From Planotetraspora phitsanulokensis (GTDB taxonomy: Bacteria > Actinomycetota > Actinomycetes > Streptosporangiales > Streptosporangiaceae): 64,000 nt of DNA. Each line of letters starts with the position of its first letter. Within the stretch, counting starts at the first letter, position 1. The position numbers were made by a program, and so were the translations under genes. Positions 1 to 64,000 of this stretch are shown here, in pieces. Below the pieces are notes generated by a model that made no database searches, was not told the DNA's origin, and worked only from the letters and a program-made list of their open reading frames with translations. The stretch lies in contig NZ_BOOP01000007.1 of NCBI RefSeq assembly GCF_016863295.1, positions 1 through 64,000 of the forward strand. The letters are read 5' to 3'.

Positions 1-31
1 GGAGGCGAGGCAATAAATACTGTGATCAATC

Positions 32-2536
32 TCATTGGGAGCCGGCGGCCTGTTCGACGACGCGGGCCCATCTTTCGAGGATGGTCTGGGCGCTGTCGAC
101 GTCGTGTCCCTCGGCCCACAAGTGGGTGACGGCCTCGGCCGGGTCGGGCAGGACGAGGGCCCAGCTGCCGTCGTCCTCGACCACCCTCACGCCGTCGGTG
201 GTGTCGATCCGGTGGCCCTCGGCGGCCTCGACGACCGAGCGCATCACCGCCCCCTTGTGCGCCCAGGGCGTGGGCACGGTCCGCTTGAGCAGCTTCGCCT
301 CCGGGATGCGGGCGTCGATCTGGCTGAGGGACAGCCGGGTGCGCGCGACCAGGCCGAGGAGCCGGAGGAACACCGCGAGACCGTCAACCGTGGGGGCGAA
401 CTCGGGCACGATGAAGCCGCCGCGCCCGTCGCAGGCGAAGATCATGTCGGGATGCCGCGCGGCCGTCGCGAGCGTGTCCACGCTCGTGGCCGTCCAGTCG
501 ACCTGGACTCCGTGGAACCGGCAGACCATCTCGGCGACCCGGGTGGTCGTGACCGGGAGCGCGACCCTGCCTCCCCTGCGCTCGGCCGCGACCAGGTCGA
601 GTACCACGAGCAGGGCCCGCTCCTCGCTGATGAGCTGGCCCATCTCGTCGACCAGGGACACCCGTTCGCCGACCGGGTCGAACCGCACGCCGAACGCCGC
701 CCGGGACGAGGCCACGAGCTCGGCGAGCCGCTGAAGGTCACGGCGGCGCTCGGCGAGGCTCTCGGTGGGCGAGACGTCGTCGAGGCGGTTGTTGACGGTC
801 AGCACGTCGACGCCGGCGCGGCCGAGGAGGCTGGGCAGCACGAGCGAGGACGTGCCTCCGGCGCAGTCGACCACGACCTTCATCTCGGCGTCCTTCACGC
901 CGCTCATGTCGATGCAGCGCAGGAGCTCCCGCGCGTAGGTGTCGACGGCCCTCGCGGGGAAGGTCAGCTCGGCGATCTCGCCGGGGAAGGCCCGGCGGTA
1001 CTCCTGCCGCGAGAACACCCGCTCAAGCTTCCGCTGGGCCGCCTGGGACAGATCGGCCCCGGACTCGTCCATGAACACGATGTCGACGCTCTGGGGGTCG
1101 CCTGCGGTGGTCCGCAGGGCGATGCCTCCCCGCACGTTCTCCCTGGAGGTGTTGAACCGGGTCACCGGGAGGGCTGCGGCCTCCAGGTCGACGACGTTGA
1201 TCGCGCTGGAGTTCAGCGCGCTGATCACGGCCCGCTTGAGCGCCCTGGCGGCCCGGGAGGCGTCGCGGGACGTGACGACCGTGTCGCCCTTCCTGAGCGT
1301 CGTGGCGTACGCGCTGGCCAGCCGTACGCACAGCTCCGGGGTGATCTCCACGTTGACGAGGCCGGAGACGCCGCGCGGCCCGAACAGGCTGCGCTGGCCG
1401 CGCGACTCCCAGATGACGCTGGTGTTGACGACCGCGCCGGCCTCGATGGTCTTGAACGGGTAGATCTTCACGCCGGAGGACACGTAGGCCTCGGCCTCGA
1501 TGACGCACTCGTCCCCGACGACGGCGTTCTCCTCGATCCTGGCGCCGGTCATCACGTCGGTGTTCTTGCCGATCACGCACCCGCGCAGGTGGGCCGCCGG
1601 GCCGACGTAGACGTTGTCGCTGACCACCGCGCGGTGCAGGAAGGCGCCCTCCTTGACCACCGCGTTGCTGCCGAGCACGGTGTACTCGCGCAGCTCGGCC
1701 CCGCCCTCGACCTTGGCGTAGTCGCCGATGTAGAGCGGGCCCTTGAGCACGGCGTCCGGGTCGACGGAGGCGCCCTCGGCCGCCCAGACGCCCGGCGCGA
1801 GCTCGAACGCGTCGAAGTCGACCTTGACCTTGCCCTCCAGGACGTCGGCCTGGGCCTTGAGGTAGCTCTCGTGGGTGCCGACGTCCTCCCAGTAGCCGTC
1901 CGCGACATACCCGAAGAGCCGTTCGCCGCTCTCGAGCAGCCGGGGGAAGACGTCGGAGGACCAGTCGACGGACTGTCCCGGCTCGATCCCGTCGAGGACG
2001 GACGGCTCCATGATGTAGATGCCGGTGTTCACGGTGTCGGAGAACACCTGTCCCCAGGTGGGCTTCTCGAGGAACCGCTGGATCCGCCCGTTCTCGTCGA
2101 CGATGATGATCCCGAACTCGAGCGGGTTGGGCACACGCTTGAGCCCGATGGTGACCAGTGCCCGGTTCTCCCGGTGGAAGCGGAGCATGTCCGTCAGGTC
2201 GATGTCGGTCAGCGCGTCGCCGGAGATGACGAGGAACCGGTCCTCGCGGAGCTTGTCGGCCGCGTTCTTCACGCTGCCGGCCGTGCCGAGCGGAACCTCC
2301 TCGGTGGCGTAGTGGAGGCTCATGCCGAGCTCGTCGCCGTCGCCGAAGTAGTTGCGGATCAGGGCGGCCAGGAACTGGACCGTGACGACGGTCTCGGTGT
2401 ACCCGTGGCGCTTGAGCAGCCGGAGCACGTGCTCCATGATCGGCCGGTTGATGATCGGCAGCAGGGGCTTGGGCTGGTTGGCGGTCATCGGCCGCAGCCG
2501 TGTCCCCTCCCCGCCCGCCATGACGACGGCCTTCAC
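32..2536 (-). CDS. Mannose-1-phosphate guanylyltransferase fused to a degenerate phosphomannomutase domain
   Basis: The roughly 834-residue protein should make GDP-mannose from mannose-1-phosphate and GTP for glycolipid and protein mannosylation. Residues 1-230 are a nucleotidyltransferase with the signature [11 protein letters not shown] near residue 8. Residues 240-370 are a left-handed beta-helix of hexapeptide repeats. Residues 385-834 resemble a phosphohexomutase. In that last part the catalytic TASHNP loop reads TTAGDP (residues 476-481), so the phosphoserine is Ala. The metal loop DGDADR reads DPVGER. The mutase half is therefore probably inactive and structural or regulatory. I chose GTG at 2536 because a GAAGGGG Shine-Dalgarno lies 6 bases upstream and the family starts at KAVVMAGG. 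It overlaps or abuts the stop of the upstream gene, so the two are co-transcribed. Actinobacterial homologues are this length. Confidence 0.9.
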
Positions 2537-2538
2537 GG

Positions 2539-3105
2539 TCACCCCTTCGTTAGGTGGCGCACCTGTACGACATACAACACCCCCGCCCACCAATACAGAC
2601 CAGTTCCCCAGATGGCGAAGGCCCATCCGAAGATCGTGGAGATCTCCGCGTACCAGCCGTCGTGGGAGGCGAGGAACAGCAGAGGGAAGGCGTACATCAG
2701 GGCGGCCGTCGCCGCCTTTCCGAGGAAGTGGACCGGCAGCGCCGGGCCGTACCCGTGGCGGCGCAGGACCGGCGGGACCCACAGGAGCATGACGTCGCGC
2801 AACGGCACCACGAGCGCCAGCCACAGCGGGATGGCGTCGCGCAGCACCAGGCCCACCAGGGTGGCCAGGATGTAGAGCCGGTCGGCCAGCGGGTCGATCA
2901 GGCGGCCCAGCCTGCTGGTCTGCCCCCAGGCCCGGGCGATCTTGCCGTCGAGCCAGTCGGAGAACCCGGCGAGCGCGAGCAGGAGAATGGCCCAGCCGTC
3001 CTCATGGGGTCCCAGAACGAGCCAGAGGAAGACCGGGACGCCGAGCAGACGGAGCATGCTCAGCAGGTTGGGAACCGTGAAGATCCGGTCTTCCGAGGCG
3101 TTCAC
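2539..3105 (-). CDS. CDP-alcohol phosphatidyltransferase (cardiolipin/phosphatidylglycerophosphate synthase type)
   Basis: An integral membrane enzyme of about 188 residues that transfers a phosphatidyl group from CDP-diacylglycerol to an alcohol. The complete family signature is present: DWLDGKIAR, then G, then LIDPLAD, which supplies the four metal-binding aspartates. Several hydrophobic helices follow. The gene sits directly before the guanylyltransferase fusion, an arrangement that matches my recollection of Streptomyces, where the equivalent gene is a eukaryote-type cardiolipin synthase. Choosing between cardiolipin and phosphatidylglycerophosphate synthesis from sequence alone is not possible here. 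I use GTG at 3105 rather than an in-frame start at 3159, because the longer form would overlap the upstream regulator by more than 40 bases. Confidence 0.85.
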
Positions 3106-3115
3106 GCCCCAGACC

Positions 3116-3805
3116 CTACATGCCCCTTTCCCGCCCGCCGCGAGGCGGTTCCATGGCATTGAACTCAGCGTCGACCAAGCCGAACCGATGCGCCACGACC
3201 GCGGCCTGCGTGCGGTTGCGCAACTCGAGCTTTTCCATGATCGCCGCGACGTGGCTCTTGACGGTCGTCACCCCCACGTGGAGGCGGTCGCCGATCTCGG
3301 CGTTGGACAGGCCCATGCCGACCAGCGTGAGAACCTGCACCTCGCGTTCGGTGAGGGTGCCGGGCAGGCGCGCCGTCTGCCGTTCGGCCGCCAGCGCCCG
3401 GTCGACCACCCGCCGCAGGACCGACGGGGCGAGCAGCGGCTCTCCGAGGGCGGCCCGGCGCACGGCCTCGACCATCCGGTCCGGGGGGTCGTCCTTGACC
3501 AGGAAGCCGAGCGCCCCGGCGCGCAGGGCGGAGTAGACGTTCACGTCGTCCGAGAACGTGGTCAGCACCACGATCCTGGCGGCCGGGTCGGCGGCCAGGA
3601 TGCGCCGGGTGGCCTCGAGCCCGTCCACGCGCGGCATCCGCAGGTCCATGAGCAGCACGTCGGGCCGGTGGCGGTCGGCGAGGCGCACGGCCTCGGCCCC
3701 GTCGGCGGCCTCGCCGCAGACCTCCATGTCCCCGGCGGCCTCCAGCATCATCCGCACGCCGGCCCGGACCAGCGCCTGGTCGTCGGCGACCACGACGCGG
3801 ATCAC
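3116..3805 (-). CDS. NarL/LuxR-family response regulator
   Basis: A two-component response regulator of 229 residues. The receiver domain (1-120) has the acidic pair DD at 8-9, the phospho-acceptor Asp54 in LLMDLRMP and the conserved Lys in FLVKDD. The C-terminal LuxR helix-turn-helix spans about 160-225, with the typical LTEREVQVL and TVKSHVAAIMEKL segments. Its GTG start at 3805 overlaps the stop codon of the histidine kinase by four bases (GTGA), so the pair is translationally coupled. An in-frame ATG at 3832 would extend into the kinase gene and is less likely. Target genes are not evident. The four tandem 22-bp units upstream of the kinase are a reasonable candidate autoregulatory site, but that is inference. 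Confidence 0.93.
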   Translation of the reverse strand: MIRVVVADDQALVRAGVRMMLEAAGDMEVCGEAADGAEAVRLADRHRPDVLLMDLRMPRVDGLEATRRILAADPAARIVVLTTFSDDVNVYSALRAGALGFLVKDDPPDRMVEAVRRAALGEPLLAPSVLRRVVDRALAAERQTARLPGTLTEREVQVLTLVGMGLSNAEIGDRLHVGVTTVKSHVAAIMEKLELRNRTQAAVVAHRFGLVDAEFNAMEPPRGGRERGM

Positions 3806-5463
3806 GGCGTGCTCCGCGAGGTCCACCGGCATTCCGGGCCGGCCTCGGGCCCGTCCGCGGGTTCGGGCAGAGGCAGTGACGCGGCCAGGCGCCAGCCGCC
3901 GTCCTCCACCGGCCCAGCGGTCAGCCGGCCGCCGAGCGCGCGGGCCCGCTCGCGCATCCCCGCGATCCCCTGCCCGGTGGACGGCAGCCTCTCCCCCGGT
4001 CCCGCCGTCCCCGGGCCGTTGCGGACCTCCACCGTCATCGCTCCGTTCTCCATCCCGACCGTGATCACGGCCTTCGCCTCCGGGCCGGCGTGCTTGAGGA
4101 CGTTCGTCAGGCCCTCCTGGACGATCCTGGCCGCGGACGCCCGGACGACCAGGGGCGCCGCCACCGCCTCGGCGGTGATGTCCAGGTCCACCCGCAGCCC
4201 GGCCGCGGCCATCCGGGCGACGGCGTCGCGCATGATGTCGTCGGGGTCGGCCAGCGTCAGGCCACGGCTGACGTCACCGGGCCCGGGCCGGGCGAGTTCG
4301 TCGCGTTCCGGATCGCGGAGCACGGTGAGCAGCCCGCGGAGGTCCTCGAGCACGCGGTGGCCGGTCTCCCTGATATCGGCCAGTGCCTCGGCCGCGGGGC
4401 CGGTCGCCCCGGCGTACTGGGCCGCGCTCGCCCGCAGCACCATCGCGCCGACGTGGTGCGCCACGATGTCGTGGACGTCGCGGGCGATCCGCTCCCGCTC
4501 GGCGAGCCGGTCGGCGCGCATGCGTTCGGCGCTCAGCTCCCTCGCCTGACGTCCCTCTGCCTGGCGGGCGCGGACGTACCGGCCGATCGCGACGGGGGCG
4601 GTCACGATGGCCATGAGGGTGACCACGCGGACGAAGGTGATGTCGGCCGGGTCGTCGACGATCACGATGGCGGTGACGGCGCAGGTGAGCAGATATCCGG
4701 CGCCCACCCACGACCAGCTCGCCCGGGTGGCGAACACGCCCAGCGCGACGAGGGCGAGCAGTTGCAGGCTGCTCCCAGTCCGGGGGGCGTACTGGTCGGC
4801 CACGACCAGGATCACGCTCTCCAGCAGCAGCACGGCGCCCGGGTGCTTGCGGACCACGCCGAGGGCGAAGCCGGCCACCACGACCACGAGGCCGACCACC
4901 CACACCGGCGGCTTCCCGCTGTCCCAGAACGGCCAGGTGCCGAGGACGGCGAACGCCACCCCGCCGCCGGCGAGCAGCAGGTCGAGCAGAGGCGCCGGAT
5001 CCTCCTTGCCCTGACCCTTCTCGCTGCGCAGATATCGGCCGACCAGCACCGGGAAGGCGATGATGCCGACCGAGTAGAACCACGAGTTCTGTGTGAAGGC
5101 GATCCCCGGGTCGGCCAGGTTGACGGCCGTCGCCGCACCGGCGAGGACCGCCACCGGAGCCGTCCAGCGCCACCCCCGCTCCCGGGACACCACTCCGACG
5201 GCGATGGGGAGCAGGATCTGCAGAGTGTCCGTGGTGGAGGCGCCGAGCTGGTCGCAGACGACGAGAAAGCCGGCGAAGTAGATCGCGACCGGGCCCGGCA
5301 ACCGGCGCACCAGTCCCAGCGGAAGCCCGGCGAGCAGGGCGAACAGGGCCCTGATCCACCAGGGCGCCGACGGCCCGCCCCAGTGCCCATGGGTGACGAG
5401 CATGTCGAGGACGACCCCGCACACCGCGAGGAAGACGTCCAGCACTCCGCCGCGCCACCGCAT
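3802..5463 (-). CDS. Membrane sensor histidine kinase (HisKA_3 type)
   Basis: A 553-residue kinase partner of the downstream LuxR regulator. The N-terminal 300 residues hold about eight to ten hydrophobic helices in two blocks and no recognisable extracellular ligand domain, so it probably senses a membrane or intramembrane signal. The HisKA_3 dimerisation box is ERIARDVHDIVAHHV with phospho-acceptor His331. The HATPase_c domain ends the protein, with the N-box LTNVLKHA and G-box GQGIAGMRERARALGG. The short form of the ATPase domain is typical of the NarX/DesK-like group. The gene is divergent from the methyltransferase at 5661, with 197 bases between them. Confidence 0.93.
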   Translation of the reverse strand: MRWRGGVLDVFLAVCGVVLDMLVTHGHWGGPSAPWWIRALFALLAGLPLGLVRRLPGPVAIYFAGFLVVCDQLGASTTDTLQILLPIAVGVVSRERGWRWTAPVAVLAGAATAVNLADPGIAFTQNSWFYSVGIIAFPVLVGRYLRSEKGQGKEDPAPLLDLLLAGGGVAFAVLGTWPFWDSGKPPVWVVGLVVVVAGFALGVVRKHPGAVLLLESVILVVADQYAPRTGSSLQLLALVALGVFATRASWSWVGAGYLLTCAVTAIVIVDDPADITFVRVVTLMAIVTAPVAIGRYVRARQAEGRQARELSAERMRADRLAERERIARDVHDIVAHHVGAMVLRASAAQYAGATGPAAEALADIRETGHRVLEDLRGLLTVLRDPERDELARPGPGDVSRGLTLADPDDIMRDAVARMAAAGLRVDLDITAEAVAAPLVVRASAARIVQEGLTNVLKHAGPEAKAVITVGMENGAMTVEVRNGPGTAGPGERLPSTGQGIAGMRERARALGGRLTAGPVEDGGWRLAASLPLPEPADGPEAGPECRWTSRSTP

Positions 5464-5530
5464 ACCGGAACGGTATCCGCACTCGGGGCCGGGTCTGCTT
5501 CCTCCCAGGGGACGAGACCGTCTCCTCCTT

Positions 5531-5618
5531 CTGGCCGCGCGGCCCGGTCCAGGTGGCCGCCCGCACGGGCCCTCGTGGCCGCCCGAGCGGGTCCTTGTGG
5601 CCGCGGGAGCGGGCCGGT
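5531..5618. repeat. Four tandem 22-bp repeats in a divergent promoter region
   Basis: Units begin at 5531, 5553, 5575 and 5597, each exactly 22 bases. Each starts with (G/C)TGGCCGC and has a GCGGG(T/C)CC-like second half, so each unit is itself weakly palindromic. The array lies between the histidine kinase (minus) and methyltransferase (plus) genes. A period of two helical turns would present all copies on the same DNA face, as expected of a multi-site operator. No regulator can be assigned from sequence. Confidence 0.7.
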
Positions 5619-5660
5619 CGGCGGGCGCCGCGGCCGGGCACGCGGCCCTAGCTTCGGGGC

Positions 5661-6251
5661 ATGGCGAACGAGTCAGCGATCTTCTTCAGTCAGTTCCTCC
5701 GCGCGCCCGCCGTGACCGGCGCGATCGCGCCCAGTTCCCGGAGGCTGTCTTCCGCGGTGTGCGTCCCCGTGCCCGAGCGCGGCGACCCCGTCGTGGTGGA
5801 GCTCGGGCCGGGCACCGGTCCCTTCACCGGCGAGATCCAGCGCCGCCTCGGCGGTCGCGGACGGCATCTCGCCGTCGAGATCAACCCGCAGCTCGCCGAG
5901 GTCCTCACCGACCGCCACCCCGGTGTGGAGATCGTGGTCGACAACGCCGGGCGGCTTCCCGCCCTGCTCGGCGAGCGGGGCCTGTCCGAGGCGGACGTCA
6001 TCGTGAGCGGGCTGCCGTGGGCGGCGTTCTCCTACGGCCGCCAGTCCGAGGTCCTGCGGGCTGTCGTCCAGGCCCTCGCGCCGGGCGGCGCCTTCACGAC
6101 GTTCTCCTACGTGCACGCCCGGGCGCTTCCCCCCGCGGCGCGTTTCCGCAGGAGGCTCTCCGAGTCGTTCGAGGAGGTGGTGCCGGGACGCACCGTGTGG
6201 CGGAACCTCCCGCCGGCGTTCGTCTACCACGCGCGCCGCCCGCGCCGCTGA
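5661..6251 (+). CDS. SAM-dependent methyltransferase (phospholipid N-methyltransferase-like)
   Basis: A 196-residue class I methyltransferase. The SAM-binding motif I is VVVELGPGTGPFTGEI near residue 45, followed by the acidic motif HLAVEINPQLAEVL. A later IVSGLPWAAF stretch corresponds to the catalytic-loop region. The opening, SQFLRAPAVTGAIAPSS, is characteristic of small bacterial phospholipid methyltransferases of the PmtA/rRNA-dimethylase-like group, which methylate phosphatidylethanolamine. It could instead modify another lipid or small molecule. No obvious operon partner exists. It stands alone between the divergent kinase and an acyl-CoA dehydrogenase. The ATG at 5661 has only a weak GGGG ribosome site. 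Confidence 0.75.
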   Translation: MANESAIFFSQFLRAPAVTGAIAPSSRRLSSAVCVPVPERGDPVVVELGPGTGPFTGEIQRRLGGRGRHLAVEINPQLAEVLTDRHPGVEIVVDNAGRLPALLGERGLSEADVIVSGLPWAAFSYGRQSEVLRAVVQALAPGGAFTTFSYVHARALPPAARFRRRLSESFEEVVPGRTVWRNLPPAFVYHARRPRR

Positions 6252-6328
6252 CCGTGCGCCGGTCGCGGGGCTGATTACGGAGATCGCTTCGTTCTACTAT
6301 TGCGCGCGACCAGGAAATGGAGACGGTT

Positions 6329-7510
6329 ATGGACTTCTCACTGCCGGAGAGCGCGCAAGCCGTACAACGGGGTGTCGCGGACATCTGCTCCCGTTACGAC
6401 ATGGCGTACTGGGAGCGCTGCGAAACCGAGAAACGGTGGCCTGAAGAAGTCTGGGCGGACCTGGCCAAGGGCGGCTGGCTCGGCCTCGCCGTACCCGAGG
6501 AGTACGGCGGTTCCGGGCAGGGCCTGCTGGAGCTCGCGGTGGCGACCGAGACGTTGTCGGCGTCCGGCTCCGCGGGCGGTTCCGCGTTCACCTACGTCCT
6601 GACGCCGGGCTTCGGCGCGATGACCCTGTCCAGGCACGGCACCGCTGAGCAGAAGGCCGCGCTGCTCCCGGGCCTGGCGACCGGCGAGATCGAGACCTGC
6701 TTCGCCCTCACCGAGCCGGACGCCGGGTCCAACTCGCTGGCGATCTCCACCTTCGCCCGGCAGGACGGCTCCGACTTCGTCGTCAACGGGCAGAAGATCT
6801 GGATCACCGGCGTGCAGCGCGCCACGTGGATGTTGCTCGTCACGCGGACCATCCCGGCCGCCGAGGCCAGGCCCCGGACGAACGGCCTGACGGTCTTCCT
6901 GGTCAACGTGCCGGAGGCGGTCGCGGCCGGGCAGCTGTCGTACCGGCCGATCCCGAAGATGGGCGCGAACACGACCCCGTCGAACATGGTGTTCATCGAC
7001 GAGCTGCGCGTCCCGGCGTCGAGCGTGCTCGGCGAGCTGCACGGGGGCGCCGCGGTCCTGTGGGACGTCCTCAACCCGGAACGGATCCTGCTGGGCGCGA
7101 GCGCGCTCGGCGGGGCCGAGGTCGCGCTGCGGACCGGGGTGAACTACGCGAAGGAGCGCGAGGTCTTCGGCCGGCCGATCGGGGCGAACCAGGCCATCGC
7201 CTTCCCGCTGGCGCAGGTCAAGGCCAAAATCGAGCTGGCCAGGCTCATGCTGTACAAGGCGGCCTGGTCCTTCGACAACGGGCTCCCCTGCGGCACCGAG
7301 GCCAACATCGCGAAGCTGACCGCGTCGCAGGCGGCGTGGGAGGCGGCCGACGCCGCATTCCAGACCCACGGCGGCATGGCCTACTCGCTGGAGTACCCGG
7401 TCGCCCGCCTGCTCACGGACGCGCGCATCGGAAAGATCGCGCCGGTGACCGAGGAGCTGCTGCTGAACTACCTCGCCACCCAGGTTCTGGGACTGCCGCG
7501 GAGCTTCTGA
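6329..7510 (+). CDS. Acyl-CoA dehydrogenase
   Basis: A FAD-dependent alpha,beta-dehydrogenase of acyl-CoA esters, about 393 residues and full length. Visible hallmarks are the N-terminal helical domain with VPEEYGGSGQG, the middle-domain ALTEPDAGSNS flavin-binding segment, and the C-terminal REVFGRPIGANQAI motif. The catalytic base is Glu355 within SLEYPVARLLTDARI, in the position of the medium-chain enzyme's glutamate. I prefer ATG 6329 over ATG 6317 because GGAG lies 6 bases upstream of it. The gene is followed 77 bases later by an SRPBCC protein on the same strand, and a crotonase-fold gene lies convergent, suggesting an acyl-CoA catabolic neighbourhood of unknown substrate. Confidence 0.93.
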   Translation: MDFSLPESAQAVQRGVADICSRYDMAYWERCETEKRWPEEVWADLAKGGWLGLAVPEEYGGSGQGLLELAVATETLSASGSAGGSAFTYVLTPGFGAMTLSRHGTAEQKAALLPGLATGEIETCFALTEPDAGSNSLAISTFARQDGSDFVVNGQKIWITGVQRATWMLLVTRTIPAAEARPRTNGLTVFLVNVPEAVAAGQLSYRPIPKMGANTTPSNMVFIDELRVPASSVLGELHGGAAVLWDVLNPERILLGASALGGAEVALRTGVNYAKEREVFGRPIGANQAIAFPLAQVKAKIELARLMLYKAAWSFDNGLPCGTEANIAKLTASQAAWEAADAAFQTHGGMAYSLEYPVARLLTDARIGKIAPVTEELLLNYLATQVLGLPRSF

Positions 7511-7587
7511 CCGCCGGATCGCCCTTTGCGCACACGGCTTGCGGGGAAGGTAAAGACTTACGGCAGGCAGCGGTGAAGGGACATCGG

Positions 7588-8010
7588 ATGGACAAGCCGT
7601 ACGCGAGCACGGTGATCAGGGCGGACGCCGACGAGGTCTGGGCCTTCCTCCGGGACTTCGGCAACCTGGAGGAGTGGCTTCCCGGCATCACGACCTGTGA
7701 GATCGAGGACGGCGGAGAGCTCGCCCCCGGGGCGGTCCGCCGGATCGACGGCGCTGGAGGGGTGTTCCGCGAACGCCTGCTGTCCCTCGACGACGCGGGG
7801 CGGTCGCTGACGTACGAGATCCTCGAGTGCCCGTTGCCGGTCACGGACTACCGGGGGACCTGCCGGGTGGCCCCGGTGACCGACACCGGCGAGGCCTTCG
7901 TGGAGTGGTACGCGTCCTTCGAGGCCGACGACCCGGGCCGGGTGGCCAAGATCTTCGCACGTGGCGTCTTCGCCCCCGGCCTCGACTCCCTGCGCAAGCG
8001 GTTCGGCTGA
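7588..8010 (+). CDS. SRPBCC-fold (polyketide cyclase/START-like) protein
   Basis: A 140-residue protein with the SRPBCC signature: an N-terminal strand with VIRADADEVWAFLRDF, the GNLEEWLPGI loop, then alternating strands and a long C-terminal helix around ARGVFAPGLDSLRKRF. Members bind hydrophobic ligands in a deep cavity, and many are annotated as polyketide cyclase/dehydrase or XoxI-like proteins. The ATG at 7588 has GAAGGGA 7 bases upstream. It follows the acyl-CoA dehydrogenase and ends 37 bases from the convergent crotonase-fold gene. No catalytic role can be assigned from the sequence. Confidence 0.8.
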   Translation: MDKPYASTVIRADADEVWAFLRDFGNLEEWLPGITTCEIEDGGELAPGAVRRIDGAGGVFRERLLSLDDAGRSLTYEILECPLPVTDYRGTCRVAPVTDTGEAFVEWYASFEADDPGRVAKIFARGVFAPGLDSLRKRFG

Positions 8011-8047
8011 CCGGCCGCCGCGCGGACGCCTGAGAAGAGCGGACCCC

Positions 8048-8830
8048 TCAGGTGAAGCGCGGAGGCCGCTTGTCCCGCACGGCCCGGACCCCCTCGGCGA
8101 CGTCGGGACCGGTGAAGCCGAGGAACTCCATGGCCAGCGACGCGTCGAACGACGGGCCGGCGAGCCTGAGCCAGTTGTTCAGCGCGTACTTGGTCAGCCG
8201 GATGGCCTCGGCGGAGCCGTTCGCCAGCCGGACCGCGACCTCCAGCGCCCTCTCGTGGACCAGGTCGTCGTCGACGCACAGGCTGACCAGGCCCATCGCC
8301 TCCGCCTGCTCGCCCGTCACGGGCTCGCAGAGCAGCAGGTGGTACTTGGCCTTCGCCAGGCCGCACAGCAGGGGCCAGACGATGGCCGCGTGGTCGCCCG
8401 CCGCCACCCCGAGGCGGGTGTGGCCGTCGATCACGCGTGCCGTACGGCCGGCCACGGAGACGTCGGCGAGCAGCGCCACCGCGAGCCCCGCGCCGACGGC
8501 GGGGCCCTGGATGGCCGACACCACCGGCTTGGGGCAGTTGATCACGTTGTAGACGATGTCGCGGGCCTCGGCGAAGACGCGCATGCGGGTCGCGTGGTCG
8601 CGCGTCATCTCCTCGATCATCGACAGGTCGCCGCCCGCCGAGAACGCCTCGCCCTCCCCCCGGATGAGGACGGCGCGGACCGCGTCGTCGTCGCCGGCGT
8701 CGCGCCACACCTCGGCGAGCTCCCGATGCCCCGTGCGGTCCACCGCGTTCAGCCTGCCGGGCTCGCTGATGACGATCCGCAGCACGCCCTCAGCAGGCCA
8801 GTCGATCTTCAGCTTCTCGTAGTCCCTCAC
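8048..8830 (-). CDS. Enoyl-CoA hydratase/isomerase (crotonase) family protein, atypical active site
   Basis: A 260-residue crotonase-fold protein. The oxyanion-hole segments are present: AFSAGGDL and [19 protein letters not shown]. An ungapped alignment by eye against mitochondrial enoyl-CoA hydratase places His and Tyr where the two catalytic glutamates (Glu144 and Glu164) should be, in [14 protein letters not shown] and [11 protein letters not shown] simple hydratase reaction is therefore doubtful. It may be a different crotonase-superfamily activity such as isomerase, hydrolase or decarboxylase. It is convergent with the SRPBCC gene and upstream of nothing on its strand, so probably monocistronic. 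Confidence 0.85.
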
Positions 8831-8870
8831 TCCTGGGCACAGTAACCGCGCGGCGCCGCGGAGGGAACGG

Positions 8871-9554
8871 TCACGGCCGCGCGGCCTCCATCAGGGACTC
8901 GATGAGCCGGTTGTCCGTGCCGCGCTCGGGGTGCCACTGGACCCCGACGGCGAACCGGTGGCCGGGGATCTCGATCGCCTCCACGATCTGGTCGTCGGCC
9001 CACGCGACCGCCTGGAACCCGGCCCCGAGCCGCCTGATGCCCTGGCGGTGCGCGCCGGTGACCTCGGCGTGGTCGCCGATCGCCTTGCCGACCTTGCTGG
9101 AGACGCTCACGATGAGCTCGTGCCTGGCCGTCTCGTGCCGCGGGTGGTCGACGACGTCGGGCAACCAGGGGATCAGCGTCCCGCCCTGCGAGATGTTGAG
9201 CATGTGCATGCCGCGGGAGATCGCGAGCACCGGGAGGTCCGCCTCCACCGCCGCCCGGGCGAGGGCCAGTTCGAAGCGGTCCCGGTGGACCTGCGGCTCC
9301 TCCACCCGCGGCTCCGGCTCCTCGCCGTACAGCGAGGGGGAGACCTCCACGCCGCCGGCGAGGATCAGCCCGTCGAGCCCGCGCACGTAGTCGGCCACGG
9401 AGGCCGGGCTGGCCGGCGGCAGCAGCAGCGGCGCGCCGCCCGCCTTGTCCACCGCCGCGGCGTACGCCTGGGGCGAGACCGCGGCCTCCCTCACCCATAC
9501 GCTCCATCGCGCGGCCTCGAGGTAAGTGGTGATACCGACGATCGGACGCGCCAT
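8871..9554 (-). CDS. Class I glutamine amidotransferase-like protein (PuuD/peptidase C26 family), nucleophile Cys replaced by Ser
   Basis: About 227 residues with the PuuD-type fold: N-terminal [10 protein letters not shown], central [19 protein letters not shown], nucleophile elbow and C-terminal GVQWHPE carrying the catalytic His-Glu pair. The elbow that normally reads (A/G)ICRG reads [10 protein letters not shown], with a TCC serine codon where the gamma-glutamyl hydrolase cysteine belongs. The protein may have lost gamma-glutamyl hydrolysis or may use serine. GGGAG lies 6 bases before ATG 9554, which decides that start. The 312 bases upstream to the flavohaemoglobin gene are the divergent promoter region. 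No polyamine genes are adjacent. Confidence 0.85.
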
Positions 9555-9866
9555 TGCGATCTCCCGGGTGTCTTGCAATTCGGTACACCCAATAATGGCG
9601 CAGCGGGATTTCACTTTGTCCCACTTACCTCACTATTACCGCAGGTAGCGGCAAGCATCCCTGATTACAATCCATTACGGCTCAATCACGGTGAGTGGGT
9701 TTTCGCACCACCTTGTGAAGAATCGGTTGTGACGTCCGACTGCGAGTGCAAGACTCCCGAATGAGCGCTGTTGAGCCGGGGCCTGCGGCGTTCATCACCC
9801 GGAGCCGTCAGGGAGGTGGATCGACAAGACCGGAGCTGGTCCGGTCCCAAGGGTGGGACACAGTAG

Positions 9867-10982
9867 ATGACGCTTAATCCGCGCCTCGTCAAAGAGAGCT
9901 TCTCCGTCATCGAACCCGTCGCGGGTAAGGCCGCGGCGTTTTTCTACGGTCGGCTGTTCGCGGAGAACCCGCGACTGCGGGCGATGTTCCCGCCTGCGAT
10001 GGACATGCAGCGTGACCGCCTCTTCAGCGCGCTCACGCGGATCGTGTGGTTGCTCGACAGCCCCGACGGTCTCGCGGCCTACCTCGGCCAGCTCGGGCGC
10101 GACCACCGCAAGTACGGTGTCGTCGACGAGCACTACGCCGCCGTGGGCAACGCCCTAGTCGCCACGATCAAGCACTTCGCCGCCGACATGTGGACCGAGG
10201 AGATCGAGTCCGCCTGGGTCGACGCGTACGGCCTGGCCTCCTCCGCCATGATCGAGGCGGCGGCCGCCGACGCCGGAGTCGCTCCCCCCTGGTGGCTGGG
10301 AGAGGTCGTCGACCACGAACGCCGGACCCGTGACATCGCCGTCGTCACGGTGCGGCCGGCGCAGCGGCTGGACTTCACGCCGGGCCAGTACCTCACCGTG
10401 CAGACCGCCCGGTGGCCACGCGTCTGGCGGACGTTCTCCATCGCCAACGCCCCGCGCGACGACAACACCATCCGCCTGCACGTGCGCGCCGTCCCCGGTG
10501 GATGGGTCAGCTCGGCGCTCGTGCAGCACACCCGGATCGGCGACCAGATCCTGCTCGGGCCGCCCGTGGGCACGATGGCGCCCGTCGAGTCGGAACGGGA
10601 CATCCTGCTCGTGGCGGGCGGCACGGGGCTGGCCCCGCTGAAGGCCATTCTCGAGCACGTCATCGCGTCCGGCCGCCGGCCCAACATCCACCTGATCTTC
10701 GGCGCCCGGAAGGCGTCCGAGCTCTACGACATGCACGACCTCATCAGGATGGAGTCGAGCTTCCCGTGGTTGCGCGTGCTGCCCGTGGTGTCCGACGAGC
10801 ACGCCTACGACGGCATGCGCGGGCGGCTGCCCGAGGTCATCGAGCGTTTCCACTCCTGGGCCGAGCACGAGGTCTACGTCTGCGGCCCGGCGTCGATGGT
10901 GAACGAGACGGTCCGGAGGTTGCAGTCGTCCGGCGTGCCCCTGTGCCGGATCCACCGCGACACCATCCAGGGCGAACCCTGA
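9867..10982 (+). CDS. hmp: Flavohaemoglobin (nitric oxide dioxygenase)
   Basis: A 371-residue fusion of globin (1-140) and FAD/NAD ferredoxin-reductase domains (about 150-371). It should oxidise nitric oxide to nitrate with O2 and NAD(P)H, protecting the cytoplasm from nitrosative stress. The haem pocket looks complete: Tyr of AFFYGRLF (B10), Phe of RAMFPP (CD1), Gln of DMQRDRLF (E7) and proximal His of GRDHRKYG (F8). The flavin segment is RTFSIANAP, the NAD segment is LLVAGGTGLAPLKAIL, and VYVCGPASMV is near the end. The FAD arginine motif RxYS is RTFS here. The preceding intergenic region contains no NsrR-type site that I can recognise. Confidence 0.9.
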   Translation: MTLNPRLVKESFSVIEPVAGKAAAFFYGRLFAENPRLRAMFPPAMDMQRDRLFSALTRIVWLLDSPDGLAAYLGQLGRDHRKYGVVDEHYAAVGNALVATIKHFAADMWTEEIESAWVDAYGLASSAMIEAAAADAGVAPPWWLGEVVDHERRTRDIAVVTVRPAQRLDFTPGQYLTVQTARWPRVWRTFSIANAPRDDNTIRLHVRAVPGGWVSSALVQHTRIGDQILLGPPVGTMAPVESERDILLVAGGTGLAPLKAILEHVIASGRRPNIHLIFGARKASELYDMHDLIRMESSFPWLRVLPVVSDEHAYDGMRGRLPEVIERFHSWAEHEVYVCGPASMVNETVRRLQSSGVPLCRIHRDTIQGEP

Positions 10983-11076
10983 CGGCCTGCCGTATCTCCC
11001 TGACCGGCCGCCCGACTCCTGGCACGATGGGCGCAACCCGGAAAAGGCCGTGCACGAAGCCCACCTGGAGGTGTCC

Positions 11077-12153
11077 GTGGAAGCCCTGCTCGCGATCGGC
11101 ACGCGCAAGGGACTGTTCATCGCACGCTCGTCCGGCGGCCGGCCCTTCGAGGTCGACCCCGTCCGCTTCTCCACCGTCGGCGTCCACTCCGTGGCGATCG
11201 ACACGCGCGGGCCGGCCCCGCGGCTGCTCGCCGGCATCGAGTACGGCCACTTCGGCCCCTCGGTGATGTGGTCGGACGACCTCGGGGAGACGTGGCAGGA
11301 GGCGGCCACGCCGCCGGTCGCGTTCCCGGAACGGACCGGAGCCTCCCTCGCCCGCGTCTGGCAGCTCCAGCCCTCGCCGACGGAGCCCGGCGTGGTGTGG
11401 GCGGGCGCCGAGCCCGCCTCGTTGTGGCGGTCGGAGGATCGCGGCGAGATCTACTCGCTCGTGGAGGGCCTGTGGGACCATCCCACCCGGCCCCAGTGGC
11501 AGCCGGGCGGCGGCGGCCTGTGCCTCCACACCGTCATCCCGCACGCGACCGATCCGCGCCGCATCGCGGTGGCCGCCTCGGCCGTCGGGTTCTTCCGCAG
11601 CTCGGACGGCGGCGCCTCGTGGGAGCCGGCAAACCGGAACATCCGGGCGCCGTTCCTGCCGGAAGGCGCGCAGTACCCGGAGTTCGGCCAGTGCGTGCAC
11701 AAGGTGGCGCACCATCCGGCCCGGCCCGACCGGCTCTTCCTCCAGCACCACTTCGGCGTCTACCGCTCCGACGACTTCGGGGGGTCCTGGACGGACATCG
11801 GCTCCGAACTGCCCTCGGACTTCGGCTTCCCCATCACCGTCCACCCCGCCGACCCCGACACGGTCTACGTGTTCCCGCTGCACGCCGACATGGACCGCAC
11901 TCCGGTCGGTCACCGCTACAACGTCTTCCGCAGCGACGACGGCGGGACGGGCTGGAAGAGCCTGGGCGCCGGGCTGCCGGAGGGTCCGGTGCACGCGGCG
12001 GTGCTCCGCGACGCGCTGGTCGCCAGCGACGCGGGCGTCTTCTTCGGCACCCGCGACGGCGAGGTGTACGGGTCCGAGGACGACGGCCTGAGCTGGACGC
12101 TGATCGCCCGCCACCTCCCCGACGTCCTCACGGTCCGGGCGGCGGTGCTCTGA
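11077..12153 (+). CDS. BNR/sialidase-like beta-propeller protein
   Basis: A 358-residue cytosolic beta-propeller. Repeated Asp-box-like segments are visible, for example SDDLGETW, SSDGGASW, SDDFGGSW, SDDGGTGW and SEDDGLSW, with intervening strands. No signal peptide is present, so a true secreted sialidase is unlikely despite database names that often say exo-alpha-sialidase. The start opens with LLAIGTRKGLFIA. GTG at 11077 lies 6 bases after GGAG. The stop is one base before the GTG of the MoaD-like gene, so the two form an operon. The arrangement suggests a functional pair rather than carbohydrate hydrolysis, but the substrate is unknown. Confidence 0.8.
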   Translation: MEALLAIGTRKGLFIARSSGGRPFEVDPVRFSTVGVHSVAIDTRGPAPRLLAGIEYGHFGPSVMWSDDLGETWQEAATPPVAFPERTGASLARVWQLQPSPTEPGVVWAGAEPASLWRSEDRGEIYSLVEGLWDHPTRPQWQPGGGGLCLHTVIPHATDPRRIAVAASAVGFFRSSDGGASWEPANRNIRAPFLPEGAQYPEFGQCVHKVAHHPARPDRLFLQHHFGVYRSDDFGGSWTDIGSELPSDFGFPITVHPADPDTVYVFPLHADMDRTPVGHRYNVFRSDDGGTGWKSLGAGLPEGPVHAAVLRDALVASDAGVFFGTRDGEVYGSEDDGLSWTLIARHLPDVLTVRAAVL

Positions 12154-12154
12154 G

Positions 12155-12463
12155 GTGACCAGGCCCGTCACGCTGGTCACCTTCGTGGTGCCGCACACGC
12201 TCCGGCACTGGATCGGCGACCGGTCGGAGGTCAGGGTGTTCGCGGTGGCTCCGCCGGACGAGGACAGCCCGACGCTGGGGGCCGCCCTCGACACGCTGCG
12301 CCGTACGCACCCCTCGCTGGAGGAGCGGCTGCGCGACGAGGACGGCCACATCCGGCGGCACATCAGCATGTTCGTTTGCGGGGAGAACGCACGGCGGCTC
12401 GGCGGGCTGTCGTGCGCGCTGCCTCCCGGCGCCGAGGTCTACGTCCTCCCGGCGCTCAGCTGA
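12155..12463 (+). CDS. MoaD/ThiS-like ubiquitin-fold protein lacking the C-terminal Gly-Gly
   Basis: A 102-residue beta-grasp protein resembling the sulfur carriers MoaD and ThiS. The family pattern is seen in TLGAALDTLRRTHPSLEERL, in HISMFVCGENARRLGG, and in the terminal strand PPGAEVYVLPALS. Functional carriers end in Gly-Gly after this strand, and here the TGA falls exactly where that pair would start. Without it, adenylation and thiocarboxylate formation should be impossible. The gene is translationally adjacent to the beta-propeller gene (one base apart) and ends ten bases from the convergent thyX. It may act as a binding partner of the propeller protein. Confidence 0.75.
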   Translation: MTRPVTLVTFVVPHTLRHWIGDRSEVRVFAVAPPDEDSPTLGAALDTLRRTHPSLEERLRDEDGHIRRHISMFVCGENARRLGGLSCALPPGAEVYVLPALS

Positions 12464-12473
12464 CCGCTCCGGG

Positions 12474-13256
12474 TCAGACCTTCCGCCAGCCGGGGACCCA
12501 GGCGCCGTCCTCGACGACGTAGTCGCCGAACAGCGCGGGCGCCTCCTCCTTCATGAGCTCGCCGATCCGCTGGAACACCAGGCGGATCTCCTCCTCCGCG
12601 CCGACGGCGGTGCGGGCCTCGATCGTGTGCCTGAGCGTGCGGACGTTGGCCGTCCAGACCAGGCCGGTCGCCACGCCCTCGGGGGCGAAGCGGCGCATGA
12701 ACGAGGTGTGGTGCTTCTTCTCGGCGAACTTCACGCCTTCCTCGTCGAGCCCGAAGTGGCCGGCCATCCAGGTCTGGAACTCCTCCAGCTGGTCGAGCAC
12801 CGCCGTCGCGCGCTTCATCAGCTCGGCGTCCTGGGTGGCCCAGTCGGGGAACCAGAACGGCAGATCCGACAGGCGGACGAACCGCAGCGACTCCTGCGAG
12901 ATGGCCACGCCGGGGCGGTGCCGTACGAGCTCGTGGGTGAAGACCCGGCTGACGTTGTGCAGGACGAAGCTGAAGCTGACGTGCTCCAGCACCGACCCGT
13001 GCGCGCTGGCGAGGATGTTCTGGAGGTACTGGGTCTGGTCCGTCCGGATGCGGGTCACGTTGGGGTTCAGCCCGGGCTCGAACGAGCGGTAGCACAGCCT
13101 CCCGGCGAACTCCGCGAGGTTCTGCGCGTCGAACTCACCGCGCTCCAGCCGGTCCAGCCAGCTCTCCCCGCCGACCTCCCGCAGGTAGCGGGCGAGTTCG
13201 TCGTAGTCCAGCTCCGGCCGGGCGACGATGAAGACCTCGGGTTCCACACTGCGCAT
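12474..13256 (-). CDS. thyX: FAD-dependent thymidylate synthase
   Basis: ThyX (260 residues) methylates dUMP to dTMP using methylene-tetrahydrofolate, FADH2 and NADPH. The signature arginine-histidine-arginine motif occurs at 112-125 as RHRPGVAISQESLR, a common variant of RHRxxSxNxxSxR. The HGSVLEHVSFSFVLHNVSRVFTHELVRHR helix and the long insertion after residue 160 are also typical. The gene is alone, convergent with the MoaD-like gene, with a hairpin terminator of the upstream ABC operon 73 bases before its start. ATG 13256 follows a GGGGACGG ribosome-site-like stretch. An internal GTG four codons later is possible. Confidence 0.95.
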   Translation of the reverse strand: MRSVEPEVFIVARPELDYDELARYLREVGGESWLDRLERGEFDAQNLAEFAGRLCYRSFEPGLNPNVTRIRTDQTQYLQNILASAHGSVLEHVSFSFVLHNVSRVFTHELVRHRPGVAISQESLRFVRLSDLPFWFPDWATQDAELMKRATAVLDQLEEFQTWMAGHFGLDEEGVKFAEKKHHTSFMRRFAPEGVATGLVWTANVRTLRHTIEARTAVGAEEEIRLVFQRIGELMKEEAPALFGDYVVEDGAWVPGWRKV

Positions 13257-13328
13257 GATGACCGTCCCCGTCCGCTGTTGTCCTTGGTGAGTAGGCCACC
13301 TTCTCGGCTTACTCGGCCCAACACCCTA

Positions 13329-13357
13329 CCGATGGACGGCCGTGCGCCGTCCATCGG
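13329..13357 (-). terminator. Hairpin terminator of the ABC exporter operon
   Basis: A perfect 12-bp inverted repeat (arms 13329-13340 and 13346-13357, loop CGTGC) lies between the permease stop and the thyX start on the minus strand. It has no U-tract, as is usual for intrinsic terminators in actinomycetes. Confidence 0.7.
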
Positions 13358-13385
13358 CAGACCTCGTGCCGTTCCCGGCGGTCGC

Positions 13386-14174
13386 TCAGGTGATGTCGCG
13401 GCGGACCGTCGTGGCCGAGGCGACGACGGCGAACAGCAGCCCGTAGCCGATGAGGACGAGGGCGCCGCCCCAGGCGGGGAGCCACTCCGGCCTGCCCAGC
13501 CCGGTGTCCACGTCGATGCTCATCAGCGCCTGGGCCGCGCCGCCCGGCAGCCATTTGCCCACCGGGTGCAGCACGGGAATCGCGGTGAAGATGCTCTCGA
13601 TCACGTACGCCCACACGACCGCGCCGACGATGCCGGCGATCTGGTTGCGCACCAGGGCCCCCAGGCCGATGCCGAACAGCCCGTAGAGAGAGGTGCTGAC
13701 CAGGATGCCGAGGCTCACCTGGGGGATGCGCGACTCCGACAACGAGAGCTCTCCCCCCGACAGCAGGGTCGCGGGGATCACGACGGCGGCGACCACCACC
13801 AGGGCCACCACGGCGAAGAGCAGGCCGACGAGCGCACCGGTGATCAGCTTGGCGGCGATCACCCGCCTCCGGCGCGGCGTGGTGAGGAAGGTCCCCGTGA
13901 CCGTCTGGTAACGGTACTCGGAGGTGATCATGACGACGCCGAGGATCATCACGAAGATGGAGCCGCCGGAGCCGGACGACCACGCGGTCTGAACCCATTC
14001 CGCGGTGTCCCGCGCGGGGAGGGCCGCCCCGCCGCCTGCCTCGTTGGTGACGCCGGCGAACGCGGTGATGAACGTCAGGTTGACGCCGATCAGGACGAGC
14101 ATGACGAGCAGCATGATCCACCACAGGCGCGTGGTGAACAGCTTGCGTACCTCCGCCTTGACGAGCCCGATCAT
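13386..14174 (-). CDS. ABC-2 type exporter permease
   Basis: A 262-residue membrane protein with six predicted hydrophobic segments. The first is FTTRLWWIMLLVMLVLIGV and the last is GGALVLIGYGLLFAVVASA. A periplasm-facing loop lies between the first two. The segment TSEYRYQTVTGTFLTTPRRRRVIAAKL matches the coupling region of bacitracin-type ABC-2 permeases. Its ATG at 14174 overlaps the stop of the ATPase gene by four bases (ATGA). Together they form a complete exporter of unknown substrate. Such systems often handle antibiotics, lipids or antimicrobial peptides, but nothing here names the cargo. Confidence 0.88.
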   Translation of the reverse strand: MIGLVKAEVRKLFTTRLWWIMLLVMLVLIGVNLTFITAFAGVTNEAGGGAALPARDTAEWVQTAWSSGSGGSIFVMILGVVMITSEYRYQTVTGTFLTTPRRRRVIAAKLITGALVGLLFAVVALVVVAAVVIPATLLSGGELSLSESRIPQVSLGILVSTSLYGLFGIGLGALVRNQIAGIVGAVVWAYVIESIFTAIPVLHPVGKWLPGGAAQALMSIDVDTGLGRPEWLPAWGGALVLIGYGLLFAVVASATTVRRDIT

Positions 14175-15061
14175 CGCTCCCCCGTCAGCTCGAGAAAGAC
14201 CTTCTGCAGGTCGGACCGTTCCTGGGTCACCTCGGTCAGCACCACGCGCTGGTCGAGCGCGATCTGGCCCACGGACGTCGCGTCCATCCCCCGGACACGG
14301 AGCAGGCCGTCCTCGACCCGCTCGACGGCGGCTCCGGCCGCCTCCAGTGCGGGGGCGAGCGTGGCCGCGTCCGAGGCGCGGATCCGGATGGCCGAGTCGC
14401 CGTTCGTGGTGAGCTCCGCGAGGCTGCCCTGCCGTACGAGCCGCCCCTTGGCGATGATCACGACGTTGTCGACGGTCTGCTCGACCTCGGCCAGCACGTG
14501 ACTCGAGACCAGCACCGCGGCGCCCTGGTCGTGGGCCAGGTGCCGGAGGAAGCCCCGGAGCCACTCGATGCCCGCGGGGTCGAGGCCGTTGGCGGGCTCG
14601 TCGAGAATGAAGATCTTGGGCCGTCCCAGCAGCGCGGACGACAGCGCCAGGCGCTGCCGCATGCCGAGCGAGAAACCGCCGACGCGCTTGTCGGCGACGT
14701 CGGCGAGGCCCACCATGGCGAGGGACTCGCTCGCGCGCTCGTCGGGCAGGCCGGCGGCGGCGCAGAGGATGCGCAGGTGGTCGAGGGCCGTGCGGCCCGG
14801 ATGGAAACTGGTGGCTTCGAGCACGGCCCCGACCTCGGTGACGGGCTGGGGCAGTGTGACATAGCGCCTGCCGTCGACGAGCGCCTCTCCCGAGTCGGGA
14901 GTGACCAGGCCGAGCAGGCAACGCAGCGTTGTGGTCTTGCCGGCGCCGTTGGGACCGAGATAGCCGGTGACGGAGCCCGCCTCCACCGTGAAGGAGACCC
15001 CGTCGACCGCCTTCACCGAACCGAACGACTTCGCAAGGTCGCGGATTTCAATGGCAGTCAT
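14171..15061 (-). CDS. ABC transporter ATP-binding protein (exporter)
   Basis: A 296-residue ATPase. Walker A is GPNGAGKTT near residue 36, the signature loop is FSLGMRQRLALSSALL, Walker B is KIFILDEPANGLDP, and the switch histidine is in VSSHVLAEVE. The C-terminal 80 residues after the ATPase core form the small accessory domain seen in bacitracin/daunorubicin-type exporters. It is the first gene of a two-gene operon with the overlapping permease. The upstream 60 bases separate it from the amidohydrolase stop on the same strand. Confidence 0.93.
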   Translation of the reverse strand: MTAIEIRDLAKSFGSVKAVDGVSFTVEAGSVTGYLGPNGAGKTTTLRCLLGLVTPDSGEALVDGRRYVTLPQPVTEVGAVLEATSFHPGRTALDHLRILCAAAGLPDERASESLAMVGLADVADKRVGGFSLGMRQRLALSSALLGRPKIFILDEPANGLDPAGIEWLRGFLRHLAHDQGAAVLVSSHVLAEVEQTVDNVVIIAKGRLVRQGSLAELTTNGDSAIRIRASDAATLAPALEAAGAAVERVEDGLLRVRGMDATSVGQIALDQRVVLTEVTQERSDLQKVFLELTGER

Positions 15062-15122
15062 CCCGGCGATTATCGTGCGGGCTCCGCGGCGTTTCCTCCT
15101 TCTTGATGATGATCCGCCGGCG

Positions 15123-16277
15123 CTAGAGCCGATACACCCGTCTGGCGTTGCCCGACCCGATCATGTGGGCGACCCGGGCCGCGTCCGCCGCGCTCCACTC
15201 CCCCTCCTCGATGCGCTCGGCGAGCACCCGCGCGAGCCCCCGGCGGTGGTAGACCGCCCCGAGGAGGCACAACTCCGCGAGCCCGTAGCAGTCGGAGCTG
15301 AACATCTGCTTGTGAAAGGGGACGAGCTCGAGCATCTCCCTGAGCACCGCGGCCGACCCCGCGGCCGTGTACGTCAGCGCGAGGCCCACGTCGGCGTAGA
15401 CGTGCGGGAAGACCGCCGCCAGATAGGCCGCCTGCCGGTGGAAGGGGTAGCAGTGCAGCAGCACCACGGGCATCCCGGCCGGCGCGACCGCCCGGATGAA
15501 CCCCGTCAGCAGCGAGGGGTCCGAAGCGTGCAGGTCGAGGTCGGTGTCGCCGAAGCCGCAGTGGAACTGGAGCGGCAGGCTCCGCTCCCTCGCGACGTCG
15601 ACCGCCGCCCAGAGCAGGTGCCGTACCAGGACGGGGTCGGTGAGCCGCTCCTTCGGGTCGGACAGCCGCCGGCCCGCGGCTGCGATCACCGCACCCCGGG
15701 ACGGCCGGGACGGGTCGAACCCGAGCCCGCAGCGGTAGGCCGCGATCGACTTCAGCCCCACCGCGCGCGCCGCCCTGACGGCGAGCTCCTCGCGCAGCGC
15801 CTTCACGTAGCCCACGGCGGACAGCCCGGCCGTGGCGACCTCCTGCTCGATCTGCTCCAGCCGGACCACCTCGTCGGCCGCGGCGCCGCCCGTGCGGCCC
15901 ATCTCCGCCGCGGTGAGCAGCTCGGGCCGGTCGAGCCCGGTGTCCACCAGGAAGGCCGCGACGCCGGCCCTGCGCAGGAGGCGGCGGTTCACCTCGGCCG
16001 CGCCGAGCTCCGCCCTGCGGGACAGGTAGACGGCGGGCGACACGTGCGGTTCGAGGTCGAGGGCGGGGGCGCACCAGCGCCGGATCCCCAGCCCGGCGGG
16101 GGTGTCGAAGTGCGTGGTGCCGGGCGGCGCGGGCGTGCCGGCCTCCGTGATCAGGGTCTCGAACTCCGACCGGGACAGGTCGTCGCGCCGCACGCCGTGA
16201 CAGTGGTGGTCGACCATCGGAGCGGCGAGCGCCGCGCGGACCGGGTCGGGCAGGGGCACGGGCAGCGCGTCGTCCAC
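15123..16277 (-). CDS. Amidohydrolase-family metal-dependent hydrolase
   Basis: A TIM-barrel hydrolase of about 384 residues. The metal-binding opening is MVDHHCHG, further ligands are in LQFHCGFGDTD and VVLLHCYPFHRQAAYLA, and the terminal aspartate segment is MFSSDCYG. The pattern is closest to the Amidohydro_2/FluG-type branch, but the substrate is not identifiable. An upstream in-frame GTG at 16292 lies inside a strong hairpin with no ribosome site. GTG 16277 has CCGGAG 7 bases upstream, so I take it as the start. The gene lies 92 bases after trpEG on the same strand and could be read through from it if the hairpin terminates only partly. Confidence 0.8.
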   Translation of the reverse strand: MDDALPVPLPDPVRAALAAPMVDHHCHGVRRDDLSRSEFETLITEAGTPAPPGTTHFDTPAGLGIRRWCAPALDLEPHVSPAVYLSRRAELGAAEVNRRLLRRAGVAAFLVDTGLDRPELLTAAEMGRTGGAAADEVVRLEQIEQEVATAGLSAVGYVKALREELAVRAARAVGLKSIAAYRCGLGFDPSRPSRGAVIAAAGRRLSDPKERLTDPVLVRHLLWAAVDVARERSLPLQFHCGFGDTDLDLHASDPSLLTGFIRAVAPAGMPVVLLHCYPFHRQAAYLAAVFPHVYADVGLALTYTAAGSAAVLREMLELVPFHKQMFSSDCYGLAELCLLGAVYHRRGLARVLAERIEEGEWSAADAARVAHMIGSGNARRVYRL

Positions 16278-16285
16278 TCTGATCT

Positions 16286-16326
16286 CCGGCACGGGAGTGG
16301 ACTTTACGGGTCCACTCCCGTGCCGG
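16286..16326 (-). terminator. 17-bp hairpin between trpEG and the amidohydrolase
   Basis: Arms 16286-16302 and 16310-16326 are perfectly complementary with a 7-base loop. On the minus strand it follows trpEG and ends at the first two bases of the amidohydrolase Shine-Dalgarno, so it can both terminate trpEG and mask translation initiation of the next gene. No U-tract is present. Confidence 0.7.
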
Positions 16327-16369
16327 CGCGGCTTTCGCGGCCCTCTTTACCTGCTTTACCCGGACGGCG

Positions 16370-18496
16370 TCAGCGGGTGAGCCGCAGGACGTTGGCGATG
16401 ATCCGGGCCCCGGCGCCGCCCTGGGTGGTGAGGATCGACTCGGGGTGGAACTGCACCCCGAACCGCCGGTTCTCCACGTCTTCGATCGCCATCGCCGCGC
16501 CGTCCTCGGTCGAGGCGGTGACGGTGAAACCGCGGACACCGGGCTCCTTCGCGTGCACGGAGTGGTACCGGGCGGCGACGAACTCCTCCGGCAGCCCTTC
16601 GAGCAGCGCGCTGCTCCCCTCGCGGCGGACGTGGCCGCGCTTTCCGTGCTCGGGGTACGGCAGCAGCTCCAGCGTGCCGCCCGCCTGCTCGACCATCGCC
16701 TGCAGACCGAGGCAGACACCGAAGACCGGCAGGCCCTTGGCGTACACCGCGTCGAGGAGGGCGGCGGCGCCGAAGTCGGACGGCCAGCCGGGACCGGGAG
16801 AGAGGACGACCAGAGTGGGTGCGATCTCCTCGACCATCTCCGGCGGGAAGCCGTGCCTCATGGTCACGACGGAGGCCCCCTGCTGCCGGAAGTAGTCGGC
16901 CAGGGTGTTGACGAACGAGTCCTCGTAGTCGACCAGCAGGACCTTGTGGCCGTCGCCGGGCAGGTCGGCTCCCCGGTCCGGCGCCGTCTCGGCCCGCTCA
17001 CGGCCGGCGGCGGCGAGCGCGGCCAGCAGGGCGCTGGCCTTGAGCTCGGTCTCCCGCTCCTCCGCGTCGGGGTCGGAGTCGTACAGCAGCGTCGCCCCCG
17101 CCCTGACGGCGGCGATCCCGTCGCGGATCTGGGCCGTCCGCAGGGTCAGGCCGGTGTTCATGGAGCCGTCGAAGCCGATGAAGCCGACGGCTCCGCCGTA
17201 CCAGCGGCGGGTGGTCTCCTCGTGGTCCTCGATGAACTGCATCGCCCACGTCTTCGGGGCCCCGGTGACGGTGACGGCCCACATGTGGGTGAGGAACGCG
17301 TCGAGCGCGTCGAACTCGGGGCGCAGGCGGCCCTCGATGTGGTCGACGGTGTGGATCAGGCGGGAGTACATCTCGATCTGCCGGCGGCCGATCACCTTCA
17401 CGCTGCCGGGGACGCAGATGCGCGACTTGTCGTTGCGGTCCACGTCGGTGCACATGGTCAGCTCGGACTCCTCCTTCACGCTGGACAGGAGGGTCCTGAT
17501 GGCCTCGGCGTCCTCGACCGGGTCGGCGCCCCTGGCGATCGTGCCGGAGATCGGGCACGTCTCGACCCGGTCGCCGGTCACCCGGACGTACATCTCGGGG
17601 GACGCGCCCACCAGGTGCTCGCCGTCGCCGAGGTTGAGCAGGAACTCGTACGGGGCCGGGTTGCTCGTGCGCAGGGACCGGTAGAAGCCGGAGGGGTCGG
17701 CGCAGGACGAGTGGAAGACCTGGCCCGGGACCACCTCGAACAGGTCGCCTCGCTTGAACTTCTCCTTGGCCGTGGCGACGATCTTCGCGTACGTCCCCTT
17801 TTCCGGATTTTTCGGTATTTCGGTGGGGGTGACCAGCGGAAAGCCGTCACCCGAGCGGTCCATGCCCCGGGTGGAGACGCCGTCGACGGTGAAGTCGTAG
17901 GTGTACTCCACGCTGGTCTCGCGGACCCGGTCGATCACGACGAGCCGGTCGGGGAGGTGGAGCACGAGGTCGCGCTGGTCCGCCGGGCGGCTGAGGCGGT
18001 AGCGGATCGGCTCGAACTGGAAGGCCAGGTCGTAGCCGAACGCGCCGTAGAGGCCCAGGTGCGGGTCGTCGCCCCGGAAGGCGGCGATCACCTCGCGGAT
18101 CGCGGTGAAGACCGTCGGCCGCCGGCTGCGGAACTCCTCGGGCAGCAGGTCCTCCGACTCGGCCACGTGGACCTCGACGTGCCCGGCGTCCGGCTCCGAC
18201 ACCGGCTTGCCCGCGGCGAGCAGGCAGGAGGCGATCACCGGCAGGACGACGCGGCCGCGTTCGTTGAGGGCACGGGCCGAGATCCGCCGCCCCCTCGCCA
18301 CGATCTCCACGCACGGATCGACGTAGCCGAAGGCCCATCGGCTGTAGCGGCCCGGATAGTCCATGCCGGAGGAGAACGCCCCGCCGCGGCGCTCCCCCAG
18401 GGCCGTCACGATCTCCTCGAGGGCCTCCTCGGGCACCTCACGCACGCCACGCTCGACCGCGACGCCCCCTGCGGTGGTATATCCGCTGGTCTCCAC
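16370..18496 (-). CDS. trpEG: Fused anthranilate synthase (TrpE-TrpG)
   Basis: A 708-residue bifunctional enzyme making anthranilate from chorismate and glutamine, the first step of tryptophan synthesis. The TrpE part (about 1-510) has the chorismate-binding core with RNDKSRICVPGSVKV, THMWAVTVTGAPK, AVGFIGFDG and RAGATLLYDSDP. The amidotransferase part (about 525-708) has the nucleophile in FGVCLGLQAMVE and the pair HPES. The same fusion occurs in PhzE, an aminodeoxyisochorismate synthase, but the tryptophan attenuator immediately upstream argues for tryptophan biosynthesis. The start is GTG 18496, with an AAAGGGGCGAGG stretch before it. No other trp genes follow, so it is a stand-alone committed-step gene regulated by attenuation. 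Confidence 0.92.
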   Translation of the reverse strand: METSGYTTAGGVAVERGVREVPEEALEEIVTALGERRGGAFSSGMDYPGRYSRWAFGYVDPCVEIVARGRRISARALNERGRVVLPVIASCLLAAGKPVSEPDAGHVEVHVAESEDLLPEEFRSRRPTVFTAIREVIAAFRGDDPHLGLYGAFGYDLAFQFEPIRYRLSRPADQRDLVLHLPDRLVVIDRVRETSVEYTYDFTVDGVSTRGMDRSGDGFPLVTPTEIPKNPEKGTYAKIVATAKEKFKRGDLFEVVPGQVFHSSCADPSGFYRSLRTSNPAPYEFLLNLGDGEHLVGASPEMYVRVTGDRVETCPISGTIARGADPVEDAEAIRTLLSSVKEESELTMCTDVDRNDKSRICVPGSVKVIGRRQIEMYSRLIHTVDHIEGRLRPEFDALDAFLTHMWAVTVTGAPKTWAMQFIEDHEETTRRWYGGAVGFIGFDGSMNTGLTLRTAQIRDGIAAVRAGATLLYDSDPDAEERETELKASALLAALAAAGRERAETAPDRGADLPGDGHKVLLVDYEDSFVNTLADYFRQQGASVVTMRHGFPPEMVEEIAPTLVVLSPGPGWPSDFGAAALLDAVYAKGLPVFGVCLGLQAMVEQAGGTLELLPYPEHGKRGHVRREGSSALLEGLPEEFVAARYHSVHAKEPGVRGFTVTASTEDGAAMAIEDVENRRFGVQFHPESILTTQGGAGARIIANVLRLTR

Positions 18497-18544
18497 TGCC
18501 TCGCCCCTTTAAGTCGTATGCCCCGGGGGCGGACACACAGAAAA

Positions 18545-18564
18545 GGCCGCCTCTCGGGGCGGCC
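18545..18564 (-). terminator. Attenuator terminator of trpEG
   Basis: On the minus strand, GGCCGCC, a six-base loop and GGCGGCC form a perfect 7-bp GC stem followed at once by TTTTCT, a classic intrinsic terminator. It ends about 45 bases before the trpEG start. Its first arm can instead pair with bases 18591-18596, giving an antiterminator. Confidence 0.88.
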
Positions 18565-18588
18565 AGTCGATCTGCTCACAACGAACTC

Positions 18589-18608
18589 GCGCCGCCTGCT
18601 AGCGGCGC
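18589..18608 (-). promoter_or_regulatory. Attenuator 1:2 pause hairpin of the trp leader
   Basis: GCGCCGC (minus strand) pairs perfectly with GCGGCGC across a six-base loop that contains the leader stop codon. A ribosome stalled at the Trp codons just upstream would block this stem and free its distal arm. That arm (18591-18597) is complementary to the terminator arm at 18558-18563, the expected antiterminator switch. Confidence 0.8.
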
Positions 18609-18637
18609 CACCACTGAAGTGATGCGGAAGTTCGCAT
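18599..18637 (-). CDS. trpL: trp leader peptide
   Basis: A 12-codon reading frame, MRTSASLQWWRR, with tandem tryptophan codons at 18608-18613, then TAG. It sits upstream of a pause hairpin, a mutually exclusive antiterminator and an intrinsic terminator, all preceding the fused anthranilate synthase. The architecture is that of transcription attenuation: with scarce charged tRNA-Trp the ribosome stalls at the two Trp codons and transcription reads into trpEG. The ribosome site is weak (TGGCGG). Leader peptides with consecutive Trp codons are known before trpE genes in Streptomyces and fused trpE(G) genes in rhizobia. The assignment rests on the complete set of elements rather than on sequence similarity. 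Confidence 0.85.
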   Translation of the reverse strand: MRTSASLQWWRR

Positions 18638-18770
18638 GCCGCCAGGGTAGCGGTGCGCGTCGTGATCAGGCAACGCGGCAATACGATCATGTAAATGGAC
18701 AAACAGGACGATAGACCCCAAGAAGGCACAGAGTATTGATATTCTGTTACCAAGAGGTTAAGGAGGCGGC

Positions 18771-20417
18771 GTGGCTTACCTGCCTGTTCCCCGGCTACCC
18801 GTCCCGCGGTTGCCGGTCCCCCGCCCACCCGGTGTGCCTCGGCGCGTACGGGTGAGGCGGGACATTCCCGTTCCGATGCCGGACGGCGTGGCGCTGCTGG
18901 CCGACCACTACATCCCCGTGGGCGCCCACCAGCCGCCGGCCATCCTGATCCGCACGCCGTACGGCAGGGCCGGGGTTTTCGGCTGGCTGTACGGCTGGAC
19001 GTTCGCCCGCCACGGGTTCCAGGTGATCATTCAGAGCTGCCGCGGGGGCTTCGGCTCGGGCGGCCTGCTCGACCCGCTGGGCGACGAGCGCGAGGACGGG
19101 CTCGCGACGGTCCGCTGGATGCGCGGCCAGCCCTGGTACGGCGGCGGCTTCGCCATGCACGGCCCCTCCTACCTCGGCTACAACCAGTGGGCGATCGCCT
19201 CGGAGACGCCCGATCTCATGGCCATGGCGACCCAGGTCACCGCCTCGAACTTCCGGGACGCGGCCTACGTCGGCGGGGCGTTCGCGCTGGAGTCCTCGCT
19301 GATCTGGACCACGCTGACCACCCAGATGGAGGGCCGCCTCGGCGGCATGGCGGCGCTGACCGCCCCGTGGCGGACGCGGCGCGCCGTCCTGTCGGGACGC
19401 CCGTTGTCGGAGCTCGACCTCGCGTCCGCGGGGCGGCCCATGCCGTTCTTCCAGGAACTGCTGGCCAACCACTCCGACCCGGCCTCGGCGTACTGGAAGA
19501 AGAGGGACTTCTCGGCCACCGTGGGCGAGGTGACGGCCGAGGTCACGATGACCGGCGGCTGGTACGACGTGTTCCTCCCGTGGCAGCTCAAGGACTACGC
19601 GGCCATGCGGGCGGCCGGGCGGCAGCCGTACCTCACGATCGGGCCCTGGTACCACGCCGACATCCGGCACGGCAGGGTCTCGAACACCGACGCCCTCGCC
19701 TGGTTCCGCGCGCACCTCATGGGCGACTACTCCGGGCTGCGGGCCTCGCCCGTCCGGCTCTACGTGACCGGCGCGAACGAGTGGCGGGACTTCCCCGACT
19801 GGCCGGTGGCGGGCACGCATCCGGTCCGCTGGCATCTCCAGCCCGGTTTCGGGCTGTCGCGGGACAACCCGGCGGAGTCCCCGCCGGACGAATACCGCTA
19901 CGACCCGGCCAACCCGACCCCGGTGATCGGGGGCCCGGTGCTGATCGGCAACTCCGAGCCGCGCGACAACCGGCGGCTGGAGTCCCGTAAAGACATGCTC
20001 GTCTACACGTCGCACGTGCTGGCCGAGGACACCGACGTGATCGGGCCGGTGACGGCCGAGCTGTACCTGCGGTCGAGCCGGGAGCACACCGACATGGTGG
20101 TGCGGATCTGCGACGTCCACCCCGACGGGTCGTCGATGAACGTGTGCGAGGGGGTCCGGCGGCTGACGCCCTCGGTGCCCGCCGACGGGGACGGCGTGCG
20201 CCGGGTGGAGGTCGACCTGTGGCCGATGGGCCACCGGTTCCGCCGCGGCCACCGGATCCGCGTGCATGTGGCGAGCGGGGCCTACCCGCGGATCGCCCGG
20301 AACCCGGGGACCGGCGACCCCCTGCCCTTCGGCGCCACCATGTACCCCTCCGACCAGGAGATCCTGCACACCCCCGCCCACCCCAGCGCGGTGATCCTCC
20401 CCCACCTCCCCCAATGA
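18771..20417 (+). CDS. CocE/NonD-family alpha/beta hydrolase
   Basis: A 548-residue hydrolase of the X-Pro dipeptidyl-peptidase/cocaine-esterase family. The N-terminal catalytic domain has the RTPYGRAG segment, CRGGFGSGG, the nucleophile elbow GPSYLGYNQWAIA and the later DIRHG histidine region. The C-terminal jelly-roll domain starts near residue 350 and includes TAELYLRSSREHTDMVVRICDVHPDG. The extreme N-terminus holds three short LPVPRLPVPR-like repeats before the conserved start. No signal peptide is visible, so it is probably cytosolic. Its GTG 18771 has AGGAGG 4 bases upstream. It is divergent from the trp leader. Substrate unknown; members cleave esters or acyl-peptides. Confidence 0.87.
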   Translation: MAYLPVPRLPVPRLPVPRPPGVPRRVRVRRDIPVPMPDGVALLADHYIPVGAHQPPAILIRTPYGRAGVFGWLYGWTFARHGFQVIIQSCRGGFGSGGLLDPLGDEREDGLATVRWMRGQPWYGGGFAMHGPSYLGYNQWAIASETPDLMAMATQVTASNFRDAAYVGGAFALESSLIWTTLTTQMEGRLGGMAALTAPWRTRRAVLSGRPLSELDLASAGRPMPFFQELLANHSDPASAYWKKRDFSATVGEVTAEVTMTGGWYDVFLPWQLKDYAAMRAAGRQPYLTIGPWYHADIRHGRVSNTDALAWFRAHLMGDYSGLRASPVRLYVTGANEWRDFPDWPVAGTHPVRWHLQPGFGLSRDNPAESPPDEYRYDPANPTPVIGGPVLIGNSEPRDNRRLESRKDMLVYTSHVLAEDTDVIGPVTAELYLRSSREHTDMVVRICDVHPDGSSMNVCEGVRRLTPSVPADGDGVRRVEVDLWPMGHRFRRGHRIRVHVASGAYPRIARNPGTGDPLPFGATMYPSDQEILHTPAHPSAVILPHLPQ

Positions 20418-20430
20418 CACCGATTTGGGT

Positions 20431-20597
20431 GTGATCATGCACAGGTTCGGCGAGGTGCCCTCCGACGTGCCCCTTCCCTCGCCGTGATCATGCACGGGTT
20501 CGGCTGCGGGGCCTGCGAGCTGCGCGAACGCCGACCGTGATCATGCGGGGGATTCAGGGAGGTTGCGGGGGTGACCGCCGAATGTGTGCATGATCAC
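20431..20597. repeat. Regularly spaced GTGATCATGCAC repeats
   Basis: The 12-mer occurs at 20431-20442, 20484-20495 and, truncated to GTGATCATGC, at 20537-20546. It appears once in reverse complement at 20586-20597. The first three are exactly 53 bases apart, and the first two share the extension (A/G)GGTTCGG. They fill most of the 292-base gap between the CocE-like hydrolase and the DUF3311/symporter operon, whose promoter must also lie there. No open reading frame is convincing in the gap. The function could be a multi-copy operator or a remnant interspersed element. Confidence 0.75.
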
Positions 20598-20709
20598 ACA
20601 CCGGAGAGGGTCGCTCGTCGCGGCAACACGACCGTTTGGCGATCAGCGATCCCTCCCGTTCACTGGGGACTTTACGCTGCGGATCAGTTCGTGTCCGAAG
20701 GAGCGTGCG

Positions 20710-20913
20710 ATGACCACCCCCCGCACTGATCGCAGTCCATGGAACTGGTTGCTCCTGCTGCCGATCGCCGTCCCCCTGATACCGGCCCTGTTCAACGCGG
20801 TCGAGCCGCGACTGTTCGGCATCCCGCTGTTCTACTGGCTGCAGCTCGCCTTCGTCCTCCTCAGCGTCGCCGTGACCCTGGTCGTCTACCACATGACGAG
20901 GAGGGCCCGGTGA
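20710..20913 (+). CDS. DUF3311 small membrane protein
   Basis: A 67-residue protein with two hydrophobic segments, WLLLLPIAVPLIPALFN and WLQLAFVLLSVAVTLVVYHM, as in the DUF3311 family. Members are almost always encoded immediately before sodium:solute symporters, as here. The two genes overlap by four bases (GTGA), and the small protein is probably an accessory subunit. ATG 20710 follows GAAGGAGCGTGCG, with AAGGAG in good position. It is the first gene of the operon. Confidence 0.9.
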   Translation: MTTPRTDRSPWNWLLLLPIAVPLIPALFNAVEPRLFGIPLFYWLQLAFVLLSVAVTLVVYHMTRRAR

Positions 20914-22496
20914 CCACCGAGATCGTCATCTTCACCGTCCTGTTCCTCATCGTCAGCGGCATGGGCTTCGTGGCCTCCCGCTGGCGCCGGCCCGACGACA
21001 TCGCGAGCCTCCACGAATGGGGGCTGGGCGGCCGCAACTTCGGCTCGTGGATCACGTGGTTCCTCGTCGGAGGCGACCTCTACACGGCCTACACGTTCGT
21101 GGCGGTGCCCGCCCTCGTGTTCGGCGCGGGCGCGACGGGCTTCTTCGCCGTGCCGTACACGGTGATCGTCTACCCCCTGGTCATGATCGTGCTGATCCGC
21201 CTCTGGTCGGTGTCGCACGTGCACGGGCTGGTCACACCGGCCGACTTCGTGCGGGCGAGGTTCGGCTCGCCCACCCTGGCGCTGCTCGTCGCCGTCACGG
21301 GCATCGTGGCGACCATGCCGTACATCGCCCTGCAGTTGGTCGGCATCGAGGCGGTCCTGAAGACGATGGGCGTGACCGGCGACCTTCCGCTCATCATCGC
21401 CTTCGCGATCCTCGCCGCCTACACCTACCAGTCCGGGCTGCGCGCCCCCGCGCTGATCGCCTTCGTCAAGGACATCCTCATCTACGTGGTGATCCTGGTG
21501 GCGGTCATCTACATCCCGGCGCAGCTGGGCGGCTGGGGATCGATCTTCGACGCGGCCCAGGCCAAGTTCGACGCCACGCCCGCGCCCACCGACGGCGTCC
21601 TGCTCAACGCCAACAACCAGCTCCAGTACGTCACGCTGGCGCTGGGCTCGGCGCTCGCGCTGTTCCTCTACCCTCACAGCGTCACCGGCGTGCTGGCCTC
21701 CAAGAACCGTGACGTGATCAAGCGCAACATGTCCGCGCTGCCCGCCTACAGCGTGCTGCTGGGCCTGATCGCGCTGCTCGGCTACATGGCCATCGCAGCG
21801 GGGGTGGAACCGATCGGCACCGACGTGAACACGGTCGTGCCGCAGCTGTTCGACCGGATGTTCCCCGACTGGTTCGCCGGCGTGGCGTTCGCCGCGGTCG
21901 GCATCGGGGCGCTCGTGCCCGCCGCGATCATGTCGATCGCCGCCGCCAACCTGTTCACCCGGAACATCTACCGCGAGTACATCAAGCGGGACGCCACGGA
22001 CGCGCAGGAGGCCGCGGCCAGCAAGATCGCCTCGCTGGTGGTGAAGGTGGGCGCGGTGCTGTTCATCCTGCTCATCGATCCGCAGTTCTCGATCGACCTG
22101 CAGCTGATCGGCGGCGTCATCATCCTGCAGACGCTTCCGTCCGTCGCCCTCGGCCTGTTCACCCGGTGGTTCCACCGGGCCGGCCTGATCGCCGGATGGA
22201 CCGCGGGCATGGCCGCGGGCATGCTGATGCTGTACAACATCGCCAACCCCGCGACCAACCACGCCCACTTCGGCAGTTCGGCGTTCGCCCTGTCCAAGCT
22301 GGGCCTGGACACCAAGATGACGATCTACGCCGGTTTCCTGGCGCTCGCCGTCAACCTGATCGTCGCGCTGCTCGGCACGCTCATCGCGCGGTCCGCCAAG
22401 CTCGCCGACGGTCCCGACGCCACCCGCACCGACGACTACACGGCCGACCAGGGCGACCCCCGGGTGCACGATCTCGAGGTCACCAGCTCCACCTGA
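20910..22496 (+). CDS. Sodium:solute symporter (monocarboxylate/MctP-like)
   Basis: A 528-residue transporter of the solute:sodium symporter family with thirteen or so hydrophobic helices. Family landmarks include the N-terminal GGRNFGSWITWFLVGGDLYTAYTFVAVP, the SGLRAPALIAFVKDILIY segment and the LFLYPHSVTGVLASKNRD loop. The pairing with DUF3311 is typical of MctP-type carriers, which take up lactate, pyruvate, acetate or other short monocarboxylates. The substrate is not fixed by sequence. GTG 20910 overlaps the DUF3311 stop, and the GAGGAGGG ribosome site sits within that gene's last codons. The C-terminus ends in a charged cytoplasmic tail of about 40 residues. Confidence 0.9.
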   Translation: MTTEIVIFTVLFLIVSGMGFVASRWRRPDDIASLHEWGLGGRNFGSWITWFLVGGDLYTAYTFVAVPALVFGAGATGFFAVPYTVIVYPLVMIVLIRLWSVSHVHGLVTPADFVRARFGSPTLALLVAVTGIVATMPYIALQLVGIEAVLKTMGVTGDLPLIIAFAILAAYTYQSGLRAPALIAFVKDILIYVVILVAVIYIPAQLGGWGSIFDAAQAKFDATPAPTDGVLLNANNQLQYVTLALGSALALFLYPHSVTGVLASKNRDVIKRNMSALPAYSVLLGLIALLGYMAIAAGVEPIGTDVNTVVPQLFDRMFPDWFAGVAFAAVGIGALVPAAIMSIAAANLFTRNIYREYIKRDATDAQEAAASKIASLVVKVGAVLFILLIDPQFSIDLQLIGGVIILQTLPSVALGLFTRWFHRAGLIAGWTAGMAAGMLMLYNIANPATNHAHFGSSAFALSKLGLDTKMTIYAGFLALAVNLIVALLGTLIARSAKLADGPDATRTDDYTADQGDPRVHDLEVTSST

Positions 22497-22583
22497 CCAG
22501 CCGGATCTCCCCGGCGTGCGGCCGATCCGTGCGCCGGGGAAAATCCGTTGCGGCGCGTCCGCGCGCCCGCGCACCCTGGACGG

Positions 22584-23303
22584 GTGGCGATTCTCCAGGC
22601 GGACCTGCTCGCCAAGCGTTTCGGTCCCGTGACGGCGGTCGACGAAGTCAGTCTCACGGTCGCCGAAGGCGAGATCGCCGGACTGCTCGGGCCGAACGGC
22701 GCGGGGAAGTCCACGACGCTGCACATGCTGCTCGGGCTCGTCACGCCCGACTCGGGCCGGATCAGGATCTTCGGCCTCGACCTGGAACGGCACCGCACGG
22801 AGGTCCTGAACCAGGTCAACTTCTCCGCGAGCTACCTGGGCCTGCCGGGCGTGCTCCAGGTGCGCGAGGTCCTCGACGCGTTCGCCCGCCTGTACGGCCT
22901 GCGCCGCCCGGCGGTGACGGTCGCGGAGGTCGCCGAGCTGCTGGAGATCGGTCCCCTGCTCCGGCGCAAGGTCATCGACCTGTCGTCGGGGCAGCAGACC
23001 CGCGTCCAGCTGGCCAAGGCGCTGCTGAACAGGCCGAAACTGCTGATCCTCGACGAGCCCACCGCGGCGCTCGACCCGGACGCGGGCGACCGCATCCGGA
23101 ACCTGCTCGTCGGCGTGGCGAGGGAGTGGGGCGGCGCCATGCTGATCACCTCGCACAACATGCGCGAGGTCGAGCGGATGTGCGACCGCATCCACTTCAT
23201 GTCGGGCGGGCGGATCATCGCGACGGGCACGGCCGCCGAGCTCGCCGACCTCTTCGACGTGGCGGACCTCGAAGAGGTCTTCCTCAAGGTCGCCCGGCAG
23301 TGA
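22584..23303 (+). CDS. ABC-2 exporter ATP-binding protein
   Basis: A 239-residue ATPase. Walker A is GPNGAGKSTT near residue 36, the signature is DLSSGQQTRVQLAKALL (the variant SSGQQ), Walker B is LLILDEPTAALDP, and the H-loop is in TSHNMREVERM. The segment ends just after the core with no accessory domain. The family start VAILQADLLAKRFG favours GTG 22584. An in-frame TTG at 22548 has a better ribosome site (GGGGA) and cannot be excluded. The gene precedes its permease by 37 bases. The cargo is unknown. Confidence 0.9.
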   Translation: MAILQADLLAKRFGPVTAVDEVSLTVAEGEIAGLLGPNGAGKSTTLHMLLGLVTPDSGRIRIFGLDLERHRTEVLNQVNFSASYLGLPGVLQVREVLDAFARLYGLRRPAVTVAEVAELLEIGPLLRRKVIDLSSGQQTRVQLAKALLNRPKLLILDEPTAALDPDAGDRIRNLLVGVAREWGGAMLITSHNMREVERMCDRIHFMSGGRIIATGTAAELADLFDVADLEEVFLKVARQ

Positions 23304-23340
23304 TCCGGGGATCCCACGATCCGCGGAGCGGAGGAAAGCG

Positions 23341-24162
23341 ATGACCACGACGGCCTTCCCCCCGTTGAGCGCGGCGGCCCGGCGCCGCCGGATCGGCGGG
23401 GTCGTCCGCCGCGACCTGGCGGCGCTGCGCCGCAGCCCGATCCGGATCTTCGAGATCGTCTTCTGGCCGACGGTCGAGCTCGTGGTGTGGGGGTTCGTGA
23501 CGGTGTACCTCCGGGCAGGCGACGTCCCGTTCATCGTGTCGGCGCTGCTCGGCGCCGTGCTGCTGTGGCAGATCCTCCACCGGGCGTCCAACGAGGTGTC
23601 CATGGGGTTCCTCGAGGACATCTGGTCGCGCAACCTGCTGAACATGCACGTCACCCCGCTGACGGCGGCGGAGTACCTGAGCGGGCTCGTGGTGTTCTCC
23701 CTCACCAAGGTGGTCTTCAGCGTCGCCGTGATGGGCACGCTGGCGTACGTCCTCTACGGGTTCGGGATCCTGACGGTCGGCGTGGCGCTCGTGCCGTTCA
23801 TGGCGGTGCTGCTCGTGCTCGGCTGGGCCCTCGCCATCGCCGCGATCTCCTGTGTGCTGCGTTTCGGCGAGGGCGCCCAGGTGATCGCGTGGAGCCTCGT
23901 CTTCGTGTTCCAGCCGATCGCGGGGGTCTTCTATCCGGTGTCCGTGTTGCCGTCGGGCCTCCAGGTGGTCGCCTGGTTCGTCCCGGCGACCCACGTCTTC
24001 CAGGGGATGCGGGACGTGCTCGGCGGGGCCGCGATCCCGTGGGACCGGATGGCCGCGGCGGCCGCGCTCGACGTCGTGTACGTCGCCCTGGCCCTCGGGC
24101 TCTACACGGTGACCCTCCGGCACGCCCGCGCGAAGGGGCGTCTGTCCCGTTTCGGCGAGTGA
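23341..24162 (+). CDS. ABC-2 exporter permease
   Basis: A 273-residue membrane protein with six hydrophobic segments and the ABC-2 core: GVVRRDLAALRRSPIRIFEI, then SMGFLEDIWSRNLLNMHVTPLTAAEYL, and the conserved terminal QPIAGVFYPVSVLPSGLQ followed by WFVPATHVFQGMRDVLGG. The last motif is diagnostic of drug/polysaccharide ABC-2 permeases. It is the partner of the preceding ATPase. ATG 23341 follows GGAGGAAAGCG. The pair is separated by 109 bases from the NDH-2 gene, which probably has its own promoter. Confidence 0.9.
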   Translation: MTTTAFPPLSAAARRRRIGGVVRRDLAALRRSPIRIFEIVFWPTVELVVWGFVTVYLRAGDVPFIVSALLGAVLLWQILHRASNEVSMGFLEDIWSRNLLNMHVTPLTAAEYLSGLVVFSLTKVVFSVAVMGTLAYVLYGFGILTVGVALVPFMAVLLVLGWALAIAAISCVLRFGEGAQVIAWSLVFVFQPIAGVFYPVSVLPSGLQVVAWFVPATHVFQGMRDVLGGAAIPWDRMAAAAALDVVYVALALGLYTVTLRHARAKGRLSRFGE

Positions 24163-24271
24163 GTGTCACATTCCGGCCCGCCGAATCGTCTTCCCTATGT
24201 CCTTGGACGGTCGATCTGTAATAAAAGGGGCAGGCAGCCAAGGGCAGCCGATTCCGCGAACCCGGGAGAAC

Positions 24272-25588
24272 ATGAGCATGACCGAACGGCAGACAGTGGT
24301 GATCGTCGGAGGTGGTTTCGCGGGCTTCACCGCGGCCAGGACCCTCGCCCGGATCACCCGGGGGACGGCGGACATCATCCTGATCAACCCGACCGACTAC
24401 TTCCTCTACCTCCCGCTGCTGCCGGAGGTGGCCGCGGGGATCCTCGACCCGCGCAAGGTCGCGATCCCGCTGTCCGGCAACTGCCCCGGCGTACGGCACC
24501 TGCTCGCCGCCGTCGACTCCGTCGACATCCAGAACCGCCGGCTGACCTGCACGGACCCGGAGGGTAACTCCCGGGAACTCGGGTACGACCGGCTGGTCCT
24601 CGCGGTGGGCAGCGTCAACAAGCTGCTCCCCGTCCCGGGGGTGGCCGACCACGCCCACGGCTTCCGCAGCGTCGGCGAGGCGCTCTACCTGCGCGACCAC
24701 CTGATCCGGCAGATCGAGCTGGCCGACGCCGCCGACGATCCGGAGGAGCGCGCGGCGCGTTGCACGTTCGTCGTCGTCGGCGCGGGATACACCGGCACCG
24801 AGGTCGCCGCCCAGGGCCAGCTGCTGACCCGGGACGCGCGCAGGCGCCGGCCGGGCCTGCGCGACCAGCCGCTCCGCTGGATCCTCGCCGACCTCGCCCC
24901 GCGCATCCTGCCCGAGCTCGACGAGCACCTGTCCCGGACCGCCCACCGGACCCTGGTCAAGCGCGGGATGGAGATCCGCACCGGCACGAGCGTGTCCGAG
25001 GCGACCGCCGAGGGGGTCAAGCTCTCCGACGGGGAGTTCGTGCCGACCCGCTCGCTGATCTGGTGCGTGGGCGTGCGGCCCGATCCTTTCGTGGAGTCGC
25101 TGGGCCTGCCCACGGAGAAGGGCCGCCTGCTGACGGACGAGTACCTGAACGTGCCCGGCCATCCGGAGATCTTCGCCGTCGGGGACGCCGCGGCCGTCCC
25201 CGACCTCACCAGACCGGGCGAGTACACGACCATGACCGCCCAGCACGCCCAGCGCCAGGGCAAGCGCGTCGCGCACAACGTGTCCGCCTCCCTCGGCATG
25301 GGCACACGCCGGCCGTACCGGCACAGCGACCTGGGGTTCGTCGTCGACCTGGGCGGGGTCAAGGCGGCGGCCAACCCGCTGGGGGTGCCGCTGTCCGGCA
25401 TCGTGGCCAAGGCCGTCACCCGGGGCTACCACCTGCTCGCGCTTCCCGGCGGCAGGGCCCGCATCGCCGGCAACTGGCTGCTCGACGCCGTGCTGCCCCG
25501 CCAGACGGTCCAGCTCGACCTGGTGCGCGGTTCGGCCGTCCCGCTCGCAGGAACGACTCCCGAACGGCCCCAGGAGCCCACCGCCTGA
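24272..25588 (+). CDS. ndh: Type II NADH dehydrogenase (NDH-2)
   Basis: A 438-residue single-subunit quinone oxidoreductase of the membrane surface. It oxidises NADH without proton pumping. The FAD-binding GGGFAGFTAARTL is at about residue 13. The characteristic LINPTDYFLYLPLLPEVAAGILDP follows, the NAD-binding VVVGAGYTGTEVAAQ is near residue 165, and FAVGDAAAVPD is the second FAD motif. The C-terminal 70 residues include the hydrophobic amphipathic region that anchors such enzymes. An ATG pair occurs at 24272 and 24278. Both follow GGGAGA, and the second has the better spacing. It could also be a ferredoxin-type oxidoreductase, but the length and motifs favour NDH-2. Confidence 0.85.
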   Translation: MSMTERQTVVIVGGGFAGFTAARTLARITRGTADIILINPTDYFLYLPLLPEVAAGILDPRKVAIPLSGNCPGVRHLLAAVDSVDIQNRRLTCTDPEGNSRELGYDRLVLAVGSVNKLLPVPGVADHAHGFRSVGEALYLRDHLIRQIELADAADDPEERAARCTFVVVGAGYTGTEVAAQGQLLTRDARRRRPGLRDQPLRWILADLAPRILPELDEHLSRTAHRTLVKRGMEIRTGTSVSEATAEGVKLSDGEFVPTRSLIWCVGVRPDPFVESLGLPTEKGRLLTDEYLNVPGHPEIFAVGDAAAVPDLTRPGEYTTMTAQHAQRQGKRVAHNVSASLGMGTRRPYRHSDLGFVVDLGGVKAAANPLGVPLSGIVAKAVTRGYHLLALPGGRARIAGNWLLDAVLPRQTVQLDLVRGSAVPLAGTTPERPQEPTA

Positions 25589-25676
25589 CGCCTGTCCTCG
25601 CGTAAACGATCGACGGCGCGCCGACTCCGGTAGTGTGCGCGACGCGGACGTTCCCCCCAGGCGAGAGGCAGCGGAA

Positions 25677-27281
25677 GTGGACGAGGCGGGCGCGCCACTG
25701 GTGCCGGGGTACGAAGTGCTCGGTGTCCTCGGCCAGGGCGGGTTCGGCGTCGTCTACCGGGCCAGGCAGCTCGCCGTGGGCCGCGAGGTCGCCCTGAAGA
25801 TCGACAACCGCGTGCTGGTGTCGGAGCGCGACCAGCGGCGTTTCATGCGCGAGGTGACGGCGGCGGGCGCGCTGTCGGGGCACCCCCACGTGGCCGACAT
25901 CCACGACGCGGGCATGCTCCCCGACGGCCGGCCGTACATGGTCCTGGAGCTGTGTCCCGGCGGATCGCTGGCCGACCAGCTGAGGCGCAACGGGCCGCTG
26001 GGCGCCCACGAGGTCCGCGACATCGGCATCAAGATCGCCGACGCCCTGTCCGCCGCGCACGCGGCCGGAGTCCTGCACCGGGACGTCAAGCCGGCCAACA
26101 TCCTCATCAACTCCTACGGGATGGTGGCGCTGTCGGACTTCGGGCTGGCCACCAGGCCCGGGGCCGACCCCGCGCAGAGCGAGATGTCGGTGACCAGGGA
26201 GTCGCTCACCCCCGCGTACGCTCCTCCGGAGGCGTTCGACCTGACCGAGCCGACCGCGGCCGGGGACGTCTACGCCCTCGCCGCCACCCTCTACGCGCTG
26301 CTGCAGGGCAGGCCGCCCCGCTTCCCCGAGGGCGGCGTCGTCAACCTCGCGGTGATCATGGTGCTGCACCGGCGGCCCGTCCCCGAGATCCCCGGCGTGC
26401 CGGCCGCGTTCACCGCCGTGCTCCGGCACGGCATGGCCACCGATCCCGCGCAGCGCATCCAGACGGCCGCCGAGTTCCGCGACGCGCTGGCCGCCCTGGA
26501 CGTCGACGGCTCGTCGATGTCTTCCGGCGTCAGCCAGGCGTCGGCGTCGAGCCTGGCCACGCCGTCCTACGCCGTGACCGGACCGGACGCCGACCGGCCG
26601 TCGGCGGACCCGCAGCCGACGGGCCCGGATCTGCTCTCCGAGGCGAGCAGACCCCACACCGTTCCGTCCGGCCTGCTGTCGGGCGGCTCGCGCCAGTCGA
26701 CGATCTTCGCGGCCGTGGCCGCGGTGTTCGCGCTCCTGCTCGCCGCCGGGGTCGGCGTCCTGCTCTTGGACCGTCCCCCGCCGCCGCCCCAGGCGGGCGG
26801 GCAACCCGGTCCGCCACCGGGGCAGCCCGGAGGCCCGCCGCCGCCCAACTACGAAGTGCCCGTCACCTACGACGGCTGCCCGGCCTCCTCCGTGCCGGGA
26901 GTGATGGGAGCCGCGTGCGTCGTCAAGCCGGAGTGCTGGCACGGGCTCACCTCGACTGCCGGAGACGTGACCGCACGGGCCGCGTCCTGTGACGGGCCGC
27001 ACTCCTGGGAGACGTACGCCATCGCGCCGCTGCCTCTCGAGCTGAGCACGAGCGACCAGGAGACGGTGGCCAGGCATCCCGCCGTGGCGAGCCTGTGCAC
27101 CCTGGACACCCTGCTCAAATCACGGCACGGCGCCGCGGCGAAGCTGACACCCGACAGGTGGGAGGTCGACGTGCTGCCGCCGAGCGCCGCCCGGTTCGCG
27201 GCGGGTTCCCGGGTCTTCCGTTGCGTCGGTCACGTCACCGGCAAGGAGACGACGGGCAGCGCCTTCGCCGTGCAGAGCTGA
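25677..27281 (+). CDS. Transmembrane serine/threonine protein kinase
   Basis: A 534-residue one-pass receptor-like kinase. The kinase domain (about 10-275) has the glycine loop LGQGGFGVVYRA, invariant Lys41 in EVALK, catalytic HRDVKPANIL, SDFGLAT and the YAPPEA activation-loop end. The juxtamembrane region (275-340) is Ser/Pro-rich. The transmembrane helix is about 340-360 (IFAAVAAVFALLLAAGVGVLLL), followed by a Pro/Gly-rich linker. The roughly 140-residue extracellular part carries six cysteines and a WETYAIAPL segment. It lacks PASTA or NHL repeats, so it resembles actinobacterial kinases with a small cysteine-containing sensor domain. GTG 25677 follows GAGAGG at 8 bases. The gene is convergent with the wax ester synthase. 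Confidence 0.92.
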   Translation: MDEAGAPLVPGYEVLGVLGQGGFGVVYRARQLAVGREVALKIDNRVLVSERDQRRFMREVTAAGALSGHPHVADIHDAGMLPDGRPYMVLELCPGGSLADQLRRNGPLGAHEVRDIGIKIADALSAAHAAGVLHRDVKPANILINSYGMVALSDFGLATRPGADPAQSEMSVTRESLTPAYAPPEAFDLTEPTAAGDVYALAATLYALLQGRPPRFPEGGVVNLAVIMVLHRRPVPEIPGVPAAFTAVLRHGMATDPAQRIQTAAEFRDALAALDVDGSSMSSGVSQASASSLATPSYAVTGPDADRPSADPQPTGPDLLSEASRPHTVPSGLLSGGSRQSTIFAAVAAVFALLLAAGVGVLLLDRPPPPPQAGGQPGPPPGQPGGPPPPNYEVPVTYDGCPASSVPGVMGAACVVKPECWHGLTSTAGDVTARAASCDGPHSWETYAIAPLPLELSTSDQETVARHPAVASLCTLDTLLKSRHGAAAKLTPDRWEVDVLPPSAARFAAGSRVFRCVGHVTGKETTGSAFAVQS

Positions 27282-27342
27282 CCGCGGCCTCGGAGCCCTT
27301 CAGTCGCGGCGCGAGACTCGCACGCGTGCTGCGGGCGTACGG

Positions 27343-28809
27343 CTATCGCTGCCTCCCGGCCAGTTCGGTGAACTCGGCCAGGGCGTCTCTCAGGTAGTCG
27401 ATGAGGTCCCAGACGTCGGGGACCATCTCCCTGTCCACGACGATGCCGAAGTCGATCCGCCCGTCGTAGGAGAACACGGTGATGTTGATCCCGCCGCTCA
27501 CATCGGTGATCACCGACATCGGGTACTGCGCCAGCACCCGCCCGCCGCAGATGTAGAGCGGCGACTGGGGGCCCGGCACATTCGAGATGAGCAGGTTGAC
27601 CGCGGGAGCCGTACGGGAGGCTAGCCGGAACGCCGAACGGTTGGCGAGGGCGCTCAGCGCGGCCGGCATGGCCTGGCTGAACTCCAGCAGCCAGGTGGCG
27701 GGCGCCGCCGCGAACCGGTCCTTGACGAGCTTCATGGACTGGTTGACCGACTTCAGGCGCTCCTCGGGGTCGGCCACGTCGGTCGGGATGGTCGTCATCG
27801 CCAGCATGACCTCGTTGGCCAGGGAGTCGTCGGACCGTTGTCCCCGGGTCGAGATGGGGATGCCCGCGACCAGCGGCAGGCGGGGCAGTTCGTCGCGCTT
27901 GTCCAGCCACCTCCGCAGGGCCGTCGCGCACAACGCCAGCACGACGTCGTTGACGGTGACCCCGAAGGCGTTCTTGACGTGCTTGACCTCGTCCAGCGGG
28001 AGCGCCCCGAACGCGAACCTGCGGTGTTCCGAAACCCGTCCGGAGAACGGCGTGCGCGGCACCGACATCCGCGGCAGGCCCGGCAGACTGGCGCCGCTGC
28101 CACGGATCAGGCGCGACAACAACCCGGCCCCGGGGATCTGAGAGATGATCGGGACCTCGTCGAGCCTCGACACCGCCTCGCTGAAGAACCGCATCAGGGC
28201 CAGCGGGTTGTCCAGGATCCGCGCGACCCCCCTGATGATCATCTCGAGGGGTTCGGGGGCGCGTTGCGCCGACTCCCAGAGCGGCACGTCGGGTGAGCCG
28301 TCCGGCGGCGCGACCTCGCGCGGCTCCGGCGTGAAGTCCATGAGGGCGGCCAGCACCTCGGCGCCGGTGACACCGTCGACGGCCGAGTGGTGCACCTTGG
28401 TGTAGACGGCCACCCGTCCGTCCGCGAGCCCGTGGATCAGATAGAGCTCCCAGAGCGGGCGCCGCCGGTCGAGCCGCCTGCTGTGCAACCGGGCCGCCTG
28501 AGCGGCGAGCTGGTGGTCGCTGCCCGGCGGCGCCAGTGCGAGCTCGCGGACGTGGTAGTCGAAGTCGACCTCCTCGTCCTCGGCCCAGTAGGGGTGATCG
28601 AGCCCCAGCGGCACCTCGACCAGGCGGCGGCGCAGCGGCGGCGCGAGGTGGAGCCGGTCGCGGAGCAGGCCGACCAGATCGTCCCGGGTGATGACGCCCC
28701 CGGGCGCGGTGGACGGGTCGAGGATGGTGAGCCCCGCGATGTGCGCGAGGTTCGTGGCCGTCTCGAAGTTGAGGAACTGCGCGTCGAGGGCGCTGAGTTG
28801 CCGTCCCAT
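27343..28809 (-). CDS. Wax ester synthase/diacylglycerol acyltransferase (WS/DGAT)
   Basis: A 488-residue bifunctional acyltransferase that condenses acyl-CoA with diacylglycerol or long-chain alcohols for triacylglycerol/wax storage. The active-site motif HHxxxDG is present as VHHSAVDG (His140, His141, Asp145, Gly146). Other family marks are the opening LSALDAQFLNFETA, PLWELYLIHGL before the active site, the VTVNDVVLALCATALRRWL helix, and the ending LISNVPGPQSPLYICGG. Actinomycetes usually carry several copies, so this may be one of a set. A 22-bp hairpin lies upstream between it and the PHP phosphoesterase. It is convergent with the Ser/Thr kinase. Confidence 0.95.
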   Translation of the reverse strand: MGRQLSALDAQFLNFETATNLAHIAGLTILDPSTAPGGVITRDDLVGLLRDRLHLAPPLRRRLVEVPLGLDHPYWAEDEEVDFDYHVRELALAPPGSDHQLAAQAARLHSRRLDRRRPLWELYLIHGLADGRVAVYTKVHHSAVDGVTGAEVLAALMDFTPEPREVAPPDGSPDVPLWESAQRAPEPLEMIIRGVARILDNPLALMRFFSEAVSRLDEVPIISQIPGAGLLSRLIRGSGASLPGLPRMSVPRTPFSGRVSEHRRFAFGALPLDEVKHVKNAFGVTVNDVVLALCATALRRWLDKRDELPRLPLVAGIPISTRGQRSDDSLANEVMLAMTTIPTDVADPEERLKSVNQSMKLVKDRFAAAPATWLLEFSQAMPAALSALANRSAFRLASRTAPAVNLLISNVPGPQSPLYICGGRVLAQYPMSVITDVSGGINITVFSYDGRIDFGIVVDREMVPDVWDLIDYLRDALAEFTELAGRQR

Positions 28810-28852
28810 GCCCTACTCCCTGCCCCGAAAATCCGGACTTGGACCAGCCGCC

Positions 28853-28900
28853 GCACCGGGGCCGTCTCCAGATTTCACAATCTGGAGACGGTCCCGGTGC
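28853..28900 (-). terminator. 22-bp hairpin terminator
   Basis: Arms 28853-28874 and 28879-28900 pair over 22 positions with one wobble pair and a 4-base loop. On the minus strand it follows the PHP phosphoesterase stop at 28918 and precedes the WS/DGAT start, so it most likely terminates the phosphoesterase transcript. Confidence 0.75.
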
Positions 28901-28917
28901 GGGCGGGGTCCGCCGGC

Positions 28918-31362
28918 CTAGAGGCGCAGCAGGAAGATCTGCTGGGTGCCGTCCCGCTGGGTGCGGGTGGCCCCCCGGTCGCTGGTGAAGACCACGAATC
29001 CGTCGGCGGCGGACGGGAAGGCGCCGTTGGCGAGGGTGCTGAGCTGCGCCGGCGCGGTCCAGCCCGTGGCCCGGTCGAGCCGGGAGGTGAAGACCTTCCA
29101 CCGCCAGTCGGCGGAGCGGGTGTCGTACCAGACCGCGCGGACCGAGCCGTCCGAGTCCCGGCTCAGGCTGGGACGCTGGCTCATCGCGGCGGGGTTCAGC
29201 CCGACCGGCTCCGACGCGGACCAGGTCCTGCCGCCGTCGAAGGACCGGCTGGCGCGCAGCGACAGGTTCGCCCCCGAGCTCTGCAGCCGCTTGGTCTCCC
29301 ACATGATCACGACTGTGCCGTCGCGGTCCACCGCGATGCCCGGGTGCCGGTCGGCTGCGTCCGTGGCGGCGCTCACCTGCACGGGCGCGGACCAGCTCTT
29401 CTCCCTGGCGGGCCGGACGCTCGCCACGATCTGCCAGTTGTCCGGGTCGGTGCCGCCACCGGCCGGCTGGCCGGCGGGCGGGGTGTGGCCCGTCCAGAGC
29501 GGGTCGGGGTCGAACCGGTTGTCCTGCCAGGTCACCACGAGCCCGCCGTCCTTCGCGGCGGCGATCGCGGGGAACAGGGAGGCGGGGTGGCGGGGCGACC
29601 TCGCGTCCGTGGCGGTTCCCGCCGAGACGGCCTTGCCGGGCGCCGACAGGTTGACCGGCGCCTGGTCGACGCCGATCACCTGCGCGTAGACGTCGAACGC
29701 GCCTCCGTCGTTGTCGGCCCACGCGACGACGGCGTGCCGTCCGTCCAGGACCGCCACCGCCGGGTGGATGGCCCGGCCCTGGGTGTCCGTGAGGCGTACG
29801 GCCGGCTCGAAGGAGTGCCCGCCGTTGCGGCTGTGGCGCAGGAAGATCTGCGACCGGTGCGGGCGCTCCTGGCCGCGCGAGTCCTGCCACACGACCCAGA
29901 CGTCGTCGCCGGACGCCGCGATCTTCGGCGAGGAGGCGGTGGGCGAGCCCGCCGACAGTTCGATCGTGTGCTGGGCGTTGCCGTGCGGCTCCACCCGGCG
30001 GTAGACGACGGAGGTCCTGTGGTCGCGGTGGACCTGGGCGACGACGTGCGCGACCGATCCCTGCCCCGCGACGTCGGCGAAGCCCGCGAACCGGCCCGTG
30101 TCGCCGAGCGCCAGGGCCGCGTGGTCGTCGCGGGTCTCCGCGGGCGGAAGAGCGATCTCGGGGGCCGGCACGGCGGGCGCGTTCAGCGAGACGAACACCG
30201 GCGAGGTGGCCGCGCGCAGCTGGTCGGGGAGCGTCGGGTCGGCGTCGACCCCTGACGGGTCTCCCGGCGCGCGGACCTCGGCCCGGAACCAGTTGTGGGC
30301 GCCGTCGAGCGTGAAGGGCACGAGGTACGTCTGGTCGGCCGAGGCCGGGGTGAACGTCGCCAGCGGACCGGCGGCGCGCCCGGGGGACGCGTAGACGTGG
30401 ACCTTGGTGCCCACGCCGCCGCGGATGCGGACCCGCAGGCGGGCCTTCTTCGGGAGACGTCGGTCGCGGACGATCACCTCGTCGCCGCCGACGGCCTCGA
30501 ACACGCCGTCACCGTCGACGTCGGCCTCGATCGTGACGAACGCCCCCTGAGGCGTGGCGGAGACCACCGTGCGGCCGGCGCGGAGCGCGTCCAGGATCCC
30601 CCGCACGGAACGCTCGGCGGCGAACACCCAGGTCGTGGGCTGGCCGGGGCTCGCCTTCCCCCACACCTCGCGGAAGTGGCAGTCGCTCGCGGCGACGGCG
30701 CCGAAGCGGAACCCCTTGTTCCAGCGGTTCTCGGCGTAGTCGATCTCCGCGTCGGGGTCGGAGGCGACGTTCCACACCTCGACCGTGTTCACGCCCTGGG
30801 CACTGGCGTTCTCGTTGGGCCCGGCCTCGCGCGTGTACTCGCCGTCGTCGGGGTGGGCCGTCCCCCAGGACGCGTCCTGGGCGTGCGCGTCCCAGATCGA
30901 CTGCTGGACGTGGCGGAACGCCGGGGAGCCGGGCGGGTTCGCCCCGTCCACGATCGTGTCGACCGCTCCGAGGACGGTGGCGTGCGGGGAGCCGTTCGCC
31001 TCCTCACCGGGGAGGAGGATCAGCTTCGACGAGCGCCACTGGGGGTCCCAGTGCTGGTCGTAGGTGCGGTGGTCGGTCAGCGGCAGGAAGTCGAGCCCCA
31101 TCCGCTCGGCCTCGGCGATCTGGTCGCTGACGGGGAGGTTCCCCGGCAGCGCCTGCTTGGAGGTCTGGCGGGGGAGGCTGCCGTCCGACGAGTGGTCATC
31201 GTGCGCGTGGGTCTCCCCGGCCAGCCACTCGCCCCGCGGCGCCGCCTTCTTCGCGTGGTCCGTGGTCTGCTGGGCGGAGGCGGCCGCCTGCTCCACGGGC
31301 AGCCCGGCGGCGGCGACCGCCGTCCCGCCGGCCACGATGAACTGCCTTCTGTTCAGCTCCAT
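28918..31362 (-). CDS. Tat-exported PHP-domain phosphoesterase (CehA/McbA-like) with a C-terminal propeller-like region
   Basis: An 814-residue exported hydrolase. The N-terminus has a twin-arginine signal, NRRQFIVAGGTAVAAAG, with RR at residues 5-6. The PHP metal-binding segment GETHAHDDHSSDGSL starts near residue 50. Further ligands lie in FLPLTDHRTYD, the EANG loop, and SDCHF. After residue 400 the protein changes to repeated sialidase/BNR-like blades, such as DARSPRHPASLFPAIAAAKDG followed by VVTWQDNR, and VVIMWETKRL. CehA/McbA-like proteins hydrolyse phosphate or carbamate esters at the cell surface. This one adds a substrate-binding or adhesion propeller. It is separated from the upstream DUF3592 gene by 166 bases, so probably has its own promoter. 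Confidence 0.82.
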   Translation of the reverse strand: MELNRRQFIVAGGTAVAAAGLPVEQAAASAQQTTDHAKKAAPRGEWLAGETHAHDDHSSDGSLPRQTSKQALPGNLPVSDQIAEAERMGLDFLPLTDHRTYDQHWDPQWRSSKLILLPGEEANGSPHATVLGAVDTIVDGANPPGSPAFRHVQQSIWDAHAQDASWGTAHPDDGEYTREAGPNENASAQGVNTVEVWNVASDPDAEIDYAENRWNKGFRFGAVAASDCHFREVWGKASPGQPTTWVFAAERSVRGILDALRAGRTVVSATPQGAFVTIEADVDGDGVFEAVGGDEVIVRDRRLPKKARLRVRIRGGVGTKVHVYASPGRAAGPLATFTPASADQTYLVPFTLDGAHNWFRAEVRAPGDPSGVDADPTLPDQLRAATSPVFVSLNAPAVPAPEIALPPAETRDDHAALALGDTGRFAGFADVAGQGSVAHVVAQVHRDHRTSVVYRRVEPHGNAQHTIELSAGSPTASSPKIAASGDDVWVVWQDSRGQERPHRSQIFLRHSRNGGHSFEPAVRLTDTQGRAIHPAVAVLDGRHAVVAWADNDGGAFDVYAQVIGVDQAPVNLSAPGKAVSAGTATDARSPRHPASLFPAIAAAKDGGLVVTWQDNRFDPDPLWTGHTPPAGQPAGGGTDPDNWQIVASVRPAREKSWSAPVQVSAATDAADRHPGIAVDRDGTVVIMWETKRLQSSGANLSLRASRSFDGGRTWSASEPVGLNPAAMSQRPSLSRDSDGSVRAVWYDTRSADWRWKVFTSRLDRATGWTAPAQLSTLANGAFPSAADGFVVFTSDRGATRTQRDGTQQIFLLRL

Positions 31363-31528
31363 TGACGTCCCCCTCAGGTGCCCGCGTCGAGGTGATCTCG
31401 GCGGTCAAGCGCGGAGAACGTTAGCCATCGCACTGTGGCGAGAGCTGAATCAGACCGGAAGACCATATGTCCGTTTTCTTAATCCCTCGGACACTTCGTA
31501 CGTCTCACGGCATCGGTCGGAGCCGGGG

Positions 31529-31954
31529 CTACGGTGAAACGGCGTGGACATAGAGGGAGACGGCGCAGAAGACGAGGCCGACCACGGCGAAGACCGCCCC
31601 GCCGACGACGCCCCTGCCCGACGGAGTGTCGATCCGGATGCGCGTCGGCCTCTCCGGGTCGTAAAGGATGGGGACGCGCTCCCCCGGCATGGCGGCGGGG
31701 CGTCCGGCGCCGATGTTCGCCTCCGTCTCCACCTGCTGGCCGTAGACGGTCGTGAACCGCACGGTCGGGTAGTAGACGCGGGACCGGTGCCCCTGCCGCC
31801 CCGTCCGCCGGGTCCGCAGTCTCACGACCTCCCCGTCCGCCCGCTCGGCGTGGCGCAGGAATCGGTACGAGCCGATCCCCATGACGCCTCCGGCCACGAT
31901 CAGACCGGCGCCGACGATTCCGAATATGAGCGAGAAAAAGAGGTTCTGGACCAC
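31529..31954 (-). CDS. DUF3592 membrane protein
   Basis: A protein of about 141 residues with two hydrophobic segments flanking an extracytoplasmic beta-rich loop. The start is VQNLFFSLIFGIVGAGLIVAGGVMG, the loop contains VYYPTVRFTTVYGQQVE, VPILYDPERPTRIRID matches the DUF3592 family, and the second helix is VVGGAVFAVVGLVFCAVSL. No function is known for the family. I prefer GTG 31954. The reading frame extends to 32014, but the extra 20 residues are not conserved-looking. A clear ribosome site is lacking, so a leaderless transcript is possible. A PH-domain gene lies just upstream on the same strand. Confidence 0.75.
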   Translation of the reverse strand: MVQNLFFSLIFGIVGAGLIVAGGVMGIGSYRFLRHAERADGEVVRLRTRRTGRQGHRSRVYYPTVRFTTVYGQQVETEANIGAGRPAAMPGERVPILYDPERPTRIRIDTPSGRGVVGGAVFAVVGLVFCAVSLYVHAVSP

Positions 31955-32033
31955 GCCAGCACCGTAGGGGGAAGAGCTTGCCCCCGCCTTGCGATCGAGT
32001 TGCCGTACAGTCACACCCTCGCGGGCCGGCCTG

Positions 32034-32447
32034 TCACGGGCGCAGGCGCATCAGCGTCTCGGCCACGTCGAACACCGACTCGCCCAGATCGAAGCGGCTG
32101 AACAGGTGGATCTGCTCCCCCGCGTCGATCTCGAGCAACTCGGTGGTCAGGCCGTAGCGGCGGCGGCTGTCCACCCGGATCCGGTCGACGTCGTTCCAGG
32201 AGATCCGCTCCTTGCCGGCGAGCCCGGCGACGACCAGCCCGTCGTCCCCCACGGCCAGCCGTACGGGCGCGAAGAGGTCACGGACCGCCAGCACGGCGAA
32301 CCCGACGGCGGCGATTCCGGCCAGCAGGAGTTGCCGGCGGTCACCGATGAGCGCCAGCCCCACGCATACGGCGACACCGGCGGCCTTCAGAGCAGTGACC
32401 TGCCAGGGCACCCGCCATTCGTGCCGCGGCCCCTCAACATCAGCCAC
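32034..32447 (-). CDS. PH-like-domain membrane protein
   Basis: About 137 residues. An N-terminal cytosolic stretch is followed by two closely spaced hydrophobic helices (WQVTALKAAGVAVCVGLALIG and QLLLAGIAAVGFAVLAVRDL), then a beta-strand-rich bacterial PH-like domain with RLAVGDDGLVVAGLAGKERISW and DVDRIRVDSRRRYG. Such small proteins are widespread in actinobacteria and of unknown role. A GTG at 32447 gives the most sensible start, although GAGGGG is distant at about 14 bases. It may be co-transcribed with the DUF3592 gene. A metallophosphoesterase lies 77 bases upstream on the same strand. Confidence 0.65.
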   Translation of the reverse strand: MADVEGPRHEWRVPWQVTALKAAGVAVCVGLALIGDRRQLLLAGIAAVGFAVLAVRDLFAPVRLAVGDDGLVVAGLAGKERISWNDVDRIRVDSRRRYGLTTELLEIDAGEQIHLFSRFDLGESVFDVAETLMRLRP

Positions 32448-32524
32448 CGTGAGAGCGTAACCCCTCAGCGACCCGTGCGCAGATCTTGCCTCGCGCCATG
32501 GCGTCCCTTCCGGCCTGGTAAGGG

Positions 32525-33016
32525 CTATGTCACCGGGAGGATCCGGGCCTCGACGACACGGCCGTCCTCGATGTCGAGCACGCCAACGGTCCCCTGCGGC
32601 TGCCTGCGGCGATCGGTCGGCGACCCCGGGTTGAAGATCCGGACGCCGTCGCCCGTGAGGTCCATCGGGATGTGGGAGTGCCCGAAGACGACGAGGTCGG
32701 CACCGGGAAACCGGCGGCGCATCCGGGCCGTCCTCCCGGCGGCCGGCCCGCTGTCGTGGATCATCCCCACCCGCAGGCCGTCGAGCTCGAACTCCAGCGT
32801 CTCCGGCGCGCCCCAGGCGGCCACGTCCCGCCCGTCGTTGTTGCCGAGCACCGCCCGGACGGGCGCGTAGGCGGCGAGCTCGACCAGCACGTCCGCCGTG
32901 CAGACGTCTCCGGCGTGCAGGATCAGGTCGGCGCGGCGAAGGTGCTCCGCCACCGCGGACGGGCACGACTTCCAACGTCGCGGCGCATGGGTGTCCGACA
33001 GGACCACGACCCTCAT
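32525..33016 (-). CDS. YfcE/MJ0936-type metallophosphoesterase
   Basis: A 163-residue calcineurin-fold phosphodiesterase. The metal-binding motifs are in order: LSDTHAP, LHAGDV, LGNNDG, MIHDSG and VFGHSHIP. Members act on phosphodiesters in vitro, and the cellular substrate is unknown. ATG 33016 has GGAGG 8 bases upstream, a convincing start. It is the upstream member of a minus-strand group that continues into the PH-like and DUF3592 genes, and it diverges from a 45-residue small gene. The intergenic 167 bases contain a perfect 15-base palindrome. Confidence 0.92.
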   Translation of the reverse strand: MRVVVLSDTHAPRRWKSCPSAVAEHLRRADLILHAGDVCTADVLVELAAYAPVRAVLGNNDGRDVAAWGAPETLEFELDGLRVGMIHDSGPAAGRTARMRRRFPGADLVVFGHSHIPMDLTGDGVRIFNPGSPTDRRRQPQGTVGVLDIEDGRVVEARILPVT

Positions 33017-33119
33017 CGTTCCATCCTCCCCGAACCGGCCCCAGGCGCCGGAAGTCGGCGCGAGATCACGGGATAACACCGAATATTCAGGGGAATAGGA
33101 ACCCACGTCCCCGCCGTGA

Positions 33120-33134
33120 CACGTCGCCGACGTG
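33120..33134. promoter_or_regulatory. Perfect palindrome CACGTCG-C-CGACGTG, possible operator
   Basis: A 15-base palindrome with 7-base arms, 50 bases before the 45-residue coiled-coil gene and 104 bases before the metallophosphoesterase start on the other strand. It has the size and symmetry of a dimeric repressor site. The cognate protein is unknown. Confidence 0.5.
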
Positions 33135-33183
33135 AGGCGCGCACCACACGCCGGCCCCCACCCGGCGCCGCTCGGGAGGAACG

Positions 33184-33321
33184 ATGACGAGGCAGATCGC
33201 CGACGGCTTCCAGAACCCCCGGCTCATCGAGTTGGAAGCCCGCGTCCGCGGGCTGGAGACACAGGTCGCCCACCTCACCGAGCTGGTCAAGGCCCTCTCC
33301 GGCGAGCGCGACCCCACCTGA
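33184..33321 (+). CDS. 45-residue coiled-coil small protein
   Basis: An uncharacterised small protein. ATG 33184 is preceded by a near-perfect GGGAGGA Shine-Dalgarno with 4-5 bases spacing. Residues 12-40 form a strong amphipathic heptad pattern, LIELEARVRGLETQVAHLTE, ending in a short charged tail. The reading frame shows the usual actinomycete third-position GC bias. It has no signal peptide or metal motif. The likely role is a small oligomeric adaptor or partner protein. It follows a palindromic operator-like site and precedes a set of 18-bp tandem repeats. Confidence 0.65.
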   Translation: MTRQIADGFQNPRLIELEARVRGLETQVAHLTELVKALSGERDPT

Positions 33322-33389
33322 CCGGCCAGCCGTCCGACCCTGCCGGGCTGCCCTCCCCCGATCCCCCGGCCACCGGGCCCGCGCGGGGT

Positions 33390-33479
33390 GCCCAGACCTC
33401 ACGCAGCGCCCAGACCTCGCCCCGCGCCCGGCGCTCGGGTCGCGCCCAGATCTCGCACCGGGCCCAGACCTCGCACGGC
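33390..33479. repeat. Five tandem 18-bp repeats
   Basis: Units begin at 33390, 33408, 33426, 33444 and 33462, each 18 bases. Four begin GCCCAGA(C/T)CTC, and the third has diverged. They lie between the small coiled-coil gene (plus) and the stop of a small membrane protein (minus). The period is a multiple of three, which keeps spurious frames open across the array. Confidence 0.7.
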
Positions 33480-33488
33480 GCGGGACGG

Positions 33489-33710
33489 TCACCAGCGCGG
33501 CGGGTTGTCCGGGTGCCCGGGTCCGCGAATCCCTTCACGCTCGGAGACCAGGTCCCCCACGTACGGCTCCGGCACGTACCGCTCCCGCTTGGTGGTGGCC
33601 GCCAGCGCTCCCAGCGCGACCAGCACGGCGGCTGAGATCGCCAGCAGCGCCAGTACGGCGAGCACCGCCAGCGCCGCGAGGGAGATGATCGCTCCCAGCA
33701 GGTCTCCCAT
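33489..33710 (-). CDS. Small single-pass membrane protein
   Basis: A 73-residue protein. A long hydrophobic helix at about 4-38 (LLGAIISLAALAVLAVLALL onward) is followed by a polar, basic-then-acidic tail with TKRERYVPEPYVGDLVSERE. No family is recognised. The ATG 33710 is preceded by GGGGGACG. The gene lies between a minisatellite and the Ppx/GppA gene, on the same strand as the latter. It may be an envelope protein or a small regulator of a membrane complex. Confidence 0.55.
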   Translation of the reverse strand: MGDLLGAIISLAALAVLAVLALLAISAAVLVALGALAATTKRERYVPEPYVGDLVSEREGIRGPGHPDNPPRW

Positions 33711-33789
33711 ACGTCGTCCCCCACGAGGTCGGCCCGGCGATCCCGCAGGGCGGCACGCGAGATCGCGTCATAGCGGCTGAGTGCCCTGT

Positions 33790-34785
33790 TTAAGGAGATT
33801 CATACTTTTGCTCGGCGGACACCGCCAGACCGCGCCGATCGGAAGTCCCCGGCCGGCCTCCCGGCAGGACGTCGAGGCGGCGCAGGATCATCCCCTCGCG
33901 CAGCGCCCACGGGCACAGCTCCAGCACGGGCAGGCCGAGCAGGTCCATGGCGGCGTCGGCGACGACCGCCCCCGCGAGAAGTTGCGGCGCCCTCCCGACG
34001 GACACCCCGGGCAGCTTGGACCGCTCGGCCGCCGGCATCGCGGACAGTCGCGCCGTCCATTCCGTCAGGGCGCCGTGCGCGAGCGTGCGCCTGATGTACG
34101 GGCCCTCGCTCGAGGAGGCCGCGCCCGCGATCCTGGCGAGCTGGCGGAAGGTCTTCGACGTGGCGACGGCGTGGTCGGCCCGGCCGTACCGGGTGATGGC
34201 TCCGACCTGGCGGGCGATCTCGGCCCGGGCATGGCGCCGCAGCAGGCGCACCTCCTCGGCGGGAGGTGGGTCGGTGGTGAAGAAGTCCCTGGTCAGCCGT
34301 CCGGCCCCGAGCGGAAGCGACACCGCTACGTCGGGCTCCTCGTCGATGCCGGAGGCGATCTCCAGCGAACCGCCCCCTATGTCGACGACGAGGAGACGGC
34401 CCGACGACCATCCGAACCACCGGCGGACGGCGAGGAAGGTCAGGCGGGCCTCGTCGTCGCCGGAGAGCACCTGGATCCCGACCGGCGTGCCCGACTCGAT
34501 CCTGCTGAGGACGTCCTCGCCGTTGACCGCGTCGCGGACCGCCGAGGTGGCGAAGGCCACCAGGTCCTCCACGCCCTTGTCCTCGGCGATGCGCAGGGCG
34601 TCGGCGACCGTCGCGCTCAGTCTCGCCGCGCCCTCCTCCGAGAGCCTGTTGCCGTCCACGAGGTGCTCGGCCAGACGCAGCTCCTCCTTGTGGGAGAAGG
34701 CGGGGATGGGACGAGCGCCCTGGTGCGCGTCCATCACCAGCAGGTGCACCGTGTTGGAACCGACGTCCAGGACTCCGAGTCGCAT
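33790..34785 (-). CDS. Ppx/GppA-family exopolyphosphatase/guanosine pentaphosphatase
   Basis: A 331-residue member of the ASKHA superfamily, hydrolysing polyphosphate or pppGpp. The phosphate-1 loop is [16 protein letters not shown], the second loop is [12 protein letters not shown], and the conserved [10 protein letters not shown] segment and SEGPYI region follow. The length matches the short actinobacterial form, without the C-terminal HD-like domain of E. coli Ppx. A role in stringent response or phosphate storage is expected. The start is ATG 34785, and the region upstream holds an operator-like inverted repeat that more likely serves the divergent zinc-ribbon gene. Confidence 0.9.
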
Positions 34786-34904
34786 GATCCGACGCTACCG
34801 CCCACGACAGAGCGGTTTCCGCACATCCCCGTCCATTACACCGTGCGAAGCTGCAGAATCGGACGCTCAGTGACGCACCTCACGATATTGGGCTAACCGT
34901 AAAT

Positions 34905-34936
34905 CACGATACGCGACTTAATAATTACGTATCGTG
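34905..34936. promoter_or_regulatory. Operator-like inverted repeat CACGATACG-N14-CGTATCGTG
   Basis: Two perfect 9-base arms (34905-34913 and 34928-34936) flank an AT-rich 14-base spacer containing TTAATAATTA, in a window that is otherwise GC-rich. A third partial copy, CACGATAT, occurs at 34881. The right arm overlaps the first possible start codon of the downstream gene (GTG 34934). This looks like a promoter occluded by a dimeric regulator. Confidence 0.6.
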
Positions 34937-34963
34937 GCGGACGCTCCTCTTGCGGGTCATTCC

Positions 34964-35440
34964 ATGACAAGACGACACTCGAAAACGGGCTTTGCCGCGA
35001 TCTCGGCAGTGGGGCACGAGATCTCCGGCGACCCATCGACCAAGGGGGTGGTCCGGGTGCCGGAGGGGTTCAGCACCTACGAGACGTGGCCTTTCGAGTG
35101 CCTGCACTGCCTGCGCGTCTGGGAGGAGGAGTACCTCGTGCGCCGCCAGTCGGACGGGCACGGCAACGACGTCGTCATCTGGACCCGGGAGGGCACGCAG
35201 GTCCAGCCTCCCTGGTCGGGCATGTTCTGCCCGCACTGCGGATGCGGCAGTGTGACGACCTTCCCCACGGGCTACCTGGCACACCACGCGGAGATCACCG
35301 CCCGCGCGGCCGCCGTGCCCCCCGCGCTGGAGGCGGCCGGACGCCGGCACCCCACCCCGCTCCTGCCGTACGCCCTGCTGGCGATCTCGCTGCTCGTCTT
35401 CACCGGCGTCGAGATGTACGGCCAGGCGATCAGGCACTGA
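34964..35440 (+). CDS. Zinc-ribbon-like membrane protein
   Basis: About 158 residues of unknown function. A CLHC pair and a CPHCGCG pair roughly 45 residues apart can form a zinc ribbon. The N-terminal part is soluble, and one transmembrane segment near the C-terminus (LPYALLAISLLVFTGVEMY) would place a short tail outside. I favour ATG 34964, although an in-frame GTG at 34934 is possible if the transcript is leaderless. That GTG lies inside the right arm of the operator-like repeat. No neighbouring gene suggests the pathway. Confidence 0.6.
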   Translation: MTRRHSKTGFAAISAVGHEISGDPSTKGVVRVPEGFSTYETWPFECLHCLRVWEEEYLVRRQSDGHGNDVVIWTREGTQVQPPWSGMFCPHCGCGSVTTFPTGYLAHHAEITARAAAVPPALEAAGRRHPTPLLPYALLAISLLVFTGVEMYGQAIRH

Positions 35441-35540
35441 TCACGCCATCGAGGCCCCGGCGGGAAGCAAGCCGCCGGGGCCTCGGCGTGCGGTCTTTTC
35501 TCGCATATTGACGCTCGTGCGGACCGTGGGTAAGTTCACC

Positions 35541-35567
35541 TTAATTAAAAGGAAAGCTTACTAATAG
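35541..35567 (+). promoter_or_regulatory. AT-rich imperfect palindrome upstream of the chitinase
   Basis: The stretch from TTAATTAAAA to GGAAAGCTTACTAATAG is strikingly AT-rich against its surroundings and centred on the palindrome AAGCTT. Similar GGAAA(G)TTTCC(T)-like elements are, to my knowledge, often found before secreted glycoside hydrolases of actinomycetes. It lies about 165 bases upstream of the chitinase start and probably marks its promoter or operator. Confidence 0.45.
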
Positions 35568-35731
35568 TTCCCTGCGAACCCACAGGCAGGACCCACGCCA
35601 TGCCACGGTCACCGCCCGTCCTCTTTCCGATCCCCTGTGCCCCGGCATTCCACGCGACCGGCCGCGGCCGGCCTCGCGCACGCGTCCTCCGCACCCTCCC
35701 CTCGCATCCGCCCCTTGGACGTGGAGCACTT

Positions 35732-37717
<1,986 letters not shown>

Positions 37718-37723
37718 CCGGAG

Positions 37724-37751
37724 GGCCGGGGAGGCGCCCGCCTCCCCGGCC
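37724..37751 (+). terminator. Chitinase terminator hairpin
   Basis: A perfect 12-bp stem (37724-37735 with 37740-37751) and a 4-base loop begin 7 bases after the chitinase stop. The convergent transporter ends at 37817, so it may work for both directions. Confidence 0.75.
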
Positions 37752-37816
37752 TGTCCGCTTTCCCCGGCCTGTTCCTGTCCCCGGGCCTGCGCCGTGTCCG
37801 CCGCTCGCCGCAGGGG

Positions 37817-39733
37817 TCAGCTCACGTGGACCTGGGGGCGGCGCCCGATGTCGGGCTCCGCCTTCCTGATGACCTCCCGGGTCAGCGGCGGCACGTCTCC
37901 CCCGCCGAAGACCAGGTAGCGCAGCAGCGCGCCGACCGGGTTCCCCTCGGCCCAGTGGAAGTAGACGTGCGGCCGGTTCCCCGTCAGGTCCCTGAGGTGG
38001 AACAGGATCGCCGCGATCGTGTTGGCCACCGCGGGACTCTCCACGGTCAGCACCTGGTAGCCGTGCCGCGTCTCCCCCTTGACGAGAAGATCCGTCTCGA
38101 ACTCCGACGCGTCGCCGAGGGTCACCTCCAGGAAGACCATCGGCTCGTCTTCGGGCAGGTGGTGGTACTCGCGCGTCTCGCGGTCCTTCTCGGCGTACTC
38201 GGCCGTGTCCCGGGCGTCGGGCTCGTTGGCGATCAGGCGGAGCTGCCCGGGGGCCTCGGTGACGATCCGGCGGGCGGCCTCGTCCAGCCGCACCTCGGTG
38301 ACCCGCAACTCCGTCGACCGGGTCGCGCGGGACACCAGGGAGCTCACGACGATGGCCACGACGAAGCCGATCGCGATGCTCAGGCCGTCGGGCCGCTCCC
38401 TGATGTTCTCGACCGCGGCGTAGGCGACGACGAGGGAGATCACGCCGAACCCCGCGCCGGCGGCCGTGCGCCCCGCCCGGAAGGCGGTGAGCGTGACCGC
38501 GACCGCCGCCGAGAGGATCAGCACGAGCACCCCCGTGGCGTACGCGCCGCCCTGCGGCTCCACCTGCGCGCCGAACAGGATCGTGATGCCGAACGCGATG
38601 GCGGTGAAGACCAGGACGAGGGGGCGGACGGCCCTGGCCCAGTCGGGGGCCATGCCGTACCGGGGCAGGTAGCGGGGGACGATGTTCAGCAGGCCGGTCA
38701 TCGCGGACGCGCCCGCGAACCAGAGGATGGCGATCGTGCTGACGTCGTAGGCGGTGCCGAAGGCGTCGCCCAGGTTCTCGTGGGCCAGATAGGCGAGCGC
38801 CCGGCCGGCGGCCTTGCCGCCCTCCTCGAACTCCTGGGCCGGGATCAGCATGGTCGTCGCGACGCTGCTCGCGAGCAGGAAGACGCTCATGATCAGCGCC
38901 GCCGTCGTGAGCAGCCGCCGCGCGCCGGCGATCCTGGCGCGCAGGTCGCCCTCGATCTGCGGCATCACGGCCACGCCCGTCTCGAAGCCGGACAGGCCGA
39001 GCGCGAGCTTCGGCAGCACCAGCAGGGACATCGCGATCATCGCCACCGGGCTCGAGTGGTCGGCCGTGAGCGCGGTCTGCCAGCCCTGGAACAGCGACGG
39101 CTCCGACACGACCTTCGCCAGGGCCACCCCGACGACCACCACGTTGAGCACGAGGTAGACCGCGACCAGGACGACCGCGAGCCCGATCGCCTCGCTGAAT
39201 CCGCGCAGGAAGATGGCGCCGAGCAGCGCGATCAGCACGAGCGTGATGCCGACCTCGTGGCCGGTGAGGAATCCCGGCACGAACGGGTTCTGCAGGATGT
39301 GAGCCGTGGCGTCCGACGCGGACAGGGTGATCGTGAAGATGAACGCCGTCGCCACGAACCCGAGCAGCACGAGGACGAAGAGCTTGCCCCACCAGCGCGG
39401 CAGCAGCCCCTCCAGCATCGCGATGGAGCCCATCCCGTTGGGGCTGTGCCCGGCGACGGCCCGGTAGGTGGGCAGGGCGCCGAACAGGGTGAGCAGCACC
39501 AGCAGGAGCGTGGCGATCGGCGACAGCGCTCCGGCCGCCGCCGCCGCGATCCCAGGCTGGTATCCCAGTGTGGAGAAGTAGTCGACACCGGTGAGGCACA
39601 TGACCTGCCACCAGCTGTGCCGCTTCTCCGGATGCTCCTTGTGCGGGCCGGTGCCCCGGCGTTCGCGCTGAAGGCCCTCAAGGAGCCAGGCGCGGACGGT
39701 CCCGGGGCTCTCCCGCTGCGCGGACGTGGTCAA
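37817..39733 (-). CDS. APC-superfamily permease with a cytosolic C-terminal domain
   Basis: A 638-residue transporter with about twelve transmembrane segments (45-480) followed by a roughly 150-residue soluble domain. The start of the fold is [32 protein letters not shown], the unwound helix typical of APC transporters. Conserved pieces are [18 protein letters not shown] and [15 protein letters not shown]. The overall size and this opening resemble the potassium importer KimA/YdaO group more than amino-acid carriers, but a c-di-AMP riboswitch is not recognisable upstream. The start is TTG 39733. GAGGAG lies about 10 bases before it. It diverges from tex with 183 bases between. Confidence 0.85.
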
Positions 39734-39916
39734 TCCGGCTCACTCTCCTCGGCTGGGGGACACGATGGCGGCAGGGAGACCATACTGACCAATCGCGCGG
39801 CCCGCCGCGTTCAGCCGGGCCGTACGGCCATGTCATCCGGCCTTCGCCCGCGGAGGCGGGATCACGCCCGCGATCCGGCAGAATGAGTGCCCTCCCGGAA
39901 GAAAGCGATCAGGATC

Positions 39917-42289
39917 GTGACGACCTCCATTCAGCAGCGGATCGCCGAAGAGCTCGGCGTGCGCGAGAACCAGGTGACCGCGGCCGTCGATCTGCTCGAC
40001 GGCGGGGCGACGGTCCCGTTCATCGCCCGCTACCGCAAGGAAGCGACCGGCACGCTTGACGACGCGCAGCTGCGCACCCTCGAGGAGCGGCTGCGCTACC
40101 TGCGTGAGCTGGAGGAACGGCGCGCGGCCATCCTCGAGTCGATCCGGTCTCAGGGCAAGCTCGACGAGTCGCTCGAGGCGCAGATCATGGCGGCCGACTC
40201 CAAGGCCCGGCTCGAGGACATCTACCTGCCCTTCAAGCCCAAGCGCCGGACGAAGGCGCAGATCGCCAGGGAGGCCGGGCTGGAGCCGCTCGCCGACGGC
40301 CTGCTCGCCGACCCCACACTCGACCCGGTCGCCACCGCGGAGTCGTACCTCGGGGAGGGCGTCGCCGACGCGGCGGCCGCGCTCGAGGGCGCCCGGGCCA
40401 TCCTGGTGGAGCGCTTCGGCGAGGACGCCGACCTGATCGGCGGCCTGCGCGAGCGCATGTGGGAACGCGGCCGGATGGCCGCGCAGGTCAAGGAGGGCAA
40501 GGAGGAGGCCGGGGCCAAGTTCTCCGACTACTTCGACTTCTCCGAGCCGTTCACCAAGCTGCCCTCGCACCGCATCCTCGCGATGTTCCGGGGGGAGAAG
40601 GAGGAGATCCTCACCCTGACGCTCGACCCGGAGGCGGAGGAGCCGAACGGCTACGAGCAGCGGATCGCCGCCCGGTTCGGCGTCTCCGACCTGGGCCGCC
40701 CCGCGGACAAGTGGCTCGGGGAGACCGTCCGCTGGGCCTGGCGGACGCGGATCCTGGTCCACCTCGGCATCGACCTGCGCACCCGCCTGTGGCAGGCGGC
40801 CGAGGAGGAGGCCGTCCGCGTCTTCGCCGCCAACCTGCGCGACCTGCTGCTGGCGGCCCCTGCGGGCACCCGCGCGACGATGGGCCTCGACCCGGGCCTG
40901 CGGACGGGCGTGAAGGTGGCCGTGGTCGACGCGACCGGCAAGGTCGTGGCCACAGAGACGATCTACCCGCACGAGCCGAAGCGCCAGTGGGACCAGTCGC
41001 TCGCCGTCCTGGGCCGGCTGGCCGCCGAGCACGGGGTCGAGCTGATCGCGATCGGCAACGGCACGGCGTCGCGCGAGACCGACAAGCTCGCCGGGGAGCT
41101 CGTCAAGCTCATGCCGGGACTCACCAAGATCGTGGTCTCGGAGGCGGGCGCCTCGGTCTACTCGGCGTCGGCCTACGCCTCGCAGGAGCTTCCCGGGCTG
41201 GACGTGTCGCTGCGGGGCGCGGTCTCCATCGCGCGCCGCCTGCAGGACCCGCTCGCCGAGCTCGTGAAGATCGACCCGAAGTCGATCGGCGTCGGGCAGT
41301 ACCAGCACGACCTGTCGGAGGTCAAGCTCTCCCGGTCGCTCGACGCCGTGGTCGAGGACTGTGTGAACGGTGTGGGCGTCGACGTCAACACGGCTTCGGC
41401 CCCGCTGCTCACCCGCGTCTCCGGCATCGGCTCCGGCCTGGCGGAGAACATCGTGGCGCACCGCGACGCCAACGGCCCGTTCCGGTCGAGGGGCGCGTTG
41501 AAGGAGGTCCCCCGGCTGGGCCCCAAGGCGTTCGAGCAGTGCGCGGGCTTCCTGCGCATCCCGGGCGGCGACGACCCGCTCGACGCGTCCAGCGTGCACC
41601 CGGAGGCCTATCCCGTGGTGCGGCGCATGCTGGAGTCCACTCAGGGCGAGCTGCGCTCGTTCATCGGCAACACGGCCGTGCTGCGCTCGATCAAGCCGGC
41701 CGAATTCGTCGACGACACCTTCGGCCTGCCCACCGTGACCGACATCCTCAAGGAGCTGGAGAAGCCGGGCCGCGACCCCCGGCCCGCGTTCAAGACCGCG
41801 ACCTTCAAGGAGGGCGTGGAGAAGATCTCCGACCTGGCCTCCGGCATGATCCTTGAGGGCGTCGTCACCAACGTCGCGGCCTTCGGCGCATTCGTCGACG
41901 TCGGCGTGCACCAGGACGGGCTGGTCCACGTCTCGGCGATGTCGAACACCTTCGTCAAGGACCCGCGTGACGTCGTCAAGCCCGGCGACGTGGTGCGGGT
42001 GAAGGTGCTCGACGTGGACATCCCGCGTAAGCGCATCTCGCTCACCCTCCGTCTTGAGGACGAGGCCGCGGCGAACCCGGGCGGACGGCCTTCCCGGGAC
42101 GGGAGGCCCCAGCAGGACCGGGGCGCGGGCAAGGGCCGTCAGGGCAGGGACGGCGGGCAGAACCGGGGCTCGGCCAACCGGTCGAACCGCGGCTCAGGCG
42201 GCTCAGGCGGCTCGGCGTCCGGCGGCGGCGCGATGGCCGAGGCCCTCCGGCGCGCGGGCCTCACCGACCCGGGGTCCACCCGCCGCTGA
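39917..42289 (+). CDS. tex: Tex-family RNA-binding transcription accessory protein
   Basis: About 790 residues in the standard Tex order: N-terminal helical domain with [13 protein letters not shown], the central [13 protein letters not shown]-like segment (here [17 protein letters not shown]), and a YqgF/RNase H-like domain with [20 protein letters not shown] helix-hairpin-helix region ([17 protein letters not shown]) and a C-terminal S1 RNA-binding domain ([27 protein letters not shown]) complete the fold. A basic, Gly/Arg-rich tail of about 70 residues follows. It acts in transcription fidelity and stress tolerance. A GTG at 39917 fits the family start [13 protein letters not shown]. The ribosome site is weak (AGGATC). 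Confidence 0.95.
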
Positions 42290-42323
42290 CGCCGGCACTC
42301 GCCGGAGACGTCTCAGGCATCAC

Positions 42324-42351
42324 GGCCGGGTTCCCCTCCGGGAGCCCGGCC
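42324..42351 (+). terminator. tex terminator hairpin
   Basis: Arms 42324-42335 and 42340-42351 give a 12-base stem with one G-U pair and a 4-base loop, 35 bases after the tex stop. The convergent membrane protein gene ends at 42390. Confidence 0.7.
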
Positions 42352-42389
42352 GCTCTGTTCTCCCCGCAGGCGATCCTTCCCTGCCGCGG

Positions 42390-43412
42390 TCAGCCCGCCT
42401 TCCGCTTGGCCCGCAGCCGGGGGTAGGCGTCCTCCGCCCGCTCCGAACGCCGCCACAGCTCCTCGAAGCTGAACGCCTTGCGGTCGATGATCTCCTTCTT
42501 CGCGACGAGGCGCTCGCCGTACCGGGACTTGATCGTCGCGTCGAACCGGCCGTCGTTCTCCCTCGGGGTGATGAGCATGCGCCGGCCCTCCTTGTCCGTG
42601 GCCACGCAGTAGTCCTCGAGGAGCGTGCCGTTCTCCTCCCTGATGCGGGTGAGATCGGCGATCTTCACGTCGATCTCGGCGTGGACGTGCGCCGCCACGA
42701 TGTCGGCCGCCCCCTCTCGCTGCCCCCGTTCCAGGACGAACACTCGCCGCACCTTGAGACCGCTCGCGCGGATCGATCTCTTCTGGTGCTCGAAATAGAT
42801 CCGGCCGTGCTCGCTCCGCCAGTACTCGATGGCGCCGAGGTGGACCACGTCGAGCATGGTGAACTGGTCGAGGTCGTCGGAACGGAAGGTCGGCATCGTA
42901 TGGAAATGCGCGCTCGGGTCGATGACGATCGTGCCGTCGGCGAGCCCGCGGACCCTTTCCTGAAACTCGTCCTGCAGCTTTCCGCAGAAGTCCTGGAAGA
43001 ACGGATGGCCTGACGCGCGCAACCGGTTGAAATGCTCCGTCACGGCGACGACGAACTCCAGGTCGCCGTCCTGGAGCGCCTTGATCTTCGGCTCCAGTTC
43101 GATCGTCTTGATGTGCCGCCGCGTCTCGGCCTTGATCTGGTCGGCCTTGTCGAGACCGTCGGTCCGCAGGGCGTCGAGCTTCATGCTCAGGTCGGTCGCC
43201 ACGGTGAGCGTCGATCCGACCAGCGCCACCAGCAGCGGCATCCGCCAGTCGGGGGGGCCTGTTTGCATGAGGCCGAGCAGCGCGGACATGAGCGTCAGCG
43301 CGGCTGTGAGGGAACCGCCGACGACGGCGCGGACGACACTGGGACTCCACCGGCTCTTGCGTTCTTCCACCGTGTTCCTGTTCCGGTGCGCTGGGGGGTT
43401 GGATCGGTCCAC
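42390..43412 (-). CDS. Unrecognised membrane-anchored protein
   Basis: A 340-residue protein I cannot assign. Residues 1-22 are basic and polar. Two hydrophobic segments follow (VRAVVGGSLTAALTLMSALL and MPLLVALVGSTLTVA), then a charged helical linker with SMKLDALRTDGLDKADQIKAE. The soluble C-terminal 200 residues include the patterns AIEYWRSEHGRIYFEHQKRSI and RRVFVLERG, then HVHAEIDVKIADLTRIREENG and EDYCVATDKEGRRMLITP. This mix of a helix-containing linker and a beta-rich terminal domain suggests a cytosolic sensor or effector tethered to the membrane. It has no signal peptide or catalytic motif. The start is GTG 43412, and it diverges from the alpha/beta hydrolase with an inverted repeat between. 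Confidence 0.55.
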   Translation of the reverse strand: MDRSNPPAHRNRNTVEERKSRWSPSVVRAVVGGSLTAALTLMSALLGLMQTGPPDWRMPLLVALVGSTLTVATDLSMKLDALRTDGLDKADQIKAETRRHIKTIELEPKIKALQDGDLEFVVAVTEHFNRLRASGHPFFQDFCGKLQDEFQERVRGLADGTIVIDPSAHFHTMPTFRSDDLDQFTMLDVVHLGAIEYWRSEHGRIYFEHQKRSIRASGLKVRRVFVLERGQREGAADIVAAHVHAEIDVKIADLTRIREENGTLLEDYCVATDKEGRRMLITPRENDGRFDATIKSRYGERLVAKKEIIDRKAFSFEELWRRSERAEDAYPRLRAKRKAG

Positions 43413-43491
43413 TCATCTTTCCGATCCATTAACGCACCGATCACCCTGTCCGGTTCCGCCTTATCCAGAGAAATATCAGGCCACTCGCTGA

Positions 43492-43520
43492 ATTTCGGTT
43501 ATGCGAAGTTAGTCCGAAAT
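43492..43520. promoter_or_regulatory. Inverted repeat ATTTCGG-N15-CCGAAAT
   Basis: Seven-base perfect arms at 43492-43498 and 43514-43520 flank an AT-rich spacer. They occur in the 200-base divergent promoter region between the unrecognised membrane protein (minus) and the alpha/beta hydrolase (plus). Likely an operator, no regulator assigned. Confidence 0.45.
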
Positions 43521-43612
43521 ATGGGATATAAGGGATTGTGTAAGATCCACGCACGATCACCGGGGGCGTGAGCGCGCACCGGCGGGCGTGCCACCCGACG
43601 AGCGAGGTGACC

Positions 43613-44527
43613 ATGGCCGAGGACAAGGCAGAGGACAGGGCCGAGGACTCCGCACCGAGTCCAGCGAACCGGAGCCCCTTCACGACGACGGGCGGGCAAG
43701 CGGGGTACTTCGCCGCATACGACGCCGTCCTGGCCAAGTGGCCGGTCACCGCCGAGCCCGTCAGGCTCCGCTCGCCGTACGGCACGACCCACGTCAACGT
43801 CTGCGGGCCGCGCGACGGCGAGCCCCTCGTGCTGCTGCACGGCGGCGGCACGACGTCCACCGTGTGGTTCGGCCAGGTGGAGCAGTTGAGCCGGACCCGC
43901 CGCGTGTACGCGGTCGACACCATCGGGGACGCGGGCCGCAGCGTCGCCGACGGCCGCCCCGTCACGGCCCCGGCCGACCTGATGGACTGGCTGGACGGAC
44001 TGCTCGGCGGGCTGGGCCTGGACGCCGTGGACCTCTGCGGCCATTCCTACGGCGGGTGGCTCGCGCTCGGGTACGCCCTGCACGCCCCGCAGCGGGTGCG
44101 CAGGCTCGCGCTGCTCGACCCGACCGACTGCTTCGCGGGCCTGCGCCTGAGCTACCGCCTGCACGCCGTCCCCCAGTTCGTCAGGCCGAGCGCCGAGCGG
44201 ACGCGCGCCTTCATCGGCTGGGAGACCGGCGGCGCGGCGGTCGACCCGACCTGGCTGCGGTTGGTGTGCCTGGGCGCTGAGTTCCCCCGTTCGAAGGTCG
44301 TCATGCCGCGCCGCCCCGCCCCCGAGCGGTTGCGCGCCGCGGCCGTCCCGGCGCTGGTGCTCCTCGCCGAGCGGAGCAGGGCACACGACATCCGCGAGGT
44401 GGCGGCCGGCGCCCGCCGGCTCCTGCCCCATGCCGTCACCGAGGTCCTGCCCGGCGTCTCGCACCACAGCGTCCCGGGCGAGGACGGCGGGCGCCTCGGC
44501 CGCGCGCTGGAGGAGTTCCTCGGCTGA
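43613..44527 (+). CDS. Alpha/beta hydrolase
   Basis: A 304-residue alpha/beta-fold hydrolase. The oxyanion segment is LVLLHGGGTTSTVW, the nucleophile elbow is DLCGHSYGGWLAL, the acid is probably the Asp in LLDPTD or the DI of the terminal region, and the final histidine is in PGVSHHSVPGEDG. An unusual acidic leader (AEDKAEDRAEDSAP) precedes the domain. ATG 43613 has GAGG 5 bases upstream. No signal peptide, so it acts in the cytosol. The substrate is unknown. Confidence 0.85.
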   Translation: MAEDKAEDRAEDSAPSPANRSPFTTTGGQAGYFAAYDAVLAKWPVTAEPVRLRSPYGTTHVNVCGPRDGEPLVLLHGGGTTSTVWFGQVEQLSRTRRVYAVDTIGDAGRSVADGRPVTAPADLMDWLDGLLGGLGLDAVDLCGHSYGGWLALGYALHAPQRVRRLALLDPTDCFAGLRLSYRLHAVPQFVRPSAERTRAFIGWETGGAAVDPTWLRLVCLGAEFPRSKVVMPRRPAPERLRAAAVPALVLLAERSRAHDIREVAAGARRLLPHAVTEVLPGVSHHSVPGEDGGRLGRALEEFLG

Positions 44528-44727
44528 GCGGGCGGCGCCGCGAGGGGACGCGTGCGCGGAGCACGGCCGGGATTGTCTAGGCTGATCTGCGCCGTCCCCG
44601 GCACGCACGACCCCCGGATCCCGTCCGCCCCTACTCACACCCACCCCCCGGCTCACCCATCCCGATTCGCCCCATTCTGTTTCGCGCCGTACCGGCGCCG
44701 CGCCGCCCCCGGCAAGGAGAGTGTTCA

Positions 44728-45834
44728 ATGGCAGGTCGACACGGCCGGAAGCTGGCCCTGATCACCGGAGCGGTCGCCCTCGGCGCCGCCGGGTGGGCGC
44801 TGCGCGGCATTCCCGCCGCCCTCGGTTCGCGGCCTTCCGGAGACCGGGCCCACCGGGTGCGGCGCTCGCCCCAGTTCCGAAACGGCGCGTTCCGGAACGG
44901 CAACCCGAGCCCGATCCTGCCTCCCGGCACGGTCAGCCGGGTCGCACGCGAGATGATCTTCGGGAAGCAGCGGCGCGCTCCCCGGCTGCCGGTGCCGCTC
45001 GTGACGCCGTCCCGCGCGCCGGAGGGCGATCTGGACGTCATCTGGTACGGCCACTCCTCGGCGATGGTGGAGATCGAGGGCAGGCGCGTCCTGTTCGACC
45101 CGGTGTGGAGCGACCGCTGCTCGCCCTCCCCGCTGGCCGGGCCCCGGCGGCTGCATCCCGTCCCGGTGCCGCTGCACGACCTGCCCGAGGTCGACGCCAT
45201 CGTGATCTCCCACGACCACTACGACCATCTCGACCTGGAGACCGTCAGGGCGCTGACCCGGGTGGGATCCGCGCCGTTCCTCGTGCCCCTGGGGGTCGGC
45301 GCCCATCTCCAGCGGTGGAAGGTGCCCGCGTCGCGGATCATCGAGCTCGACTGGAACGAGGAGGCCGTCGTCTCCGGGCTGCGCTTCGTCGCGACCCCCG
45401 CCCAGCACTTCTCCGGCCGCGTGTTCACCCGCGACCAGACCCTCTGGGCCTCCTGGGTGGTCGCCGGCGAGCGCAGGCGGGTGTTCTACACGGGCGACAC
45501 CGGCTACTTCGCCGGGTACGCGGCCATCGGCGAGGAGCACGGCCCCTTCGACCTGTCGCTCGTCCAGATCGGCGCGTACAGCCCCGGCTGGCCGGACATC
45601 CACATGACGCCGGAGGAGGCGATCCTCACGCACCTCGACGTGCGCGCGGGTGTGCTCCTGCCGGTGCACTGGGGGACCTTCAACCTCTCCTACCATGCCT
45701 GGAGCGAACCGATCGAGCGGCTGTGGCGGGAGGCGAAGGCGCGCGACGTCCGGCTCGTCGTGCCCCGGCCCGGCGAGCGGGTGAACGTGGACGCCCCGCC
45801 GCCCGTCGACGCCTGGTGGCAGACGATCGCGTAG
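44728..45834 (+). CDS. NAPE-PLD-like metallo-beta-lactamase-fold hydrolase
   Basis: A 368-residue MBL-fold protein. The N-terminus has a hydrophobic anchor (KLALITGAVALGAAGWAL) and a basic head, so it is probably membrane-tethered. The fold begins with DVIWYGHSSAMVEIEG. The metal site is SHDHYDHLD, then VATPAQHFSGR, FYTGDTGYF and a later LLPVHWGTF. This pattern is the NAPE-hydrolysing phospholipase D/UlaG-like group, suggesting action on phospholipid or related phosphoesters. ATG 44728 has AAGGAG 8 bases upstream. It is convergent with an endonuclease-like gene. Confidence 0.87.
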   Translation: MAGRHGRKLALITGAVALGAAGWALRGIPAALGSRPSGDRAHRVRRSPQFRNGAFRNGNPSPILPPGTVSRVAREMIFGKQRRAPRLPVPLVTPSRAPEGDLDVIWYGHSSAMVEIEGRRVLFDPVWSDRCSPSPLAGPRRLHPVPVPLHDLPEVDAIVISHDHYDHLDLETVRALTRVGSAPFLVPLGVGAHLQRWKVPASRIIELDWNEEAVVSGLRFVATPAQHFSGRVFTRDQTLWASWVVAGERRRVFYTGDTGYFAGYAAIGEEHGPFDLSLVQIGAYSPGWPDIHMTPEEAILTHLDVRAGVLLPVHWGTFNLSYHAWSEPIERLWREAKARDVRLVVPRPGERVNVDAPPPVDAWWQTIA

Positions 45835-45870
45835 CCGTCCGGGCAGAGCGCCCAGTCAGATCGGCGCGCC

Positions 45871-46818
45871 TCAGATCGACAGCGTCGCGACTATGGGCGC
45901 GTGGTCGGAGTCTGCCGCGTCCCGGCGTGCCGCCGGCTCGTCCCCGACCGACGGCAACCCGTGGTCGACCACCGACCTGACCGACTCCACGCGTTCCAGG
46001 ACGGCCCGGCTGACCAGGATGTGGTCGATCAGCTCGCCGCGGCCGTGGTAGACGCGGGAGTGCCGCTCGGCCTCGGGGATGAGCGGCGCGAGGTTCCACA
46101 GGCGCGTCGCGTCGCCCTTGTCCGGCCGCCGCTCCCCCACAGTGCCGATCTCCGAGCCGGGCGGGCCGAGCAGGATCTGCGTGGTCGCCGCCTCGGGCTC
46201 GTCGTTGAGGTCGCCGAGCACGATGACGCCCCGCTTGTCCCCCTGACGGTCGAGAAGCCCGTCGGCGAGGGTCCGCACGGTGACGGCCTCGGCGCTGCGC
46301 CGGTACAGCGCGTACGCGCCGAACCTGGCCCGCTCCCCCTCGTCCCGCGGCTGGAAGCGCTTGCCGGGGAACGACAGCAGCTTCGACTTGAGGTGGCAGA
46401 CCACCAGGTCGAGCGTGGTTCCGGGCCTCGGTTCCACTCGTACGGCCAGCACGCCCCTGCTGGTCTGGAAGGTGGTCGCCCCGTTGTCGTCCGCCTGGAC
46501 GGGTGACAGCGGATGGGAGAAGCCGGCGATGTCGTGCAGCACCTGGAGAGGGAGCCTGCTGACGAAGCCGACGCGGATGCCGCGCGCGTCGGGATGCCGC
46601 GAGAGCGCGACGTGCCACTCGCCGCCGAGGAGGGAGACCAGGTCTCCGAGGGCCGCCGGGTCGCCGACCTCCTCCACGCCGAGGACGTCGGGAGAGATCC
46701 TGGTGATCGTTCCACTCAGCGCCTTGAGCTTGGCCTCGTAGGCCGCCGGGTCGCGGGGGCCGAACTCGCCGCCCGGACGGTAGAGGTTCTCGAGGTTCCA
46801 CGTGCCGACTACAGCCAT
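45871..46818 (-). CDS. Endonuclease/exonuclease/phosphatase (EEP)-family protein
   Basis: A 315-residue protein of the EEP superfamily. The opening VGTWNLENLYRPGG gives the first metal-binding Asn, Glu appears in LGVEEVGDPAAL, His-Lys in VVCHLKSK, Asp-Asn in VLGDLNDEP, and the terminal Ser-Asp-His in ADSDHAPIVA. All EEP catalytic residues are therefore visible. The substrate may be nucleic acid or a phosphoester. ATG 46818 is preferred over an upstream TTG because the family start is at the VGTWNLE strand. It has its promoter in the 239-base gap shared with the ROK gene. Confidence 0.85.
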   Translation of the reverse strand: MAVVGTWNLENLYRPGGEFGPRDPAAYEAKLKALSGTITRISPDVLGVEEVGDPAALGDLVSLLGGEWHVALSRHPDARGIRVGFVSRLPLQVLHDIAGFSHPLSPVQADDNGATTFQTSRGVLAVRVEPRPGTTLDLVVCHLKSKLLSFPGKRFQPRDEGERARFGAYALYRRSAEAVTVRTLADGLLDRQGDKRGVIVLGDLNDEPEAATTQILLGPPGSEIGTVGERRPDKGDATRLWNLAPLIPEAERHSRVYHGRGELIDHILVSRAVLERVESVRSVVDHGLPSVGDEPAARRDAADSDHAPIVATLSI

Positions 46819-47057
46819 GGCCGCCACCCGGGGTAGGGGTCGAATCAAGGGATTCCGGAGACGGATTCACTATGTACCGCTCCAGGGTCTCTGGCGAGGA
46901 CATCGCATCGCGAAACCCAACACAGTTTCTGTAAAGCCACTCCAACTGGACATGTCAGACTGATGCGGCGGGCCGCGGCGGTGAAGCGCGGGGTGTGCTG
47001 GGCGTGCGATCTCTCGTAGTGTCAGCTCTCACAAGCGCGACAGAAGGAACACCCCCA

Positions 47058-48086
47058 ATGGCAGATGCAGGGTCCTGGGTCGTCGTCGGCCTGGACAACG
47101 GTGGTACCAGCAACAACGCGACGATCCTGGACGCCTCGGGGCGGTTCCTGGTGGACCGGCTGGTCGAGACGCCCAGCCTCGTCCGCGAGGGCCCGGAGAT
47201 CGCCGTCGAGCAGCTCGTCCTCGCCCTGCAGAACGTGCTCGACGTCACCGGCACGGCCGCCGAGCGGGTCCGCGCCGTGGGCCTGGACACTCCGGGGCCG
47301 GCGAGCGCCAACGGGGTGATCTCATCGAAGGGCGCGACGAACTTCGTCGACCCCGGCTGGTACGGCTACGACTTCCGGGGCGCGCTCGAGGCCCGGCTGG
47401 GCCTGCCGGTCGTCTACAACAACGACGGGAACGCCGCCGCGCTCTACACCCACCACGTCCGGTTCGGCGACGACGCGTGGGACAACTCCTCGGTCTCCGC
47501 CATCGTCGGCACCGGGCTCGGCGGCGGCGTCATCGAGTCCGGCCAGGTGGTGAAGGGCGCCGCCGGCATGGCGGGCGAGCTCGGTCACGTCCACATCCCG
47601 ATGCACGGGCTGCTGGAGGAGGGCCAGCCGCTGCCCGCCTGCAACTGCGGGTTCTCCGGCGACGCCGAGAGCGTCGCCTCCCTGACCGGCATCGAGAGGA
47701 ACCTCCTGCCCTACTGGTTGTCGCGGTATCCCGACCACGAGCTCGCCCGGGTCGAGCCGATCGGCAAGGCGGCCAAGCTGCTGCGCGGCTACGCGGAGAA
47801 CGGCGACGAGCTCGCGCTCAAGGTCTTCGAGCAGCAGGCGAAGGCGATCGGGCGGCTGTTCACCATCGCGGCCAACTTCACCGACCCTGACGCGTACTTC
47901 GTCGGAGGCGGCGTGGTCGAGGCCGCGCCGCACTTCCGCGAGTGGTTCCTGGAGACGGTGCGCGAGCACACGCTTCTGCGCGAGGAGCAGCAGCGGGTCG
48001 CGACCGTGGCGCTCGTGGAGGACCTGGACATGGCGGGTGCTCGCGGCGCCGCGCTGGCCGCCCTCAGCGAGATCGTCGGCCGCTGA
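47058..48086 (+). CDS. ROK-family sugar kinase, altered zinc motif
   Basis: A 342-residue cytosolic kinase resembling bacterial glucokinases. The ATP loop is GLDNGGTSNN near residue 11, the catalytic base lies in YNNDGNAAAL, GTGLGGGVI is the phosphate loop and GELGHVHIPM the first zinc-ligand segment. The usual CxCGxxGCxE motif reads CNCGFSGDAE, so the third cysteine is aspartate. Sugar specificity cannot be judged. ATG 47058 has AAGGAA 9 bases upstream. An extra N-terminal extension is possible, but the family start is at this ATG. Confidence 0.88.
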   Translation: MADAGSWVVVGLDNGGTSNNATILDASGRFLVDRLVETPSLVREGPEIAVEQLVLALQNVLDVTGTAAERVRAVGLDTPGPASANGVISSKGATNFVDPGWYGYDFRGALEARLGLPVVYNNDGNAAALYTHHVRFGDDAWDNSSVSAIVGTGLGGGVIESGQVVKGAAGMAGELGHVHIPMHGLLEEGQPLPACNCGFSGDAESVASLTGIERNLLPYWLSRYPDHELARVEPIGKAAKLLRGYAENGDELALKVFEQQAKAIGRLFTIAANFTDPDAYFVGGGVVEAAPHFREWFLETVREHTLLREEQQRVATVALVEDLDMAGARGAALAALSEIVGR

Positions 48087-48210
48087 TCTCCCGCCTGTCA
48101 CCTGTCGGCAGCCTCCGAACCTGGACGGATCACCACGGGTAACGCCCGATTGTGAGAGAAACGTCCAGGTCTGGTTACAGAAGTCCGCAAGTCCGGCACG
48201 ATGCGGAGGC

Positions 48211-48558
48211 GTGAACGACAAGGACCTCCTCAACGGCCGCAGATTCGCCATGATCAGCTCCACGTCCAGCTCCGTCGACCCCGACGCGCCGACCGAGTTC
48301 GCCTACGAGGAGGCCGGCGGGGTCATCTGGGGCAGCTACGCCGGGGACACGGTGGAGCACGGCCGGTTCGTCGGCACCAGGGACGCCGACCGGATCGAGC
48401 TGTCGTACGTCCACCTGCTGACGACCGGCGAGCGGGCGAGCGGCCAGAGCAGCAGCCGCATCGAGACCCTGCCCGACGGCCGGCTGCGGCTGGTCGAGGA
48501 GTTCCAGTTCGCCGGTGACGACGAGACGCACGTCAGCGTCTGCGCCGAGCTTCGGTGA
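48211..48558 (+). CDS. Conserved hypothetical protein
   Basis: About 115 residues of a small beta-rich family seen widely in actinomycetes and occasionally labelled N-acetylglutamate synthase without support. The conserved features here are the LLNGRRFAMISSTSSSVD opening, VIWGSYAGDTVEHGRFVG, a strand ending in RIELSYVHLL and the ending LPDGRLRLVEEFQF. The pattern suggests a lipocalin-like barrel, inferred only. GTG 48211 lies just after GGAGG with short spacing, so a later start is possible. A 9-base inverted repeat (48119-48127 with 48162-48170) lies upstream. It ends 8 bases from the convergent Lrp gene. Confidence 0.6.
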   Translation: MNDKDLLNGRRFAMISSTSSSVDPDAPTEFAYEEAGGVIWGSYAGDTVEHGRFVGTRDADRIELSYVHLLTTGERASGQSSSRIETLPDGRLRLVEEFQFAGDDETHVSVCAELR

Positions 48559-48565
48559 CGGGGCG

Positions 48566-49201
48566 CTACTCCTTGCCGAGCCCCGCCCGGCCCTCCGCCG
48601 CGCCTACGAAGCCCAGCTTGCCGAGCGGGACGGGCTCCTGCGCGGGCGCCGGGGCCGAACGGCGCGGGGGACGGCCCGGGCCGCGGTCGCTCGGCAGGAC
48701 GTAGGGCCGCCTGATCACCTCGTCGAGGATGAAGACCGTCTCGGTCGCCTTGACGGCCGGGATGTTGGCCAGGCGTTCGGTGACCATGGTGTGGACGGCG
48801 GCGACGTCCGCGACCCGGATCTGGATCATGGCGTCGTGCTGCCCCGTGGTGATGGCGCAGTACTCCACCTCGGGCATCTGGGCGAGCTCGGCGCGGAACT
48901 GACGCCACATCTGCTGCCGGACGGTCACGAAGATCAGCGCGGTGATGCCCAGCCCGGCGCGCGTGTGGTCGATCTCGGCCGTGAACCTTCTGATCGCGCC
49001 GTCTGCGCGGAGCGCCTCGAAGCGCGTGTACGCGTTCGCCCGGGAGATGCCGACCCGCTCGGCGAGCGCTGCCACGGAGATCCGCCCGTTCTCCCGGAGC
49101 ACCTCGAGGATCTTCAGATGCGTGGCGTCGAGCTCCAGGCCGATGCCGATCCGTCCAGGCGGGCCGCCCTCAGTGCTCGGGTTGCTTGACGTTTCGGTCA
49201 T
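48566..49201 (-). CDS. Lrp/AsnC-family transcription regulator
   Basis: A 211-residue regulator. The AsnC-type helix-turn-helix is at about 24-70, with LDATHLKILEVLRENGRIS and GISRANAYTRFEALRADGAIRRF. The RAM ligand-binding domain spans about 75-150, with the TTGQHDAMIQIRVADV segment where amino acids bind. A proline-rich C-terminal tail of about 40 residues is unusual for the family. It diverges from the peptide ABC importer across 120 bases, so local control of the importer by an amino acid effector is likely. The intergenic region holds three phased GGAC repeats. Confidence 0.9.
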   Translation of the reverse strand: MTETSSNPSTEGGPPGRIGIGLELDATHLKILEVLRENGRISVAALAERVGISRANAYTRFEALRADGAIRRFTAEIDHTRAGLGITALIFVTVRQQMWRQFRAELAQMPEVEYCAITTGQHDAMIQIRVADVAAVHTMVTERLANIPAVKATETVFILDEVIRRPYVLPSDRGPGRPPRRSAPAPAQEPVPLGKLGFVGAAEGRAGLGKE

Positions 49202-49246
49202 CGTCTAATCCTCCGCGGGCGTTTCGTCTCGGCTTTGCCGTACTAG

Positions 49247-49274
49247 CTGGACTTTCTGCCGGACAATCCTGGAC
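49247..49274. promoter_or_regulatory. Three phased (C/T)(C/T)GGAC repeats between the Lrp gene and the importer
   Basis: CTGGAC at 49247, CCGGAC at 49259 and CTGGAC at 49269 are spaced 12 and 10 bases, near one helical turn each. They lie in the 120-base divergent promoter region. This is compatible with a regulator that wraps DNA as Lrp proteins do, although Lrp sites are degenerate and this is inference. Confidence 0.4.
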
Positions 49275-49321
49275 GATCGGCGACCAAACGTCTACACGGT
49301 CCATTTTCGGAGGATACAGAA

Positions 49322-50914
49322 ATGGCGACCCGTTCGCGGCAGGCGCAGGCAGCCCTGCTGCCGGTGCTGCTCACCGGCTTCCTCTCCCTCGCCGCCTGCT
49401 CCGGCGGCGGTTCGTCGACGACGTCCCCGGGCACCGCGGGCAAGACGCTCGTGATCGACACCTCGTTCGACCTGAAGACGGCCGACCCCGGCCGCACCTA
49501 CGAGCCCACCGGCCTGATCGTCGACAAGGCGATCTACGACACGTTGCTCACCTTCGACGGGTCCGACGTGACCAAGCCGGTCCCGGCCCTGGCCGAGTCG
49601 TACGAGCTGTCGCCCGACGGCACCACTCTCACGCTCAAGCTCCGCAAGGGCGCGACCTTCGCCGACGGGTCCCCCGTCACGGCCGACGACGTGGTGTTCT
49701 CGCTGACCCGGGTGCGGGACATGAAGGGCACCCCGTCCTTCCTCCTCGACGGGGTGGACGTCGCCAAGACCGACGAGTCCACGATCACCCTGACGTCCAA
49801 GACGCCCAACCCCGCCCTGCCGTTCCTGCTCCCCAACCCGGCCCTCGGCATCCTCAACTCCAAGGTCGCCAAGGCCAACGGCGCGACCACCGACGCCAAC
49901 GACAAGGCCGAGCAGTACCTGAACTCGAACTCCGCCGGCTCGGGGCCGTACACGATCGAGTCGTTCAACGTCAGCAACCAGGTCGTGCTCAAGGCGAACG
50001 CGAAGTACTGGGGGGCGCGCAAGCCGGTCTACGACAAGGTGGTCATCCGCAACGTCGAGGCCGCCACGCAGAAGCTCAACGTGCAGCGCGGCGACAGCCA
50101 GGTGGCGCTGAACCTGTCCGGTGACCAGGTGTCCGGCATCTCCGGCGGCCTCCAGGTCACCAAGACGCCGTCGGCCAACGTCATCTTCCTGCTGGCCAAC
50201 CAGGACCCGTCGGTCAGCAAGGTGACCTCCAGCCCCGGCTTCGCCGAGGCGGTCCGCAAGGGAGTCGACTACGCGGGCCTGCTCGAGCTCGCGGGAGAGG
50301 GGTCGGTGCAGGCTCCGGGCGTGATCCCGTCGATGCTGCTCGGCGCGCTCCCGCCCGACCAGGTCGCCAAGCGTGACGTCGAGGGGGCCAAGGCCGCGCT
50401 CCAGTCGAGCGGCCAGAGCAACCCGACGGTGAAGCTCGAGTACCCGAGCGAGCTGACCGTCAACGGCCTGTCCTTCCAGCCGCTGGCCGAGCGGATCCAG
50501 GCCAACCTCAAGGAGGTCGGCATCAACGTGGAGCTGGCTCCCGCGCCGGTCACCACCGCCCTGGACAACTACCGCAACGGCAAGGAGGAGCTCGGCCTCT
50601 GGTACTGGGGTCCCGACTATCCGGACCCCAGCGACTACCTGGCCTTCCTCCCCGGCAAGCTCGTCGGCCTGCGGGCCGGCTGGAAGGCGGGGGCGGACAA
50701 GGACCTCGAGGCGGCCGGTGACAAGGCGGCGACCACGCTCGGCGACGACGCGCGCAAGCAGGCGTACGCCGACATCCAGACGAAGCTCAACGCGTCCGGC
50801 CCCTTCGTCCCTCTCGTCCAGCCCAGCCAGAACATCGTGACGGCGGGGACCGTCACGGGCATGGCCTACAACCCGGTGTGGACCGTCGATGTCGCCGGCC
50901 TCGGCGTCAAGTAG
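49322..50914 (+). CDS. Dipeptide/oligopeptide ABC transporter substrate-binding lipoprotein
   Basis: A 530-residue solute-binding lipoprotein of the family 5 (DppA/OppA) type, anchored outside the membrane. The signal peptide ends in the lipobox LAAC at Cys26. The fold markers are LVIDTSFDLKTADPGRTYEP, the LRKGATFADGSPVTADDVVFSLTR segment and GSGPYTIESF, with GLWYWGPDYPDPSDY at the peptide-binding site. It captures peptides or another small ligand for the following permeases. ATG 49322 has GGAGG 8 bases upstream. First gene of the five-gene importer operon, divergent from the Lrp gene. Confidence 0.92.
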   Translation: MATRSRQAQAALLPVLLTGFLSLAACSGGGSSTTSPGTAGKTLVIDTSFDLKTADPGRTYEPTGLIVDKAIYDTLLTFDGSDVTKPVPALAESYELSPDGTTLTLKLRKGATFADGSPVTADDVVFSLTRVRDMKGTPSFLLDGVDVAKTDESTITLTSKTPNPALPFLLPNPALGILNSKVAKANGATTDANDKAEQYLNSNSAGSGPYTIESFNVSNQVVLKANAKYWGARKPVYDKVVIRNVEAATQKLNVQRGDSQVALNLSGDQVSGISGGLQVTKTPSANVIFLLANQDPSVSKVTSSPGFAEAVRKGVDYAGLLELAGEGSVQAPGVIPSMLLGALPPDQVAKRDVEGAKAALQSSGQSNPTVKLEYPSELTVNGLSFQPLAERIQANLKEVGINVELAPAPVTTALDNYRNGKEELGLWYWGPDYPDPSDYLAFLPGKLVGLRAGWKAGADKDLEAAGDKAATTLGDDARKQAYADIQTKLNASGPFVPLVQPSQNIVTAGTVTGMAYNPVWTVDVAGLGVK

Positions 50915-52019
50915 CGAACCAGGGTCCGGTACGGCGGCGCAGGGGCCCACGGCCCCCGCGCCGCGTGGCCGTACCGGGCGGGGGCCGCGCGGCTCCCGCA
51001 GGCCCCTGGCCCGCTTCCTGGCCCGCAGGGTGGCCGTCGCGCTGCTTCTGGCGGTGGCCATCTCGCTGGTCACGTTCGTGCTGACCAACCTGGTCCCCGG
51101 CGACCCCGTGGCGGCCAACCTCGGCCAGCGGGCCCTCGGCGATCCCGCCATCGTGGCCCAGTGGCGGGCCGACCACGGCCTCGACCGGCCCCTGCCGGAG
51201 CAGTACCTGCTGCATCTGGAGGGGCTGCTGCACGGCGACCTCGGGATGAGCCAGCAGAGTCACCGCCCGGTCCGCGACGACCTCGCCGAGTTCGTCCCGG
51301 CGACCCTGGAGCTGGCCGGAACCGCGATCATCATCTCCCTTGTCCTGGGGGTGGCCTTCGGAGTGATCGCCGCCCTGCGCCGCGATCGACCGTCCGACCA
51401 CGTGCTCAGGCTCGTCAGCCTCATCGGCATCTCCGTGCCGACGTTCTGGCTGGCGCTCGTGGCGTTCTACGTGTTCTTCTTCCGGCTGCAGATCACACCG
51501 GGCAGCGGCAGGATCGACCCGGGCCTGAGCCCGCCGCCGCAGGTCACCGGGCTCTACACGGTCGACTCCGCGCTGGCGGGCCAATGGGACGTGTTCGCCT
51601 CGGCCGTCGGGCACCTGCTCGCCCCCGCGCTCGTGCTGGCCCTGTACACGATCGGCCTGCTCACCCGCTTCACCCGCTCCGCGGTGCTGGAGGTGCTCGG
51701 GCAGGACTACGTCCGCGCCGCGCGGGCGAAGGGGCTGCCGGGCCGGGTCGTCCTGTTCCGGTACGTCCTGCGGCCCGCCCTGGTGCCGATCATCACCGTC
51801 GCCGGTCTCGCGTTCGGCAGCCTGCTGTCCGGCACGGTGCTGGTCGAGGCGGTCTTCGCCTGGCCGGGCGTCGGACAGTACGCCTACAAGAGCGCGACGA
51901 CCCTCGACCTGCCGGCCGTCATGGGGGTCGGGCTCGTGGTCGGCCTGGTCTACCTCGTCATCAACCTCGTCGTCGACGTGCTCTACGGCGTCATCGACCC
52001 GAGAGTGAGGGTCTCGTGA
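50889..52019 (+). CDS. Peptide ABC importer permease (DppB-like)
   Basis: A 376-residue permease. A Pro/Arg-rich cytosolic head of about 40 residues precedes the membrane domain. The family marks are LARRVAVALLLAVAISLVTFVLTNLVPGDP and the EAA-like loop ending in YVRAARAKGLPGR. Its start codon overlaps the end of the binding-protein gene by 26 bases (in another frame), so translation is probably coupled. The head is longer than in DppB of model bacteria. The first in-frame start could be internal. It pairs with the DppC-like permease. Confidence 0.9.
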   Translation: MSPASASSSEPGSGTAAQGPTAPAPRGRTGRGPRGSRRPLARFLARRVAVALLLAVAISLVTFVLTNLVPGDPVAANLGQRALGDPAIVAQWRADHGLDRPLPEQYLLHLEGLLHGDLGMSQQSHRPVRDDLAEFVPATLELAGTAIIISLVLGVAFGVIAALRRDRPSDHVLRLVSLIGISVPTFWLALVAFYVFFFRLQITPGSGRIDPGLSPPPQVTGLYTVDSALAGQWDVFASAVGHLLAPALVLALYTIGLLTRFTRSAVLEVLGQDYVRAARAKGLPGRVVLFRYVLRPALVPIITVAGLAFGSLLSGTVLVEAVFAWPGVGQYAYKSATTLDLPAVMGVGLVVGLVYLVINLVVDVLYGVIDPRVRVS

Positions 52020-52912
52020 AACGACCCGGGATCCTCGGCCGGCCTTCGCCGGCGGAGATCCGGCCGCGGCGGGTCCGGCTGCCGGAGGCGTGGCGGCGGC
52101 CCCTGGCCGTGGCCGGGGGCGTCATCGCCCTCGCCTGGATCGTGATCGCCGTCGCCGCGCCCCTGCTTGCGCCGCACGATCCACTGGCGCAGGACCTGCC
52201 GCGCCTGGCGCCGCCCGGCGCCGGGCACTGGTTCGGCACCGACCAACTCGGGCGCGACATCCTGAGCCGGGTCATGTACGGCGCACGGGTCTCGATCCCC
52301 CTCACGTTGCTGCTCGTGGCGCTGTCGGTCCTGATCGGCGGCCTGCTGGGCGCCGCCGCCGGATATTTCGGCCGATGGGTGGGCGAGACGATCATGCGGG
52401 TGGCCGACCTGGTGTTCGCCTTCCCCACGGTGATCCTCGCCATGGTCGTGGCGGCCGCGCTCGGGGCGAGCCTGGCCAACGCGGTCCTCGCCGTACTGGT
52501 CGTCGCGTGGCCGTCCTACGCCCGGGTGACGCGCGGCCTGGTGCTGGGGGTCCGGGAGCGGGAGTTCGTCCTGAGCGGGCGCCTGCTCGGCTTCTCCGCC
52601 TGGCGCTCACTCCGGGTGGACGTCCTGCCCAACGTGACGGGACCGATCATGGTCCTCGCCACCCTCGACATCGGGACGGCGTTGCTCCTGCTCTCCGGGC
52701 TGTCGTTCCTTGGGCTGGGCGCGAAGCCGCCTTCACCCGAGTGGGGCGCGATGGTCGCCTCGGGGGTGGAGGTCTTCGACAGCTGGTGGGTCGCCACCTT
52801 CCCCGGCCTGGCCATCCTGACCGTGGTCCTCGCGTTCAACTTCCTCGGTGACTCGCTGCGCGACGCCCTCGACCCCCGTACCGCCCGGGCCATCAAGGAG
52901 CGTGCGCTGTGA
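52016..52912 (+). CDS. Peptide ABC importer permease (DppC-like)
   Basis: A 298-residue permease. The N-terminal part includes the LAPHDPLAQDLPRLAPPG and HWFGTDQLGRDILSRVMYG motifs. This FGTDxxGRD sequence is diagnostic of DppC/OppC. The conserved membrane-proximal loop is REREFVLSGRLLGFSAWRSL. The protein ends with LSGLSFLGLGAKPPSPEWGAM. GTG 52016 overlaps the DppB-like stop by four bases (GTGA). It works as a heterodimer with the previous permease. Confidence 0.93.
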   Translation: MKRPGILGRPSPAEIRPRRVRLPEAWRRPLAVAGGVIALAWIVIAVAAPLLAPHDPLAQDLPRLAPPGAGHWFGTDQLGRDILSRVMYGARVSIPLTLLLVALSVLIGGLLGAAAGYFGRWVGETIMRVADLVFAFPTVILAMVVAAALGASLANAVLAVLVVAWPSYARVTRGLVLGVREREFVLSGRLLGFSAWRSLRVDVLPNVTGPIMVLATLDIGTALLLLSGLSFLGLGAKPPSPEWGAMVASGVEVFDSWWVATFPGLAILTVVLAFNFLGDSLRDALDPRTARAIKERAL

Positions 52913-53700
52913 CGCTGACCATCTCGGACCTGAAGGTCTCCATCGGCGACGCGGAGATCCTGCGCGGCGTCGACCTCGCGGTCGACTCCGGCCACGTCCA
53001 CGGCCTGGCGGGCGAGAGCGGCTCGGGTAAGACGATCACCGGGCTCGCCGTGCTCGGCCTGCTGCCCCACGGGTCACGTGCGGCCGGCCGGATCGAGCTG
53101 GAGGGCCGGGACCTGCTCACCATGCCCCCCAAGCGGCTCAACGCGGTGCGCGGGGCCGAGATCGCGATGGTCTTCCAGGACCCCGCCACCAGCCTGCACC
53201 CCATGGTGACGGTCGGCGTCCAGCTGACCGAGCACATGCGGCACCACCTCGGCATCGGCAGGAAGGAGGCCCGCGAGCGGGCCGTCGGCCTGCTCGCCAA
53301 GGTGCGCATCCCCTCTCCGGAGGCGGCCGTCGACCGCTACCCCCACCAGTTCTCGGGCGGCATGCGCCAGCGGATCGCCATCGCCGTCGCCCTGGCCTGC
53401 GAGCCCAAGGTGCTCATCGCGGACGAGCCGACGACGGCGCTCGACGTGACCGTCCAGGCGGGCATCCTGCGGCTGCTGCGCGGGCTCTGCGACGACCTCG
53501 GCCTGGCGGTGCTCCTCGTGACCCACGACCTCGGCGTGATGTCGGCGGTGGCCGACGAGGTGAGCGTGATGAAGGACGGGCTGGTCGTGGAGACCGGGCC
53601 GCGCGGGCAGGTGCTCACGGAGCCGAGCCACGCGTACACCCGCGCCCTGCTGGAGTCCCTGCCAGGGGACGGCTCCGAGCTTCCGCAAGAGGAGCGGTGA
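52909..53700 (+). CDS. Peptide ABC importer ATPase (DppD-like)
   Basis: A 263-residue ATPase. Walker A is [12 protein letters not shown], the signature is [17 protein letters not shown], Walker B is [14 protein letters not shown] and the H-loop is in VTHDLGVMS. The RYPHQFSGG context is typical of DppD/OppD. The protein lacks the C-terminal CxxRCP zinc-type extension seen in many OppD/F proteins, which the next gene has. GTG 52909 overlaps the DppC-like stop by four bases. Confidence 0.93.
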
Positions 53701-54614
53701 TGACACTGCTGACGATCGACGACCTCGTCGTCGAGCACCGCACGCCGGGACGCCCCCTCGTCCGGGCCGTGGCGGGGGCGAGCCTGACCGTCGCGGCCGG
53801 GGAGGTCGTCGGTCTCGTCGGCGAGTCGGGGTGCGGCAAGTCCACGCTGGCGCGTGCGGTCTGCGGCCTGCATCCGGCGGCAGCGGGCACGATCACGGTC
53901 GGCGGGCACCCGGTGACCCCTCTCGGGCTGCGCAGCCGGAGCCGGGCGCTCACCGGCGCGCAGATGGTCTTCCAGGACCCCTACGCCTCGCTCAATCCGC
54001 GGCGGCGGGTGGGCGCGCAGATAGCCGACGGGCTCCGCACGGCCGGCGACCGCACCGCGACCCCCGAGGACCTGCTCGAACGCGTCGGGCTGCCCCGCGA
54101 GTTCGCCGAGCGCTTCCCGCACGAGTTCTCGGGCGGGCAGCGGCAGCGGATCGCGATCGCCAGAGCGCTGGCGGCCAGGCCGTCCCTGCTGATCGGAGAC
54201 GAGCCGATCTCGGCGCTCGACGCCTCGGCCCAGTCGCACGTGGCGCGGCTGATGCGCGACCTGGCCGTGGAGTCCGGGGCCGGGCTGCTGTTCATCAGCC
54301 ACGACCTGTCGGTCGTGCGGCTGATCGCCGACCGCATCGCGGTGATGTACCTCGGGAGGATCGTCGAGACGGGACCCACCGCGGAGGTGTGGGCCGATCC
54401 GAAGCACCCCTACACCCGGGCCCTTCTCGGCGCGATCCCGCACCCCGACGGCCGCGGCGTGCTACCCGCGGAGTTGCCCGGTGACGTGCCCGACCCGGCG
54501 GATCCGCCCTCCGGGTGCCGGTTCCACCCGCGCTGCCCGCTGGTGATGGACGTCTGCCGGGACCGGGAACCGGAGTTCGGGCCGGTCGCCTGCTGGCTTC
54601 ACGAGCCGGCGTGA
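53700..54614 (+). CDS. Peptide ABC importer ATPase (DppF-like)
   Basis: A 304-residue ATPase. Walker A is [12 protein letters not shown], the signature is [17 protein letters not shown], Walker B is [16 protein letters not shown] and the H-loop lies in ISHDLSVVR. The C-terminal oligopeptide-type extension is present with [17 protein letters not shown]. Together with the preceding ATPase it powers the importer. ATG 53700 follows GAGGAG by 5 bases. It overlaps the preceding stop by one base. Confidence 0.93.
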
Positions 54615-54669
54615 CCGAGCGGCACGACGGGCCACGCCGGAGCGAGCCGCGCCTGACGGACCTCCGTTG

Positions 54670-55650
54670 ATGGACCCGGGCATGATCGACGACGTGCGGG
54701 CGGGGATGGCCGCCGCGGGCGTCGACGCGCTGGTGCTGCGCCCCTCCCCCGACTTCCGTTATCTCGGCGGGCGGGGCGCCGGCTATCTCGTCCTCACGCT
54801 CGAGGGACCGCCGCGGACGGCACGGGGACCGGCCGAGGCCGCGTCACTCGTTCCCGTCTCGGCGAGGCGCGTCGCCGTCGACCCCGAGACCCGGGCGCGG
54901 GAGCTGCTCATCATGGGGCTGGACGCCGAGCTCATGCTGGCCTCGGTCGTGCTGGGGCCGCTCCGCCTGACGAAGCGTCCGGCCGAGGTCGCGGCCCTGC
55001 GACGGGCGGCCTCGGCCGCCGACTCGGTGCTGCTCGCGGCTCGGGACCTGACCTGGTTCGGCGCCACGGAGCGGGGCATGGGCTACAGACTGCGCGCGAT
55101 GCTGGCGGAGGCCGGGTGCGACGAGGCCCTCTCCGTGGTCGTCGCGGCGGGTGAGCACACGGCCGACCCGGCGCACACGCCGTGCGACCGGGTGATCAAC
55201 CCCGGAGACGCGGTGGCCGTATCGGTCTGCGGGCGGTGGGACGGCTACTGCGCGGAGGTGGCCCGCGTGTTCGCCGTCGCCGAGCCCCCCGAGGACTTCG
55301 AGGCCATGTATTCGGTGGTCCTCGCGGCCCAGCAGGCGGCTTCCGGGGTCGTACGAGCGGGAGTTCCAGCCTCCGAGCCGGCCCGGCTCGCCCGGGAGGT
55401 GATCGACGGCAGCGGCTACGGCCACTACATGTCCGAACGGCAGGGGCGAGGAATCGGCCTCAGCGACCACGAGGGCCCGTCGCTGGACTCCGGCGAACTG
55501 CTGGCCCCCGGCATGACGGTCTGCCTGGAAACGGCCATCCATCTGCCCGACCTGTTCGGCGCGCGGGTGGCCGACGTCGTGCTCTGCGGCCCCGAGGGGC
55601 CGGAGCGGCTGAGCTCCGGCCCCCAGGCCCTGCACATCGCCGACCACTGA
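54670..55650 (+). CDS. M24-fold (creatinase/aminopeptidase-like) protein with lost metal ligands
   Basis: About 326 residues with an N-terminal creatinase-like domain (1-110) and a pita-bread C-terminal domain. Aligning by eye with Xaa-Pro aminopeptidases, the metal-ligand positions differ. The first Asp is Ser in AVSVCGRWDGY and the second is Glu in GYCAEVARVF. The GHG histidine is replaced in RQGRGIGLSDHEGP, the CLETAIHL Glu is kept, and the last Glu is Ala in RVADVVLCG. Four of five ligands are therefore gone. It may be a non-metal creatinase-like amidinohydrolase or a binding protein. It directly follows the importer on the same strand (55 bases) and is likely co-transcribed. The start is ATG 54670, without a strong ribosome site. 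Confidence 0.8.
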   Translation: MDPGMIDDVRAGMAAAGVDALVLRPSPDFRYLGGRGAGYLVLTLEGPPRTARGPAEAASLVPVSARRVAVDPETRARELLIMGLDAELMLASVVLGPLRLTKRPAEVAALRRAASAADSVLLAARDLTWFGATERGMGYRLRAMLAEAGCDEALSVVVAAGEHTADPAHTPCDRVINPGDAVAVSVCGRWDGYCAEVARVFAVAEPPEDFEAMYSVVLAAQQAASGVVRAGVPASEPARLAREVIDGSGYGHYMSERQGRGIGLSDHEGPSLDSGELLAPGMTVCLETAIHLPDLFGARVADVVLCGPEGPERLSSGPQALHIADH

Positions 55651-55656
55651 CCGGCG

Positions 55657-56241
55657 CTACACCGGGGGCATCGGGTCGTACTGCATCATGCGCCTGACCT
55701 CCCGGGCGCGTTCCGTCCCCGCCAGCCGCGCGACGACGTGCAGCGCCATGTCGATCCCCGCGGAGACTCCGGAGGACGTGACGATGTCGCCGTCGTCCAC
55801 GTAGCGGTCGTCGGGCCGCACGTCGATGCTCGGGTCGAGCTCCTTCAGGGTGTCGAGGCTGCCCCAGTGCGTGGTCGCCGGGCGGCCGGCGAGCAGTCCA
55901 GCGGCGGCGAAGACGAGCGAGCCGGTGCACACGCTGGTCAGCAACGGCACCCGCTCCCGCTGCTCGCGCACCCACGCCAGCCGGGCGGGGTCGCCGAGGT
56001 GCGGGCGCGTGCCCCTTCCCCCCGGATAGACCAGCACGTCGAGCGGCCCGACGTCCGCGTATCCGCGGTCGGCGTGCAGCGTCATGCCCTTCGACGCGAG
56101 AACCGGTCCGGCCTCGGCGGCGAACGCGACCACCTCCGCCTCGCCCGGCCATTTGGTCGCCCACATGCCGAACACCTCCCAGGGGCCCACCGCGTCCAAC
56201 TCCTCGACGTGCTCGAACAACAGGATGCCGATACGTGTCAT
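55657..56241 (-). CDS. DJ-1/PfpI-family protein (isonitrile hydratase-like)
   Basis: A 194-residue glutamine amidotransferase-like protein. The opening IGILLFEHVEELDAVGPWEVF is characteristic of the isonitrile hydratase/ThiJ branch. The nucleophile elbow is TSVCTGSLVFAAAGLL with Cys at about 110, and the later AGIDMALHVVARL segment closes the fold. It could hydrate isonitriles or be a glyoxalase/deglycase-like enzyme. ATG 56241 follows GAGGATG by about 9 bases. It is convergent with the M24-fold gene (6 bases apart) and separated from the Arg-rich protein by a 270-base promoter region. Confidence 0.85.
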   Translation of the reverse strand: MTRIGILLFEHVEELDAVGPWEVFGMWATKWPGEAEVVAFAAEAGPVLASKGMTLHADRGYADVGPLDVLVYPGGRGTRPHLGDPARLAWVREQRERVPLLTSVCTGSLVFAAAGLLAGRPATTHWGSLDTLKELDPSIDVRPDDRYVDDGDIVTSSGVSAGIDMALHVVARLAGTERAREVRRMMQYDPMPPV

Positions 56242-56511
56242 GTCGACATCCTCGCGCACCGGTTTCTGGTCATCCCACTCGATTTCGCGCGCTTATGACG
56301 AGCCAAGGGCGCTTTAGTGGGGAATATCCCGGAAGCGAGCTCTATGCAGGAGATCGCTTCTGCAAAAGTGAGCAAATAACCGCTATCGGCTCCAGAAACC
56401 CCACCTGACACGGTGGAAGATAGAAAGGTCGTTTTGCACTCGTGGACCTCACGGGCAGGCCGACCACACCCCGCCACCATGCCGGGGGGTTTCGCACTCG
56501 GGGGAGGAACC

Positions 56512-57990
56512 ATGACCGTGGCTCAGACGACAAGGCCGTCACGCACGCGAACGTCCAGCACCTCCAGAACTCGCTCCGCAGTGGCGAAGAGGCCCGCAGT
56601 GGCGAAGAGGCCCTCCGGCCACCAGCTCAAGCTCAACCTGCCGTTCATGAGCATCCAGGTCCGCCAGCCGGAAATGCGGATGCCGCACATGGACATGCCT
56701 CACATCAGCAAGCGTGAGGTCGGACAGGCCGTGGACATCGCTCGGACGTTCCTCCCCCCGCCTGAGCGCATCGTCTACTACGGCGGCCTGGGCGCGCTCG
56801 CCGTCCTCGGGCTCATCGAATGGCCCGTCGCGGCGGCCATCGGCGCCGGGACGATAATCGCTCAGCGCACCAAGATGCAGGAGCGCTGGTCCCCGCTCCG
56901 CGCGCAGCGCCCCACACCGCCGAAAACCACGCGAACGGCCGAGAAGGCCGCCGAGGGCGCCGAGGCGCCGGCGGCGCGCAAGCCCGCCGCCCGGCGCACC
57001 ACCGCGCGCAAGCCGACGGCCGGGGCGGCGAAGCGCACCACCGCCCGGACGACCGCGGGACGCGCCGCAGCCGGACGGACCACGGCCGGACGCGCGACCA
57101 CCGCCCGCACCGCCGCGGGACGCGCCACCACCGCCCGCACCGCCGCCGGACGGGCCACCACCACCGGACGTGCCGCCGCCGGACGCGCCGCAGCCGGACG
57201 GACCACCGCCGGACGTGCGACCACCGCGCGGACGACCACCGCCGGACGTGCCGCCGCCGGACGGACGACCACCGCCCGAACCACGGCCGGCCGCACCACC
57301 GCCGGACGCGCCACCACCGGACGTGCGACCACCGCCCGGACGACCACGGGACGCACCACCGCCGCACGGCGCACGACCGGAGGCACGACGACCGGACGCA
57401 CCACCACGGCCCGCACCACCACCGGCCGCGGCACGGCAGCCGGGCGGACGACCACGGGACGCACCACCGCCGCACGGCGTACGACCGGAGGCACCACCGC
57501 TGGACGGACGACCGCGGCGCGAAAGACCCCCGCGCGGACGACCGCACGGCGCACGACCGGAGGCACGACGACCGGGCGCACCAGCACCGGCCGCGCCACC
57601 CCCGGGCGCAGTACCGCCCGACGGACGACCACGGGACGGACCGCCACCAGGCGCACCACGACCGGACGCTCGACGAGGCGCACCTCAACGGGACGGACCT
57701 CAGCGGCACGCGCCTCCATGGCACGGACGTCGCCCGCGCGCATCAGCACCGGGCGCACCACCGCCACCGCGCGCACGTCGACGGCGCGGACTCCCGCGAG
57801 GCGTACCGCGACGGCACGCACGGCAACGGCACGCACCGCCACAGGGCGCACCACGGCGGCGCGGAAGGCCACGGCACGCACCGCGGCCACACGCGGCTCC
57901 GCGGCGCGCACCGTGACCATGCGGACCGGGAGCGCGAAGCCGTCCGCCAAGCGGGCGTCGGCCAAGCGCACCACCAAGGTCGGCGAATAG
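56512..57990 (+). CDS. Arg/Thr/Ala-rich repeat protein with a Met/His cluster and one membrane segment
   Basis: A 492-residue protein of unusual composition. Residues 1-45 are Ser/Thr/Arg-rich. At 54-64 a Met/His cluster, EMRMPHMDMPH, could bind metal such as copper. Residues 65-87 hold an amphipathic helix, and 88-117 are hydrophobic (IVYYGGLGALAVLG, then WPVAAAIGAGTIIA). From about 135 to the end the chain consists of imperfect 5-residue units such as TTAGR and TTARR, very rich in Arg, Thr and Ala, nearly free of acidic residues, and ending in KRASAKRTTK. The tail resembles histone H1-like or HupB tails that bind DNA or polyanions. ATG 56512 has GGGGAGG 5 bases upstream. The gene precedes the giant P-type ATPase. 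Confidence 0.7.
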   Translation: MTVAQTTRPSRTRTSSTSRTRSAVAKRPAVAKRPSGHQLKLNLPFMSIQVRQPEMRMPHMDMPHISKREVGQAVDIARTFLPPPERIVYYGGLGALAVLGLIEWPVAAAIGAGTIIAQRTKMQERWSPLRAQRPTPPKTTRTAEKAAEGAEAPAARKPAARRTTARKPTAGAAKRTTARTTAGRAAAGRTTAGRATTARTAAGRATTARTAAGRATTTGRAAAGRAAAGRTTAGRATTARTTTAGRAAAGRTTTARTTAGRTTAGRATTGRATTARTTTGRTTAARRTTGGTTTGRTTTARTTTGRGTAAGRTTTGRTTAARRTTGGTTAGRTTAARKTPARTTARRTTGGTTTGRTSTGRATPGRSTARRTTTGRTATRRTTTGRSTRRTSTGRTSAARASMARTSPARISTGRTTATARTSTARTPARRTATARTATARTATGRTTAARKATARTAATRGSAARTVTMRTGSAKPSAKRASAKRTTKVGE

Positions 57991-58411
57991 GGGCAGCACG
58001 GACCGGCGTGGCCGCGTCCCAGAGTGCGTCCGGGGGGTTTCGGCCCCCAGGTCCGCACCATGGACACGTGACCACGTCGCCTGCCTCCACTGGTCGAGCC
58101 GACCTGCTTCACCTGCTTCACCCGCTTCACCCGCTTCACCCGCTTCACCCGCTTCACCCGCTTCACCCGCTTCACCCGCATCACCCGCTTCACCCGCATC
58201 ACTTGCATCACCCGCAGTACCCGCGTCACCCCGCGTGACCTTCCTGGCCCGATCCGGCTGACCCCGGTCGGGACGTCGAAGGGCTCGGGGGGTGCGCACG
58301 CCCACCATCGATCACTCTCCGTGGTCGATCCTGTTCGATCCGTGCCGGGCGGTCATTCGTGATCACCCGGCGTTGTCCACCACGTCCACGATTCGAAATC
58401 CGGAGAACGAC
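57991..58411. other. 421-base non-coding stretch with minisatellite between the Arg-rich gene and the P-type ATPase
   Basis: This gap carries a GGGGG-TTTCGG-CCCCC hairpin at 58033-58048 that may end the Arg-rich transcript, followed by the 14-copy 9-bp repeat (58104-58229). It must also hold the ATPase promoter and a GGAG ribosome site. Long frames crossing it on both strands are products of the repeat, not genes. Confidence 0.6.
58104..58229. repeat. 14-copy 9-bp minisatellite, CCGCTTCAC consensus
   Basis: Fourteen consecutive 9-base units run from 58104 to 58229. The first two read CTGCTTCAC, eight match CCGCTTCAC exactly, and the rest have one to three changes (CCGCATCAC, TTGCATCAC, CCGCAGTAC, CCGCGTCAC). 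The run is a perfect multiple of three, so it would read Leu-His-Pro on the plus strand and Val-Lys-Arg on the minus strand. It lies upstream of the P-type ATPase. Confidence 0.9.
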
Positions 58412-61400
58412 ATGTGGCCGTTCGGCTCGCTGGCCGCCGACTCATTGCTGGCCTTGGTGCCGGACCAGGTCCTCACCCTGGTGCCCGATCCTGTGCTGTC
58501 CCTCATACCGCGGGCACGGCGGACGCAGGTGTGCGCCGGCGGGGTGCGGATCAGCCTCCGCGTCATCGGAGGCCCCGGCACCGAGAAGGCGATCTCCGGT
58601 CTCGAGACGCGGCTGTGCGACGCGGGGATGGACAGGGCTGAGGTCAACGGCGCCCTCGGCTGCGTCTTCATCGCATGCGATCCCGCGACGGTCGACATGG
58701 ACAAGCTCCTGCGGATCGTGGAGGAGTTCGACGTCGACGACCCCGACGGCGACCTCGGCGTCGACCAGGCCGGCGAGCAGGAGACCGCCGACCGGCCGTC
58801 GGACCCGACCGCCGAGCCGGAGATCGACCCGGCCACCCGGGCCGCCCAGGTCGCCGAGGCCGTCCAAGCCGTGCTCGACGACGCCGCCCGCGCCGAATCG
58901 GTCCTCGGCCACGCCCTTGAGGAAGGGGAGTCGGTCGCGGGCGAGGACCTCGCGGAGGCGGTATCGGACGAGGACCTCGCGGAGGCGGCGGCCGTCCTGG
59001 ACGGCGAGGCGGCCGACGACTGGGAGATGGAAGAAGGCCCCGAGGACGGCGCCGACGAGGGCGTGTGGGCGCGGGACGCGCGCGAGCACCATGCCCGGGC
59101 GGCGCTGAGCCTGGCCGGCAGCCTCCTCGGCACCGGGGTGGCCCTCGCGGGACGGGCGACGCGGGTGTGGCGGCTGCCCCCCACCGTTCCCACGTTCCTG
59201 CATCTCGCCGAGCACACGCCGCGAGTCCGCCGGGAACTGGAGCAGCGCCTCGGCTCTCCGGGCACGGAGGTGCTGTTCGCGGCGACCCGGCTCGTCGGCC
59301 AGACGCTCGGCCAGCGGCCGGCCGGGCTGTTCGTCGACTCGCTCGCCGCGGCCGGCCGGTACGCCGAGGCGCGTGCGGGGCTCGGCGCGTGGGCCCGCCT
59401 GGAGGAGGCGTTCGCCACCCACGACGGGGCCTACGCCCACGTCCGAGCGGAGAAGGACCCGCGGCCGGAGTCGCTTCCGCGTGGGCCGATCGAGCGATAC
59501 TGCGAGATCGCCAGCCCCGCGTCGCTGGCGGCGCACGGCCTCACCCTCGCGGCGAGCCGGAGCCGGGCCCGGGCGCTGTCCGTCCTCATCACGGGGACGC
59601 CGAAGTCGGCGCGCGTGGGCCGGGACGCCTTCGCCAGCGCGGTCGGCCGGGCGCTGGCCAAGCGCGGCGGCGTCGTCCTCAACCGGCACGCCCTGCGCCG
59701 GATGGACCGTGTGGACACCGTGATCCTGGACGCCGAGACGCTCACCACCGGGTCCTGGACGATCGACGCGGTCGTCCCCCTGACCCCCAGGCTCGACCTC
59801 GACGACCTGCACGATCGCCTCTACTCGTTGATCGACCTCACCGACCCCGAGGCCCGGCGCCGCCACGACGGCTGGAAGGCCGAGCCGTACAAGGGGGACG
59901 AGGATCTCGCGCAGGTGGCGCAGTGGCGCGCCCAGGGGATCCGGGCCGTCACGGTCACCAAGGGCAGGAGGGCCGTCGCGCTGGTCGGCCTCGCCCCCGA
60001 GCTGCACCCGCTGGCCGAGGTGCTGGCCGAGGCGCCGAGCGGCACGTGTGAGGTGTTCCTGGCGGGAGGCCCGTCGTGGCTGGCCCGCCGGCTGCACGTG
60101 GCCCAGGTCGCGGGCGGCGACGATCTCACCGGCGCGGTCGTGGACCTGCAGGCCGAGGGCCGCGGCGTGGCCGTGGTCGCCGGCGGGTCCCACCGCGCCC
60201 TGCGTCAGGCCGACCTGGGTGTCGGCCTGATCCGGAGGTCTCGTCAGGTGCCCTGGGAGGCGGACGTCCTCGGCGACCTCGGCTGCGCGCATCTGATGCT
60301 CGCCTGCCTGCCGGCCGCCCGGCGCGCGAGTGAGCTGGGGGTGCGGCTCGCCGCGGCCTCCGCGGTGGTCGGAGGCGCGCTCGGCATCCTCGGGATGGAA
60401 CGCACCGCAGTACGGCGGGCTCAGCTCGTGGCCGACGGGACGTCGCTCGCGTCGCTCGTCCTGGGCACGTGGGCGGGGCGGCGCGTGGCGAACGGCGAGA
60501 CGCCGGTCACGGCCGACCGCACGCCCTGGCACGCGATGTCGGCGCAGGACGTCCTGGCCCGGCTGAACAGCTCCCCCAGCGGGCTGACCGAGGCCGAGGC
60601 GGCACTCCGGAGGAAGACGTCCGCGCGGTCCACTCCGGCGGGCCCCGAGTCCCTGGTGAAGGCGTCGGTCGAGGAGCTGGCCAATCCGCTCACCCCGGTG
60701 CTCGCGGCGGGTGCGGGGGTCTCCGCGGCCATCGGGTCGGTCCTCGACGCGGTGCTGATCGTCAGCGTGATGGCCGTCAACGCCTTGCTCGGCGGCGCGC
60801 AGCGGCGCGATGCCGGCCGGGTGCTGAGCGCCCTGTCGGAGGCCACTGCCGTACGGGTGCGGCTGCGCCGCCCGGACGGCGCCGGAGACGGCGGCCAGAC
60901 GAGCAACGCCGCGGACCTGGTCCCCGGCGACGTCATCGAGCTTCGGGCGGGCGACGCCGTCCCCGCGGACGCCCGGCTGCTCAAGGCCGTGGGCCTGGAG
61001 ATCGACGAGTCCACTCTCACCGGGGAGTCGCAACTCGTGAGCAAGGCCGTCGCGCCGACCACGGCTCCTGCGGTCGCCGACCGCAGCTCCATGGTGTACG
61101 AGGGCAGCTCGGTCGCGGCGGGTTCCGGCCTCGCGGTGGTCGTGGCGACGGGTGAGGAGACCGAGACGGGCAGGACGGCCAGGCTCGTCCACGGCGGCCC
61201 TCCCCCCAGCGGCGTGGAGCTGCGGTTGCGCACGCTGAGCAGCAAGATCGTGCCGATGGCGATCGGCTCCGGGGTGGTCCTGATGGCCGGGGAGCTGCTC
61301 CGCGGCGCGTCGTTGTCGCAGGCTCTCGCTCCGGCGGTGAGCCTCGCCGTCGCGGCGGTCCCCGAGGGCCTTCCGTTCGTCGCCACGCTCGCGGAGCTGG

Positions 61401-63079
61401 CGGCGGCCAAGCGCCTGTCGACGCGGAACACGCTCGTCCGCAACCCGTCCACCATCGAGGCCCTCGGACGGGTCGACGTGCTGTGCTTCGACAAGACGGG
61501 CACGCTGACCGAGGGCCACATCAGCCTGCGCCGCGTGTCCGACGGCCGGGTCGAGGGCGGCGCGGGCTCGATGACGCCGCAGTTGCGCCGGGTCGTCGCG
61601 GCGGCTCTGCGCGCCGGACCGAAGTTCGAGGGCGGCCGGCTGCTCGCGCACCCCACCGACCGGGCCGTGGTCGAGGGGGCGCAGGGTCTCGGCGTCGGCC
61701 CCATCGAGGGGCTGGAGAAGTGGGAGCGGGTCGACGAGATGCCGTTCGAGCCGGCGAGGGGCTTCCACGCGGTGCTGGGCCTGGCCGAGTCGGGGCATCT
61801 GCTCAGCGTCAAGGGCGCCCCCGAGGTGGTGCTGACCCGGTGCGCGACCCTGCTCCGCGACGGCGAGGAGGCCGAGCTCGACGAGGACGCCCGGCTCGAG
61901 CTGGAGACCGAGGTGGAACGGCTCGCCCTGCAGGGCTACCGGGTCCTCGCCGTGGCGGAGCGGCCCGCTTCCAGCCGCGCGGACCTGGACGAGTCGCGGG
62001 TGGACCGGCTGTGCTTCCTCGGATTCCTCGGCATGGCCGATCCCGTGCGCCCGACCGCCGCGCGAAGCGTGCAGGGCCTGATGAAGGCGGGCGTCCGGGT
62101 GATCATGCTGACCGGCGACCACCCGAGTACGGCCGAGGCCATCGCGGCCGAGATCGACGCCGTCAACGGCCTGCGGGTCATGACGGGCCCCTCGCTCGAC
62201 GTGCTCGACGACGAGGAGCTGGTCAAGATCCTTCCTGAGGTGTCGGTGTTCGCGCGGACCACGCCCGCCCACAAGGCCCGCATCGTCGCGGCCCTGCGGC
62301 AGTCGGGCAACGTCGTCGCCGTCACCGGGGACGGCGCCAACGACGTGCCCGCGATCCGCCTCGCCGACGTGGGCGTCGCCCTCGGCTCCCGGGCCACGGC
62401 GGCGGCCCGGGCCGCCGCCGACATCGTCGTGACCGACGACCGCATCGAGACGATCATCGACGCGATCGTCGAGGGCAGGGCCATGTGGGGCTCGGTCCGC
62501 GACGCGCTGGGCATCCTGCTCGGCGGGAACATCGGCGAGATCATCTTCACCGTGGGATCGAGCCTGCTGACCGGCCGCAGCGCTCTGAACGCCCGGCAGC
62601 TCCTGCTGGTCAACCTGCTCACGGACATGTTGCCCGCCATGGCGGTCGCCGTACGGCCGCCGAGCGCCGCCAGCCCGGAGAAGGTCCTGGCGGAAGGGCC
62701 GGAGAGCTCCCTCGGCACGGCGCTGACCAGGGACATCAACGTGCGCGCCGTGACGACCGCCTCCGCCGCGGGGGCCGCGTGGCTGGCCGCCCGGATGACC
62801 GGCACCCGGAGCCGGGCGGACACGGTCGCGCTCGTGGCCCTGGTGTCGGCCCAGCTGCTCAGGACCCTCGGCGCCGGCGGCCGGGACCGCACGGTCACGA
62901 TCGCCGCGATCTCCTCGATGGCCGCGCTGATGGTCATCGTGTCGACTCCCGGCGTCAGCCAGTTCTTCGGATCACGCCCGATCGGCCCGTTCGGCTGGGG
63001 AATCGGGCTCGGATCGGCCGCGGCGGCGGGACTGATGGGCGGCACGGTCGAAAAGACGATCGAGAGGATGTATGGCTGA
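58412..63079 (+). CDS. Giant P-type ATPase (CtpI-like) with degenerate N-terminal half
   Basis: A 1555-residue membrane pump, about double a normal P-type ATPase. Residues 30-120 form a ferredoxin-like (HMA-type) domain lacking CxxC. An acidic linker follows. The region 220-660 aligns with the catalytic core but is degenerate: the phosphorylation site DKTGTLT reads DAETLT at Asp440, and the hinge GDGAND reads AGGSHRA at about 590-596. The active core follows: TGES 870-873, PEGL 984-987 in the fourth membrane helix, DKTGTLTEG with phosphorylated Asp1027, GDGANDVPA at 1306-1314, and terminal membrane helices. PEGL instead of CPC argues against heavy-metal specificity and for a Ca/Mg/alkali-type substrate. 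The size and order resemble mycobacterial CtpI. ATG 58412 has GGAG 7 bases upstream. Confidence 0.85.
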   Translation: MWPFGSLAADSLLALVPDQVLTLVPDPVLSLIPRARRTQVCAGGVRISLRVIGGPGTEKAISGLETRLCDAGMDRAEVNGALGCVFIACDPATVDMDKLLRIVEEFDVDDPDGDLGVDQAGEQETADRPSDPTAEPEIDPATRAAQVAEAVQAVLDDAARAESVLGHALEEGESVAGEDLAEAVSDEDLAEAAAVLDGEAADDWEMEEGPEDGADEGVWARDAREHHARAALSLAGSLLGTGVALAGRATRVWRLPPTVPTFLHLAEHTPRVRRELEQRLGSPGTEVLFAATRLVGQTLGQRPAGLFVDSLAAAGRYAEARAGLGAWARLEEAFATHDGAYAHVRAEKDPRPESLPRGPIERYCEIASPASLAAHGLTLAASRSRARALSVLITGTPKSARVGRDAFASAVGRALAKRGGVVLNRHALRRMDRVDTVILDAETLTTGSWTIDAVVPLTPRLDLDDLHDRLYSLIDLTDPEARRRHDGWKAEPYKGDEDLAQVAQWRAQGIRAVTVTKGRRAVALVGLAPELHPLAEVLAEAPSGTCEVFLAGGPSWLARRLHVAQVAGGDDLTGAVVDLQAEGRGVAVVAGGSHRALRQADLGVGLIRRSRQVPWEADVLGDLGCAHLMLACLPAARRASELGVRLAAASAVVGGALGILGMERTAVRRAQLVADGTSLASLVLGTWAGRRVANGETPVTADRTPWHAMSAQDVLARLNSSPSGLTEAEAALRRKTSARSTPAGPESLVKASVEELANPLTPVLAAGAGVSAAIGSVLDAVLIVSVMAVNALLGGAQRRDAGRVLSALSEATAVRVRLRRPDGAGDGGQTSNAADLVPGDVIELRAGDAVPADARLLKAVGLEIDESTLTGESQLVSKAVAPTTAPAVADRSSMVYEGSSVAAGSGLAVVVATGEETETGRTARLVHGGPPPSGVELRLRTLSSKIVPMAIGSGVVLMAGELLRGASLSQALAPAVSLAVAAVPEGLPFVATLAELAAAKRLSTRNTLVRNPSTIEALGRVDVLCFDKTGTLTEGHISLRRVSDGRVEGGAGSMTPQLRRVVAAALRAGPKFEGGRLLAHPTDRAVVEGAQGLGVGPIEGLEKWERVDEMPFEPARGFHAVLGLAESGHLLSVKGAPEVVLTRCATLLRDGEEAELDEDARLELETEVERLALQGYRVLAVAERPASSRADLDESRVDRLCFLGFLGMADPVRPTAARSVQGLMKAGVRVIMLTGDHPSTAEAIAAEIDAVNGLRVMTGPSLDVLDDEELVKILPEVSVFARTTPAHKARIVAALRQSGNVVAVTGDGANDVPAIRLADVGVALGSRATAAARAAADIVVTDDRIETIIDAIVEGRAMWGSVRDALGILLGGNIGEIIFTVGSSLLTGRSALNARQLLLVNLLTDMLPAMAVAVRPPSAASPEKVLAEGPESSLGTALTRDINVRAVTTASAAGAAWLAARMTGTRSRADTVALVALVSAQLLRTLGAGGRDRTVTIAAISSMAALMVIVSTPGVSQFFGSRPIGPFGWGIGLGSAAAAGLMGGTVEKTIERMYG

Positions 63080-63171
63080 CGACCATCGATCGTTCACCAT
63101 CGGTTAACCAAATATGTACCGATATGGTCAGTTTTATGCGACACTATGCCGTGGAATGCAAGTTTCCAGCC

Positions 63172-63309
63172 ATGAGGTATCTAGTGTCCGAGTTTCTTAG
63201 CGCGATGCTGGCCAGGGCTGTCCTGATGGTGCTGGAGGCGCTGCTCATGCGCCTGATCCAGTCGTTCGTGACGTCCGGCTTCCGTATCAGCTTCCCGCAG
63301 GCGGCCTGA
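63172..63309 (+). CDS. 45-residue hydrophobic small protein
   Basis: A short reading frame 92 bases after the ATPase, MRYLVSEFLSAMLARAVLM to the stop, giving one amphipathic/hydrophobic helix and a short tail ending in QAA. In-frame ATGs at 63136 and 63124 would add 12-16 residues but lack a ribosome site. GGAATGCAAG is the only purine-rich stretch upstream of 63172. The hairpin at 63345 ends the transcript. It might be a small subunit or regulator of the pump, by position only. Confidence 0.45.
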   Translation: MRYLVSEFLSAMLARAVLMVLEALLMRLIQSFVTSGFRISFPQAA

Positions 63310-63344
63310 GGCTTCACGCCCCGGCCCCGACCAGAGAGACCCGG

Positions 63345-63372
63345 CCGGGCCTGGATTTCCGTCCAGGCCCGG
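63345..63372. terminator. 11-bp hairpin terminator, bidirectional position
   Basis: A perfect 11-base stem (63345-63355 with 63362-63372) and a six-base loop TTTCCG lie between the small hydrophobic gene (plus) and csbD (minus), so it can serve both. Confidence 0.75.
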
Positions 63373-63445
63373 TTCACAGGCGATTCCACCGTCACTCACA
63401 AGTGCGCCCGCCGTCCCGGCCGCGGCCGAGTTCAGATCTTGAATT

Positions 63446-63640
63446 TCAGCTCTTGAACGCGCCCTTGACCTTGCCTGCGGCGTCCTTGATCTTCTCGCCG
63501 GCCTGCTTGGTCCGGCCCTTGCTCTTGTCGGCCCGGCCCTCGGCCTCGAGATCTTCGTGGCCGCTCGCCCGGCCCGCCATCTCCTTGGCCTTTCCCGCGA
63601 CCTCCTGAGCCTTGTTGCGGATCTTGTCCATGACACTCAT
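63446..63640 (-). CDS. CsbD-family general stress protein
   Basis: A 64-residue, highly charged protein. The repeat-like helical pattern MDKIRNKAQEVAGKAKEM, AGRASGHEDLEAEGRADKSKG and GEKIKDAAGKVKGAF matches CsbD, whose members are induced by general stress and carry no known enzyme activity. ATG 63640 follows GGGAGGG. An upstream extension to 63718 would add 26 residues and is unlikely. Divergent from the SPW-repeat gene across 180 bases. Confidence 0.9.
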   Translation of the reverse strand: MSVMDKIRNKAQEVAGKAKEMAGRASGHEDLEAEGRADKSKGRTKQAGEKIKDAAGKVKGAFKS

Positions 63641-63820
63641 CGGTCTTCCCTCCCGGTCATGCGGCTGCAGGACCCCCCTTCCCCTGCTCAGCAGCCCAAA
63701 CGCGCCGTGGCGGTCCACCTGAATCCCATGATTCCGTCACAATCTGGATCAAACGGATGAACGGGGCGTAAGATGGATATAAGTGTTTAAATCCACGCCT
63801 TCAGAAGGGTGGTGTAACAG

Positions 63821-64000
63821 ATGACGCATAGCACTGACATCGGGACGCATCCCGACATCGTGCAGATGCGTGCGCGGTATGAGGCCGCCGCGGCCAATCC
63901 CGTCGCTCAGGGAGCCGACGGCCTCGCGCTGCTAAGCGGCATGTACCTCGCGCTCTCGCCCTGGATCGTAGGGTTCAGCGACAGGGGTCCGCTCACCGTC
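63821..64000 (+). CDS. SPW-repeat membrane protein, 5' part (runs off the window)
   Basis: The first 60 codons are visible. The N-terminal 30 residues are soluble and Ala-rich. LLSGMYLALSPWIVGFSD carries the SPW motif that names the family, in which two SPW-containing pairs of membrane helices occur. Function unknown. It often accompanies stress genes. ATG 63821 is preceded by AGAAGGGTGG. An AT-rich stretch ending in TAAGTGTTTAAATCC just before is a promoter candidate. Confidence 0.8.
   Translation, partial: MTHSTDIGTHPDIVQMRARYEAAAANPVAQGADGLALLSGMYLALSPWIVGFSDRGPLTV

Follow-up and report, generated by a model that had tools for sequence, protein, structure and literature searches.

The window, i.e. 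the whole stretch of 64,000 nucleotides of Planotetraspora phitsanulokensis DNA that was analysed, carries on its forward strand a fused pump gene encoding a protein of 1555 aa, with the gene of a smaller membrane protein upstream of it (Table 1). For this smaller gene, the ATG at 56512 is the likely start, the longest frame running from a GTG at 56413. In the fused protein, Pfam recognizes a single P-type ATPase at residues 706-1543, and residues 1-713 alone give no Pfam match at E<=1. Below, residues 1-694 are referred to as the N half and residues 695-1555 as the C half. The same genome encodes a second fused pump (L032) on contig 30, in a frame of 1472 aa with an N half that is 49% identical, and in the three named Planotetraspora relatives the N halves are 84-89% identical in the best segment.

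The comparisons are based on 63 sequences, i.e. the window protein and 62 relatives, each from a frame of at least 1380 aa with DKTGTL and [TS]GES correctly spaced. L052, being the same record as L055, was left out. Loci L050, L051 and L095-L102 (ordinary pumps, contig-end pieces and the split genes L101 and L102) are not part of the set, and L201-L203 stand outside the counts.

Table 1. Features of the fused pump gene and its neighbour. Residue numbers refer to the 1555-aa protein, counts to the 63 compared sequences.
Feature	Position	Strand	Basis
Upstream conserved partner gene, W-P membrane motif and R/T/A-rich tail of ~360 residues	56512..57990	+	
Conserved partner core (window row of alignment A2)	56707..56877	+	
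Fused gene, putative pseudo-P1B / P2A-like ATPase	58412..63079	+	ATG 58412 behind GGAG 58402-58405
Degenerate HMA-like domain (36-112)	58517..58747	+	P1B HMA profile match (residues 30-115)
Acidic linker (113-218), 32% D/E, variable length, weakly constrained	58748..59065	+	
Eroded membrane-helix region, A domain deleted (219-384)	59066..59563	+	Weak, E 0.0029 vs P1B; hydropathy
Pseudo P-domain (384-626)	59561..60289	+	P1B profile E 2.2e-18; PDB CopB/CopA P-domains, best E 2.5e-12
T-P-K (396-398) at the CPC metal site of P1B M4	59597..59605	+	P397 63/63, K/R398 60/63
DAETLTTG (440-447), dead DKTGTLT	59729..59752	+	D440 is D in 58/63
AGGSHR (590-595), replacing GDGxND	60179..60196	+	Alignment of 63 sequences
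Hydrophobic segments near the C-terminal end of the dead half (617-635, 643-661, 670-688)	60260..60475	+	Family-average hydropathy
Intact P2A-like (Ca2+-ATPase-like) half (695-1555)	60494..63076	+	Pfam; PDB lmo0841 E 1e-108
TGES, A-domain motif (870-873)	61019..61030	+	63/63; [TS]GES is a selection requirement
PEGL in M4 (984-987)	61361..61372	+	PEG 63/63
DKTGTLT phosphorylation motif (1027-1033)	61490..61510	+	DKTGTL 63/63; selection requirement
GDGAND (1306-1311)	62327..62344	+	GDGxND 63/63
M5 N1373 and E1376	62528..62539	+	63/63
M6 N1401, T1404, D1405	62612..62626	+	63/63

Intact C-terminal half

Judged from its motifs and profile matches, the P2A-like pump of the C half is intact. Its nearest solved relative is the Listeria Ca2+-ATPase lmo0841, followed by SPCA1 and SERCA. 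Besides the motifs in Table 1, a TGD is found in the C half of all 63 sequences. The invariance of DKTGTL and [TS]GES is no finding, because both were required in picking the sequences. A recount indicated that no true fused full-length frame had been lost through this requirement; the long frames left unused were interpreted as shadow frames that overlap the same genes or, for L100, the contig-end piece. The M5 and M6 residues are presumably the equivalents of SERCA's Ca2+ ligands. Both the catalytic motifs and the M4, M5 and M6 ligand positions resemble those of the P2A Ca2+-ATPases (lmo0841, SPCA1, SERCA). Unlike in those pumps, 694 residues of a dead pump stand in front, and the C half stays below the curated cut-off of TIGR01522, the PMR1-type Ca2+ model, with 427.9 vs 798.3 bits.

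Structure and damage of the N-terminal half

The N half starts with a degenerate HMA-like domain. Residues 30-115 match the HMA region of P1B pumps at E 3.3e-7, compared to 0.08 for the C halves and 0.23 for P2 pumps. A CxxC before residue 113 is present in only one of the 63 sequences and absent in the other 62. An AF2 model of residues 31-117 is weak (pLDDT 58.6), with an order of elements (E-H-E-E-H) that fits a ferredoxin-like fold; a Foldseek search with this weak model gave no match at E<=0.001 and no heavy-metal-binding domain among the 50 matches listed. For residues 215-696, AF2 reached a pLDDT of 33.6, too low for a usable model, from an input of the window protein and three near-identical Planotetraspora rows.

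Further downstream, the damage is extensive. No A domain is left, as the roughly 90 P1B columns containing the TGE motif are faced by only about five residues (345-349), and the N domain is reduced, with a median distance from the aspartate to the GDG site of 156 residues vs 198 in P1B pumps. Little of DKTGTLT beyond the aspartate (D440) remains. Hydropathy is weak, the family average exceeding 1.1 only at residues 231-249 and 643-664, compared to P1B peaks of up to 2.34. With its motifs lost and its hydropathy this weak, the N half is expected to work neither as an ATPase nor as a channel. Its best conserved part is the pseudo P domain, with a mean column identity of 0.61-0.63 at residues 391-450; the hydrophobic segments are less conserved (0.25 at residues 211-240 and 0.52 at 631-660), a modest difference. 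In total, 27 columns of the N half are at least 90% identical across the 63 sequences. The aspartate D440, equivalent to the phospho-aspartate, is retained in 58 of the 63 sequences, which a remnant without chemistry does not need.

Homology of the N-terminal half to P-type ATPases

The first-pass annotation had described recognisable but dead versions of the catalytic motifs in this half. The segments it quoted are present, KRGGVVLNRHALRRMDRVDT at residues 417-436, DAETLTTG at 440-447 and GVAVVAGGSHRALRQADLGV at 585-604, and a profile-profile alignment of the N and C halves matches the same segments in the same register, so their pairing was correct. The motifs are dead in all 63 sequences compared. 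Searches with single sequences gave less. Pairwise BLASTP of the N against the C half is not significant, the three best pieces having E values of 0.37, 0.52 (the GVAVV piece) and 0.70. phmmer with the single N half found no match in the PDB, and a search of a plasmid collection with the N half found none either. Among the NCBIfam models, TIGR01525 (heavy-metal ATPase) matches residues 367-459 of the window protein at E 4.6e-4.

Next, a profile of the N half was built from the 63 sequences, the window included (profile A3). With insertions kept, hhalign scored it at 202.5 against 26 P1B pumps (E 5.8e-24), 108.5 against the C halves of its own family (E 4.1e-12) and 71.4 against 21 P2-type pumps (E 2.1e-7). 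When insertions are left out, as was done for the controls, these scores become 161.3, 99.1 and 64.7. The control maxima are 28.4 for 100 full column shuffles and 26.4 for 100 shuffles within windows of 25 columns, and the reversed profile scores 16.4-19.3. The profile comparisons thus demonstrate that the N half is homologous to P-type ATPases. Alignment no better than that of shuffled sequence had been named beforehand as the outcome that would speak against a pseudo-ATPase/ATPase tandem; with the 63-sequence profile, the N half aligns far above chance (65-161 vs a shuffle maximum of 28.4), and the tandem is borne out as more than a long N-terminal extension. As for the P-type core proposed for this half, the P domain is recovered by profile match and the A domain is missing.

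Class affiliation of the N-terminal half

The first-pass annotation had also taken the N half for a degenerate copy of the protein's own core. This part is not supported by the profiles: all 63 N halves score higher with the P1B profile than with the profile of their own C halves, and P1B is the best of the profiles for every one of them. At E<1e-3, single N halves are matched by the P1B HMM in 51 of 63 cases (12 miss this threshold), by the own-C model in seven and by the P2 model in none. In NCBIfam at E<=0.01, the 63 N halves are matched by TIGR01525 (21), TIGR01512 (13), TIGR01511 (6) and further P1B models; besides these, Kdp was found in two and one generic model in four, and no P2 model matched at this threshold. 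Against the PDB, profile A3 matched 23 different sequences at E<=0.1, with copper/cation pumps of the heavy-metal type in the top 16 places (E 2.5e-12 to 1.8e-3) and P2 and P3 pumps in the remaining seven (E 0.0039 to 0.036). Over 296 genomes of the phylum, A3 gives matches in 201, mostly ordinary pumps (best of these E 5.8e-29); P1B is the top-scoring class for each of the six best ordinary pumps, five of which have CPC.

The spacing of the motifs agrees with this affiliation. The median distance from TGD to GDG is 40 residues in the N half and 46 in P1B pumps, compared to 72 in the C half and 73 in P2 pumps. About 103 residues follow the dead GDG site, vs medians of 120 in P1B pumps and 262 in the C half. 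The whole P domain of the N half scores 140.3 with P1B and 104.2 with the C halves; the P1 block alone scores alike (46.9 and 47.0).

P-domain trees were calculated from 195 columns. Under LG+G4 (113 rows), the N halves group with P1B at an ultrafast bootstrap of 100 (FastTree 0.84). Under C20-PMSF (58 of the 113 rows), they group with the C halves at 57/96, and the grouping with P1B is not rejected (p-AU 0.444). The C20 mixture is the better model of the two, and the N halves join the C halves weakly there. The P-domain trees disagree, and as calculated here they do not by themselves settle the origin of the N half.

In its HMA-like domain, its P-domain core and its spacing, the N half resembles P1B heavy-metal ATPases of the CopA/CopB type. 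It differs from them in lacking the CxxC of the HMA domain, CPC, the TGE of the A domain, DKTGT and GDGxND, in the missing A domain and in the reduced N domain. An origin from P1B (heavy-metal, type I) pumps is well supported, though not proven. Given the HMA-like domain, the P1B-like spacing and the P1B-best profiles, a fusion of two pump classes is therefore likelier than a duplication.

Distribution and selection

Matches to the N half occur in 63 of 120 genomes of the host's family; in 60 of these the frame is 1346-2011 aa long, and in three it is shorter (920, 1035 and 1282 aa). A single-sequence search with the N half over the 296 genomes of the phylum finds 22, two of which (G114 and G275) have no match beyond frames of ordinary size (722 and 726 aa). 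Profile A3 at E<1e-30 likewise matches 22 of the 296, five of them with shorter frames (324-1286 aa).

The short-frame loci L099, L100 and L202 are contig-end pieces. The gene is broken up or ends prematurely in L101, where both halves are affected, and in L102 and L201, where the C half is. The fused gene is thus not intact everywhere, unless these three are assembly errors. Among the loci examined, no relative has a frame-broken N half beside an intact C half.

In five comparisons, dN/dS is 0.11-0.33 for the N core and 0.09-0.23 for the C half. The pseudo P domain gives 0.19-0.44, the HMA-like domain 0.16-0.30 and the linker 0.26-1.60. Based on these ratios, the N half is under purifying selection. 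Its core evolves faster than the C half, with a mean identity of 0.35 vs 0.53. The pairwise identities of the two halves correlate (r 0.91, 1953 pairs), a descriptive value as the rows are related. The joint retention of both halves in related actinobacteria suggests a function for the dead half, e.g. steering or anchoring the live half.

Neighbouring membrane protein gene

The gene upstream encodes a small protein whose membrane segment has the form YYGGLGALA..G.IEWPVAAAIG and whose tail, in the window, consists of 20% R, 32% T and 25% A. Iterative searches found it adjoining 40 of the 63 fused pumps, in 45 copies, of which 40 lie upstream, five downstream and eight on the opposite strand. 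It is absent from the fetched flanks of the other 23 loci, including that of the second pump copy of the window genome. This partner gene is therefore conserved beside part of the fused-pump family. Two of 42 partner cores (the second copy of L090, and L047) were left out of alignment A2. The tails range from 1 to 433 residues and are mostly basic, with acidic ones in the short copies that lie downstream in L041-L043.

In Pfam, the partner cores match no convincing family, three families being hit by one or two members each with best E values of 0.024-0.045. The full-length partner protein of the window scores 29.5 bits against HC2, a family of histone-H1-like proteins, which falls short of the cut-off of 40 bits. 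DUF1490 and DUF6110 were found in none of 40 partner cores at E<=1, and a PF07371 profile search gave 0/60 genomes with its controls equally silent (0/14).

Across the 296 genomes, the partner is found in ten, nine of them among the 22 with a fused pump and one (weak, E 5.3e-4) among the other 274. The test of this co-occurrence (Fisher p 1.1e-10) is biased in favour of an association, as the window and six A2 rows come from genomes among the 296 and the genomes are not independent. The window genome holds two further partner copies elsewhere (L193, L194), and in G128 a weak copy (E 2.0e-5) is separated from its pump by about 0.8 Mb. A pairing of the acidic linker with the basic partner tail was rejected as a general rule: a correlation between their net charges in the set of 40 loci (Spearman -0.43, p 0.006) is gone once six close relatives are removed (-0.09, p 0.60, 34 loci).

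Relation to known families

By its layout, the fused pump fits FUPA24, the family of the mycobacterial CtpH and CtpI, an assignment made from the family description. According to the parts of PMC3573892 used here, members of FUPA24 (TC 3.A.3.24) have about double length, a long N-terminal segment, C-terminal catalytic motifs and PEG in M4. The window protein agrees, with 1555 aa and P-type motifs only in the C-terminal half (870-1311). The same parts describe the N-terminal portion as an unusually large segment, with ten TMS in the C-terminal half, and cite two TMS from TCDB for the N-terminal portion (PMC3573892). Unlike in the present reading, the N-terminal portion is not called a dead P1B pump in these descriptions (PMC3573892). 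L041 and L042 carry a pair of PEGM and DKTGTLS, which fits CtpH as reported there (PMC3573892). CtpH is cited as involved in calcium pumping (PMC9180918), and a 2023 review counts CtpI and CtpH among the P-type ATPases that stand isolated within the superfamily and are uncharacterised (PMC10654040).

Two further systems are of interest for comparison. PacL proteins scaffold P1B pumps in mycobacteria (PMC9374683), and like PacL (DUF1490) the partner is a small membrane protein with a low-complexity tail beside a P-type ATPase. It differs from PacL in the lack of DUF1490, in a tail that is usually basic (R/T/A-rich in the window) and in an ATPase of another class. In Toxoplasma, a guanylate cyclase is linked to a P4-ATPase-like part (PMC6592433). 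There too, a P-type-ATPase-like part is joined to another enzyme; unlike here, the fusion is eukaryotic, P4-like and has a cyclase as partner (PMC6592433).

The titles and abstract openings among the literature matches listed, which did not include the primary description by Chan et al. 2010, contain no reading of the N half as a P1B pseudo-ATPase. The long N-terminal segment is already known, without an explanation in the parts of the literature used here, and its P1B reading was not found among the matches listed. Chan et al. reportedly mention fused or degenerate halves in some uncharacterised families, and no priority is therefore claimed for the dead-P1B reading.

Proposed role of the dead half

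With moderate confidence, we favour a fusion of two classes of P-type ATPase, in which a dead and most likely P1B-derived N half would act as a regulatory or docking module of a live P2A-like pump. The live half would do the transport, most likely the export of Ca2+ or a similar divalent cation. Residues 1-694, with a cysteine-less HMA-like domain, eroded helices, P-K/R in place of CPC, no A domain, a reduced N domain and a dead P domain, would be unable to run the phosphorylation cycle or to bind metal in the usual way. Instead, they may dock on the cytosolic domains of the live pump, on the neighbouring small membrane partner, or on both, and this docking might tune the activity of the pump or its clustering in the membrane. 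As the dead half is kept fused and under selection, it is therefore most likely a built-in module, and it is reasonable to suppose that it regulates the live half.

Other explanations share part of this evidence. A tandem duplication, in which the N half would be what remains of a second copy of the P2-type core of the same protein, would account for the in-register alignment of the two halves, for the equal scores of the P1 block and for the C20 tree. It is at odds with the best scores of all 63 N halves and of the whole P domain, with the HMA-like domain, the spacing and the short stretch after the P domain, and with PDB and NCBIfam matches that are mainly P1B. As first choice it was rejected on the profiles and the architecture; with trees that disagree it is kept as a rival, and we consider it unlikely. 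The N half may also have been kept solely as a membrane anchor or assembly aid, without a regulatory effect on turnover. Its persisting, weak hydrophobic segments and a W-P partner laid out like a scaffold protein are in line with this, and the peak of column identity in the pseudo P domain rather than over the hydrophobic segments speaks modestly against it, which leaves such a role somewhat unlikely.

A heavy-metal or redox sensor, in which metal bound through the HMA-like domain gates the live pump, would explain the constraint on that domain. With no CxxC in nearly all sequences and CPC changed to P-K/R in 60 of the 63, a sensor is quite unlikely. Finally, the N half could be a decaying relic without function, as its lost catalytic motifs, the faster evolution of its core and the split or truncated genes in L101, L102 and L201 might suggest. 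The low dN/dS of the N core and the 27 highly identical columns argue against decay, as do the breaks themselves, which in L102 and L201 fall in the C half and leave the N half whole (in L101 both are affected), making a relic very improbable.

To return to the favoured fusion of a dead, probably P1B-derived half with a live P2A-like pump, a wider version is offered tentatively: a captured dead P1B pump may serve as regulator of actinobacterial divalent-cation pumps, mycobacterial CtpI included, and could form with the W-P neighbour, a protein of an undescribed family, a Ca2+-type platform resembling the PacL effluxosome. The dead-P1B reading would give half of each CtpH/CtpI-type protein a concrete, testable role. 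It would also make the protein an example of a live pump that carries an inactive pump of a different class, and it points to an unstudied partner gene.

The partner gene upstream of the pump

In the window, the pump gene is preceded by a partner gene whose product combines a W-P membrane motif with a long R/T/A-rich, histone-H1-like tail. Most of this tail is encoded by a tandem array of 42.2 copies of a 15-bp unit, with 65% matches. The DNA separating the partner gene from the pump gene holds a second array, consisting of 14.4 copies of a 9-bp unit with 89% matches. Among the 63 fused pumps compared, 40 have an adjoining partner core.

Features of the partner and pump loci
Feature	Sequence	Position (strand)	Residues
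Partner gene	window	56512-57990	
15-bp tandem array	window	57034-57669	
9-bp tandem array	window	58102-58231	
Acidic linker of the pump	window	58748-59065	113-218
K/R position of the dead half	window	59603-59605	398
Partner-type gene	L193 (window's genome)	7631-7933 (+)	
Partner-type gene	L194 (window's genome)	131-724 (-)	

The window's genome contains two additional partner-type genes, located on contigs 4 and 50; over the first 9 kb of contig 50, the ORFs that reach 150 aa or more include no obvious pump. In three genomes of the same class as the window's (L041, L042 and L043), the pump is flanked by two partner-type genes, the upstream one with a basic tail and weak matches (E 1.8e-7 to 2.8e-5), the downstream one short, with HN and then an acidic tail.

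Features of the fused pump

The acidic linker of the pump is longest in Planotetraspora and one near relative (64-108 residues; window, L053, L054, L055 and L057), with a dN/dS of 0.26-1.60. In three other relatives (L101, L102 and L201), the fused gene is spread over several frames or ends early in the C-terminal half, reflecting either real decay or an assembly error.

In the dead half, the former metal site carries a conserved K or R in 60 of the 63 sequences, and an acidic residue precedes the W in the membrane segment of 39 of the 40 aligned partner cores. The two residues might form a charge pair between the dead half and the partner.
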